From: Panaeolus papilionaceus
Taxonomy: Eukaryota > Basidiomycota > Agaricomycetes > Agaricales
Assembly (NCBI GenBank): GCA_015501605.1
Contig: JADNRZ010000029.1
Coordinates: 310,001-374,000, forward strand
DNA: 64,000 bases
Direction: 5' to 3'
The position numbers and the translations under genes were made by a program. The notes under the pieces were generated by a model. That model saw only the letters and a program-made list of their open reading frames with translations, was not told the DNA's origin and did no database searches. Shown in pieces: positions 1 through 64,000 of this stretch (position 1 is the first letter of the stretch; each line of letters opens with the position of its first letter).

Positions 1-387
1 TGCCGTGCACTTTCTCGTATAAAAGGAGACAATAACCTTGAATATATCTATATTATGGTGTCAGTCAACGCAAGTAGGATTCAGGAGTGGAAAGAAGTGT
101 CTCTTCCACATTGGAGAGCATTCGATGAGGCTCTGGTTGGCGCCGCGTGCTCGGAATTTCCGAAACTGCAGCTGGTGACTATTTCGATAGAGGACTTTTA
201 TCTTGAACATGGCCGCGACGAGGCTAACTCGAGAGTTCGAAATTCGGTGCGGAATTTCTGGAGAGCTGCGTTGCCGTCGCTCTATAAATTTTATATGACT
301 TTGTTCGGAACACTATTGGAGTCGAATATGGAGTCGATCTGGTATATACGTTTTCGACGTAGGGAGTATATTAACTCAGAACTGTAA
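1..387 (+). CDS. C-terminal fragment of an F-box/LRR-like family protein, cut by the window edge
   Basis: The frame is open from base 1 to a TAA at 385-387, so the gene starts left of the window. The text around residues 20-110 matches the last exon of the F-box gene at 10133-11836 in order: LPHWRAFDEAL here against LPHWRALDEAL there, then a 'FP.LQ' block, then 'SV..FW..ALPS'. The DNA upstream of the first ATG (55) is also alike, so that ATG is probably internal. The last residues diverge from the paralog. By family, such proteins are substrate adaptors of SCF ubiquitin ligases, but the F-box itself is outside the window. It may be a gene end or a decayed copy; the sequence does not decide. 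Confidence 0.6.
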   Translation, partial: CRALSRIKGDNNLEYIYIMVSVNASRIQEWKEVSLPHWRAFDEALVGAACSEFPKLQLVTISIEDFYLEHGRDEANSRVRNSVRNFWRAALPSLYKFYMTLFGTLLESNMESIWYIRFRRREYINSEL

Positions 388-3041
388 CTTCAATGTAATT
401 AGGAGGCAGCGATAGTTACCACCATTTTCTGAACGATAGGCCAAAATTGACAGCAGTGATGTGCCGACTCGGGCTTGGGCTGACAGCCCGGCCTTGGGCT
501 GGCTGAAGGTGGCTCTGGCTTTGATGCACGCCAGAATTTCGAGTCAGGGAAATCGTTGCTGTTTCTCCTCAGATGAATTATGTACGGATTTTAATTTGGA
601 CTATGTACATAGCATGAAGACACAAGAGGCGTACTAGTAGCGTAGTTACCCCGAGTCCGAGTCTGATTATGGCGAGGGAGGATAACGGCATCCCGACACC
701 TCTTCACACATAACGTTCTTCGACATGGTTTATACTGAAATTCTCTATTCAATCTCTTTGAAATCACAAAGCCACAGTAATTTTTATGTAACAGTGCACG
801 CTATGTTACGAAATATGACCTACCTGGAGTATGTATATATTGCCCGCACCCTGTCTGTAGTTTAAACGACAAGGTCGGACAGGGACTGCACATACATAAT
901 CATTCAATGAACTCGAATCCCCATTCAGAAAGCACAGAGTTGGACATGGAGATTGTATTCCTCAGGAACCCGAGCGAAGGGTGCCAGCAGATGCTATTCA
1001 TTAATTAAAGAAGGAATGGGGAGATGAAAGGGGGCCGGGATGGACAGGTCGGGACACGACAGACAGACGACAGGGAACGACATGAGTGACCAATACCCGG
1101 CAAGTCAGGAGTGGTTATATCAGCGTTTACAATATATGTGTTCTGTGCACTTCGAACTAAGACGACGTGGTCTGGCTGGCTGAACGGGTGATCCTTCTGT
1201 ATGATGGTTAATTTAATTCAGATAACGAATGTTCGAATGCGTTGGGCTTCTGATGTCAATGCTTGCTTATTGAGATCACATCCGGGGAATCAGAGGGAAA
1301 TGTAATAATTAACATTTTCATCGAATCGCGGTAGAAGATTTGATGATTTACACCAGCTACGTAGGTGGGAGGGCCTGAGTAGGCTTTAACGTGGTCATAC
1401 AGGCACTGTACCTCTGTCAGCGTGAGGTTAACATTAAAAGTGGAGCGTGCCTCGGGTTTCGCAGTACGTAGCGGTGCAGGCTCCTGGAGTGGATCGACAA
1501 AATAAGAAGGAGCTGGCGAGGGTGTCCATGATCCCGTCATCAGACTTTGCTTTGTACCCATTCGAGATTGCGGAAGGCATGTTCATTTGGTCAATTGATG
1601 GCGGTCACAAGGGACTTCCGAATATGAACAAACTGAGGGTCCCTTTCTCAGTTTAACCTCTGAGATCAGAAAAAGTCTTGCAAGCATCGTGAACGTCAGG
1701 GTTTCGAGTATAAGGAGCGACTCCAATTGAACTTCAATCAAGCCTCACAGGCAAAATTCAATTCAAATCATGGTCATGAGCAACTTATTCAAAGTACATA
1801 GTGATGGCTTCTATAATATATGATGGATAGCGGGGCAGGCGAGGACAGGCGGGGAGGTCGAGGAAAGCAATATGGTGCTGCAAGTAATCACACGCAATCC
1901 TCAAAAAGGATCATGCATCACGTCTAGCCACCTCTGAATTGACATGGGCCTCTAATCTTGCTTTTATCCAATAGCCACATGGCATCAGCCGAACCCCTTC
2001 ATGATGTGAGAACAATCCTTAACGGGCGTACCGAGAGACGGATTTAAAGACATCGAAATTACACTGACCTCTCAAGAATGGGTAATAACCATGTTTTGGC
2101 ACGAAATACAGTCTCAAAACTTCAGTCCCACGAGCCCACACCCAAAAGCTAGAGAACAGCGGGTGCTTGTTTTCCCTTCGACTCCAATGCTTGATATCCA
2201 CTTAACCACTCCTCGGCACTCGACCAATAACACTCGGCACATGATTACAGATCTCTCAATAGTACCCAATCACTCATAAATGCCCCGCCCCGACCGTGGT
2301 GCCCGCTGCCGTTCCGTTAATTGACGCTGTCAGTGTCATGTGTGGGCCAATCGGAATCCTCATTTCATGCCAATCCAATTATATCCTCTGCGATGAGTTC
2401 CCAAAAGCCTCTTGCACACTTTCTCCGCAAAGGTCAAAGAGCCGTCAAATGAAACGGAACGATCGGATGCAATGAGTGAATGTATCAAACTAATACAATT
2501 TAATTAGCCATTGAATTGGTCAATAAAGTATGTGCCTCCTAGATAATCTCTTGATAGGATGTAAGAGTAGGTGATTGCACCGACTTGGTGGTGCAATTTG
2601 AACAGAATTGAACGGTGACTTGTGTTCTCCGCATCTAGTGAGTTGACTTGCTCGGTTTCCAGATAAGCCTCAAATCAAATGTGAAAAAGTGGCAAGAATG
2701 ACACTGATAGACCTCAGTTCCCTAAGAGCCCATTCCTTCGCTTCCGTACTTTCCCAAGTGGAGTGGGTACAAGACACGAATATGTCGCAGTGCGTGAAAA
2801 TCCTCACCCAAAGTACAAAAACCGCACTGATCTTCGAATCCTTTCCATCAGATACGCGCATATTTCGGCATCACGAGAGCGGAATAACCATAGTTGTAAC
2901 AATGGCCATAATTTACCAATTTTTTTTTTGACGTCGAAGGTCTTCGCTTCTGATCATCTTTTCATCTGTTCCCTCCAAAGTCCCAATCCACGTCTGAAAG
3001 AGCACAAAGTAAGGAAAGAAAAAAAAAGGTGTGATATTTGA
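388..3041. other. Gene-poor stretch with no supported gene
   Basis: No recognisable protein family is seen on either strand. The only ORF of note is minus strand 1561-1256 (101 codons with a real ATG), which has no motif I know; part of an unrecognised gene cannot be excluded. The interval just downstream of the potassium channel stop (2880-3040) has a poly-T and a poly-A run typical of 3' flanks. Confidence 0.4.
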
Positions 3042-5671
3042 TCATGATTCGGCATAATTAGCGTCCAGAACCGCCTCAAGCCTCCAACAAACCCGCTCAA
3101 TCAGCCACTCAGTCTCGGTCAACTTACTGAACAGCGGACCGTTGTCGCTCAGCCAGGTCCATTCATCCTCGTCAGCAATCCTTTGACGTCGGCCTTCAAA
3201 CGCCTGAGCATTTATAGCAGCGTCGTGATCCATAGAGGGTCGAGAGTGTTGAGAATGGGAACCAGACTTTGTGACAACTTGCTCCAATGGCGCAATGAGG
3301 ACACATGTCCGAAGATCAATCTGCCCACCACTGACAGCGGGTCCCTGGGTTTTCGCAGTAGATGGCCATTTGTGCAGTAATTCAAGAAAGTAGACCCATT
3401 CTTTCCAAGAATATCGCCTAGGTGGACTGTCACCTAAATCGTTTGACAGATCGCCAACAGCACGAGATAGTGCTATAGCGAGGTTTTGGTGGGTGTCAGA
3501 ATACTGTCTCTGTTCGTGCTTGGGGATTACTGCGGCCGATTGACCCTGGGTACCATTTGAAGTCGGGGATGTCGCATTGTCTTGATGAGGGTGCACGGAG
3601 GCAGACGAGACGGCGTAATTGGATGTTGGGCTATTGACATCGTATCGAGAGGGTTCGAGTTTTGAAGGGTTGTGATGAAAGGTATATTTACGCCTCGTGA
3701 TGATGTGCTCTCTTCTGAAAGGGTTTCTGCTGGTCGAAATTGGTTGTATATGTCGCTCGGGAAGAATGGTCCACTGTCCTAGCCAAGTCGAAGCATCACG
3801 AATCATAATGCCGACCGTATCACCCATGGCTCCGATAAATACAGTCATCGTGGGGACGGCGATAAGACTCCATGCCACAAAGAACGGCTTTCCAGACGGT
3901 GACGTAGGATAATAGTCGCCATATCCAACGGTCAGAAGGGACGTATAGGTGAAATAAAGAGAAGTCGGATATGTCCAATCTTGCGATTTCTTATCAGGAA
4001 GATCGTGGAGTACAAGAAGCGGTCAGATGCGGAAACCTGCGCAATAGGGTTTAGGTAAAATAACCCACCTTTTCGCACACCCAGAACATGATGGCCCCAA
4101 CGAGCCAAACCACCAAGAAAGCAAGAAAAGCGACACTGAGAGAGATGAACCTCTGCCTTTGTTCCGCCGCCGACTCAATCAACCTCATCACCTCGAACTC
4201 GGAGTGATGCCATGGCTGTAATACATCTTTCCTTATCTTCAAAGGTATGTTTCTTGGGCCAAGGGCTGTCTCATACAGGAACGTGATCACTCCCTTAATA
4301 GGGGATCGGTGCCAGGTTCTCGACTCGGAGACAAGATCGACGTGGAGCAATCGACCGCTCAACGCGGCTTCTTGGTCTCTTCTAAGTTCGCTGCCCAGTC
4401 GTTTTCGGGCTTTGCCTAGGTATCGTCTGCTGAATTTGTATTTCGCCCTCTCCACTACAAGACCCCTGACGCTCCCCACCACAAGACCGAGAAAACAGAT
4501 CCCAAATGTAATATAGGGTACTGCGACGATTCTCCCTTTTGCGGTGGTGACAGGAAAGTCCGAGCCCAGGCCGATAGTAAGCAGGGTATAATCGGCCCAA
4601 TAGAGTGCATTCTGAAAGCCCCAGTCCTGAATCGAAGAGAAGATTGCACCTCCTATCCCCAGATAGATAATGAACGCCATTGTTTGCAGCATCAACGTAC
4701 GCTGGGACGATGTTAATGTTGCAAAAGATGGCGGATACGCGTGGAATTGGTAAGTGCCGAGAAAGTTCCATAGCAGCAGCGTTGAGATTATCGCGTAGAA
4801 TATGCACGAGATCAGAGCATAGTAATACGCTTGCGAGTACGCCATTTCGTCCTTAGGAATCATCTCAGTTATGATGACGGAATTTGGCTCGCTCAACGCA
4901 GTGACAGCAGTGACAAAAGGATGATGAGTAATTGTAGCGGGGACGGGAGCCGAGGGGCTTGGATGGATGGATGGGAGGTGTGTGAGCGCGATCGGGATAA
5001 GCAGTAGTATGCTGGCTATGTACCTGAGAAGTCACTTAGTGGTGGCGCCAGGCGGGTAAGCGTATAATACGAACCAGAGGGTGATGGTGATTATTTGTGC
5101 GGTGTAGTAGGGTATCCGTCTGGCGAAATTCAAAAGCAAGGCCACGTTCGCGGCACATGAGACGCCGAGAGAGCACGAGTTTAGGACTATCAACCTTCGC
5201 CAAATGAACGGAATGACTCTCATCACGATAAATTCTGAGCCACGTACCAAGCGGGATCAGGTACACGTCCACTGTTGCTCACTTGAACTCGCCAGGTCCA
5301 CGCCAAAGAGCAAACAGAGAATAAATTTGCAACAGGCCCGAACGTTCCAGCAATCAGGGGAAATGCAGTCTCCGTGAACCACCAGAACCTGGAGCAGCAC
5401 AGGTGTGAGTATCACGTATTGAATCATCTAAAGTGCGGAAGACTGACGTGGGTTGATAGATGCCGTCGTGTTCTTCAAATCTCTGCCGCTCTGCACCGTC
5501 AACTTGACCATTTGTTGTCATGTTAACGATATAACGGAGAGCTACTGAGTACTCGCGGAAAGTGGGACTGGGAAGCTGAGGGGTCTCATGCTGTCGAATT
5601 CTATCGGCCTCTGCCCTCTTGTCCTGTCCACCAAAAATTGTACCATCGACCGTTTCGACTTCTCGTTGCAT
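3042..5671 (-). CDS. TOK1: TOK-type outward-rectifying potassium channel (two-pore, eight-helix)
   Basis: Fungal TOK channels carry K+ across the plasma membrane; each chain has two pore loops. Predicted exons (minus strand) are 5671-5448, 5388-5248, 5194-5075, 5023-4069 and 3989-3042. They sum to 2,388 nt, giving 795 aa in one frame. The four introns are 59, 53, 51 and 79 nt. Pore 1 reads TLLTIGLGSDF (exon 4) and pore 2 reads SLLTVGYGDYYP (exon 5), the GLG/GYG filter pair of TOK channels. The N-terminal helices are conserved across exons 2-4: FPLIAGTFGPVANL, then DPAW/LIVLNSCSL across intron 2, then ANVALLLNFARRI. A short cytoplasmic N-terminus precedes them and a long hydrophilic, Ser-rich tail of about 250 residues follows the last helix. 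I chose the ATG at 5671 because the longer open frame upstream has no ATG. The family call is firm; the start is less certain. Confidence 0.9.
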
Positions 5672-6351
5672 AAAAGCAGTAAACGCTAACGGTGACTGGG
5701 AATATGAATGAGAGACCACCCCAAACGAAGGACAAGTGGTGTGAAGACAACCATTATTATCGCACCTTCAGTGGATCGAGTCTGTCTTACATGTGCATGA
5801 ACCCCCACCGATCATCAACCGTTGTTTCAGTGGTCTAAGAAGGTAAAGATTCGAAATCTAAGGGACAGAAATCCACACTTACTTATGCTTGTATAACCCT
5901 CAATCTGCATGCATCCACGTCAACAATGTAATATCAACCAACATGGTTGAATGCTCCATCTTGCCCCTACTTAGGGTTGACGCGGCTTTTCCCCCAATTT
6001 TTCTGGGTCGTATAAACGAGGTCATACACCGTTCATAATCAGTGTACAAATTCATTCTAAGCGGCCTCGATAAAGCCCCAGGATAGAAATAAGCGCTGAG
6101 CAGTGAGAATGACAACGAGATGTGTCGTTGTCAAGGCGAGAGTAACGAGGATGGTATCATAATCGTTGACTTTCACAAGTGCTTCGTCACAGCCAGCTGA
6201 CCGTGACATGTTACTTCAGCCCCTATTTCAGCACTCATCTTCTTCGATACTCTTGAAAGCTCGTTGTTTTGTATGAAAAGGAATAAAAAGACGATATAAA
6301 ATTACAGTGATTGTAAATAGGAAATTAAAGAGGAAAATATATACAGCAAGA
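5672..6351. other. Upstream region of the potassium channel gene, no gene seen
   Basis: This holds the presumed promoter of the channel gene and the 3' flank of the decayed nucleotidyltransferase-like copy. A 71-codon minus-strand ORF at 6115-5900 has no recognisable content. I see no RNA gene or clear repeat. Confidence 0.4.
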
Positions 6352-7250
6352 CTAGTCACTAGGATGAACAGCGTTCACTGAAAGCCATCGAATTACCATC
6401 CTCAAGTCGTTGTCTTTAAAATCCCTGATGAGAGTGGATAATACATGTTGTCAGATATCGTATCATCGATGAGAAAGCGTATAGGAGATACTCACTGCCT
6501 GGAGGAATAAAATCCAGTATCTATGCTTCCGAAAAATATTTGCACATATTCAGCAACCTCGGGGTCGGCAACCATATACCTAAACTTGAAACAGGGAGAC
6601 GACAAATTATAAAACACCATCTCGGCCTTGTATTCATCCCTCTCATTCGCGAAGCATAACTCCCAGCTATTGGCTTCGATAGGGTGGCTCATCGCAATCT
6701 GCCCAAGGCCGGTCTGCATCTGAGGTTGACCGAAGGGCATCACAGGGTCGAGCGCAATTTTCCAGCCTTTCCCGTCGCCGACGAAGCGCTTACTGGGATA
6801 GAAGGCTGATTTAGGATCATCTCTCTCAACGCTCGGGACATGCCATGCACCATCACCCAGTCCCGTATTTCGTATTTCTTGATAGCAGCGTAGTGGTTGG
6901 TGCCTTGGGTCGAGTGGAGCAGCGAGCGACTCTCTTCAAAAGTCGCCTTTGGTTAAAAACAATGTGCTTTAGCATAAGTTATGATGCTCATAACACATGG
7001 TACACAAAGGGACGAGTGGAAATTTAGTGCTTGACACCCAGTGACAAAGGAGAATGGATAAGAAAATGATCCAAACGTACTCGAGTGGAAATTCAAAATA
7101 ATTTCAAGAGTGAGCTATCACTCACGATAAGCGGAATCTTGCTTCCGTTCCTCCTGAAGTTGAAAACAGTTGCGATTCCCCTCCCAATGTACGGCCTCTC
7201 ACTCGACAGGTACCCTCTACAAAGGCGATGTCAAGCGGGCTGGTTTACTT
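6352..7250 (-). pseudogene. Decayed paralog of the nucleotidyltransferase-like gene at 8215-9466
   Basis: Read on the minus strand, the C-terminal two thirds of the neighbouring gene can be followed in order with several breaks. VFNFRRNGSKIPLI (near 7150-7110) matches VFDFYKKGRKIQII. A frame change precedes LNFHS. CVMSIITYAKAHCF matches CVMNFITHEKAYSL and is followed directly by an in-frame TAA at 6953-6955. FEESRSLLH matches FEERWSLIH. A second frame change lies near 6830-6850, before RFVGDG, which matches RLVGDR. The last part resumes with EANSWEL and FKFRYMVAD. A plausible final intron (GTGAGT...CATCAG) leads to a TAG at 6352-6354. The GS...DxD nucleotidyltransferase core is not found upstream. 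At least three lesions plus a lost N-terminus make this a pseudogene. Confidence 0.75.
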
Positions 7251-8214
7251 TTTGAATTACTTTTCCTTCGCAAGCACTCGACACGATTCACACCAACATT
7301 TTCGTGAGCAACTTCAATAACTTGATACCGCCTAGGCATGCTCTCCGTCGCGATCCTAACACGTCGTCGGTCCTGGATTTTACATTCTAGGAAACATCAA
7401 GATTCTGAGGGAAACGTTGATGTTATAGATCGTGAATTGGCTCAGATCCCCAGAATTATACAACCACTTTAGAGTTCAGGATCAGATGGTTGCTGGGAAT
7501 TCAAAGTAACCAGTGAGACGCGACCCGACTCAGCCAGAGGAGTGACAGGAGGAAATGCACGTTGAGCGTTGACCATTGACAGAACGACAATCGTCGGGCT
7601 TGAGTTTACGAAGACGTTGAAACATCGATCAGGATGCATTGTTATGGCCAGTCCGAGGTATCATCAACTCGAATGTCACGATCAACGTCGTCGTTGGCAT
7701 CGACGGCCCGTCTGGGCACCTTTGTGTGTAGGTCAATTTAATGAATGATTGATGCGCACCTGTAGGACCCGACTTCCGGTTTGGATTAAAGGATGAAAGG
7801 TGTCGGGGCCGGGGTGTCCAAACTGATGCGGTTCGGATTGAAAGCGGTGTTTTAGGATGGCCTTCGCAGTACTGGAATTGTAAGCCATGAATAGAACCAG
7901 ACTCCCGATGTCGGAGCAGGATGTTCGATGGTAACTTCTAGTTGTTAGAACTCTAGTATTAGTATGCCGGTATTTCAAGTATGCAACAGCTTTTTTGTTT
8001 TAATTTTGTTAGACAGTAAGCTGCGTCAATTAATACGGTTCTGTTGGGCCCCAGCTCTCTTCAGTTTCCGGCGTTGTTTCTTCACCGCGAGGTCTTTTGC
8101 GAATCTGCGCCAAATCATGGCCCTCAACTTCGCATCTTTATATGCCCTATCGATTCATTAGTATCACCACCACAACATGCAACCTCAATAAATAAAAATC
8201 GTGTAAATTGTAAC
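7251..8214. other. Intergenic, possible remnant of the pseudogene N-terminus
   Basis: A short open segment near 7330-7260 on the minus strand could be a degraded upstream exon of the pseudogene, with a GTAATT...TTGTAG intron-like stretch after it. It does not align well with the intact copy. Nothing else is recognised. Confidence 0.3.
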
Positions 8215-9466
8215 TCACACTTCCCTATCTCCCTGACCTACATTCCCATTTGATTTCCATGCCTTACGTAGAAACACCCTCATCACATCGTCAGCAACGA
8301 TGTACCGGAACTTCAGATTGGCAGATGTGAGATAAAAGCACGAGAACTTGGCATAGTTCGTAGGTTGCTGAGGTGCTAGCATCCATGAGTTAGCCTCTAC
8401 AAGGCTCATCGTTGGCTTCCCCCATATCACCGTGATTGCTCCAGCACTTGAATCCGTATCACTATCCGGTCGAGCATGATCGAGAGTAATCGTCCAACAG
8501 TACCGATCACCTACGAGTCTGCGCTTCTCAGCTACGAACTTAAGGTGCTGATCCGAGTGAGGAGGTACGCGGCTGAGCATGGCCCATCCGCGCCTCGCGT
8601 ATTTGGCAATCACGTCGGGTGTGGGGTGGTGGTAGTTGTCCCGTCTGTGGATGAGTGACCAGCGTTCTTCGAATGTGCCCCATGGGTAGAGGGAGTAGGC
8701 TTTTTCGTGTGTTATGAAATTCATGACGCAGGCTGGTATTTAGTTGGATGTAATTATTAGATTTTCTGAGAGTGGTGAGACGATGAGACGCGACGCACTA
8801 GAGTGGAAATTCATGATGACCCTCAAAGGAGAGTTGTAGCACGCGATAATCTGAATCTTGCGTCCTTTCTTATAAAAGTCGAACACCTCTGCTATCTCAA
8901 CAGGATCCTGGTATGGAGTCTCTGGCCATGGCGAAGCATTATCAAACCAACTAACAGGGCCCGCATCCTCCACATCGTCCCATTCGTCTTCAATTTGTTG
9001 TAGCACCTCATGAAACGTCGCACTATCCGTCGGATCCCGAGATTGATACTGATACCCAATCGTCATAAGCCAATCGCCCAGCTGCGCACAGAATCGTAGG
9101 TCAACGTATAAATCAAGGTCAGTATAGACACTTAAAGGCGTCCGATCGAAGAAATGAAGCGCAACGCTTCCAGAGATGAGCGTGCCTGTTTCTTCCTGTA
9201 GGAGACGAAATGCGGCGTATTGCTCGCTGGTGAAGAAGGGTTTGAGCAGCCTTGCGAGAACGAAGGTTCGCCGGGTGTATGATTGCACGGATTGGCGTGC
9301 TTCGGTGTCGATTTGTGCCCAGCGGAGGAGAGTGGCAGGGCTGAGGCTGTCGAAGAATTCGTCCTCGGATGGGACGGGTCTGGGGTTGTGTTGTCAGTAC
9401 TCTACCAAAAATCAACGTGAAAGTGGAGTAGAGTATGTACATCAGCATTCGGGAGCTTATCGGCAT
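8215..9466 (-). CDS. Nucleotidyltransferase-fold-like protein (agaricomycete family of unknown role)
   Basis: Exons are 9466-9441, 9379-8799 and 8732-8215 (minus). They total 1,125 nt, giving 374 aa in one frame, with introns of 61 and 66 nt. Near residues 80-105 the protein reads SGSVALHFF followed by TDLDLYVD. A GS motif followed by a D-x-D hydrophobic strand is the signature of the nucleotidyltransferase fold (hG[GS] and Dh[DE]h). The rest (FHST/CVMNFITHEKAYSLYP across intron 2, then FEERWSLI, then LKFRYIVAD) resembles a family of agaricomycete hypothetical proteins that I recall only loosely. The paralog pseudogene next door shares all these blocks. No substrate can be named. The exon 1 ATG is the only ATG after an in-frame stop, but exon 1 is just 26 nt, so the start is the weakest part. 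Confidence 0.7.
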
Positions 9467-10132
9467 GTTGTCCAAAGCATAGGCTGCGAGTGGCGTTGAT
9501 GTGTCTTTGAACGTGAGATGGTGGTTTGAAGGCAAGGTGAGTTAAACCCGCCATGCCATAATTGAATGACGGGGGTTAGAAAGGGGTGGGATTTTGGGCT
9601 TCGCACAGACAAACAGGTCTTCCTGTTAACTTGAAGACGACAGTCCCATTGAAGTCTCACATGAAGAAAAGGCAGAAGGATTTCGGAGCTGAAATGGATA
9701 ATTGCCAGTTTCCATCTTCGAAATTTGACCAAGTAGGAGTTGCAAGGCTCAACGAAGACGAAAACCACCAGCGGCGAGATCTTTGCTAACTCGGAGTCCA
9801 ATAAATCAAGTGAGCCGGCATACGAGTCTGATTATAATGATGGTATGGTTTAAATTACTGTATTGATATATTGTGAATTTATACAAACCAATTTAATTAT
9901 TTTCCTGATGCTTTATGGCTGAAGATAGCCTCGCACACGGCCATCCGATGTTTGACAAGTCGAAAACCACTTTCTGAGCAACTTTTTGCTTAGTAAACGA
10001 CCGGGTTGTTTGCAAGCGTTGCTGCTTCCCCACAAGTACACGAGGCGCGTGGTGGCAGATTGATGGCAGGTCTGCTCTTGATCTTGAACCACGACCTGGG
10101 CTATCTGACTCTACTCTGTGCGAGCTACACAC
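9467..10132. other. Divergent intergenic region between the nucleotidyltransferase-like gene and an F-box gene
   Basis: Presumed promoters of the two diverging genes. ORFs on both strands here have no family features and mostly lack ATG starts. No RNA gene or repeat is seen. Confidence 0.4.
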
Positions 10133-11836
10133 ATGGCTATTTTTCCTTTGGAAATTTTTCAGCTCATTATTGAAAGCTTCCCTATTCACCGGACCAAAAT
10201 TACAGACACAAGACTGATAGAAAATGAATTTGGCACAACACTCGTGAACTGCTGTCTCGTTTGCAAGGATTTCGTCCCTCTTTGCCGTCGAGAACTCTTC
10301 CATCATGTCGAAATTAGCACCCATAGGGGCATGAGCGTGTCCCATAAGCGCCTGGTTAAGGTTCTGGAGAAGAATCCCTACATATCGGCTTATATCAAAA
10401 GTGTCCATTATGTGCTGCACTCGGGCTGGGAAGAGGCGTTGATAAGGCGTGATGGCAGAGAACTGGAAGATGTATGTTTTGATTCAAGAAATCAACAAAC
10501 CCGCGCCAGCTGATTACTGACATCTCTGATAAAAGCACCCTCCAGTATATGATAGTGCCTACGCATGCCTCTTTCCGAACATTCGTCATCTACAGATCAG
10601 TCATGAACTTGTCAGATCATGCCACCCTGTACCACTCCCCTGCATCGAACCCGAGTGCCACGAAATATCCACCCTCATCCTTCGTCACTTCTCACACTAT
10701 ATATCAATCACCTGCCTCACGTTTTTGGGAATCTCTGTCTCCCTGCAAGACGCCCTCGTTTTACAGTCTGTCTGTTCACTGGACTCGTATGCGTGTATCT
10801 GGAGGGGTACCTTTGTGCCGCCCAAAAATCAGACACAAGCACATCACTTCTTACTGAGGGACCTTTGCATCTCCGATACGCAGAATTTTCCTGTCCAGGT
10901 CATCCAGTATTGTCCCGATCTTCAAAGCATAGATTATATCAAACCAGACTGTTTCCCTTTTTCCTATGATCCTTCTTTCCTTGGAGACACAGTGGAGTGG
11001 AACAAAGTGACGGTGTACAAACATCTTCGCGCCATGTCATTCGGAGAGACATTCGGTATCTCGCAGCTCTGCAACGCGGCAGAAGGAATTGGGGAATTGG
11101 CATTCCCAGCACTGGATAGCCTGCAAATATGCTATGAAGGTGACACAGAGGACGATGACGAAGACCTGTACAAAATAATACGGCATGCGCCCAATGTGAA
11201 GAGCCTCGGGCTTTCGCGCCGCATAGGTCTGTCTACGGATTAATCTCTGCATTTATTTTAGCTCATGCTCTAAATTATACGGGTGCAGCGTGGCGATATG
11301 TGGATTATCCAGGGCTACAACTTGACCGTTGCCTAACGAGTTCGCTGACTGACTTTAGCTTGGAGTACAATGAGCGAGACCATGATATCTCATTCCTTTC
11401 GAGTCTTTTACATGCACTTTCCCATATAAAGGAGGACAATAGCCTCAAATATCTCAACATCATGGCATCAGTCGAGGAATGTATGATAGATGACTGGAAG
11501 GAAGCATCTCTTCCACATTGGAGAGCACTTGACGAGGCTCTGGCCGGCGCTGGGCGTTCGGACTTTCCGAACCTGCAGCAGGTCGATATTGTGATACGGA
11601 ACGTTTGGCTGGGAAATAGCTATGTGGTTAACACGAGCGTTCAAGATTCGGTGAAAGATTTCTGGAGCGGTGCGTTGCCGTCGTTCCATGAATTTCATGT
11701 ACCTTCATTCGTATGGGAACGGGGAATAGCACGCCTCACCTTTTCTAACCCAACACTTGAAGCTCATGATGCCGATGATGGTCTGGGTTCCTTGGCGTTC
11801 CTTGATGATCAAGGACCCGAGGGAGTTGTCTCTTGA
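10133..11836 (+). CDS. F-box protein with LRR-like C-terminal region
   Basis: F-box proteins recruit substrates to SCF (Skp1-cullin-F-box) ubiquitin ligases. Exon 1 (10133-10471) starts MAIFPLEIFQLIIESFP and continues with NCCLVCKDFVPLCRRELF, an F-box in the form shared by five paralogs in this window. Intron 1 (10472-10535, 64 nt) has a TACTGAC branch site. Exon 2 (from 10536) carries HAPNVKSLGLS, the LRR-like block seen in the paralogs. The next exon ends at 11836 with LPHWRALDEALAG and WSGALPSFHEF. The join needs a GTCTGT...TTTTAG intron of only about 35 nt (near 11226-11260). That is in phase with the paralog intron (phase 1) but unusually short for this genome. If it is not spliced, the protein stops at 11240 and the gene may be damaged. 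Confidence 0.75.
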
Positions 11837-13082
11837 ATTCCGTCGTCTCATATAGTGTCCTAAAATATAGTGTCATGTACGGAAGCACTGAAATATGTAA
11901 AAGGTCTTTAGTATGATGAGTAAATTTCTGCTTGATGTCTTGTCAGTAATTGAATGGATTGTCGGTGCACCCGATGCGCTCTCTCTCAATACCCGTGGGA
12001 AAGGGCAGACCAGGCCGGCCAGTAGGGTCGTCTATCTCAACTACGCAGCAGGTGGTGTACAAGTTAGCCAATTCTCAGCTAAAGGGGTTAAATACATTGA
12101 TTTCATGCCAAAAACAAGATCATTGATTTTCTGTAAGGCCAATAATACATTTGCGTCCAAATCCCGAGCGCGTTTTGTGGCTGTGCACAGCCGTACCAAT
12201 TGCAGCTCATGAGCAGAAATTTGACATCACGAAGTCAATATTGAACGAAATAACTCTTGTAGCACTATAGATTATAATTTTTGGAGTAAAATAGATATAT
12301 ATGTACATGATAATAATAATTTCATAACCTCTAATTAACCAATATAGAAAATATAGAAATAGGGCTTCGTTCATTTTTAGGTTGCCCTATGACCATTTTA
12401 ATTTCGAAGCACAAAGACCCACTTCAGAGCCACCATCCGTTTGAGTCGTGACAAATTTAAATTCACATCGCAACGAGATGCAAAAGGATGATCTAACCAA
12501 AGTGTGGCTCTGAAGTTGTGTAATTGTGCTTTGAGATTATGATGTGTCTCAGGGCAAACCCGAAATGAATAAAGGTGTGTCCCTATGCAACTGCAATTGA
12601 GGCTGAGATTCTACCCCGTTGAGCAATGAGAGACAATGAGAGAATTTAAGGACGGAAGAGCAATGTGTATGGCAGGGTGTGAAGAACTTTTGGGCCAGGA
12701 TGATGCTGCTGTCGGGGTTGGCTTTCAACAACGAATAAATAAATAGAACATCACACTTTGGACATACGAAGAGATCTCGGGATTATTTTCCAGAATTTGA
12801 ACCAGTCAAGGACAAGAAGTTATTTGGATTCAGATCATTTCAGGTCCGTGAAGAGGGGTTAAGCTGATCAAATGTCTGGCAGCTCAAAAGGTCAAAATCG
12901 AGTCATGGTGAAATATCGGGCCCTACAACCTTGAATTGAGAGCTTGAAAATGCCATATTACCCCTCGGGTTTGCCCATCTTATTATAGCTGAAATCGCGA
13001 AAATTATCATTGGTGAATCGAAGATACTAACAACCATAAGGGTCTGACAAAAAAAAAAAGTTTGAAAGAGAAACCGGATTAT
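11837..13082. other. AT-rich region between two convergent F-box genes
   Basis: Two F-box genes (plus and minus) converge here. The stretch is AT-rich around 12240-12360 and has a 12-A run near 13049-13060. Small ORFs show no conserved content. I see no gene. Confidence 0.4.
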
Positions 13083-14854
13083 TCAAACATGCAGAAACTC
13101 TAGCTGATAATGCTGTGTTTTTTCTGAAGAATATTTGAACTCGAATTCGGGATTGAATCTGCGTGTTACCCTAGAATTTGAATGAAGCAAAGTCAGGCAT
13201 CCTGCCCACAGCCCCCAGAACATCTCCTCCGAATCGAATTCTTGTATCTCCGGAACTTCAAGAAAGATAAATCGGAATCCCGAGGTAGAAAATCTGGAAC
13301 AATTCTCACATATAACAAGAGACACTCGAAATTCCTTAAGGTAAGGAAATCCAGGTCTCTCATGTCCTCCAAGCATTTGATCCACAGTGTCCCAAGCTCC
13401 CGAGAATGCCTTGAACCATTGCTGAACCTCACCGATGTGGGCACAAACGCTCAGCTCGAGTGTCTTGAGATGGTTGCTTCCCTCCAGGGATGTCAGAGCA
13501 TCCTGGATGGCCAAAACGCTGTGTGCATGGGCAAGGTTGTCCGTATTTGCATATTCTAATCGAAGATGCTCCAATGATGTGCCGTAACGTCCAATGCGGT
13601 GATCTAGTTGAGGCTCTAGGGTAGGTGGCCAGGCTTGAATAAAAGATTGAGAACAAATTAGACCGTTGTAGAAAAGGCGAGAGCTATGCACAGAATGAGT
13701 GAACCTACCATTGAGACCCAGGATCTCCAGTTTCTTTAGGTTGGGGGCATGTCTCAGTAGTGTATACATCCCATCCGTTTCCAGTCCCATCCATATGACT
13801 CTGGGATATGCCAGAGTGATTTTCAGTGAACGTAGTGCTGGAAACGCACACTTGGATGTGTTGCCCGACTCGGCAGCATCACACAGAGGCACAAAGCAGC
13901 AGACATCACCTATTGCCACATGTTGTAAATTTTCGTGTACAACAATCTTTCGGTTGTAATCGTCGCGATTGAGAAAAATGGGCCAAACTTCATCCGAGGA
14001 TAGGAGGTCCAAATCCCCCACGTCAACATGAACGAGGTTGGGGAGGAATCGAAGTATATCAACAGGAAATGATTCCCCGAATTCGACAGTAATACGCTCA
14101 ATCTTTGAGGGTGGTTCGAGTTGAAAAAGGGTCTTTCGTGTATTGTTGGACTCTACACGCAACCAGAGGACATTCACCAACACCACTGATTGCAATGATG
14201 GGAAGTTCAGGATATCCAGTAAGCCCACATAGAAACCACAGATGGTGAGGGCTGTAACGGTCTGGATACGAGGACCAGCGAAATCCTGCAGAATGGAATG
14301 GTACAGGGAAAACCATTTCGCCTCCTTCGTTCCGCTATAAACGGGCCCATAATTGGGCGCTTGAGGTAGCACAGATGGTCCACGAGTAACACAAAGCATG
14401 TGGGCATTTGGAAGTAATTCGTACAGTGATATAGAGTGATCATCTCCATGGTATGGCAAGTACTTTGCATATCGAAAGTTCATGAGATAAAGGCGGAGAT
14501 ATATTACCACAACTTTGTCCTACTTACATTTCCAAATTCTTGAGCGGCCTGCTTGAGCTCTTCCGGTTCCTTGGTGGAATGAAATGTGTATGTGACCCCT
14601 CGAATGTATGAAGAGATCGCGGGGTATCTCTCCAAAATTTCGATGAGACGTGACCGAGAAACGCTAATCTCCTGATGAGGATAAAAGCCGATGTTGATAT
14701 CGCGAAACAGGTGACGCCGAGACAAAGGCACGAAGGCTTTGCAAGCCAGACTGCAGGCTTGAAGCGCCGAAATGCTGTCGGTCACATCTGAATCGATGGC
14801 AAGATCATCGAGGATGTGTCCAAAGATTTCGATAGGGAAGGGTGCATCATTCAT
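13083..14854 (-). CDS. F-box protein, close paralog of 52598-54354
   Basis: Exons are 14854-14528, 14462-13709 and 13633-13083 (minus). They total 1,632 nt, giving 543 aa. Introns are 65 and 75 nt. The N-terminus reads FPIEIFGHILDDL, then ACSLACKAFVPLSRRHLFRDI (F-box). The body matches 52598-54354 along its length, e.g. EPPSKIERITVEFGE, FLPNLVHVDVG and LDHRIGRYGTSLEHLRLEY. The second intron is a multiple of three and free of stops, so an unspliced reading frame also exists. The paralog has an intron of different length at the same phase-1 point; removing both brings the proteins into register (LGLNA and LGLDA). I chose ATG 14854 because the longer open frame upstream has no ATG. The likely role is an SCF substrate adaptor; the target is unknown. 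Confidence 0.85.
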
Positions 14855-15390
14855 GGTTAAACAGGCCGGATTGCTACTCTGAAGATAATCAAAGGTGTAT
14901 GACAACGGCTGACAATAGCAAACAAGGGTCCTCTGGTTATGGTCAGCCTCACATCACTCGGACGCCTGAGGAGTCGGATTGTGGCTATTCAAACTCCGAT
15001 GACCTTACTTATATGCACTGGTTAAAATGTTAGTTGCTCGCGGCAATCTTATTACCTTTTATCCTCGGTCGTACACAATCTAGTACACTGCAATTTTATT
15101 TATTTCCGTAATTTTATCATGCATTATTTACCTTTACATTCGCATCTCTCTAAGGAATGGAGGGCATCTGGCGTCCAATAACAAGCGCTGAGAGTCCCAT
15201 TGTTGACGTTTAGAGCTCGAGCGAGTTAAACAAATCCAAATCCTCTTGTTACAATGGACCATAGTACTTTTATAGCGTGTGTTTTAGGGCTTACAAGCCT
15301 TTTGTTGTTGTTGTAGGTTCAAAATGTCAAATTAGTGTGATGCATTGAAGGGTCTGGCCCCTTGACTTCCCGATGACATATAAGCTCGCT
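14855..15390. other. Upstream of an F-box gene, no gene seen
   Basis: Presumed promoter region of the minus-strand F-box gene, running into the repeat units at 15391. No conserved ORF, RNA gene or older repeat is recognised. Confidence 0.35.
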
Positions 15391-15533
15391 TCTTGCGTCT
15401 TTCCGTTCGCTCGTCATCCAGAGGAGGTAGTAGCCTAGAGGCTACAGCTTGGGGGTGGAAAGAGGGCGATGGCCCGAAGACCACTGCCCCACTTCCCAGG
15501 TCAAGAGCCAATGGTCGGATGAGGATGCGCCCC
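15391..15533 (+). repeat. R1 direct repeat, copy 1 (143 bp)
   Basis: Identical by eye to 15919-16061. It begins TCTTGCGTCTTTCCG and ends GATGCGCCCC, and contains a GTAGCC/GGCTAC inverted repeat. Confidence 0.9.
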
Positions 15534-15754
15534 ACCGTGACCAATGGCTCTCTACCCCTAGGCTACCACTCGAACCTGCACAGATGAGAGAGGGTACAAT
15601 GGTTAACTTATATCTTATCACACCAAACCAAAATACCCTCATATCTAAGGGTGTGATTTGGTTGAGACTTTTTCAAGCAGAGAGAAGAGATGAACTCAGA
15701 TGGTATTAGCCGTGAATCTTCTTCCCAGGTTAGAAGGAGAGGGTGGGTGGGAAA

Positions 15755-15918
15755 AGAAATTAAAAGGATAAAGATATAGAGAGCCGAGCGAGAGACGCTG
15801 AACCGGCGAGAAAGCGAGGCGGTAAAGATAATACAGATACGGAGTGGAATGGATGGCGAGTGTTGCGGCTCGCTCACGTGACCAAGAAGAGCGATCTGTG
15901 CGAGCACAGATCTTCTCA
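15755..15918 (+). repeat. R2 direct repeat, copy 1 (164 bp)
   Basis: Identical by eye to 17694-17857. It contains a perfect hairpin at 15893-15912 (GATCTGTGC stem, GA loop, GCACAGATC) that stops 6 nt before the unit boundary. Confidence 0.9.
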
Positions 15919-16061
15919 TCTTGCGTCTTTCCGTTCGCTCGTCATCCAGAGGAGGTAGTAGCCTAGAGGCTACAGCTTGGGGGTGGAAAGAGGGCGATGG
16001 CCCGAAGACCACTGCCCCACTTCCCAGGTCAAGAGCCAATGGTCGGATGAGGATGCGCCCC
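15919..16061 (+). repeat. R1 direct repeat, copy 2 (143 bp)
   Basis: Second copy of 15391-15533, beginning directly after R2 copy 1. Confidence 0.9.
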
Positions 16062-16195
16062 CAAAGCGAGCAAGGCCGCCCAGCCGATGACGAACATTGG
16101 CTCGCCCCAAACGGCGGGTGAGAGAAGCGTACCTAATAGCCTATATGCCACATAGCTTGTCTGTGGACCAACAAGCAGGTATAAAAAACCCATGC

Positions 16196-16843
16196 AGCGA
16201 GATGTTAGGATCGCTAGTGGGTGTGTAAACCCAGGTGCACGATGTCAGACATCACGAGGTGTGTAAAACCCCGAGGGACCCGTTAGAGTCATGAGATAAT
16301 AGGGTGTGTAAACCAAAGGCGAAACGTTAGAATCGCAGGGGTGTGTAAACCCCGACAGGTGTGTAAACCTGTGAAAAATGGGTGTGTAAACCCAGACGCG
16401 AGACGTTAGACATCGCGGAGGTGTGTAAACCTCGAATTAAAGGGGTGTGTAAACCCAGACGCGAGACGTTAGACATCGCGGAGGTGTGTAAACCTCAAGT
16501 TAAAAGGGTGTGTAAACCCAGTTGCGAAACGTTAGAATCGCGGGGGTGTGTAAACCCCAATGGGTGTGTAAACCCGGCTGACGACATGTTAAAGTCGCAG
16601 AAGGTGGTGATAACCACCGAGTAATTGGGTATGTAAACCCAAGCGCGAGACGTTAGAATCGCAGGAGTGGTGGTGACCACTCCAAGGGGTGTGTAAACCC
16701 GCCCCACGACACATTAAGAGTCATGAAGAAGTGGTGTTAACCGCGTAATGGGTGTGTAAACCACAGGGGACCCGTTAGAGTCATAGGAATGGTGTTAACC
16801 ATAGGTATGGGTGTGTAAACCCAAAGGACCCGTTAGAGTCATG
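16196..16843. repeat. Array of alternating short hairpins with variable, compensated stems
   Basis: Two kinds of imperfect palindrome alternate for about 650 bp. Type A has the core GTGTGTAAAC (14 exact copies, plus variants) closed by stems that differ but stay complementary. Examples are TGGGT/ACCCA, GAGGT/ACCTC, GGGGT/ACCCC, ACAGGT/ACCTGT and TTGGGT/ACCCAA. Variant loops also occur with GGTGGT/ACCACC and GGAGTGGT/ACCACTCC (16664-16683). Type B has a loop around ACGTTAGA closed by AGCGA/TCGCT, GCGA/TCGC, CGAC/GTCG or GAC/GTC. Spacing is irregular, so this is not a simple satellite. A further hairpin, GCTTGT/ACAAGC, lies just before it (16155-16176). I know no named family with this structure. 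Confidence 0.85.
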
Positions 16844-17693
16844 ATAGGCCATGGCGAATCCCCCCGATCGACACGCCAGCATCAAACAGAGGTGATAATC
16901 ACATATTGGTGGGCATGTGGACCGGTGGTTTTGATGTTAGCTGACGCGCTGGGCGCAGACAGTTTCGCATCCAAAGAGAGATCCGGTTGTGTTGGAGGGT
17001 TTGAGAGGTAGAAGAGGGAGGATACGAGGAAGAATAGCTGATGGCGAGATGTGGTGAATGGATCATTGGATAGTGATAAAGACAGGGTGTGAAGAGTGGG
17101 GACGAGGGAGGAATATTGGATAGCGATGGGTAGAGGTTGAGGGGGGATGTAGAGAAGGGGAGATTGTCATATGGTATTGCTTACCTGCGATTCTTGAGGT
17201 CTGGTGTAATCGGGATTGGGGTGACTGCTTGAGTTTGGCCAAGCGAGTATGAGAAGAATATGAATCGCCCTACTGACGTAGGTGGAGAAGTGTTCTGGGA
17301 GTGTCCTGCAAGGAGTGGAGGGGGAGATATGTTGCGTTATGAGGAAATGATGGGATACGCATCTGATTTTAGCCATCTCGTATTCCTGGTTGGCTTAGGG
17401 AACGGGAGTAGCGGTAGTCCTCCAGTTTTGTAGCCCGTAGCTGGTCAGGGTAGAGAGTTATGAGGATCTGGTGGTCTCATAGACCCTCCTGGCGAAGAGT
17501 CGCCCGTCAATTCTTGCATTCTTTGTTCATGAAGTTGTCAGATTGGTGAGGCGTCAGGTACAGGCTATGTTGCAGCTCAGTTAGTGTGCTGCAATGGGTG
17601 TCGACATAGATGCAGGTGATGAGCTGGCAGAGTATCAGTGTCGCCAGTGTTGTGGTGTCCCAATTAATGTCGGTCTTAGAAGGAGATGTATCC

Positions 17694-17857
17694 AGAAATT
17701 AAAAGGATAAAGATATAGAGAGCCGAGCGAGAGACGCTGAACCGGCGAGAAAGCGAGGCGGTAAAGATAATACAGATACGGAGTGGAATGGATGGCGAGT
17801 GTTGCGGCTCGCTCACGTGACCAAGAAGAGCGATCTGTGCGAGCACAGATCTTCTCA
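17694..17857 (+). repeat. R2 direct repeat, copy 2 (164 bp)
   Basis: Second copy of 15755-15918, with the same terminal hairpin at 17832-17851. Confidence 0.9.
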
Positions 17858-18992
17858 ATTTGAACATTCTTAGCCCCAAGCTTCACAAATATTCCCCACC
17901 ACACTATTTCACCGCATCAATATGCTCGTACGTATACTCAGTTCAGAAACTTTGAATTTCACAAGAGGTGCAACAGGAGGACGCTGTCTAAGCAACCCGC
18001 CTCTTCTACGCCCGCTTCACGAGGTCGGGTAGGCCGCCTCACCCAGAAAGCCCCGCGGGAGTTAAGCAGCTTCGCCAACGAAGCAACGAGCTGGTCTGTC
18101 GTCACCCACCAAGCGTGGTCAGGTAAAATCAAGGGGTGGAAAAATGCGAGGGAACGCACCCATTGTTGTGCAGGGAAGGTCTTCCAACTCTCCGGGTCCA
18201 GCTTATGACATTTACACTATGCCCACCGGTACCGTTACTGCTGCGTATGAGGTTGGTTCCACGGATATTTTATCAGAAGACCTGCTGGGGCATGCTTCTT
18301 CTCTTCAGCGGTGATCTCAGGGAAGAATATTCCGGAGAGCCTATGCAAGTAGAGCCTATGAAAGCACCGACGTGTGGTATGGAGGAAAAGGCTCGACCAT
18401 GAGAACAGTCAATGATTGACAACAGTGGAGCAGAGACAGGGTGTTTTGGTTATTATGTCCCAGAACCTATTACTACGTGTGTCAGACTGTTTTTATTGGT
18501 CTTTCGAAATGTGTAACGCGCCGTTTTGAACGATGTCTGTACTCCATGCCTTGTAAAAATCGAATTGCTCTCGATGAAATACTAGGCAATGAGAGTTCAT
18601 GCACGATGTCCCCGGGATATTTGCTTAGTATTATTGTGGTGGGCTATAATGAGATCAAAGTATCTTATACACCATTGTTCGGTCTCCTGATGCCGTTGCC
18701 GGCGCCTATTTAATCTCACAATTCAACCTCTACAATACGTGTATGGTAAGAGCCTAAGGTGCATCTAGACTCTTGCCCCTATATATCGCAGAAGCGTTCG
18801 AGGAACAATGCAGCCGTTCCATTGTCAACAATGATAATGGTTCTTTTGTTTTCGTATATCCAGTCTTGACAATGGTTTCAACGAGTTACCCATTGCTCCG
18901 GCGAAAGCTATATAAACTAATCATACAATGAGTGTTGTAAATTACTTCCCACTTTCATCACTTACCTCAAGCCCAGCACTTGCAGAGTCAAC
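17858..18992. other. Unresolved region with short open segments, possible fragment of a gene
   Basis: Downstream of unit 2 are a few open plus-strand segments. One begins MRGNAPIVVQGRSS near 18144 and runs about 57 codons. Another, upstream near 17970-18120, is Ser/Thr/Lys-rich. I could not join them with consistent splice phases, nor name a family. They may be exons of an unknown gene broken or bounded by the repeat units. Confidence 0.25.
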
Positions 18993-19583
18993 ATGCCGGT
19001 CCTTCGATCCCCAAATGTCTCCCCCACTCGGCGAATCAACCTTACTCGTCGGGAGAGTACAAACGGTGGCAGTCGCTGCTCCAGTAATGATATTCATTCC
19101 CAGCAACAACCCTCAGTGCAGACATATCATGTCTCGAATGACGCAGAATCGTTCACAAGACTAGTATGGAGCAAAACGGCCCCTACGGTACCTGTCCAAG
19201 GTGGAACAACCCAAGGTCAAGGAAGGAGTTCCTCGAGCTCAAGTTCTAGTTACGGCCGGAGTTATCAATTGGCACCTGAAATAGATAACAGTCGCTCATC
19301 TATGTCATTGAGTGGCGATTATCACGGCGGCAGACTCGGAGGTGTTTCTAGTAGTGCTCATCGAGCTCAAGATACCACCACATCTGCTGGTCAGCACAAT
19401 ATTCAACAGGGGCATTTGGAGCCCGCCAAACTTTCAGCGAATCAGCCCAGAAGCCACGGCGTAAATGCGGTCAGGGATGATGACTCGAACCCGTTCTCTG
19501 ATTCACGGAGTACCGCTCATGGATCAGAACCAAATAGGAGGACTCCGCAACAAAGCGACCTCAATTCTCGCGTTGATCATTAG
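18993..19583 (+). CDS. Ser-rich low-complexity hypothetical ORF
   Basis: A 196-codon ORF from a real ATG, rich in Ser, Gln, Arg and Gly with a run of eight Ser in the middle; no domain is recognised. The same frame stays open after its TAG (19581-19583) up to a TGA at 19776-19778, reading EIAWDMLCRYMEMIPRR after the stop. So either the TAG is part of an intron end (it sits in CATTAG) or the gene is decayed. Low complexity alone does not prove coding. Confidence 0.3.
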   Translation: MPVLRSPNVSPTRRINLTRRESTNGGSRCSSNDIHSQQQPSVQTYHVSNDAESFTRLVWSKTAPTVPVQGGTTQGQGRSSSSSSSSYGRSYQLAPEIDNSRSSMSLSGDYHGGRLGGVSSSAHRAQDTTTSAGQHNIQQGHLEPAKLSANQPRSHGVNAVRDDDSNPFSDSRSTAHGSEPNRRTPQQSDLNSRVDH

Positions 19584-22243
19584 GAAATTGCTTGGGATAT
19601 GCTCTGTCGCTACATGGAAATGATCCCACGGAGGGAGGAGCGGCACATTCATACAGAAGCCAGAGTGAGCAAGCCCAATCTACGCAAAGGACGACTGCTC
19701 GATCTGGGCGGAAATAGTGACGTTATTCGTTATTTTGGAGAGGATCAGTGCGTAAATAGGCGCTCAATCGTACTTTGACCGATAGTAACCAGGAGACGCA
19801 AGCTATATTTCTCATGATCGTGGATGTCAACACCTCAGCGATTGTTTTGTGATTACTATCACGTATGTAGATAAAATTCTGTAGGTACACATTCCCTCGG
19901 TTCAAATTTCATGTCTTGGAATTCGTTTCAAACATATATACTGTCTGAAATTGTAATAAAAAGGTCTATTCAGGCCTCCAGATCTTGTTCTGTTTCACAT
20001 ATACTACCGATCTCCGCCGCGATGCACACAAACGACAAACGGACGTTGAACCCAGGCTGCCTACAGAACGCTAATTGTCAAGCTCCGATGTAGCCCCCGA
20101 AGCTTGAGCTTGGGCGCGTGGTCAGAACTGCGCATATTCCTATAATCAAGCCAACATGAAAGCATATGGAAAGCCGTCATTCAGAATGCAAAACCTTTGA
20201 ACCCTGTTTTCGCCTCAGGGAGACTAAAGTGGCTCGGGACGCTGAGCATGCGGCTGAGCCGTCAAAGCAATTCAATGCAACACCTATGACCTCCTGGTCT
20301 TCACAACCGTGCCTCAAATTTGCAACGTGTACCAAATGGTTCCAGTTAACTATGGAAGTCTGTAAGTCCGACTCCCTCATTACCCTGCAGTTTGGGGTGA
20401 CTAAAATACATTGCGCAGAGGTAAGCACTGTGATGTAATCCAACGATTCTCCAGCGCTAACCGCATTCGAAGACCTCCTGATATGGACAATGCAGAACCT
20501 CGATATCTAGAAAGCGAAGAGGCCAATAACTCGTGCTAAACGAAAATATGCATATGGGGAAACTTCACCAACGTCACCCCCTCTAGCTGTCCTCAAGTTC
20601 CGGCAACGCGGCGGAATTACCCTTGAATTCCTCAACTAAATAACAGTCTGAAATTTCCGATATGACAAGTATCGAACATCGATTTCCCCGCATTCTACAC
20701 ACGGTAAACGATATTTCATAAGGGTGTCACGATCTATTGTGCACACATTGCGGGGAAATAGACTCCACCCTATCGACGACCCCTGACGGGAAGTTCATCC
20801 TGGACTACATAGAACATCCCCTGAATGCCTCGGAACTTGGCAAAGCCTGAAAGGTGATTTGGCGTTCATGAATCCTTCATCAGTAACCGAAATAGATTAC
20901 CCCACACTTCTTGGCATTTGTATCACCGTTAGCGCCTATCGATTGATCGTTCCAGTTCAAGCCTCGGATTTACTTCCTTGACTGTCAGTCGTGTTGTTAT
21001 GGATGGAGCCTATAGGTCTTACGATCCTGGAGAGGCAGTCAGGTTGTTTGTTTGTATGCAGCACCGTCTCCAGACGCTTCGCTGGAAGTGCTCGATAGAT
21101 TGGAACAAAGAAGAAGGAAGAATTATGGTTGCCTTAAAAGATGGTATTGATCCCTTTGTATGATCATGGGACTTGGTATCGGGAAGCTGTTCAAACGCTA
21201 AGTGGACGGGATTTGATGTGATAGGTCGAGGCTTGACATGGACCAAGTCTCGTGCCTTCAATCAAGTCTTTTGATGTACCCGTCTATCCGGTGTTGACTA
21301 TGGCCAAGTTTGGTCTGTGAAGGCACGTCAATCTATCGAAATCGACAGCATTACAGTGAAAAGCAAGCGAGTCGTTCCCCGACATTCGATGTCACATTCG
21401 GGCGGAACCTCGAGTTCAACTACAACTACCATAGGTCAACCTGATGGCATGCCGCAAAACGAGAAAGGGTTCAACAAGATGAACAAAAGGTGTTAGAGCA
21501 AATGAATCAGTATGAACAAAAGAAAGAGCGCGAACCTCAGCTATGAATAGACTGGCATTACGGAAAGCTGCTTTCTAATGGGAATGAATGGAAGCCTCTC
21601 CAACTCATTCTATTCATAAGTACTTGTTTTATTTTCTAGTTGAGAGCTATTTCGGAAGTAAGAATGAAATCGTAGAATCCTTTGGTAACCTTTCTGCTGT
21701 TCTTAATATCTTTCGCCACTTATGTAGTAGGGCACAACAAAGCATCGAATGGCGTCACCAAACCCACGCTCTCGGATGTCGGAAAACTGCATCGCTTTGG
21801 TGTCTGAATGGTGATAGAGCGGCCGGACCATTTAAAAGCAGATTCGATACTACTTGTGGTGTTGCTAGAATACAGGTAATCTACCTTGACAGAGAACATG
21901 TCGTTTATTTAGTTATTTTCACCATTTCGCAACCACTTTTCTCAAAAAAGTTGATAGCGTTGCAGTATTTTGAGGCGCCATCGAGTATACAGACATAATT
22001 TATTAGGTTCATATCATTCTTATCATACTATACATCCCATTTTTGTCTTTTTATTCATGAACTTGTGTAGGATCTGCGCCTTGTGCGCCGTCGAACGGAC
22101 ACAAAATGTAAACGGACCAACGCACAGTGGATGGGAACGATTACCTAATCAAACCTCACGTGTGTAGCCTCGTTGCCAAGCCTGCGCAAACAGCAAACCT
22201 TCACCACCCCGAACCACTCCGACCGTCGTCCAACACATTCACC
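19584..22243. other. No supported gene; scattered open segments
   Basis: It includes the open continuation noted above (to 19776), a 61-codon ORF at 20978-21163, and a Gln/Glu-rich coiled-coil-like segment ending at a TGA near 21544 (VQQDEQKVLEQMNQYEQKK). These could be exons of one degraded or unrecognised plus-strand gene. The last few hundred bases are the promoter of the ATP synthase subunit gene. Confidence 0.3.
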
Positions 22244-22776
22244 ATGCACGCTTCCCTTATCCGCCGCTCCCTTGGAGGTATTGTTCCACCCAAAATCGCC
22301 ACCCCAAAGCTCGTCGTAAGCCTTTAACTCCAAGAAACCCCTTCAACTGCTGATTTTTCCCGCTTCTTGGGTATTTTTTTGGACTTGGTTTGGTTTGTTG
22401 GCATGTTGGTCGTGAACTATGGGGAATAGTCTGGAGGATCGGGCGCTGGTCTTGGACCTCTTGTTGACTTCTACTCCAAGCTTCCCAAGGGCCAGGCAAC
22501 AGCCCGCGTCAGCGGATTCAAGGGACGCCTCTTCACCGGCGCAAACGCGTCAGGAAAGCCCCTTGTTGGCCTCATCTTTGGATTGTTCTTTGTTGGATAC
22601 ACCATTGACTACAACAGTGCGTATATTAATTTGTTGAATTGCAAGGCAGAACTAATAGGATGTTCTTCAAATTCTAGTGCATTTGAGTGCGTACACGTTC
22701 ACTGTCAATTACAACTCCTTAATATCCCTGCTGACATGTCACACCTCTAGAGCACCACAAGAACCACGCTCACTAG
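22244..22776 (+). CDS. ATP17: Mitochondrial F1Fo ATP synthase subunit f
   Basis: Subunit f is a small membrane protein of the Fo part of mitochondrial ATP synthase. Exons are 22244-22315, 22430-22616, 22678-22686 and 22751-22776. They total 294 nt, giving 97 aa in one frame. Exon 3 is only 9 nt. The protein reads RRSLGGIVPPKIATPKL at the start, then PLVDFYSKLPKG, then GANASGKPLVG, a single membrane helix (LIFGLFFVGYTIDY), and a His/Lys-rich end HLKHHKNHAH. The yeast protein has the same order: PPK, VxFYKxLPxG, the DNASGKP-type motif, one helix and a histidine-rich tail. Skipping the microexon or keeping either neighbouring intron destroys this tail, which supports the structure. It stands alone, with about 8 kb of apparently empty DNA downstream. 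Confidence 0.92.
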
Positions 22777-25700
22777 ATTATATAAAAACGGGGTTCATGG
22801 CGTTGATATACCAATGCAATAGATTGTTTCCGGGACACACCCTTTTTATTCTATGACATCCTTCAACGTTGTGCCGCTCGTCCATCAAAGTTGAAAATTC
22901 TACTACCGTCACCGAGGAGCTGTATCCTTTTCTCATTTAGGATAAACTCTAGGGTTTCGGCTTTCATTCCACGTCACCCGAAAATTCGATCCTGCGTCCT
23001 TAAACTTGCCAAACCTGCGGATGAGCGACTTCTCAGGTTCCATGTTCAGGTCTAGATCACATTTGCTCCACAGCAACGTTTTCGCGACTGATTCTCTCTG
23101 TCCTGATTGACAATTGGGATGGCACTCTGGACCGGCTCCTTGCTAGAATTTGTTGTCCACCTCTGTCTCTTTCATTTTCATTGACTCGGATGTGCTTCTT
23201 TGGCTCCCTCGTGGTACTTTCGCTCCCTCCTCTCCCTGTAAATCTCCAATGGCCGTATAATACTTTTCAGGTCTGACGCCTCCGCTCATCAGGGTCCGTC
23301 GTCCTGCAAACAACCTACTGTTGGAGCTTGGAGCACCATTCGTTGCATTCCTTTCTGGATTTTCTACTCGGCGAAAGTCGTTCTCATGAACGTTTCCAAC
23401 CCCGGTCCCATCACGCCAGCAAGGAAACCTCATTTATCATCGAAGTTCAGTAAATGAAGTCACCCTGTTTGGCTCATAACCCTTCCTTCAACCTTGTTAC
23501 GAGTTCTTCCGATACGTGATTGTGATGACAGCTATCTCTTGACCCACCTTCAGGCTCAGCAGGAGCTCAAAGGATGGCAACTCGTCTGTGGGCTGATGCT
23601 CTCTATAGTTCAGATGCTCGGATACTTTTCATTCCCCTAAATCACAGGCGAATATCCCGAAGGTGAAGATACCCAAAAGAAAGCAAGTTAGACTGGTGAA
23701 AGTATAATTGACGACAGGTTAGCAGGGGCATGTTGGATCCCTTCTGTGTGCTGCCTATTCCCTTGTTCTATTACTACGCAGCCAGGAACTGAGCAACTGG
23801 GATGATGAGGGGAATGCAAACTGCGTATTGGCCCAAATAAGACACGTCACATCAGTGGTAGATGTGGATGAATTGTCCAATGCGTCTTTCGACTTGGATT
23901 CTCAATCAAATGCTGAATGAATATCAGGGGTCTGGTGCAAGTGGTGTCCTCGCCACGCCTCCCTCAGTAGAAATCGTGCTTTGCCTCAAGGTCGGTCGGT
24001 CTTTCGCGATTTCTCACCGGTATGAGAACGCACGACAACTATGTAGGCCTCGCTGGAGTTCATTCTGTTATCCCTGGCGATAACTGGTTGACTTCCTCGG
24101 TGGGGCTTTATCTCGGCAATTTTTGCGCGCGATTCAATACGGAAGAAGGTTTCTGGGGTGCAAATTTTGTATGAAGATAGTGCTCGAGGACCGCAATCCG
24201 TACATACAATGCTGCGCTTGATTAACTCGAGTTCTTGTTCGGTCAATTACGATTAGCATTTGGGGTGCAGGTACCTATTCCACCTGCGAATTTTTTCGAG
24301 TGATGAAATTCGAGTGAGTCCCCCAATTTAACTTTGCTACTCGTTTTCGTTTCTTTGACTCGTGCCTACATACAATTTGATGTGTAGTGTTCGGAACGAA
24401 GTGCAGTGAAGTGTGCGGCCATCAAAGTCGAAACTTGGTTCTCGTTTGTAAACAGCACCGGCGTATGTATATTTTACTTTATGTCCGAGTTCAAGCTTGA
24501 AAGTTGAAATCGTGAAAGGAGAAAATGGCATCACAAGGCGTCTATCAGCGGTCAACACAATTTCGGGCAATTTCCGAGAAGTACGAAGCGGTACCTTGAC
24601 TCGAAGCAGATACATCGGGAGCTACATGGCTCGGTGCGTGCTTTTTGCCTGTTTGAAGTTGAAATTCTTGCGCAACAAAGAACCCTGCAGAGAGCTTCTG
24701 CCGAACCACGTGCAGACTCTCATCACACTACAATCGAAGGCGATGAAGCAAGAATGGCGCCTTGAGTGCAAACTGCAACCTGTCAGTTCTAAATTCAACA
24801 AGGTCATCCGTTATAGTATGAGTAAACTATGCAGTCTCATTGACCAAAGTAGGCTTCTTACATTCTCTCAGCTCATTCTACTCGCACAGCAATGAAAGGC
24901 AGGTTTTAGCCAAGGGCGGCCGGGGGTTGCCACAGACAGGATCATGTTAATGGTTCAAAGGGTGGGCAGACCCTGTAATTCACATGCACGAGGGCTTTCA
25001 TTTGAAGGGAGGAAGGAAACGAGTGCAGTGACGATTCGATGACTCTATGGTGCCTCAGGTGAGCGTGGGCAGGGCAGTGCCGTTACATCCTTCCATACAT
25101 ACAGACATCTGCACTTCGCTACCTGCTGCGTGCGTTGACAGAACCCGAATACGACGTGAGGTGCTGTTCAGACTAGTTCAATGTGTCGTGATCATAGGCT
25201 GACATGATCAGCCAAAACTGCCAGTAAATACACCCTGCAGTGCAGTGCAACTCCGATGTAATGTCTTTCGATATTTTTATCATGAAGCACGATCATGTTA
25301 TGTTGGGGTGGGATCATGGTACTGTGAGATGAATCATGATGTTTCTGTGCAGTTAAAAAGGCTATGTCATCTACTGGACGTTAGAAGTTAACATCATGAC
25401 GGATGGCAGGCAGGCAGTTTATTTCGAACAAGTTGAACCTGCGCTGAGTTCAAAACTCCAATCCCCGTCAACTGACGTTGCATGTAGACTGCTTAAAACA
25501 TACATAGCACTCCTAGTTTCTTACTTACTTACTCGTAGGCGATTTAAAAATACAATGAGACAATTCTTCGTGGGTCTATTGTTGGCTGCAAACAATAGGA
25601 GGAGTATCAGGACGAAAATTATTATGTATTACGACTTTGCCGAATCAATGAGATTAGATTCAATGAACGTCATCTTATGACCCTTTCCTAAAGCGTAGGC

Positions 25701-28700
25701 TTACTGGGGCTTCAGCCGCTTACATGGCGCCTGGAATGAAGACATGTTGCCCAGCGTTAGCACATATGTTCCCATATTCAAAGATAATCGCTCCCATGCA
25801 GGCCTTGCCTCTGACCGTGTATTGAAAACTCTGATCGGGGATTATGTATTTTTGGGGAGTGGAAATGAGCTGGGCTTATGATGCAGTACATACCATCATG
25901 TCTGTAATTTCGAACTCAAATCGATTCTCGCACTGATCAATATCCAGGACGAAATTAATTTCCAGCGCTCATTTGCTCCAGACACTTCGTGGGGAAGGGA
26001 ATCGAAGCACTTTGCATGAGACGATCTAATGACATGACATGACATGCCCAGGCAAGGGGGGAATGAAGAAAGTCAAGAATAGAATTGCCTCTGGGTAGAA
26101 GGCCTCGACGAGTGGAGCCTCAGCTCAAGTCTGACTGAATCATCTGCTGAAAAGTCAGTCGCAAGACAATCCTCACACTAGAAATCACATTTGTCTGACC
26201 GCAGCTGCTGGGCGGCTCAGGCTCTCTCCTCAGTGATATTACTCGGCTTTGCCCTTTCTGTCCAATTAAATCATTCGTCGTTCGTCATCGCTACCGCCGA
26301 CCGGTTTGATTTTAACACCTGTTTAACACGTACACACTACGTATACTATTTCGTTTCTTGTCTCCTTTTTTTACCCCTTTTAATGATTTTTGGGAATCAG
26401 CAGATCACTCAATGGAGTCTTGGACTGTTCGACGATGCTCCACGACTTCGCTTAAGCTTATGGAGCCAAGGGTTGCTTGAAGAGTCTTTTTTTCCTTTCT
26501 TTCGTTCTTTCGAAATTCCACACGAATATTTCTTTCTTGTGTATACGCATATTTTTCGCACTGCGACTCACGACCATCTCTCGATATGGTAGTAATTGCA
26601 GTATGGACAAGAAAATAAGGCTTTCCCAAATGAGATGCCCAGGATGTTTGAATCGAGCATGTCACCTGTGCGTCATAGATCTAGACTTTGTACCCGGTAT
26701 GTAGTAGAGAGTGCAGAGTACTCGCATAATGGTTCGATGAGATCGATAGATGATTTCCCCTTACTTTGTTGGTTGCTGATGCTCCTAGTCATAGAAGGTG
26801 TGGCTGGGTCACTTGGGACTTGACGGGTCCTGGGCTGTCCTGGGCGCGCGGCACATCTGTTTATCTATACCCATTTAGCGGAAATCGACATGCTTCCTCT
26901 CTATCAAAGTCTCAATTCAATTCATTGCTTACATAGTTGGTCATACCTATACAACGAAGTCTCAAAGAACTGCCGGAGAAAGTTTGAGAAGAGAAGAATG
27001 CTGATGAATGCTGACTATCCTTTAGCACGCGTCTCCGCGGCCAGAAAAGACGTGATTGGGTTCAATAATATGCCATTATTAGGATTAATATGGAAGAAAG
27101 CAATGAGAAAAACACAACGATAATGCTATGGAGAGGCTATTGTACACGAATTACAGAGCTAGTGAGTCAGAGTGAATGAGTAATGGGTCATGGGATGGTA
27201 TGGCAGGCTGTCCAGCATAGGAAGGGCATGTATGGGTATGATGGTATAGTTTTGGTGTGAGTGTTGGATGAGGTGAATATAGATGATGAAGATGTCGATG
27301 AACAAGAATGATAATAATGAGAAACACGGCAACAACGGTGAGATAGGGAGATAGAGATGATGGATGACGACGATGATGATCGTTCACAGGGACCCGGACG
27401 CGGAGCGGATGAGGGGTGCGGGTTCCGACGGCCAAGACTGTGCACGATTAGAGAGATTCATTCCTCCATTTCAGATCTGTCATGTCAGTTTGATTCCTGC
27501 TGCCCGTGCTTGCGCTGCCCGACACGCAAAGCAGAACTCATCCACCCGGTCCACGTCGCGCTGTATCTCCTGTCCGAACGTCTAACCACCCCATATAATA
27601 TCACACTTCAGTACGACTATAACGCGAGAGAGAGCGACGAGGGTAGACTGACCTGGTAACACGTAGGCTGTCGGCATGTCCTGGGGTGGGATATGCTCCG
27701 TTCGCAGTTAGGGCAGTTGCAGTCTAGAATAGCGACGACTAGGTGGCGTTGGAAATGCTAGGGAATGAATGGTAATGAGATCCGGTGCTCCAACTACAGA
27801 CCCAACAGCCGTTTCTTGCAAAGACGACCATGTGGATAGAGAAACAAAGGAACTCACCCCACAACGATTCCAACGTGTTCCTTCGCTGCATGAAATTCAA
27901 AACCTATTCAGCCCCCTACTCGATATGATCCGCTCGACGACGGAGGGGGTGGGGAGTAGACATACGCGATTTGTTGGCACATTTCTCTTGATGAGGTTTT
28001 GAAACGGAGCTTGGGATAAGTCTGAAGCTGAAGATGACTCGACGTTCGAGGGCGGAAGAGGAGTAGAAGATATGTAGATGTAGGAGAGGAGGCCGAGATT
28101 CGATGGGTATCTGGAGAAACCAAGACGAAAAACGGTTGATACTTTATACGAATCTCATCATGATGTAACTGCGCGGATAATGAAATATATATAAAGGGCA
28201 CCACGGGAAATTAAGAATATAACAAAAAAGAAAAAATAAATACGAAAATCGTGGGTACGAAGCGACAACCTTTCATCGGGCGACAGGTGAATCTAAGTGG
28301 GTGACAAGGTTACGCGATTTCGGGAACTTAGATAAGTCTTTGATTTGACCCAAATTAAGGTGGGTCAGTGTCTATGGAAGTGTTGCCCCGAGTTGGCAAG
28401 ACAAGGACAGGCAGCACACTGCAATCTTTTCAATATCAATTATCACCCATATGTGTCCTAACAGAATAAAAACAATCCCCGTTGGATTCGCTGCAGTGCC
28501 TTGCCTCGCCGTGAGATATGTATACAGAGAGCGAGAAAAGCCCACATGTGTGAGCGAGTCCTTTACTTTTGTCCCCTCCGCTCCGATATGTATGGCAATA
28601 CAAAGAATATTGCGGTAATATCATAATTGCACGCCTGGGAGACCCTCAGACTTAAGGGGGGAGCTCGAGGCACATGTGACCACTGTGAACCCCTCGAGGT

Positions 28701-30674
28701 GTTGAATCATAATGGGTATATCGCCGGCTTTGATGCACGTTTATGTTACTCTTTTTCGCTCTTTGAAAGAATAAAATATAACCATCAAGGAGTACGAAAA
28801 CAATAGATTATAGATAGATAGACCGGTACCCGAACGCGTGCAAAGGGACGTACGTTGCTATATAAAAAGCTTAAGCTTACATCCCTTTGAAATGGTGCGA
28901 TAGTTAGTATACTGTACACAAGCCAACATAAGGATACATACCACCTTGCCTGCAGGCAGGCAACGCTGGGAACTTGAGATGAGATGAGATGAGAATTTTA
29001 CTGTAACAGCCTTTCAAATGACCAAAAAAATGAAACGCCTGAATAGACGAATTCACCACGCATCATGGAAGTGATTTCATACAGGAAACAGAGATGATAG
29101 ATCTCACCCCCCTCATTTCGTCACTTGTGTGCACAGGTCCGTTCTTCCCGAGGCCAGGCAACCTTTCATGAAATCATGCGATGAATGAATGATCTCTCAG
29201 GGACTCTGGGTCGTGCTTTGTGGTGTCACTTCACTGTCAATGCCCACTGAAAACCGAAAAAAAAATAGCCGTCAATGAAGAGATGCGATTATGGGCTTGT
29301 GCTGAGAGAATTAAATATTTGAATCTTGATCATGATATCTCAAATTCTTGATGCTGCCCCAACGGGTTCCAAAATCTTGGCCCGTTCGAAGCCGTTTGTC
29401 AGCGATAAAAGAAAAGAAAAGAAGCCCAGCCATGTTGTATATTAAGATAACGAGATGTGAAGGATGAAAAGAAAGATGGAATGAAGGAATGAATCGTTCG
29501 ACGATGCTCCATCAGAAAGAAAATCAACAGCGTACATATGTAGCTATAGATGAACGGCGAAGAAAGAACTTGGCTTACCTTACCTTACTGCAGCTGTATG
29601 TTGAGACTGCGCTTTGATGCCAGTGCATAACGTTGCTGTTCAGCCCATAATTACCTACTTACTGCTGCTCACACCCACAAATGAAGAAGAAAGGTATTTT
29701 TTTATTATCAATGTGAGAGTGGCATATGGTGCTTCTCAGAGCATACTATCGAAGAAGAAACCTCAAGGTTAGATTTGCATTCGGAAGAACAAGATCTAAC
29801 TCGCCTCGCTTCGTTCTTGCTCTCAATCGAACGAAAGCCCGAGATTTGCGATAGCGCTCTGATAAGTGCGTTAAGATTGAAGCGGCGGCGGCGAATTAAA
29901 ATTTGGCACGCTGATATTGATGGGTAAAAAGCAAAAAATGACTCAAAGATAACGACGCCCCACCAGTCCCAGGGCCAGAGATAAGCAACCCGAGTGCTTT
30001 CTTTGATGCGATAGGAGAAACTACCGCCTCGCCTCATTCACTTCTATTGGCCATAAGTTAAAGTTGGACCATTTCTACAATTAGCTTTCATATTCAGATT
30101 CTTTTTGAGAACCCGGAGGAGAACGGGTCATACCTAAGGGAGGTTGGGAAGGGAAGGTCGAGCCAGCAAGGCTCGCACACCGGCAGTGCACGCCTGAGCA
30201 GGGCAGGCTGTGCCACGGTGTTTAAACCAATCCAATCGGTTATCTTCCTTTTATCAGTGGGTCCCAAACGACCACCACCTCAACGCTGACAGCCACTGTC
30301 TGTGCCATTGCTGAGTTGTAGCTATGACTCTCGATGGCAGGGGTAGACCAGACTTGCAATTGCTACAGCGCTCCGTGCGTTTGACGTGTGGAGCGAGAGA
30401 TCTCTGGGTGCATCAGCCAATAGCGAGTAGCGGAATCAAAAAAACACCAAACTAAAGGGACGACAGCTACGAGGGACCTGATGTAGCTTACTTATTCACC
30501 GAGGACTCTTGGTATTCAAAGCAAGATAAGCAGGTCTGTGCACCACGATACAACGCCACCCCTTGTCTCATATCCAACCAATTGCAACCACGTCCTCGAA
30601 AAAACCCGCGATCAAATAAATTAAATTACCACTTTGTCCAAAAAGCGATACATACATACATCCTATCCCATAAT
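22777..30674. other. Roughly 8-kb stretch without a recognisable gene
   Basis: Both strands were read. ORFs are short, mostly lack ATG, and none shows a family motif, signal peptide or consistent splice chain. Simple-sequence patches occur: GACAT repeats near 26030-26046, GATGA/GAT-rich DNA at 27260-27380, and a GAGAT tract near 28977-28992. I found no terminal repeats, tRNA-like clover or transposase remains. It may hold long non-coding transcripts, a gene family I do not recognise, or be true intergenic DNA. Confidence 0.4.
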
Positions 30675-32671
30675 CTAATCTTCACCAGCTTTCGGTGGTT
30701 TTTCCTCCGTCGACTTTTCGTCTTTTGTCAGAGGTACGACCACCAGTTTTCTAGTCAGCGCATTGTGTATCGTCCCAAATACAAACGCAATGAGCGAGCA
30801 CGTAAACATGATCACATTATAAGGCATGCTGAAATCGGGTGTAGCGAGGTCAGCCAGCAACGTAGAGCTGTACATTCGCTCCTCCGAAAGCGCAATGAGG
30901 GTGCCGTTGGCGTCCCTTCGCACAGGGGTGAAGATAGCAGGGGGCAAATCCCACCCTCTCTCTGCATCGGGCGGGTGTTCAGTGTACCGTAGATACGCCT
31001 TGGTGACCTCCATCGTCAGATGCACTGTTTTCTTGGGTGGTAGAGTGAGCATCATTTGGAGTGTGGTCGGCCGAGAATGGGCAATAGGGAGCGTATACGT
31101 TAGATTAGATATCACATCATCTGTTAGAAATGTTGGACGGAAATTTAGGACATGTATGAGCAGAGATAAGCATAGGATGTACAGACCGACTCGCGCGCCA
31201 TCGATACGTGCTTCCAAAGTATGAAGGTAGAATTGGAGTAGCCAGGGCATGGTTTCGAGATACAGAACAGAGAGTTGTTCATCCTGGTTATTTGTGACAG
31301 CGACTGATAATAGGCCGGAGACTTGACTTGATCCTGTCAGGGTTCTGCGGATGGAAATGGGAGTCGAGGGTTGCGCGTAGACGAGAGCTGTGAGAGGGTA
31401 ATTTAATTTTAATTTTAGATGACGTCGCGGAATTATAAAGAACTCACGGTATTGGAAAGGGTTCCTCCAGTGAAGACTAACATCAACAGGTTTGTCGACT
31501 AAGAAGTGATAAAGTCAGTTGAAGAGATCAAGTTAAAATGTTGAAAATATTGACGAACGTGTCTGAACGTCGAACACGGCCGATTTATGTCGCAGAGAAG
31601 AAGGTTCTGGCTTAATGGAGTAGATGGCGTGCGGTAATTTGACGATGATTTCACTTGACTCTGCTACTGGGCATGTCCTTTGTACTTGGCGGTCAAATAG
31701 AGATTTAAGGGACCAGTCTAGAAATAGAGTCAACGTTTAATGCTTTGCTTATGACAAGGGGTCATGCTGACCTTGAACTCGACCATGTGAAGCCCGGAGA
31801 GGGTCAAATACGGACTGGAACGTCTGCCTGACCTCAATTCCTTCATCCTCTCGCCAAAGGACATGAATTCCCATTCCGTGCCAATCGGCGTCAAACAGAC
31901 GGTGTGGGTTAAGCAAGGACGCAATTCCGGACAGAGATTTACACGGTAAGAGTTTTAGGAAAGGGGTAAGATTCTCGGTGCACACATTCTCCGATGGGAG
32001 TGAGGCGTGTCGTACGTGGTGTGGGACACTCCAGTCCGGTAATGAGCCCTCTGGGCTAAAAGACTGTGATGGTACGGTCGTACGCAATTCGTCCAAAGAG
32101 CCGAGAGACGCGCAGAAAAGGCCTGCTAGAGCGTTACGCAACCCTTTCCATCTCTCGTCAATGCTGTAAAAATAGCGATGTAGGGTGCATTCAGAGAGCT
32201 GTTGAATTGTCTGATGATTGAATCAAAGGTATACCTTGAATTGGCACCGTCTCCTAACCAAGCCCACAGCTCTGCTCCTGTTCCGACTCCTTTCTCTTCG
32301 GGAGAACCCCAAACGTCGTAATTCCATTTACCAGCGTTGAGATTCAGATGAAGCTCTGTCACTCCGTATTGACGTAGAATTTGACCTAAAGCAAGCGGAA
32401 ATATGCTAAAATGCTGGGCTGGAATAGTTTAATTTGGTTCTTTCATCATGTAAAAAACCAACTTACATTCGTCTTCCCATTCCAATAGCCTTGGGTCTCG
32501 TGGTTTACCGCCTTTCAACAGCGTTGTGAACGTAAATTTGGCTGCAACTTTGCCATCCTGTAGTGGGTTTAGTGATAGCCGTTCATTGAAAGTTTCCGAA
32601 GGTGCAGCAAGAGCGACAGTAATAAGATGAAGCAGTGTCAGTGGCCACAGAAATGCCCTCAAAGGTGGCAT
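30675..32671 (-). CDS. GPI16: GPI transamidase subunit Gpi16 / PIG-T
   Basis: PIG-T is the ER membrane subunit of the GPI transamidase, which swaps the C-terminal signal of a precursor protein for a GPI anchor. Exons (minus) are 32671-32467, 32418-32235, 32163-31772, 31717-31559, 31498-31448, 31387-31187 and 31120-30675. They total 1,638 nt, giving 545 aa, with introns of 48-71 nt. A signal peptide (LWPLTLLHLITVALA) opens it. Family blocks follow: HFSIFPLALGQILRQYGV, ELHLNLNAGKW, RRTLTGSSQVSG, then LPTPDFSMPYNVI-like text (LATPDFSMPYNVIMFTC) before the single C-terminal helix, and a Lys/Glu-rich cytosolic tail. The last intron (31186-31121) is 66 nt and stop-free, so it could be misread as coding; removing it restores family continuity. 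The gene diverges from AFG2. Confidence 0.93.
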
Positions 32672-32934
32672 CGTTTGAGGAAGCCGTTACCAATGTCAAT
32701 AACGACGGACAGGGGACAATCGGAATTTGAAATTATTAAGCGGAGATACAATTGATGGATTCGCTTCCGCCGATGGAAATTCATGACTGACTCTGTTCAA
32801 TCTTCGACGTTGACGCTCTGTGGGAGGTTCGTATCGTTTCGTAAAGATACACATCAGTGGTAAGATTTATCTTAATTGCCGTTATTTTCTACCCGAACGT
32901 CTATCAGAAGTTTAACAGGACTTCTGAACACCTA
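32672..32934. promoter_or_regulatory. Shared divergent intergenic region of GPI16 and AFG2
   Basis: Only 263 bp separate the two predicted ATGs, so both genes must be driven from this stretch or from within each other's 5' ends. No obvious TATA box is placed for either gene. Bidirectional use is an inference from gene order. Confidence 0.5.
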
Positions 32935-36376
<3,442 letters not shown>

Positions 36377-38035
36377 ATGGAGGCATATGGTGGTTCTCTT
36401 TCTTTCTTTATCGATATGTGTAAGGGATGGCTTGTCAAGAGCAGTGCACCACATTGACCACTAGGGCACAGACATGAATAGGGAGAATACGGATCACACA
36501 AGATGAATGCTTTCAATACTTTCGCGGTTATGAGGGAGAAAAACCGAAACGAAGACAAAACGAGCATGACCCCTGGAAGTAAATTGGATGGAAGGAAAAG
36601 TTGTCGGATGATCACAAGTAATTATATTGATCAACTTGTTATGATCAGTCTGTGCTTCTTTTCCTTCCCCTGTAAACAAATGCCAAACCATGCCCATGCC
36701 CAATTCGCGGGAGCTGCGCATTGACGCGTTCTAACGAACAAGCTTTTTATTGGTGCATAATTCAGTATGCATTTTTTGGATGAAGTGTGTTTTCATTTCC
36801 GATAGGACTTCTTCGATCGGGGTTTTTTTGGTGCGTCATGTTGTGGATTATGATCAGACGGGGCGATGATCTTTTTCTATGGATGTCAGGTATATATGTA
36901 TGAAGGTATGTATGTTTAGGTGAGGACAGGCTCTATCTTTGTCCATTGTCTTTCCTTATCTATGTTTGGATTGGAAGTGAAGCAGCTTTTGTGGTGGTGG
37001 TGAGAAAAAGACGGACGGCAATTAAAGCAGATGGGTGGTGAGAGGGCGATTGTAGAATAAGAAAAGCCTGCTCCGCGACGTGTGGTTCCCAAGAGAATGA
37101 TAATGACAGGTATATCACAAGGCTCTGGGAGATGCTGGTGAGCCGGTGAGGTGTGCTGCATCGTGGATATTGCATGGCACTGACTAGAGTTTTTCACATC
37201 GAATTTTTGGATGAATCCACATCTTGAATTCGGTTCTTGAGTTGTGTATCTTGTCTCCGGATTGAGCGTCGTACCATGCGTGCAATTATGTGCATCTGTC
37301 GACGGTTCTATCTGCAGAACAATAAATGCAAACCAAAAATTGAGCTCTGACGTTGTAATATTTTAGAATGAAATCACTGTAGCTCCTTATGATACACATA
37401 TGTTTCGAAATAAATCCATTGCTTCAAGGGGTCAAGGACAATACCTTGGATCCAAGTTGCTGATTGAAGAATTCCGATTTCCTTGGCGTTTCGGGCTTTC
37501 GAAGTATTTTCAGCTTTGTGATTTCGGTAGCGCTTCGTGATAATTCTGTGAGTTCAATTTTGTTTTCCTGTTTAATCTTGTGTTACACCAATTTTGCTGC
37601 CAACAGTATTTCAGAGCACACTCGAATTTCATCAAGTTCACCACGCGGGATGAGTGGTTTCTGGCCAATCATGCACCTTCGGCAACTTGCGATCGGCCCT
37701 CAGGTCTGCACCCCAGGGTGAACTGACTCCTGTCTTCACCACCACTATCTCAAGACAGCGAAACTTCGTTTGCTGAGTATTTATCTTGGTTTATTCCTCA
37801 ATTTATCAATTTAAATGCAATCATCATTTCTTCTCCAATTTCTATCATTTAAGACTATCAATTAAACGTGCAAGTCCAACTTTAGCGGACCGATGATTGC
37901 CGTCACTTCTTCCAGGCTTCTTGAGCAGGTCAGAAGACCCATTCGTTTTGTTTCAATCTTAAATAGTATCCAGTAAGGTTTTGAGGTGAGCTGTCTCTGC
38001 TTTCTCGTTCTTAACTGCGACCAAAGCTGACGATA
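36377..38035. other. Intergenic region between AFG2 and the beta-mannosidase gene
   Basis: About 1.65 kb with no recognisable ORF, RNA gene or repeat. It contains the AFG2 3' flank and the promoter of the glycosidase gene. Confidence 0.4.
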
Positions 38036-41000
38036 ATGACCAGTAACTCCATCTTACATCTTGGAAAGGATCACTGGCAATGGAAACAGCGAGACCGAGG
38101 GCAGGAGCTTCTTGCTGACGCTCAAAATTTGACGGACTGGACAGCTGTTTCTAGGTTTCCTTCCGAGATACATGTCGAACTCCTTGAAGCTGGCAAGATA
38201 TCGCACCCTCATATTGGGTTTAACGAGCATAAGGCTTTGTGTATGTATTTGGTTGTTGAGGCTTTGGACGTGCAACTCAACTTGGGTTTGCAGGGGTTGC
38301 TGATGAAGAGTGGTTATACAAGTCTACTTTTTCTTTTAACAACGCTGCTAAGCATAACAATGGGACCTTGGTATTTGAAGGGCTGGATGCCATATGCGAC
38401 ATTTACTTGGTAAGTCGTAATACAATCCTGTGTCGACCCCCGCGAGATATGGTCATGCTGACCTCAATCTCTTCGAAGAATGACTCTCTAATCATATCTG
38501 CGGACAACCAATTCCGAACATGGACGTACGATCTCCGTCTTTCCGATAACAGCACCCTGAAAGAGGCCAATACCCTATTGCTGCATTTCAAGTCAGCAAA
38601 AGCATTGGCCAAAGCTGAAGAAGCAAAATATGGCAAAGTTCGTGCCGGATCTACTAATCTAGGCGATCCTAGTCGTGTTTATGTGAGAAAGGCTCAGTAT
38701 GATTGGAGGTACGTGGTTCTCGTTCCGTGTGAAATAAAAGAACTATTGTCGATTCATTTTTTGCTAGGTGGGATTGGGTATGTACGGCGTACTAACGCTA
38801 TACGGGTAATTCTAACACGTTGGAGTCGATTAGGGCCCAGAAGTCATCACATGCGGTCCACACCGCCCCATCTACCTCAAAACCTACAATGTTAAGATCG
38901 ACGAATTTGACCCCCAAACAAGCGTTCGCCTCGTCCAAGGCAAAACGTCATTCAGTCTTGAAAACGTGGTCACTCTTGTCGGAGACTATGACAGCAGTCT
39001 ATATAGCCTGACTTACAAGCTTACCACTTCCAAAGGCGTGGTCGTGCGCGAAACCACGCATGATATTTCCGAATGGCAAGGCAGCAATCCCGATCCACAT
39101 AAGGCCCTCATGGATGATTTGGAAGAGAGTGGTCTTGTTGATCTATGGTGGCCTGTTGGTTACGGGCAACAGAATCTGTATGATGTTTCCGTTGAGCTGT
39201 GGGGAAAGGTAAGTCAATCAAGATGCGTTTCTTCCTTGTACCTCAATTTTGACCATGTTTTCCTCTAGGATAACGTTCTGGTTGAGAGTGTTACACGCCG
39301 CATTGGATTCCGTACGGTTGAGCTCATTCAAGAGCCGTTGGCTGAGGATGATCAGTATGGACGAGGAACGACATTTTTGTTTGAGGTCAACGGAGTGAGG
39401 ATGTTCATGGGAGGTGCATTGTTATCTTTGCCTTACTCAAGAGTTGATAAGTTAACCCCCTTCATTTACGCAGGATCCAACTGGGTCCCTGCGGATAATT
39501 TTTTCACTACAATTTCTGACGAACGTTATCGGGCTTGGTTGACACTTTTACGAGACGGAAACCAAAACATGGTCCGTATCTGGGGTGGAGGGATTTACGA
39601 GCCTGATGTCTTTTATGATATCTGTGATGGTATGGCTCTACCTCTTCTACCTTCTCGATGTAGAATGTTAAACTAACACGTCAAAATTTGCTCGTTCAGA
39701 ATTGGGAATTCTCGTATGGCAGGACTTCCAGTTTGCTTGTGGCGTTTATCCAGCCCACCCTGATTTTGTTGCGAGCGTGAGGAGAGAGGCGGAGGATAAT
39801 GTTATCAGACTGCGACATCACCCGTCGCTGGCGCTGTTTTGCGGGAATAACGAGGATTATCAGATGGTTTTGCAATGGGGTGGTATGTTGCGCGCTTCTC
39901 CTGACCCTTTTATACCTTCTAAGATTATCCTTAGGCATCAATGACCTCCCAGCTCGTATTCTCTACGAAGAGGTTTTCCCTGAAGTTGTCAACAGTTTAA
40001 CTCGATTCACTATCCCATATCATCGCGGCTCGCCATATGGCGGTAAAGGATGGGATACGTCAGACCCGACGATTGGAGATGTACACCAGTGGAATATATG
40101 GGGTGGCAAGGAGCTGCCGTATCATGAGTATGATAGGATGGGAGGCAGGTTTGTGAGGTGGGCGGTTTTTCAACTTCGAGTAGTCATTGACGAGGACTTA
40201 TTTACATATCACCCCTTGAATAGTGAATTTGGTATCCCTGCTATGCCTTCCCTCGAAACCATCAAATATTGGATGCAAGGCATCACTGACGAAAGGCAGT
40301 GGTACGCACAGAGTCAGGCGATGGCACAACATACCAAGGCGGGTGCTTTTGAGAGAAGGTTTGCGATTGTGATGAATGAGAATTTTAGGTTGACGGAGGA
40401 TTTGGAGACGTATGTATTATGTTTCTCCTGTGGAATATTCTTATATGATTGTTACTTATTTTTGGGCGTCTTTAGACATGTCTTCAACACCCAACTCATG
40501 CAATCTGAAGCCTTGGGCCATGCGTATAGATCCTGGAAGCGGGAATGGAGAAGGCCTGGAAAGCAGTTCGTGAGTTGTCATACCCTGCTCCTTTTTGCTT
40601 TATCTATTTACTCCTTCTCCTAGACGGCAGGCATCCTTGTCTGGCAACTGAATGATTGTTGGCCCGGAGTTTCATGGGCCATTGCTGACTATTTCGTGAG
40701 TGATTTATGACCCTGATGAGTCGTTATATTTACAATTGCCCATTAGCTGAGGGCAAAACCATCATACTACACTATTGCTCGTATTTTAGCCCCAATCACT
40801 GTTGAAGTGACACGCACCGTCGTTAAAAATCGGGATAACGATCGTCCCCGTCAGGTATGTTATCCCGTCCTCTGCGTGAAGTCGGTCGCCTCACTGATTC
40901 AATTTTAGTACTACGAGTTTGGAGCAACTCAGACTAAACATGCTCTCCTCGACATTTGGGCGACTAACAGCATGCTCACTCCCCGTACCGTGAAATGGGA

Positions 41001-41523
41001 AGTTCACTTCTTCGACATCAATACCGATTGGCATCACAAGAACGAAGGCGACTGTGTCACTCTGTTTCCCAACCAAACCACTGAACTCGTCAGCCAAATG
41101 CTGTGTTTGGGCCCAGAACCACCAGTTGGGACTTCTCAAGGAGATCCTGCGTACATTACATCTGCGACTGTTGTGGTTCAAACGAGGCTCGTGGATGTGG
41201 AGAGTGGGGAAATTGTTGCTCGCTCGTCTAACTGGCCTGAACCATACCGATTCCTTCAACCTTCCAACCCGGGATTGGACATCAAATCAGACAGATTATC
41301 AGATGGAAAGGTCCAATTCTCGGTTACAGCGAAATTACCGGTCAAGTGTGCTTTCTTCAGTGCTGAAGGAGAGGGTTCTGAAAAGGTTTTGTGGAGCGAC
41401 AATGCACTTGATTTGGTGCCCGGTGATACACAGTTAGCTGTTGGAAGGAACATTCAGGAGGCGCATAAAATCAAGGTGGCATTTTTTGGACAAGAGAAGG
41501 CACAAGAGGTGTTTATAGCCTAG
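38036..41523 (+). CDS. Beta-mannosidase, glycoside hydrolase family 2
   Basis: Removes terminal beta-linked mannose from mannan and galactomannan oligosaccharides. Fourteen exons start at 38036, 38294, 38479, 38768, 38834, 39269, 39474, 39700, 39935, 40224, 40476, 40624, 40747 and 40909. They total 2,718 nt, giving 905 aa. Exon 4 is only 10 nt and restores the conserved WDWGPE block. The jelly-roll domain has CDIYLNDSLI and YDWRWDW. The catalytic TIM barrel has SNWVPADNF, VRIWGGGIYE, LFCGNNED (Glu acid/base) and SEFGIPAMPS (Glu nucleophile), then WQLNDCWPGVSWA. No signal peptide is seen, so this resembles the intracellular B-type fungal enzymes, which act on imported oligosaccharides; that location is inferred. 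Introns are 51-70 nt. Intact. Confidence 0.94.
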
Positions 41524-41741
41524 AAAAGTTGAATATGTTGCCTGTAATACCAATCATTCTGCAATAGACCTCAAACGTTGAGTTGCCTTGATGCAACGGG
41601 GGCATGAGCGAATCAGGAAGCAAGCACTATCGCATGAATTACATAATTGGTCGTTCGAGCATAATTACATAATAAATCAAGGTTTTCCGAACGAATCCGT
41701 CCGTCTGCCCAGCTCAACGTTAACCACAACGACGAGCAACG

Positions 41742-43535
41742 ATGTTGAGGGCATCGTCATCGTCCCAGACACTCCTTAGAGTTGGCTCAAAGCTGCCAAG
41801 TACGTTGCCTACTAACGTCTTCCTAAAATGCTGCTTATAGTCCTATAGAACCTCAGCGCGCAACTAAACACCGGATACAGCGCTCGCTGGCCACTGTTGC
41901 TGACACCCCAGTGCGCCGTTATGGTGGATTGAAGGACCAGGATCGTATTTTCACAAATGCATACTGCCGCCATGATCACGGTATCAAGGGAGCAATGGTA
42001 CGTCTGGTCTCATGTCCAAAAACGTGGAAGAATATGCTCAACCAAAATGTTATAGTCGCGCGGTGACTGGCACAGAACAAAAGATATTCTCCTCAAGGGC
42101 GACTCGTGGATTATCCAAAGTATCAAGGACTCCGGACTTCGAGGACGTGGAGGAGCTGGATTCCCTAGTGGTCTCAAATGGAGTTTTATGAACAAGCCTG
42201 GTTGGGAGAAGGACCCACGGTATGTGGTTTGCTCTTGAAACTTGGCGCTCGTATTCATTATCATGAAAGTCCTCGTTATCTCGTCATCAATGCCGACGAG
42301 GGAGAGCCAGGAACTTGCAAGGACAGAGAAATCCTCCGTGGTGACCCTCACAAGCTCATTGAGGGTTGTTTGGTCGCCGGACGTGGAATGAACGCTACCG
42401 CCGCCTACATCTACATTCGCGGTGAATTCTACCAAGAGGCCTCGCACGTCCAACAAGCCATCAATGAAGCCTACGCTGCTGGCTTCCTCGGCAAAGACGC
42501 TTGCGGATCCGGATACTCTTTCGATGTCTACGTCCATCGCGGTGCTGGTGCCTACATTTGCGGTGAAGAGACTGCCCTCATTGAGAGTATCGAAGGCAAG
42601 CAGGGAAAACCACGTCTCAAGCCCCCCTTCCCTGCCGATGTTGGTCTCTTTGGCTGCCCCACCACCGTGGCCAATGTTGAGACCGTTGCTGTCGCCCCCA
42701 CCATTTGCCGCCGCGGTTCTAGCTGGTTTGCAGGCTTTGGTCGCGAGAGGAACCAGGGCACCAAGCTTTTCTGCATTAGCGGACATGTGAACAACCCTTG
42801 CGTTGTTGAGGAGGAGATGAGTATCCCTTTGAAGGATCTCATTGAGAAGCACTGCGGTGGTGTAAGGGGTGGATGGGACAACCTTCTTGGTATTATTCCA
42901 GGAGGATCCTCTGTTCCCGTCATTCCCAAAGATGTTTGTGCTGAAGTCTTGTGAGTCCTACATTAGTTTGTGTAGCATTTTTCCCGGTACTTATTTATTT
43001 TATTCAGAATGGACTACGACTCCCTCAAGGACGCACAGTCTGGTCTTGGAACTGGTGCCGTCATTGTCATGGACAAGAGCACCGACATTGTCGCTGGCAT
43101 TGCCCGCTTCTCTCAGTTCTACAAGCACGAATCTTGCGGTCAATGCACACCCTGTCGTGAGGGCACCACCTGGATGATGAACATGATGAACAGGATGGTT
43201 GAGGGTCGCGGACACCAACGTGAAATCGACATGCTTCTTGAACTCACGTACGTTTACTCCCTCGGGGCATGAATTCTGCCGCATTTATGCTAACTAATTG
43301 TTACAGCAAACAAGTTGAAGGTCGTACTATCTGCGCTTTGGGTGATGCTGCTGCATGGCCTATTCAGGGTCTCATGCGTCACTTCCGCCCCGAAGTTGAG
43401 GCCCGCATTGCCAACTTCCGTGCTCAACAGGGTGCTGTCGGCTTCGGAGGCCACCTTGCCAGCGCTGCTGACGACACCCTCGCTCTTCCTGACAACCTCG
43501 GTCTCAGGCTTCCCGAGCCCTCTGCTCAAGCTTAA
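41742..43535 (+). CDS. NUO51: NADH:ubiquinone oxidoreductase 51 kDa flavoprotein subunit (complex I)
   Basis: The subunit that binds NADH and FMN and carries one 4Fe-4S cluster (N3) at the tip of mitochondrial complex I. Exons are 41742-41799, 41849-41997, 42056-42219, 42270-42950, 43008-43247 and 43307-43535. They total 1,521 nt, giving 506 aa. The N-terminus ([18 protein letters not shown]) is a typical mitochondrial targeting peptide, which supports this ATG. Motifs are [13 protein letters not shown] (FMN), [27 protein letters not shown], then [13 protein letters not shown] with the fourth Cys in [12 protein letters not shown]. It begins 219 bp after the beta-mannosidase gene on the same strand. 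Introns are 49-59 nt. Intact. Confidence 0.95.
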
Positions 43536-43749
43536 TTTACCGTCCTACAACCCAGCCCCACTTCTCAGCGGATAAAAATCGACTCAAATGTTGTTTTCCG
43601 TCTGTTCTTGTTAGATTTTTCAGAATAAATCAAGGCCCCCTTTTTTATTGCTCTCTTATCGTGACAATACGTGAGCTCATCGGTTCTATCTATTGTCGTA
43701 GGGAGCTTCTTCATGCAAGACATTATGAAGTGGCCTGCATAGTACCCCA

Positions 43750-44790
43750 TCACTTGCGAACAGAGACGTGGAAGGGCACCTGCGGTCCCTCGTGGGCTCT
43801 TCCCTTGACGATTGGGATCATGCTTCCAGCTGGCGCCCCAATAATTTCGACCCCTGGCACTGGGGAGAAATCGAACTTGTCAATGAGTGCTGTTAGAGTC
43901 GCTTGAAGTTCTAGGATTCTGAAGGGATCATTCTAGCAACCTGTCAAGCGACATTGAAAGGCCGACTATTACTCACGCAAATTTCCACCTAGGATGCGAG
44001 GGAGAATTCATGAGTGGGTTTTATGAAAAACGTGAAACAATACTGACCTCGGACAGCCTCTGTCACCTCCCGGCATGCGTTGCATAAAAAAACAGTGTCA
44101 GCAACTGACTGTTCTCTGAACGATTATACATACAAAAGGCAGGTCTGAATATAATCATTGCTCTTTTAGTCGGAATAATAATTAATTGAAATCATAGGAT
44201 ATTCTTTTCGTGTGTCGTCTTGCACGAAGCGTTCCGGGTTCAACTCATTTGCATGACAGCCCCATACGCTTTTCAATCTCCGTGAAGAGCAATATGATGT
44301 CGCCAACATGATTTGCTATAGTGAAGGTGAGGGAGTTGCCTCTGGTATGTATAAACTGAAATCTAAAAATCCTGTCCTTTCTTTACAAAGATCTCTGAGG
44401 TGTAGCTACCGTCTGTCGTCCGTATTGGGGTTGCCAAAGGAATGATATCCTCTTCAGCTGCCGTCCTTGGAAGCGCAAATACAGCAGGATGAAGACCTAG
44501 AGATTCCTGAAGAGGGCAATTCGCCTTATTCTAGGTTCAAGAAACAAGGAGACCGACATGTATCACAGCATTTGTGAATTCCATACTCTCCAATTCTGGG
44601 GCAGTCAGCTCATCGGGGGTGGCAATCGCAGCTTTAACACGAGCTATTTCGCCGCGGACACGTTGGTCCTTTGGGTGGTGGGCCAAATCGTTCAATACCC
44701 AGGTAAGTGCGTTGGTCATGGAGTCATGGGCTGCGAACATGATGGTGCTGAGGGCATCCAGTCATATCAGTGCCATCCTTCCCCACGACG
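43750..44790 (-). pseudogene. Cytochrome P450 pseudogene (C-terminal half)
   Basis: The minus strand retains recognisable P450 landmarks in order. The I-helix reads ALSTIMFAAHDSMTNALTWVL (near 44780-44700). Next comes DELTAPELESMEFTNAV. The K-helix reads QESLGLHPAVF near 44520-44480, where the usual E-x-x-R has Gly in place of Arg. Then DIIPLATPI and, near 44090-44050, MPGGDRGCPR, a degraded heme-Cys loop that lacks the Phe and the Gly after Cys. The end is NDPFRILELQATL and FDFSPVPGVEI, stopping at a TGA at 43750-43752. A frame change lies just before ALSTIM. The N-terminal half is not found upstream. Loss of the ExxR Arg and the frame break argue for a dead gene. Confidence 0.7.
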
Positions 44791-46274
44791 TGTTAAAAAC
44801 ACGCACCTGACTTGTGAAAGTGGCTCGTCTTCATCCAATCTTTTTTTTAATATCGGCGGATAAGCTTGATTTAACTGATTTTTCAAATGTCGACAGGTCA
44901 ATTCCTTGTTCGAGACCAAGGGTGATAAGTCAAACCTAGAATGCTCGACATGTCCTTCTCGTCTTCGGTTCTGTCACGTCACCCTTGCGCCTTTCAATGA
45001 CACCCTTGGCTACCCTTTTAATTATTTGAAGGTAGTGTCACAATTGCCGGATTTGACGAGCGGGAATATATTCAACCATCAGCAGAACTTTCGGTGAGGC
45101 GAACCGCCAGAGGGAGGTAAACAGGATCATCCCTTCGTGAATGTCTAGATGGCAGTCTGATCTGTGCTAACACACCTTGAACAATCTCGATCTTTGGGGG
45201 TGTATGAGTGCTCACAAAATATTGGTGAAAGCGTCGGTGAGCTCCCCTTCTGCACCCCCTTCCAGCATTTTAAACGATGTTCCAAGGCGGCTATTGTTCC
45301 AGGCCAACGCCTGTGAAGGATGTGGCCCTGGCATCACACAACCACACAATCTGATACGAACTCGACCCAAGAAACAACACAATTTTAAATTAAATTTAAA
45401 GGTAGATATATATTTCAAGTTATTATAACAAAACTGTTAAACCGGATTTTTCTTGGATTTTTCATACTAGACTCTTCGAGCATTGGAAACGCAGAACAAC
45501 CGCTGAGAAACCAGGGTGGGAGAGACTGCTGGGGCTTAATCAAGGTTTGATGATCCTGAAGAGTTTACAGTGCTCGAATTCGCCATGGTGGCGACAAGCA
45601 AATTAAACGAAAAACCAAGTGATACCAACCGCGACTTCGAGAAGCGTACGCCACACGTGGGCGACGTTAACGGAAGGAGAACACACCCCATATTTACTTT
45701 GGCCAAACCTTGCAGGTTGGGGTGCGTTGTCTATCCAAGTGCTTCTCATTGATTCTCTTTCGTTTTGTAGGCACTGCATCTCATATGCATGGACGGCTCC
45801 ATTACTGTAATATGCTGTTAGGATTTCAAAGACATCGTGTTCATCCAAGCGCTCTTCAGTAATAGGTCGTCAAACTATTTGATAAACTGTATGCACGCTT
45901 TGAAGCCGGGACGTAAACGTTGTCGTATTGCGAGCGAAATGCGAGGCATGGAACCAGTGTTCTACACTCCCCGTGTCCACAGAAGCACTCTTCGGAAGTT
46001 TGGAGCTGGGTTTGAAGCCCAAAGTATAATGGTCATTCATACTTTCGGTGGGCATTTAGGTGTTACAAGGTATCTTCTCGCGTCTTACAATCAAAAGCGT
46101 CAAAGGGTGGCAATACCTGCAAGATGGCTCGTGAACCCTTGCAGCAACTTGCTGTCACTGTCGCTGATTTTTACTTTTTTTCAAAAAGCAACGTCTCTTC
46201 AGCTCGGTTCTTACCTGGAAACACCAACGAACGGCACCCGAAGCCACTGACCGAACGGAATTCAAGGAGGATCT
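44791..46274. other. No supported gene; possible further P450 debris
   Basis: Short minus-strand open segments at 45848-45603 and 46055-45870 could be remains of the P450 5' half, but no P450 motif is seen in them. The AT-rich patch near 45370-45430 is unremarkable. The right end is the ERG1 promoter. Confidence 0.3.
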
Positions 46275-47923
46275 ATGCCCCGACATCAATACGATATTGT
46301 CATTGTTGGAGCCGGTATCGCTGGGTCGTCTCTTGCCCATGCTTTGGCATCCTTGGGACGAACAGTCCCTCTTCGCATTGCCCTTGTGGAGAGGTCTTTC
46401 TCTCAACCGGATAGGATTGTGGGTGAGTTGCTACAGCCCGGTGGTGTGGAAGCGCTCAAAACCCTCAATATGTCTTCCGCCTTGGAGGGCATCGATGCTG
46501 TCCTCGTGATGGGGTACCACCTCATAGAGAGGGGGGAATCTGTTCAGATTCCTTATCCACTTGGAAGGGAGGGTCGCAGTTTTCATCATGGTCGCTTTGT
46601 GATGGGCTTACGACGAATAGCTTTGGGTCACACGAACGTTCAGCCAATCGAGGCCACTGCAACGGCACTCATCGAGTGTCCACTCTCTGCGAAGGTTATC
46701 GGTGTTCGTACTATATCTGGTTCGAAGATACAAGACCATGTGGATGTTTACGGATCGCTAATCGTGGTAGCCGATGGCTGCTTTTCAACTTTTCGAGCGC
46801 TTGTTATGGGTGACTCGGCACCGAAGGTCACCACGAAGAGTTATTTCGTCGGCACAATCCTCGAGGAGGTCCAGCTTCCTGCACCACAACATGGGACCGT
46901 CGTTCTTCCCCCAGGATCCCGGCCAGTCTTACTCTACCAGATATCTGAACGAGACACCAGGATGTTAATAGACATCCAGCACCCTCTACCGAGCGACGTC
47001 AAGGTTTGGATAATGTACTCGGAGATACAAGGATATTAATTATTTGTAGGGCTACATCCTTTCAGACGTTGTTCCCGCTCTTCCCTTGTCTTTACAAAAA
47101 GCTGTCGAATTGGCGCTTGAAAATAAGAGGTTGCGCCGCATGCCGAACTCGTTCCTGCCGCCGGTCCAGCAAGGTCGTTCTGTTTCCAAACAAGGTGTCC
47201 TTCTCGTCGGCGATTGCTGGAACATGCGTCATCCGCTCACAGGCGGTGGAATGACTGTAGCTCTCAACGACGTGATCTATCTGCGCGATACTCTATCGCA
47301 ATTGGAAAGTTTCGACGATTGGAAAAAAATAGAGCGCAAATTGCGAAACTGGCACTGGGCCAGGAAGCCACTGTCATCTACAATCAACATCTTAAGCGGG
47401 ACGCTGTATGGATTATTTGAAGGAGCTGGTGGGTTAACATCTTCAGGAGTAATCACAGCTGATGTTTGCCGTTAGATGACGACTACTTAGCTTTGAGAAG
47501 AGGTTGCTTCAGGTACTTTCAGCTAGGAGGGCGTTGTAAATCAGAACCCATTTCATTACTTTCTGGGTGCGTCCAATATTATCATGATTAAACCGAATAT
47601 TCTGGTGTTAACAAGTCCCATAGTATAACACCTTCCCCTCTCAGACTTGTCTTTCACTTTTTTGCGGTCATTTTCTATGCCATTTGGGTAGTCTACACAG
47701 ATCAATCAACCGCAGAAGACACAATCAATTCGAGGAAGACGTCTGACGCTATATTTACCTCGATGTTGAAGTGCGCCAGACTCCCAATAAAGAGTTGTCG
47801 AATGGTGGGTATACCTAACCAATCAAAGAAGTATTTTTACTGACCGCCTCTCAGTTCTGGAAAGCATGCGGAATATTCTTTCCTATCTTATGGAGCGAAA
47901 TCCGTTGGTGGGCACCGTCATAA
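46275..47923 (+). CDS. ERG1: Squalene monooxygenase (squalene epoxidase)
   Basis: An FAD enzyme of the ER and lipid droplets that makes 2,3-oxidosqualene for ergosterol. Exons are 46275-47003, 47050-47428, 47476-47566, 47624-47804 and 47855-47923. They total 1,449 nt, giving 482 aa. The N-terminus reads YDIVIVGAGIAGSSLAHALA (dinucleotide-binding fold), then GELLQPGGVEALK, ADGCFSTFR, and GDCWNMRHPLTGGGMTVAL. That last block is the family FAD motif with Cys-Trp where Ala-Leu or Ser-Trp is common. Exon 3 carries DDDYLALRRGCFRYFQLGG and exons 3-4 carry LLSG/ITPSPLRLVFHFFAV, both typical of the C-terminus, which ends in a hydrophobic anchor. Length fits fungal Erg1. The ATG is preceded by an in-frame-free short leader. 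Intact. Confidence 0.94.
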
Positions 47924-48127
47924 CTGCTTGACATACTTGGCTTTTTTTTTAGGCGAACTCTCAGATTTCCAACTAGTTGTGTCATTATGTCCCCTTGTTC
48001 GTCTCAAATTTTAGACATTTCATCACCTTGCGATACGTCAAGTGTCACTTTCAGATATTGCACAAACGTCGTCTAAAGTTAAAATTCTATGCACAACCTA
48101 GAAACAACCTTGGTACACAGAAGGGCA

Positions 48128-48762
48128 CTACTTAGTTTCGGGGTCGTCGTTAGTGACGGTGTCTTCCTCCCGGCGGTATCCCCGATAGCCTCCGTAACTT
48201 CCTCCCGAATTTCCATTGTAAGATCCTCCATACCCGTTATTTTCTGCCTCAGAAGCAGCATTCTCATCCCGTCGATATCCACGGTAGGAACCGCCATAGG
48301 AACCGCCATAGGAGCCACCTCCATTACTGTAGCCGTTGCTCTCTGCCTCAACAGCCTCCTCGCGGCGGTATCCACGGTAAGATCCACCTCCGTAGCCTCC
48401 ATTATTCCAACCGCCTCCATAGCCGTTGTTCTCTGCAGCGACGGAGTCCTCCTCGCGGCGGTATCCGCGATAAGATCCGCCACCATAGCCTCCGTTGTTG
48501 TATCCATTTCCATATCCATTGTTGGTCTCAGCAGCGGCTTCTACCTCCCGTCGGTCTGCCGGCACGTCGTCGTCTTCGCGCTTGTAGTACCCTCCGTACC
48601 CTCCGTTTCCTCCTTGGTATCCCTGACAAAATTGATTAGATCGATGGAATGGTATCATAAGCCTTCCACGATACCCACATTGTAGTTTTCTTCAGCCAAC
48701 ACTGAAGTGCTGAAAGCCAAAGCGAGGACGATAGAAGAGATAATAGAGGCGGTGAACTTCAT
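48128..48762 (-). CDS. Secreted Gly/Tyr-rich repeat protein with dibasic (Kex2-like) sites
   Basis: Exons are 48762-48679 and 48622-48128 (minus). They total 579 nt, giving 192 aa, with a 56-nt intron. The N-terminus is a clean signal peptide (MKFTASIISSIVLALAFS, ending SVLA). The rest is four to five imperfect repeats of about 25-35 residues rich in Asn, Gly, Tyr and Ser. Each ends in SYRGYRR or GYRGYRR followed by an acidic Glu/Asp run, with a KR and an RR in the first unit. A signal peptide plus repeats ending at dibasic sites is the layout of Kex2-processed repeat proteins, whose repeats are released as peptides in the secretory path. Function cannot be told; wall proteins, repellent-like peptides and ribosomal peptide precursors share this layout. 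It converges on ERG1. Confidence 0.75.
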
Positions 48763-49499
48763 GTTTGGATGATCTGCTGAGAGTTGAACCTTGCACCGGT
48801 TTTTATACTGATTTTTCATATTAGTTTTGTCAACACTCTGAGCTCCACGGTTTCTGGGCTAGAAGTCGGTGTAAACTCGTAACCCTCTAAGAGAAATACG
48901 CGAAGTGCTAGAAATATTCTAAGTTGATATTCCTACATGCTCGTGGTGTGAAACGTATGATGTATCTGGCATTCTTGAAAGAATATAAGAACAACATTCT
49001 CTGCGTCATTGAAAGATAGAGCTTCGCTAGAAGGGTTGAGTTGAGTCGACAAGCGCCGAAGCTGGAGGTTCGATGTTTCGAAGCTTAGCATTGGGTCCTA
49101 CGATGTATGAAGACTCGATTCTAGCTGCTTAGGTTGTCGACTATAACGTGCCATTGGTTTTATACCCGCTGAGAAAGCACGCTAAAGCCTTTTAGAGGCT
49201 CTCTTCCTGATTCTTTGACAGAGAAAAAAGGTATGTCATGAGCGTGGGAGTTACGACGCTCTCGAAGATGCCTCGGAGCTATCTTAATGCATGCTGAGTG
49301 TCAACCAAGGTGAAATACACGTCGAGTACACGTCACTCATCCAATAGAATGTCATTAAACCAGGTATGCATTAATAAGAATATGCCCCATAAATTCCATT
49401 TATTCGACTATTTAATATTTACTGCGTAGTTGGATTACATAGACATGCCTCTTATCAGATGATCTATATACCCTGAAACTGGCACTGGGATTCAGAGGT
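48763..49499. other. Promoter side of the repeat-protein gene, no gene seen
   Basis: No ORF or RNA gene supported. The stretch lies between two minus-strand genes and so is the upstream region of the secreted repeat protein. Confidence 0.4.
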
Positions 49500-50002
49500 T
49501 CAGGTGTCCTTACTTATGGTCATCCCTATAGTCTTTTTGACGCTCTCTCCATCTCCTTGAATGTCCGACGACTCGGGAGTCATACTTCCACCGTCAATGC
49601 TCTCTGAATTGTCGAGTTGAGGAGATATGGGCCTCGTGATATCCACATTGTTGACGGGATTCACAGACGGTTGTCCCGTCTGACCATAGATACAGTCAGC
49701 CCGAAGGCGGCTATTGTCCATCCACTTTGGGCGAAGTCTTGGTCGTATAGCATGGCCCAAACGAATATGCAAGACTCTAATGAAAGAGCACGGTGGAAGC
49801 GTTGCGGGCTGGACAGCTGGATCGGGGAGCTACATTCGATATCAGAATACCAGAGCTACTTTTGGCCACAGCCGGTGGTTAAGAGACTCACTTCAGCAAG
49901 GCGTGCTCCAGCAGGGATTTCATCTCGAATGCCATCATACGCATAGGAGATGGTTGCCAGATAGCCAATGATGGCAGATGATACAAGACTTTTGAACAAC
50001 AT
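49500..50002 (-). CDS. Putative small secreted protein, unknown
   Basis: Exons are 50002-49892 and 49808-49500 (minus). They total 420 nt, giving 139 aa, with a GTGAGT...GTCCAG intron of 83 nt between codons. The N-terminus MLFKSLVSSAIIGYLATISY looks like a signal peptide, then YDGIRDEIPAGARLAE. Exon 2 is polar with two Cys and a Ser/Asp-rich end. No family is recognised. An alternative acceptor further on would give a shorter end. The signal peptide is the main support. Confidence 0.45.
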
Positions 50003-50358
50003 GGCTACGTCGGACGTCTTGTCTTGTCAACGAGATGGTTTGGAGTCTTAAGCTCGCTCTTAAGTCTTGAGCAACACTAGCACTGGCTTGTAGCTTATTC
50101 ACGCTGAACCCTTGGTGCTTGTTTGTAGAGTGAGATGTATATTTGTTCACACAAGTCAAACTTTGAAGCAACTGCTAAAGGAGAGCCCAGAATTCGAAGC
50201 CATTTAGCGCTTAAGCCGAATTGCCGCATTTTGTACTCGGCACATAGTACTCTATAAAGTTCCCTCATTGGCTGATTGTGAATTGAAAATGTCCAAAGCG
50301 GACAAGGTGGATATATATTTCCGGGACCAAAATGGATTGTATGATAAAAGTATAACTT
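50003..50358. other. Short intergenic region, no gene seen
   Basis: Upstream of the putative secreted protein and the 3' flank of the next F-box gene; nothing else is recognised. Confidence 0.4.
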
Positions 50359-52036
50359 CTAATCACTTGTCAAACGGCGTGTCAATGTCAGGCTGTAGAC
50401 TGACACTGAAGTCTGCATGAGAGAGGTCGTGAAGGATGTGTGAAGACGAGGCATTGCGCTCCTCCAGAAGCCCCCTACTCTCGTCAAGATGCTTTCGGGC
50501 TCATCGGAAGGGTTGAGAATGGGATTCATAATCCCTGTCTCCACCAGGGTCATATTGTGCGATAAGTCAATATTTACTTCCGTCAGATACGGGAAGCCGA
50601 AACACCTATTCCCAACCAACAATTCGTCGAATATCCCCCAAACGTGCTGCATTGTATCCATCCACCTGTTTATTTGTAACCCTTCAATCCCTACCACGAG
50701 CGTGATGGACTCTAGTCGGTTGCGAAATTTGATGCTGAAGAGAGCATCACAAGCTTGTCGAATGAGAACAGGATGGTTCATGGCAGCTGCATCATCTGAA
50801 TCATATCCCAAGTATACATTCCTGAGGGTGTGTAGACACTTTGTAAAACAGCGATGGAGCTGTAACACTTGATTATTCTCCCAGACTACGTGCTCTTTCA
50901 GAACGGAAACAGAAGTCGTTCGAAACCCTGTCACGTACCTCGGAGATGAGACAGCCATAGACTCTCGACATTGGGTGCATGGTCCATTATCCTGTAGAGG
51001 TCGTCATTCTCCCCACGGTAGCGAGACATTTGAACGTCAAGGTGCTGGAGGGCTGGAAAGGCGACCTCTTTATATGCTTCAGCTAAGCCACAGAGGAGAG
51101 CGAAATTAAAAGCGTCCTTGACCGCGACGCTTCGAAGATCCCGGTACACGACTACCTTGCTCCATTGGGCGGTGTTGACAGGAATCGCATTGCGAGAAGA
51201 GAAGATGACGTTTTCGACAGCATCTATGGATGATAACTTGGGGCAATATTCGAATACCGTGATAGGAAGCAGGTCCGGCTTTGACAGATACACCTCCCTG
51301 AGTGCAAAGCAGGGTGGTCGAGACTTCGGATGTTGGGGTGGGGTGTAATTGCCGAGCCATTCACAGGATATCGAGGTGAGTGACTGTAACGACGGTAAGC
51401 TCAGGACATCTTGCAACGCGGCGGGTACCCGATGAATATTCAGGGACGTGATTGTGGTATGATTCCAGAAGTCTTGGAGAATAAGCTTGGACAGGTTGTA
51501 ACATTGACTCTGAAAACACGGTGAAAATCTGTGCTCCCTGTCGCTCGAAGAGCCGTGGTCGATAGAAAGAGATTCAATCCTTAGAAAGAAGGTGTGGAGT
51601 GATGGGTCCTGATGATCATTGTAGATGGAAGAATACTGTAGACAGACGGGTGGGAATTTGTAGAAATAAATAATCACAGAGTCTACAGTTCAACGAAATA
51701 GAGACTTACGTCTATAACCCTTCTCCCATTGCGAGTAATCAAGTCCTCCTCTGACTCCGAGTTAAGCGTATATCTGACGCTCTTCACGTACGACGAGATG
51801 TTGGGATTCTTTTCCAACACCTCTATCAGACGTGAGCGAGATACACTGACGTCTCGATAGATACCAAGTTCAATGTCACGGAAGATGTGTGGTCGGCAGA
51901 GCGCGACAAAGTCCTTGCAGACCAGGCTACAGTTTCGAAATGAGCGCAGTTGTGGGATGGATGCAGTCGCTGAGGTCTGAGGAAGGTGGTCGACGATGTG
52001 CTGGAAGATTTCCAAAGGAAAGATGGCATTCTCCAT
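50359..52036 (-). CDS. F-box protein with LRR-like C-terminal region
   Basis: Exons are 52036-51710, 51635-50939 and 50885-50359 (minus). They total 1,551 nt, giving 516 aa; introns are 74 and 53 nt. The N-terminus reads FPLEIFQHIVDHLP, then NCSLVCKDFVALCRPHIFRDI (F-box), then VSRSRLIEVLEKNPNISSYVKSV, a block shared with every paralog here. The C-terminal part has HAPNVESLWLSHLR at the end of exon 2 and a ...FPYLTEVNIDL segment in exon 3. The intron phases (0 and 1) are the same as in the paralogs at 10133 and 52598. It is closest in exon 1 to the gene at 10133-11836 (LVCKDFV, NGRR/DGRE at the exon end). The start is a true ATG. It stands head to head with the next F-box gene. Confidence 0.85.
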
Positions 52037-52597
52037 GGTTGTGGTAGAGGGAAGGGGAAATTAAATTGACAAACCGCCGTAAGATGAGTGTTTTGCAATC
52101 TGCACCAATGGTTCGAGATTGAGTATTATCCTGAAGCACGCGACACTAGGCAGAATTTATGAAATTTGGATTACATATAGCCCTGCAGGGATGCTACAGG
52201 CGGTCAAGAAAAGATAGCAACATTCAACGTAACAAGCAAGCATACGGGCACCTGCTGCCCTTCATTGTGCCAAGGGACCTGTGGATGAAAAAGCATAGAT
52301 GATACAAGACGTCATTACAGAGATACAAAGTTTGCATGACCGACTCGGAGGGGAAAGGGCGATAATATTAACCTAAGTGACCCCTCCCTAATAATGCTAA
52401 CATTGTGCTTGACAAGTGCTTGTGATCGGAGTTTGAATAACTGCAATCCAAGTGTTGGCCGTTTGTGCCTTTGAGTGAACGAGTGACGTGGAGGACTATA
52501 AACAGCTTTATGTGTCAATGGACCCTTGCTTGCTCTTGCCAATCACCATCGTGCACCTTCGATTGTCTTCAGAGTAGGAAATCCGACCTGCTTCAGC
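52037..52597. other. Divergent intergenic region between two F-box genes
   Basis: 561 bp between two diverging F-box genes; presumed shared promoter space. No other gene is seen. Confidence 0.4.
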
Positions 52598-54354
52598 ATG
52601 AATTGTGCACCCTTCCCTATCGAACTCTTTGAACTTATTGTCGATAACCTTGCCAACGTTGCTCCAGGTGTGATGAACACGGACGGGTGTATGGCGCTTC
52701 GAGCCTGCAGCCTAGTTTGCAAAGCTTTTGTCGCGTTGTCTCGGCGTCACCTGTTCCGCGATATCAACATCGGCCTTTATCCTTGCCAGGAGATGAGCGT
52801 TTCTCGGTCGCGTCTTATCGAAGTTCTGAAAAGAAACCCTGCGATCTCTTCATACATTCGAGGGGTCACGTACACATTTCATGCCACGAAGGAGCCGGAA
52901 GAGCTCAAGCGGGCTAGAGAACTTGGAAATGTAAGTATGACAAAGTCATGATAATAACCCTCTGCCTCTATCTCATGAGCGTTTAATATTTAAAGTACTT
53001 GTCATATCATGCAGACGAATATTCTACGTCGCTTTGCGAACTCTTTCGAAATATCCACACGCTTTGCATTCGTTGTGGCCTGTTTGCTGGGCCTCACGAG
53101 CCTCACTACGATTCAGAGCCTGACTATGCCGGAATGAAGAAACAACGTTTTTCGTTGTACCAAGCTATTCTACGGGATTTCGCTGGTTCCCTCACTCATA
53201 CGGTGACAACTCTCACCATCTGTGGTCTTCCTATGGGCCTACTGGACTTCCTGATTTTCCCATCATTACGATCATTGGTGTTGGTGGATGTCCTTTGGTT
53301 ATCCATATCCAACATTACACAAAAGACGCTTTTTCAACTCGAGCCACCATCGAAGATTGAGCGGATTACGGTCGAATTCGGGGAGCCATTTCCCGTCGAT
53401 ATACTTCGATTCCTCCCCAACCTTGTCCATGTTGATGTTGGGAGTATGAGTCTCCTTTCCTCAGATGGAGTTTGGCCCATTTTTCTCAAACGCGATGATT
53501 ACAACAGACCTGTTGTGGTATATAACAAACTACAACACATAGTCATAGGCAACGTTCAACACTTCGTGCCCATATGTGATGCTGCCGACTCAGGCAACAC
53601 CCCCAAACATGTATTCCCTGTACTATGTTCGTTGAAAATTCCTTTATCTCCCTATAACCTACGAGTGGCATCGGAAATGGACGATATTTATATGCTACTG
53701 AGACATTCTCCCAACCTGACGCAACTGGAGATCCTGGGCCTTGATGGTAAGTTGCCCCCCCCATTCCTCGCCCAGCTTTCACTCTTTTTACAACGGTCTT
53801 CTCCGTCTTCGATCTTTCATTCAGCTACCCTAAGGCCTCAACTAGATCACCGCATCGGACGTTATGGCACATCACTGGAGCATCTTCGATTAGAATATGG
53901 ATATCCGGATGACCTTGCCATTCCTCACAGCGTTCTGGCCATCCGCGATGCTCTGTCGCCCTTGGAGGGAAACAACCAGCTCAAAACTCTCGAATTGAAT
54001 GTTTGCGTGAATATTGGACAGGTCCAGGAGTGGTTCAGGACATTCTCCGGAGCTTGGAAGACGGTGGATCAGATGCTTGGAGGAAATGAAAAAGCTGGGT
54101 TTCCTTACCTCGAGGAACTTAGCGTGTCCCTCATTATATGTGATTATCGTCCAGGATATGACGAGTGGGGAGTGGTTGAGGTTCCCGAGGTACACGAATT
54201 CGATTCAGAGGAGACGTTCTGGGGGTTGTGGGTTGGATGTCTGACGCTCCTTCATTCAAATTCCAGGGTAACGCGCAGGTACAACCCCAACTTCAACTTC
54301 AAATATTCTTCGGCAAAATCACAGCGTTATCAGCTGGAATTTCTGGGACTTTGA
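52598..54354 (+). CDS. F-box protein, close paralog of 13083-14854
   Basis: Exons are 52598-52930, 52996-53746 and 53825-54354. They total 1,614 nt, giving 537 aa. The F-box is FPIELFELIVDNL followed by ACSLVCKAFVALSRRHLFRDI. The body follows the gene at 13083-14854 block by block, with shared DNA stretches even in introns. Intron 1 is 65 nt in both. Intron 2 is 78 nt here and 75 nt there, stop-free in both. The shared C-terminal end reads FWGLWVGCLTLLHSNSRVTRR. The two genes are almost 40 kb apart, so the duplication was not a simple local tandem. The substrate is unknown. Confidence 0.87.
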
Positions 54355-54887
54355 ATGATGCTGCCTATCCTTCGGACGTTCGTTTATTGTCGTTAGTAAC
54401 TTCAATTCTTCAATGATAACTTTTGGCACTTTTAGCTATCATGTCATGGGTCAACTCGAGGGATAAAGTTCACTCTTGGGTTAAATTGTAAGGCTCGGTA
54501 TTTCACCATGACTCGATGTTGACCAGACCAGACTCATTATCAACAAACTCGTTATGTACCGTACGCTGATTCTTTTAATTGAGACCCCGTAAGGATCATG
54601 TTACCTCAAGGTGCACATCGGTGACTATGCAGTTGATTAGCTGAACGTTCCATCGTATCAAATGCATACCAATTGTGCTGCATGGCTGAATTAATATTGC
54701 GTTGAAGAGGAGATGAACGTCGCATATTTGAAGTAACAATGGGCCGGTCGGCATTGCCTGGGCATCTCCGAGACACCAATGTTTCGAAAGTTCTTGAGTG
54801 GCAGTCCGCTATAAGACCCCCTACTAACTTAGGGAAAATCATTCCCCCAGCTCTTGCTTCTCTGGCGTCAAAAGACGCATTTTCACC
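54355..54887. other. Intergenic between two tandem F-box genes
   Basis: 533 bp; no gene seen. Promoter region of the next F-box gene. Confidence 0.4.
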
Positions 54888-56082
54888 ATGGAGAGAGCAT
54901 CTTTTCCCATCGAAATATTTAATCTTATCCTTGATGAACTGGCTGCTTTGGATGCAGCCGATACAACGCATTCGGCACTTCGAGCCTGTAGTCTGGTTTG
55001 CAGGGATTTTGCACATCTAACCCGCCCCCATCTTTTCTCCGATATCAACATCTCCTTTTACTTTATTACGGGTATCGCTGTCAGTCCATTGCGTACTCGA
55101 CTGGTTCAAATTCTGAAAGAGAATCCCGAGATCTCTTCGTACGTTCGAAGCGTCAGTTACACTTTCAAGACGGAGCTTCCCCAGGGCGAACGACCTGTCA
55201 ACATGGTATGTATGTTATTCTAAATTAGCAGAAGCAGATTTCTAACACAATCTTTTAATTCTCGGTTGCTTGCAGCCCCAGTCAAACCTCAAAGACGAAC
55301 TGTCAATATCCCTACACACATTCTTCCCAAAAATACACACATTACGAGTTCAGGATCAAGCCGTAAATATCAACCGCGTCTACTACTACGGTGTTGGTCT
55401 CAGACCATTGACACTTGGTGAATATATTATTCAAGACTTCTTTAGCTCGCCTACCATCAGTGTCCTCGATTTTGATCTAATCGACCATGGAGTCAGCTTC
55501 CCCGAAATTATCCTCAATTTCCCTTCTTTGCGCATTTGGCGAGCACGAAGCATCCTCACATTCAGCAAGATGTGGAAAAACGAGCGCCAGGCTCTAATGC
55601 AGCCCTGGAAGCTTCAAGAGCTTTGTGTGGGCAACGCACGGGGTTTTGCCTTTCCAATCCTCCGATATTGTCCTGATCTGGTACGCCTGGAAATGAATTT
55701 AGTTCACCCGTCGCAATTTGTTCTCGATGCAGTTCCCGACAGCAATCAGTTCAACAGAGAGCCGGTTGTTGTGTATAAAAATCTCCACACCCTCACGTTG
55801 GATTCCAGTATGACATCTTTTGTGGTCCTTTTGGAAGCGGCGGAACGTGAAGGAGTAGATGCCATGCCAGCCCTCCAATCCTTTACAGTGGCAGATCCGC
55901 CTTCCGAAGAGAATAAACGTGAGGCTCTGACCATGGTGCTGAAACATGCTCCCAACCTCCAAACACTGGTTTTACTCTATCTGTCAGGTCCGGTTCCTCC
56001 AGTTTTCTTTACATTGATGTTATCTGACTGTATCTTATCGACTCTGTTTACCATCAGCACAAAACGAGGATATGCCAAGTAA
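54888..56082 (+). CDS. F-box protein, 3' end apparently lost next to a retrotransposon LTR
   Basis: Exon 1 is 54888-55205 (MERASFPIEIFNLILDELA, then ACSLVCRDFAHLTRPHLFSDI), intron 55206-55275 (70 nt), exon 2 from 55276. Exon 2 follows the paralogs through HAPNLQTLVLLYLSG. That is exactly where they have their phase-1 second intron. Here the donor reads GTCCGG rather than GTAAGT or GTAGGT. Reading through, the frame ends at 56080-56082. No match to the paralogs' third exon (LDHRIGRYGTS block) is found before the transposon sequence that begins about 50 bp later. The simplest reading is a gene cut by insertion, with its last exon lost or lying beyond the window. It may still give a shortened protein. 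Confidence 0.65.
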
Positions 56083-56315
56083 CCTTTCTCGATATATTAT
56101 TTTGTCGGGTATAGAGGTCACGAGAGGGAGCTGTAGGAGACAAACTCAGTACATAGAATATGGACTGAATATATTATGGTATACCTGTAGGAGACAAACT
56201 ACAGGATAGAGTAAGTAAAGGAATACTAGTTAACGAGTGTAATATGTGGCTCACCTCAGTACATAGAATATGGACTGAGGAAAGACCAGTGTGTGCGCAG
56301 AGCTAAACTATGAGG

Positions 56316-56323
56316 GAGCGAAA
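56316..56323. repeat. hAT target-site duplication, left copy
   Basis: GAGCGAAA, repeated exactly at 61154-61161 on the other side of the element. An 8-bp duplication is the hallmark of hAT transposons. Confidence 0.93.
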
Positions 56324-56334
56324 TAGGGTTGCGG
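56324..56334 (+). repeat. hAT terminal inverted repeat, left
   Basis: TAGGGTTGCGG, perfect inverse of 61143-61153. Similarity continues into an A-rich run after a one-base difference. Confidence 0.9.
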
Positions 56335-56643
56335 GAAAAAATACCCGCCAGAATTTTACCAGTAAGTTACCTGGGTTGGCTAGCCACCCATTATTTACCT
56401 CTATAATTTACGGTAAATTACAAAGCACGTGATGAGACACGTGATGCTTTTCTTGGTCCCAGCCGCCAGCGAGTTCGGTACTCACAGCTCAACCTGCTCG
56501 TCGAGTGCTTCATGTCCATCATCGTCTACCCCTCCCCGCCTCAGTCACTCATGTATCCAAGCCCGGAAACATAATGATTGGGAACAGGGAATTTCACCTA
56601 TTCTATTACTCTCCCACAAACTATGTATCATGTTATTCAAGAA

Positions 56644-59600
56644 TCAATCAAATGCCATCTCAAAGTCGTTGTCCATCGCTCTAGCCTTCACATCCTTTAC
56701 ATCCAAACTGGGAACCTTGCCACGATCCTGGCCATCACCACCTTCAACCTCGTCTTGACATTCATCGGATAGGAATGAGCTGAGGTGACGAGAGGTAAAG
56801 TCAACTTGGGTCTTCAGTGATGAAAACGAGCGGGATGGGAATATCTCATCTTCAGGTTTGTCCAACCACGAGTCGTCTTCGTCGTCCAATGGCTGATTTG
56901 GGTCATTCCCACTATAAATCCTATCCTTTAGATTATAAAATTTGACTGTCGGGCGGGCAACATTGCCCTTTCTCTAGTGTGATCAGTAAGTCGAGCTGAT
57001 CCCGACACAATTACACAATGCACTGACCGTTTTCTCTGTCTTGTAGAACTGGTTGATGACCGCACGTGCGCTTATTTGGCCAATTTTCATACGTGCTCTC
57101 AGCGCAGGGGTTAGCCATGTAAACGTTGAGGCAGTACGCTCCTCTGGCATGGAATTAACGCGAACGGTATGGATTTTGATAGCGAGGGGCTGCATAAATG
57201 AAGGTAAGCAGGATCGTCTCTACAAAAAAGGACAATGCTTACAACAAGAACATCAGTATCTGTCTGTCCATCCAACCTTGTCCACCATTCCACAATCCCA
57301 TCGTGCTCGAGATTCAAAGGCTGGTTGAAGGGGTATTGCCTTCGGGCATATGTTTTCAATTGGTTTCGCAGTCTCTCTTTGAATACAGACGCATGACCTC
57401 GCCAACGGGTAAACTCAGGCTGCGCACCATGGAGGATTTCATTCCCTGCAATCCGTGCAAGGATTGTTGCAACAGTGCGATAAAGTGAGGCGTGTCGGAT
57501 TCCCTGCATGTCCAGTCCCACAACCGAGTTGTCGATGTCAAGAAAAATATCGGAATGTATGTAATCTGTAGATATTTGAATATGATTCTTTTAAAATTAA
57601 GGTGGACTCACGAGGGTGAAGATATGCCGCCGCGAGATAAACATTGGCCCCACTCGATAAATCACCATCTTCTCCGAACAATTGCTCGTGGCGCATTGAC
57701 ATAATTCCAAATATTTCTTCTTGAACATCTTCAGGAAACTGGTTGTTCTTCTTCATGACAACATCCTTCGTCGCCGCCAGCAGTGAATGCCAGAAAATGA
57801 ATACATCTGCAGGAGATGCTTCATTGGCCTCCAAACATGTCAATGCCTTCAAAGCTGGGGTGCCAAGCTCGCACAGTTGGGTTAGATTAACAATAAATTG
57901 AGACTTCTTTAACGAAAGACCGTCCTCAAAGGATTCCGCAAGATCCTAATTCAAATGTCAGCTGTGTGTAGGCGCATAGATAAGACAGTACACACCCCAA
58001 GATCAAACCTCCTGGCCTGAACAACCTGCTGAATTGCTGTATAATTTCGTCGCACAGAATTTGCAGCAGCAATAATGGTACCAAAGCGAGTCTTCCCTAT
58101 TGCTTCGAGTCCACGTCCAATACCCAATCGCTTTCGGGCACGGTTGAGTTCAACAGTACCTAAGTGGGATTTATGAAATTTGGTAATGACTGCGCGGATT
58201 ACCAGAATGCATGACTTGAAGTAGGGTAGTTTAACGAAATTCTTGATCATGTTGCTGATGAAGTGGACGATGTCAGGCATATTGAGAATGGTTGGAATTT
58301 CTTTTGCTAGGAGTTCTCGATGTAGGCGCGTGTTTCCAGTACTGTCGCTTGTGACAGCGCTAATGCGCTCTCGACCAACTGTATCAATCACCTTGAAAAA
58401 AAAAATTAGAAAATATATTTGGAAATACACATAGACCCGTACCTCAAGTACAAGGCTTTTAATCCATTCACCAGTATGTGAAACTGCTGTAGCCTCACGC
58501 GTCTCCATTAAGAACACCTTCTGGACAACAGACATGTGTACTGTCCAAAAGGATTCTTTCCCTCTGGAGGTACCACCGTCACAGGACACTGTAATATTTT
58601 TTTGAGTTTTCAGAAACTCCACTTGTAGCTCAAGAATCCGTTCTGCCTCTCCAATTATGTGCTCCCCTTCAAGTTTGTCGCGTGAGGCTGGTTTGTATGC
58701 AGGTAAAGCAACATGCCACATTTCCTTCCATATATCCAAGGATACGACGTGTGTAGACAGGCCACCAACTGCAAATAATTGGACGATTAAAAGATTTAGC
58801 CATTCACACCGTTCCTGCAAGCCTAGCTTTGCCGCTTCCTGAAACCATCGGTGCGCGCGAGTTGTTGAAGTGGCTGTGCTTGTATTGTCATCAGCGTCGT
58901 TCTCGGAATTCTCATCTAACTTTCGCTTCTTGACCACCACCACCACCTTTCCTTCGTTCCCATCTGCCCCTCCCTCTATTCTCAGCGTCCCCTCTGAAAC
59001 CACGCTTTTCCCATCCTGAATTTTAGATGAAGGCGCAAAGTGCTTAACAGCATATCTGCGTGCCTCCGTTCTTGTTTTGATATCCAATGCATAACAATTC
59101 CGGGCATGTCCAACAGCACGCTGCAGGTTGCGGTTTGAAAATGTTGTTCCACAGTTCTTGGCCACACAACGAAAGAGCTTCTTTGTAGGATCTGAAGTGA
59201 GGGTGCAGGGGTGAAGCAATTTGTCGAGAAGGGGGTTTCTGGGTCGGCCTTTCAGGTTGGGTTTTGGCTTTGGTATCGGTAAGTCCACAAATTGATCTGG
59301 CGCAAAGACAACAGCCTCCTGACTGCTAGTACCAACAGCTGCTGCTTCGTCCTCCCATTCATCATCATCCACCATCTCCCCCTCAACCTCGATCATGTCT
59401 CCCTCAACCTCCATTTTCCCGACTCCAAATCCATGCCCTGATGCGCCTCCTGTGGTCTTTTCACTCGCTTCACCTTTAATCAAACCCAATGCTGAATTCA
59501 TCTTCTTCCAATACTGTGCTGTTTCGGGAGTCCCAAATATAACTGGAAGGGTACGTTGTTGAGCTGCTTTCTTTTCAGTTTTAATTGACCCTTGCACAGA

Positions 59601-60907
59601 ATTTGACGTGGTTGTAATCTTTTTCTGAGTAATTGGTGGATGAGTTGCAGCGGCAGCTCTTGAAATGGGGATGGTTGAAGGCTAGATAGGTATGTTTAAG
59701 CTTAACGTCAAGATTAATACATAAATGATTTGCTCACATCATGTTGCAGCAACTTGATAATTGACGCAAGCGCAGACAGCCGTCCCTCTACTTGACATGC
59801 ACGAGAATCGAGTAGTGGCCTAGCTGGCAGGAGGTGATGTCCAAGGCTATTTGCTGCCAGAATTCCGCAAGAGTATGAGTCGACTTGACGTGTTGAGGGT
59901 AGCTCGCAGATTTTGATCGTTGATTGCATTGGTATGTGTCGTCCCAACCACCACTCTAATCCTTTTACTAACTCTGTCGGTGTAGCCCCTCCTAGAGAAT
60001 CTCCAACATATGCTGTTACTCCTTCGTTGCCTTGTATATTGAGTACCACAGAAATCCAATGATTACAGGGAGCACTCTGACTCGGAAGAATCGTGGAGTC
60101 TGTACCCTTTGCATGCACACCCGCAATCATGTAAGCCTGTGATGCCTCCTTCATTCCCTCGCCCACCTGATGCATTGCCTTGTACTTGGATAGTGTGTTG
60201 TAGTCTTCGTCTCGTGTTGCTGATTCCATGAGAAGATGTAGATGAAACAAGAAGGTTTGGTTTATCTTTCTTGCATTGGTGATACCGTGTTGACCCAACT
60301 CGCTCTCTAGCACCTCTACCATCATATCGACTTCATCAGTCCCCAACCAGTTTCTAGAGCAAAACCGAGCCAAAGAAATAGACTCCCATCCAGTGCTACC
60401 ACGCATAAAGTGGTGTGACCATGGAACACTTGTGAGTAAACTCATAACATTTGCCGTGTCCATTGACTGATGCTCCTGAATGTAGTTGATCGCAGACGTC
60501 CAAGTTATCTGACATACGTGAACCTGATGAACACTATGCCAGTAGTCAAGGGTCCACAGTGGCAGTCGTATGCTTGTCATGCTTGTCGTGGCAGGGTTTG
60601 GAGGGTAAACGAGCGACACAGATCCATTTTCCATCGCTGCACTTGCTTCAGTATGCAGACTGTTGAGATGACTAACTGATGGGATTGACAGGGTGCGTAA
60701 GATTGCGACGGCTTGTTCAGCGGTTTTGATATAACTTGGTGATGTTGAGAACAGGTCATTGGCTCCGAGGGAAAGGAAGTTAAGGGTGTTGTTGATGGGC
60801 GGTAGTTTAAAATGTATGAGATCTACAACACTGAGTGTTGGATCAGGCAATAGGGCTTGCATGATATGATTTGGCATTGGCTCAATCTGAAATATATTGA
60901 TAGACAT
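56644..60907 (-). CDS. hAT transposase with N-terminal Ulp1-type (C48) cysteine peptidase domain
   Basis: Exons (minus) are 60907-59738, 59681-58443, 58391-57996, 57945-57612, 57565-57243, 57189-57028 and 56973-56644. They total 3,954 nt, giving 1,317 aa with no stop or shift; introns are 46-56 nt. The N-terminal 390 residues end in an Ulp1 fold: CNHWISVVLN (His), YVGDSLGG (Asp), RQVDSYSCG (Gln and Cys). A 56-nt intron (phase 0) joins this to an acidic linker and a zinc finger (FRCVAKNCGTTF...H...C, BED-like). Next come hAT catalytic-core blocks (VSCDGGTSRGKESFW, SAVTSDSTGN, HFISNMIKNFVK, AAAYLHP). The dimerisation segment is SMPEERTASTFTWL...RARMKIG. Whether one protein or two is made is untested; the splice phases favour a fusion. 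Ulp1 enzymes cleave SUMO-like tags; a role in transposition is speculation. Confidence 0.87.
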
Positions 60908-61142
60908 TATAAGCAGTGATGGTCTGTGAAAGCAGCTGGGAGTTCTGGGATGCAAGGGCGGCGAGCAATGGACAGTGTCCTGCTGCCGCGCATCAAAAAT
61001 GAAAATATTATTTTTTTCCGATACCACGTGACTGCATTATCTACCCAGGTAAAAAATAGACCTGACCCTCGACTTATTTACCCGGTAACTTACAGTAATT
61101 TACCAGTAAATAATATATTGGTAAATAAATAATGAGTTTTTT

Positions 61143-61153
61143 CCGCAACCCTA
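61143..61153 (-). repeat. hAT terminal inverted repeat, right
   Basis: CCGCAACCCTA on the plus strand, exact inverse of 56324-56334. Confidence 0.9.
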
Positions 61154-61161
61154 GAGCGAAA
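61154..61161. repeat. hAT target-site duplication, right copy
   Basis: GAGCGAAA, identical to 56316-56323. Confidence 0.93.
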
Positions 61162-61284
61162 CGGAGGTCACATGACTACGGCTGTGAAACGGAGGTCATG
61201 TGATAAGGAGGCGAGATGAAAAGGAATGAATCTAATCTAATAGTCCGTGAAAATGTTCTAATAAAATAATTACAACACGCCCAC

Positions 61285-64000
61285 TCATCGAGCTGGATTA
61301 TAAGCAGGAGAACGAAGTCCAAGATCCCAAACAAACCGAGTGAACTTTTCACGAGCAAGTGCCTTTGTAAGAACATCAGCAACTTGATCACCAGTGGGTA
61401 CGTATTCAGGATGAATGATCCTGTTTTCATATCGATCGCAAATATAGCGAAATTTGGTATCGATGTGCTTGGTGTGCTCATTGATCGTACCATTCTTGAT
61501 GTTGTGAATAGCAGGTTGATTATCAATCAAGAGGTTGGTAGGTTCAGAAGGAGGGATACCAAGGGAAGTAAAGAGAGAACGAAGCCAGGCAGCTTCTTGA
61601 GATGCTGTGGAAGCAGCAATAAATTCGGCCTCGGTACTGGATAAGGAGACACAGGTTTGCTTCCTGGATATCCACGAAATGGCGCCACCAGAAAGAATGG
61701 TGACATATCCAGAGGTAGACTTACAAGTCTTGTGATCTCCTGCCCAGTCTGAGTCGCAGTAGATTTCAGGTTCATCTGGACCATAGGTGCTGTCATAGAC
61801 TAAAGCATAGTCTGAAGTTCCATGGAGATAGCGGAAAATGCGGTTGACAGCAGTGAGATGTACCTCGCCAGGAGCGGCAGAATAGCGAGAGACGACGCCC
61901 ACTGAATAGGTGATGTCAGGCCGAGTACACACCATGAGGTGCATGAGGGAACCTACACGAGACTGGTAGTCAGTGAGATCGACTTCAGCCTTTTCGAGGG
62001 TAGGCAGTTGGATGTTGGGATCCATGGGAGTAGAGACAGGACGGCAATCAGCCATGCCATGACGTTCAAGAATGGTGTTGATGTATTGTTCCTGTGAGAT
62101 TGAGATGGTGCCAGCTTCGAAATTGCGTTTGACATGCATTCCAAGGATCCAGTTGACTTCGCCAAGGTCGGTAATTTCGTAGAAGTCGTCCAAAATTTTC
62201 TTGTACTGTTCGACGATGTCGAGATCCTTGCAGGCAATGAGAGTATCATCAACATAGACAGCTAGAATAACCAGGTTACCATTCTCCTCTGTCTTGTAGA
62301 AGAGAGTGTGATCGGCGTCGCTTCGGGTGAAACCAAGTTCCTTCTCAAGCATGTTCCGGACAACCTTGTACCACTCACGCAAGGCCTGTTTGAGTCCATA
62401 CAGGGCCTTGTTGAGTTTCCAGACATCAGTTGGATTCCCTTCGGTCCAGCCAGGTGGCATCTTCATGTAGATTTCGCAGTTGAGATCTGAGTTGGTGAAA
62501 GCAGATTTGAAATCGACTTGATGCAAGTGCCATTTAAGGCGAGCTGATAGAGCAAGAAGGGAGCGAATGGTAGTTTGCTTGGTGACTGGTGAAAACGTTT
62601 CGTCGTAATCGATGCCCTCGACTTGAGTGAAGCCTTTGGCGACGAGACGAGCCTTGTACTCAATGACCTTGCCATCAGGACCGAATTTGCGCTTGAAAAC
62701 CCACTTGCAATCGACTGGACGTTGTCCACGAGGTACGATTTCCTTCCCTCACTGGTCGAAAAGGTGGATCTCCACGAAACGACTCAGCTCCTTGACTGTT
62801 GATACTTTCCAGTTGGGAGCATCTGGTACAGCCATAGCTTCTTTGTAGGTGAGTGGATCACGATCTAGACACGAAGTCTTCGCTGATTCGTCGCCCACTG
62901 AAGCAGGATGGAGTGGAGGAGTGATAGTGGAGTTGGAGGCGTGATTCTGGGGTTCTGGAGGCGTTTCCTGTGGTGCTGGAGGTTCTGGAGCGTTGGAGGC
63001 CTTCCTACGAGCGTAGGACGTCACTGAGTAGCGCGCGTCGTCGTCTCTGACAGGCTGGCGACGATTTCGGGTAGAACGACGTGTTTCAGGAGGAGGAGGA
63101 GGAGATGGATATGGTAGGGACAATTTCCAAGGTGGATCGCACGGATATTTCGACGTGGCAGTCGATTTGGACGTTTTCGGGGTCGGCGAATCCGAATCTG
63201 AAGTCCGTTTGGCCGCGCGTTCGCTCGTTCCAGAGATATCGCGAGAACGAGTTGTAGGGGTGCTGGCAGGCTTGCTGGAGCCACTAGTGCGATCTGGGGC
63301 ACTATTTCCAGGTTTCCTATCATCATCATCGTCGTCCTGATCGTCCTTGAGCTTCTCCTTGCCTTTAGGCTTGTCCCAAGTGCCTGGGACGTCGCTATCT
63401 TCAGGTTTAGTGTTCCCCCCTAGCTCCTCAGCATTTACCACCACTTCTTCCACAGTTTCAGAGTCGTTTCGCGAAGGCGATTCACTAATGACAACCCTGG
63501 TAGTGCCAGACGATCCCCCCTCATCAAATATGACATCCCTGGACTGGATAATTCGTCCAATCCCCTTCGAACATCAGCAATTCCTGGTTTTCGGAGCCGA
63601 ACTACAGGGTGCTACGTAGTGCTCTGTAGCACCTGTAGCAAGGGTCCCCCTATAGGTAGCGGCCCGTAGTCCCTGTAGTCAGATCAGGAATTGCTGATGA
63701 AGTCTTCTCACCAAGGATGTAAGCTTTCCTATGCTCAGCAAAGCCTAGGAATACACATTCAATGGTTCGTTTCGAGAACTTCTGGTGCTTAGACTTAGGT
63801 ATATGAACCCAAGCTTTGCAGCCAAAGACACAAAGGTGGGCGATGGAGGGCTTGTTGCCAGTGTAAGCCTCATGGGGGGTGATGTCGTCAGAGTTGGCAC
63901 ATGTGGGGGAAAGGTTGTGGAGGTATGTAGCATGAAGGATGGCGTAGGACCAGTATTTCTTTGGAAGACCAGCCTCAGAAAGCAAAGTGACCGCCTGTTC
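61285..64000 (-). pseudogene. Ty1/copia retrotransposon polyprotein (integrase end, RT, RNase H), interrupted, runs off the window
   Basis: Read from the right edge on the minus strand. The integrase C-terminal region (GLPKKYWSYAILHATYLHN, then VFGCKAWVHIPKSK) continues to AYILGEKTS, where a 127-bp insert intervenes. After it the same protein resumes (GRIIQSRDVIFDEGG) through an acidic, Pro-rich linker. The reverse transcriptase follows: WVFKRKFGPDG, ARLVAKGFTQ, HQVDFKSAF, LYGLKQALREWY, YVDDTLIA. RNase H has IYCDSDWAGD, SLSSTEAEF and HIDTKFRYI, ending at a stop at 61285-61287. One in-frame TGA at 62749-62751 lies early in the RT region, inside a stretch of otherwise unbroken frame. With the stop and the insert this copy cannot make a full polyprotein. 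Order integrase before RT is the copia order. Confidence 0.92.
63572..63698. mobile_element. 127-bp MITE-like insertion in the copia integrase region
   Basis: The ends are inverted repeats of 14 bp (ATCAGCAATTCCTG and its complement), flanked by a 3-bp duplication GAA at 63569-63571 and 63699-63701. Removing the insert plus one GAA rejoins the copia reading frame exactly (GEKTS then KGIGRIIQSRD), which fixes the borders. The interior has further inverted repeats (CTACAGGG...CCCTGTAG, GTGCTAC/GTAGCAC-like), so most of it can fold. No coding capacity. Confidence 0.8.

Follow-up and report, generated by a model that had tools for sequence, protein, structure and literature searches.

The hairpin array in the window

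The window analysed here, a stretch of 64,000 nucleotides from a contig of Panaeolus papilionaceus (JADNRZ010000029.1, positions 310,001 to 374,000), contains at 16196–16843 an array in which two types of hairpin alternate. Type A hairpins carry a GTGTAA loop (read on the plus strand) and arms mostly of 4–6 bp, with variants that have other loops and arms of up to 8 bp. Type B hairpins, as read by eye, have a GTTAGA-like loop. The array had been described in an earlier note made from the letters alone (the sequence-only reading), and re-reading of 16196–16843 bore out both its coordinates and its sequences. Elsewhere in the window, two open reading frames on the minus strand at 3042–5031 have Ion_trans_2 (potassium channel) domains and are probably exons of one channel gene, and short tandem repeats of 12 and 93 bp lie amid long open frames at 48285–48523. 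No Rfam match and no tRNA were found within the window.

Hairpins were counted as perfect, non-overlapping structures with a stem of at least 4 and a loop of 4–12. By this count the 648 bp of the array hold 25 hairpins, compared with a mean of 10.9 and a maximum of 16 in dinucleotide shuffles of the array (n = 300), and a mean of 12.1 and a maximum of 18 in other 648-bp stretches of the window (n = 94). When the minimum stem is raised to 5 bp, 15 hairpins remain in the array, against maxima of 8 in the shuffles and 11 in the other stretches. Chance hairpins as the source of the array are excluded by this excess over the 300 shuffles. The folding z-score of the array is −6.8 on the plus strand and −6.2 on the minus strand (20 shuffles per strand), and since the two values are similar, folding cannot tell which strand matters. 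A TATAAAAAA box-like stretch at 16178–16187 closely precedes the array when the plus strand, here the antisense strand, is read; it could be the start of an antisense transcript.

The element that carries the array

The array lies within a non-coding element of 2,467 bp (15391–17857) with Ngaro-like split direct repeats. We infer that its sense strand is the minus strand from the coding strand of two relatives described below (L042 and L045). In the sense direction, with all features on the minus strand, the order is A1, an internal region with the hairpin array, B1, A2, X and B2. The terminal repeat A1 (17694–17857, 164 bp) is 100% identical to A2 (15755–15918); its sense 5′ end begins TGAGAAGATCTGTGC, and a 9-bp palindrome (GATCTGTGC/GCACAGATC) lies near that end. 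The part of the internal region between A1 and the array (16860–17693) has no long open reading frame. B1 (15919–16061, 143 bp) ends the long unit and is identical to B2 (15391–15533), which forms the sense 3′ end. Between A2 and B2 lies the X segment (15534–15754), common to 528-bp solo copies and 99–100% identical in L014, L023, L029–L032 and L044.

Alignment of the flanks of copies gave sharp ends for a long unit of 1,939 bp (15919–17857), which is joined head-to-tail to a short unit of 528 bp (15391–15918) lying before it. The two units are 100% identical over the first 143 bp and over the last 164 bp, and the same head-to-tail layout is found at two more loci, L014 and L023 (on contigs C14 and C56). 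The long, array-bearing unit has at least 11 copies in the genome, with differing flanks, and short units occur at at least 10 further places. Among the matches listed, the array is present in 11 of 11 long-unit copies, in one of which (L015) it is broken by an insertion. The internal region 16860–17693 gave 14 matching pieces at 11 genome places, and the motif GGGTGTGTAAACCC occurs 99 times in the 50.9-Mb genome, the reversed control pattern not at all. No target-site duplication was found among 18 insertions examined. The near identity of the copies implies recent movement.

Judged by these copies, the array belongs to the interior of a retrotransposon that has split direct repeats and is dispersed in the genome. 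A mis-assembly unique to one locus, which the sequence-only reading had named as a way for its claim to fall, is refuted by the at least 11 copies with differing flanks. That reading had the structure of the array right; it missed the mobile element that hosts the array, the minus sense strand, and the arrays of different sequence that coding relatives have at the equivalent position.

It is extremely improbable, in our judgement, that the array encodes a repetitive peptide. Long open frames do run in sense through two arrays, that of L013 (347 aa) and that of L010 (411 aa), but the longest sense stop-to-stop frame in the long unit of the window is 94 aa, and in 6 of 14 cases the spacing from one GTAAAC loop to the next is not a multiple of three. 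Peptide coding was rejected for the window element on account of these short frames and this non-triplet spacing.

Coding relatives and assignment to Ngaro

Two elements with similar ends have coding capacity. L042, whose ends are closely similar to those of the window element, consists of a 389-bp short unit followed by 5,715 bp; L045 has similar ends and the gene set of L042, arranged as a single unit. In the termini of both, the last 15 bp and the first 9 bp are identical to those of the window element and the next bases have diverged. The genes of L042 lie on the strand opposite to the plus strand of the array and comprise an acidic ORF1, a CCHC-knuckle ORF, an RT-RNase H and a tyrosine recombinase (YR). 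Two CCHC knuckles can be read by eye in the zinc-knuckle ORF; neither it nor ORF1 of L042 gave a Pfam match. A third coding lineage, L046, of which 1.5 kb was read, has a YR that is 53% identical, with one stop, and a Gag that is 34% identical.

The RT of L042 carries NWVDDF. For the proteins shown singly, RVT_1 and RVT_3 matches fall below the curated cut-offs, except for RVT_3 in homologue P0229 (23.1 bits vs a cut-off of 21.6). Among RT and YR homologues from Panaeolus and Psilocybe, some are named ‘Reverse transcriptase domain’ or ‘Tyr recombinase domain’ in UniRef and most are unnamed. The YR residues R178, K222, H298, W324 and Y332 are invariant in 24 of 24 sequences, and R301 nearly so. 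A weak Phage_integrase Pfam match is present in 15 of 41 YR homologues. The AlphaFold model of the YR homologue P0002 (mean pLDDT 76) has Cre recombinase as its first PDB fold match (E = 6e-9), the top ten matches having TM scores of 0.45–0.49 by query; PDB sequence searches with the YR, as a single sequence and as a profile, gave no match. A scan of IMG/VR with the RT alignment returned 20 pattern matches, with no relative among them. Using Pfam, no Dam methyltransferase match was found in seven L042 frames or in P0001, P0123 and P0125.

L042 has split direct repeats of 169 bp and 130 bp, both 100% identical, with the internal pair downstream of the YR. In the non-coding element L025 the corresponding repeats are 140 bp at 100% and 171 bp at 99.4%; L045 is a single unit, without split repeats, within the 6.8 kb read. 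Ngaro elements are defined in PMC4157794 by RT-RNase H, YR, the lack of a methyltransferase and split direct repeats. These features are found together in L042, so that the window element would be a non-coding Ngaro member. The assignment of L042 and L045 to Ngaro-type retrotransposons is well supported by gene content and repeat layout, and it is likewise well supported that the window element represents a non-autonomous Ngaro derivative, with similar termini and split repeats and no coding capacity. Its similar ends suggest that a coding element acts as helper and mobilises it in trans.

A second type of array and elements that lack one

A second array type consists of GGC–loop–GCC hairpins with constant stems and free loops, mostly 14–27 nt apart. 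Such arrays occur in seven elements, namely the coding L042, L045 and L046, and L025, L026, L027 and L033, where tblastn gave no match to RT, YR, Gag or ORF1 while the controls L045 and L046 matched. Of the 100 GGGC anchors in the seven GGC arrays, 95 have a GCC 3–8 bases further on. Mononucleotide shuffles would give 0.1–0.5 GGC hairpins per array, and such hairpins occur in the window at a background of 0.14 per 400 bp, with a maximum of 2. Arrays were found in all three coding lineages examined, out of 30 YR matches listed in the genome. Type A hairpins have a fixed loop and a covarying stem and GGC hairpins a fixed stem and a varying loop, so the features common to the two types are size and spacing.

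No array is present in the five 528-bp solos read (L029–L032 and L044), in the short unit L041, or in four 1.4-kb elements (L036, L038, L039 and L040). The last four correspond to the A2–X–B2 part of L025, which is its first, short unit, and with this match their apparent contradiction of the model falls away. L028, L034 and L035, which have the same kind of 5′ end, lack an array within the stretches read.

The region 500–1700 of L041, considered as a candidate hairpin cluster, proved to be a satellite: at 800–1700, some 2.5 kb away from a short Ngaro unit, the perfect palindrome TTTCCGCGGAAA recurs many times. In L010 and L013, at about 5150–5450 (array orientation), the type-A array is followed by a third hairpin-like motif (CACGAGTTATCGTG... 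GCAGAGG), and a GCAGAGG-bearing motif is also present in L026. This hints at a common ancestry of the two array types.

Position of the arrays in a predicted gag intron

With limits set by eye, the array starts 0.85–1.09 kb from the sense 5′ end in L042, L045, the window element, L026 and L013. In L042, L045 and L046 it is flanked by ORF1 on one side and by the zinc-knuckle region of Gag on the other. A predicted donor, the array and a predicted acceptor follow each other in that order in 3 of 3 coding lineages, with a phase-1 junction possible; the phase match is weak evidence because several acceptors fit. The arrays of the three coding lineages are thus predicted to sit in a gag intron. In the window element a candidate donor, cgcag/GTAAGC, which is its one strong donor-like site and is similarly placed, lies upstream of the array on the minus strand at 17179–17184 (sense position 674), and a weak candidate acceptor, TTGGTCCACAG, lies downstream of it in sense, at 16161–16171 on the same strand. 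L013 has a strong donor-like site at sense position 751; L026 has no strong donor. In P. cyanescens, the gene model P0125 gives a single protein in which Gag-RT is preceded by a SAP-type N terminus, the SAP match (Pfam E 0.0003–0.002) being below the cut-off, and P0123 resembles P0125 by eye.

A structured intronic RNA might, through intron retention, control splicing or nuclear export and not serve as a packaging label, in which case the arrays of non-coding copies would be relics or would meet a need for export. The predicted intron position in each of the three coding lineages examined speaks for this. We nevertheless regard it as unlikely, if still plausible, since the array is kept where no gag was found (in the window element and, by tblastn with the L045 control matching, in L025–L027), and, when recent copies of the window array are compared, stems vary less than the other sites.

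Paired changes in the arms of type A hairpins

According to the sequence-only reading, the two arms of a hairpin change together. For type A this was examined in 90 units, 83 of them distinct, from five arrays (the window, L010, L013, L019 and L020), units being selected by the loop and by no more than three letters of the 3′ arm. The truncated type-A array of L020 is adjoined, at 3000–4500 of that locus, by Copia- and gypsy-like retrotransposon coding fragments (by eye). Stem positions 1–3 vary little. In the pooled set, position 4 is paired in 61 of 83 units (shuffle mean 30.5) and position 5 in 41 of 83 (shuffle mean 23.3), with 0 of 5000 shuffles as high in either case; these, like the p values given below, are plain shuffle tests on units of shared ancestry, without phylogeny correction. 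All four Watson–Crick pair types are present at both positions. Position 6 shows no excess, with 17 of 83 units paired vs a shuffle mean of 20.1.

Taken alone, the window array (16 type-A units) is paired at position 4 in 13 units (shuffle mean 9.0, p = 0.01) and at position 5 in 10 (shuffle mean 5.5, p = 0.016). The strongest pairing signal comes from L013 (p = 0.0002 at position 4 and 0.004 at position 5), the corresponding values being 0.01 and 0.04 for L010, 0.005 and 0.13 for L020, and 0.10 and 0.35 for L019. Two subfamilies, with G-C or C-G at position 4, explain part of the covariation signal; within these two classes the pairing at position 5 is suggestive only (p = 0.10 and 0.075). 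The proposed joint change of type-A arms therefore stands at positions 4 and 5, in the window alone and in the five arrays pooled, by shuffle tests; for type B it continues to rest on reading by eye. The earlier suggestion that folding is maintained is supported as well, and of the roles then proposed we now favour a structured RNA.

Wobble pairs favour neither strand (10 G-T vs 14 A-C, p = 0.54; 9 vs 14, p = 0.40, with a biased filter). Together with the lack of strand preference in folding energy and the 9-bp palindrome at the element end, this would fit a role at the DNA level, with the tyrosine recombinase or a host protein bound by hairpins or cruciforms that form in cDNA while it is single-stranded or circular. 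Such a role seems to us improbable, given that the array lies about 0.9–1.1 kb from the sense 5′ terminus, in coding copies between ORF1 and Gag, and that the unit junctions are located at the termini.

Paired arms could also have a mutational origin, without selection, if strand-switching by RT in quasi-palindromes copied one arm from the other and slippage built the array. An element that presumably replicates by reverse transcription, an array segment that varies between 571 and 672 bp in ten uninterrupted copies, and wobble pairs without strand bias are all consistent with such an origin. Against it stand a pairing excess that, in the pooled set, does not extend beyond the fifth pair, the GGC arrays with their fixed stem and varying loops, and the similar place of the arrays in coding and non-coding elements, and we consider it distinctly unlikely.

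Variation among copies of the array

The ten uninterrupted copies of the window array, which are recent, were aligned, leaving out the interrupted L015. Stems make up 250 of 670 sites and contain 2 of 25 polymorphic sites (p = 0.001); after removal of 9 misaligned L023 sites, 2 of 16 variable sites are in stems (p = 0.03). Both stem changes would give G-U on the plus strand of the array and not on the sense strand.

Older copies gave mixed results, which vary with the choice of hairpins counted, and show no clear constraint. When L013 served as reference, stem changes were seen at 13 of 106 sites vs L020 and at 19 of 116 vs L010; they were about as frequent as changes elsewhere, and most were single and unpaired. 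When L020 or L010 served as reference, the counts were 0 of 52 and 4 of 48.

Unpaired stem changes in older copies and a varying number of units would be expected of a neutral, satellite-like tandem repeat inside the element, the hairpins being a by-product of its G/C-rich units. The excess of hairpins over shuffles and the covariation argue otherwise, as does the finding of two array types, different in sequence, at a similar place; a neutral repeat is accordingly very improbable in our view.

A possible label of unspliced genomic RNA

With somewhat less than even confidence, we favour the reading that the array is an internal, cis-acting part of a non-autonomous Ngaro-type retrotransposon and may label its unspliced genomic RNA. 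An array in the gag intron would be retained only by the unspliced, full-length RNA. Some protein could bind the many short hairpins of similar size and spacing, the simplest candidate being the Gag of the element, which has CCHC knuckles. The array would then act as a label by which Gag or RT selects the genomic RNA to be packaged and reverse-transcribed. Spliced mRNA without the array would be translated. Non-coding derivatives would parasitise this machinery by retaining the termini and an array, and the split repeats would let the cDNA close into a circle, which the tyrosine recombinase would insert.

The retention of an intronic array by non-coding copies would be best explained by a cis role of the unspliced RNA, and the lower variability of stems among recent copies counts for such a role. 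The wobble pairs without strand signal, the two stem changes of recent copies, which would be G-U only on the strand opposite to sense, the older copies that lose pairing and the array-less L028, L034 and L035 count against a packaging label. In some retroviruses, such as RSV, as described in PMC5035971, the packaging signal lies upstream of the donor; since signals of the RSV type precede the donor, intron placement is not diagnostic of a packaging signal.

A wider form of the proposal, possible but on balance doubtful, is that the gag introns of mushroom Ngaro elements carry an array of some 7–27 hairpins as a multivalent label of genomic RNA that is read by size and spacing and not by sequence. 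Stems and loops could then turn over freely, and gene-less elements would win by retaining or amplifying the array. To our knowledge, no cis-acting RNA signal has been mapped by which tyrosine-recombinase retrotransposons choose their genomic RNA. An array whose structure is kept despite turnover of its sequence, and which coding and gene-less copies both carry, offers a concrete candidate for such a cis signal. Its structure may also help to find Ngaro relatives that lack genes and are therefore invisible to RT or YR searches.

Comparison with known systems

If it works as proposed, the array would resemble retroviral psi in having hairpins near the 5′ part of the RNA that mark the genomic RNA for Gag. 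It would differ in consisting of many short repeated hairpins and in belonging to another element class, the likeness being one of function and not of membership. In TRIM/LARD-type deletion derivatives the termini are kept, coding capacity is lost, and mobilization presumably occurs in trans. Unlike these, the window element is of the YR type, has split direct repeats instead of LTRs and retains an elaborate array.

The present elements share with the Ngaro groups of basidiomycetes (PMC3783388 and PMC4157794) RT-RNase H and YR, with no methyltransferase found, the split direct repeats in the order A1-B1-A2-B2, the internal pair downstream of the YR and the lack of a target duplication; they differ in the extra segment X between A2 and B2 and in the hairpin array in the predicted gag intron. 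The terms ‘hairpin’, ‘tandem’ and ‘non-autonomous’ are absent from the main text of PMC3783388, and no description of such an array was found in the titles and abstract starts of open-licence literature. The class of the host element is therefore known, being of the Ngaro kind treated in PMC3783388, while for the hairpin array itself no description was found; the earlier statement that no described family resembles it holds for the array and fails for its host.

A hairpin near one end, the lack of a target duplication and head-to-tail copies are also features of Helitron-like elements. A Helitron reading was rejected: L042 encodes RT and YR, the ends are CTCA and not CTRR, and the flanks are mixed, with no A/T target preference (by eye). 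In the genome as a whole there are 18 matches to Helitron_like_N (PF14214), on contigs C8, C5, C56, C45 and others; 15 of these matches lie in open frames longer than 600 codons, and full-length Helitrons seem to be present.
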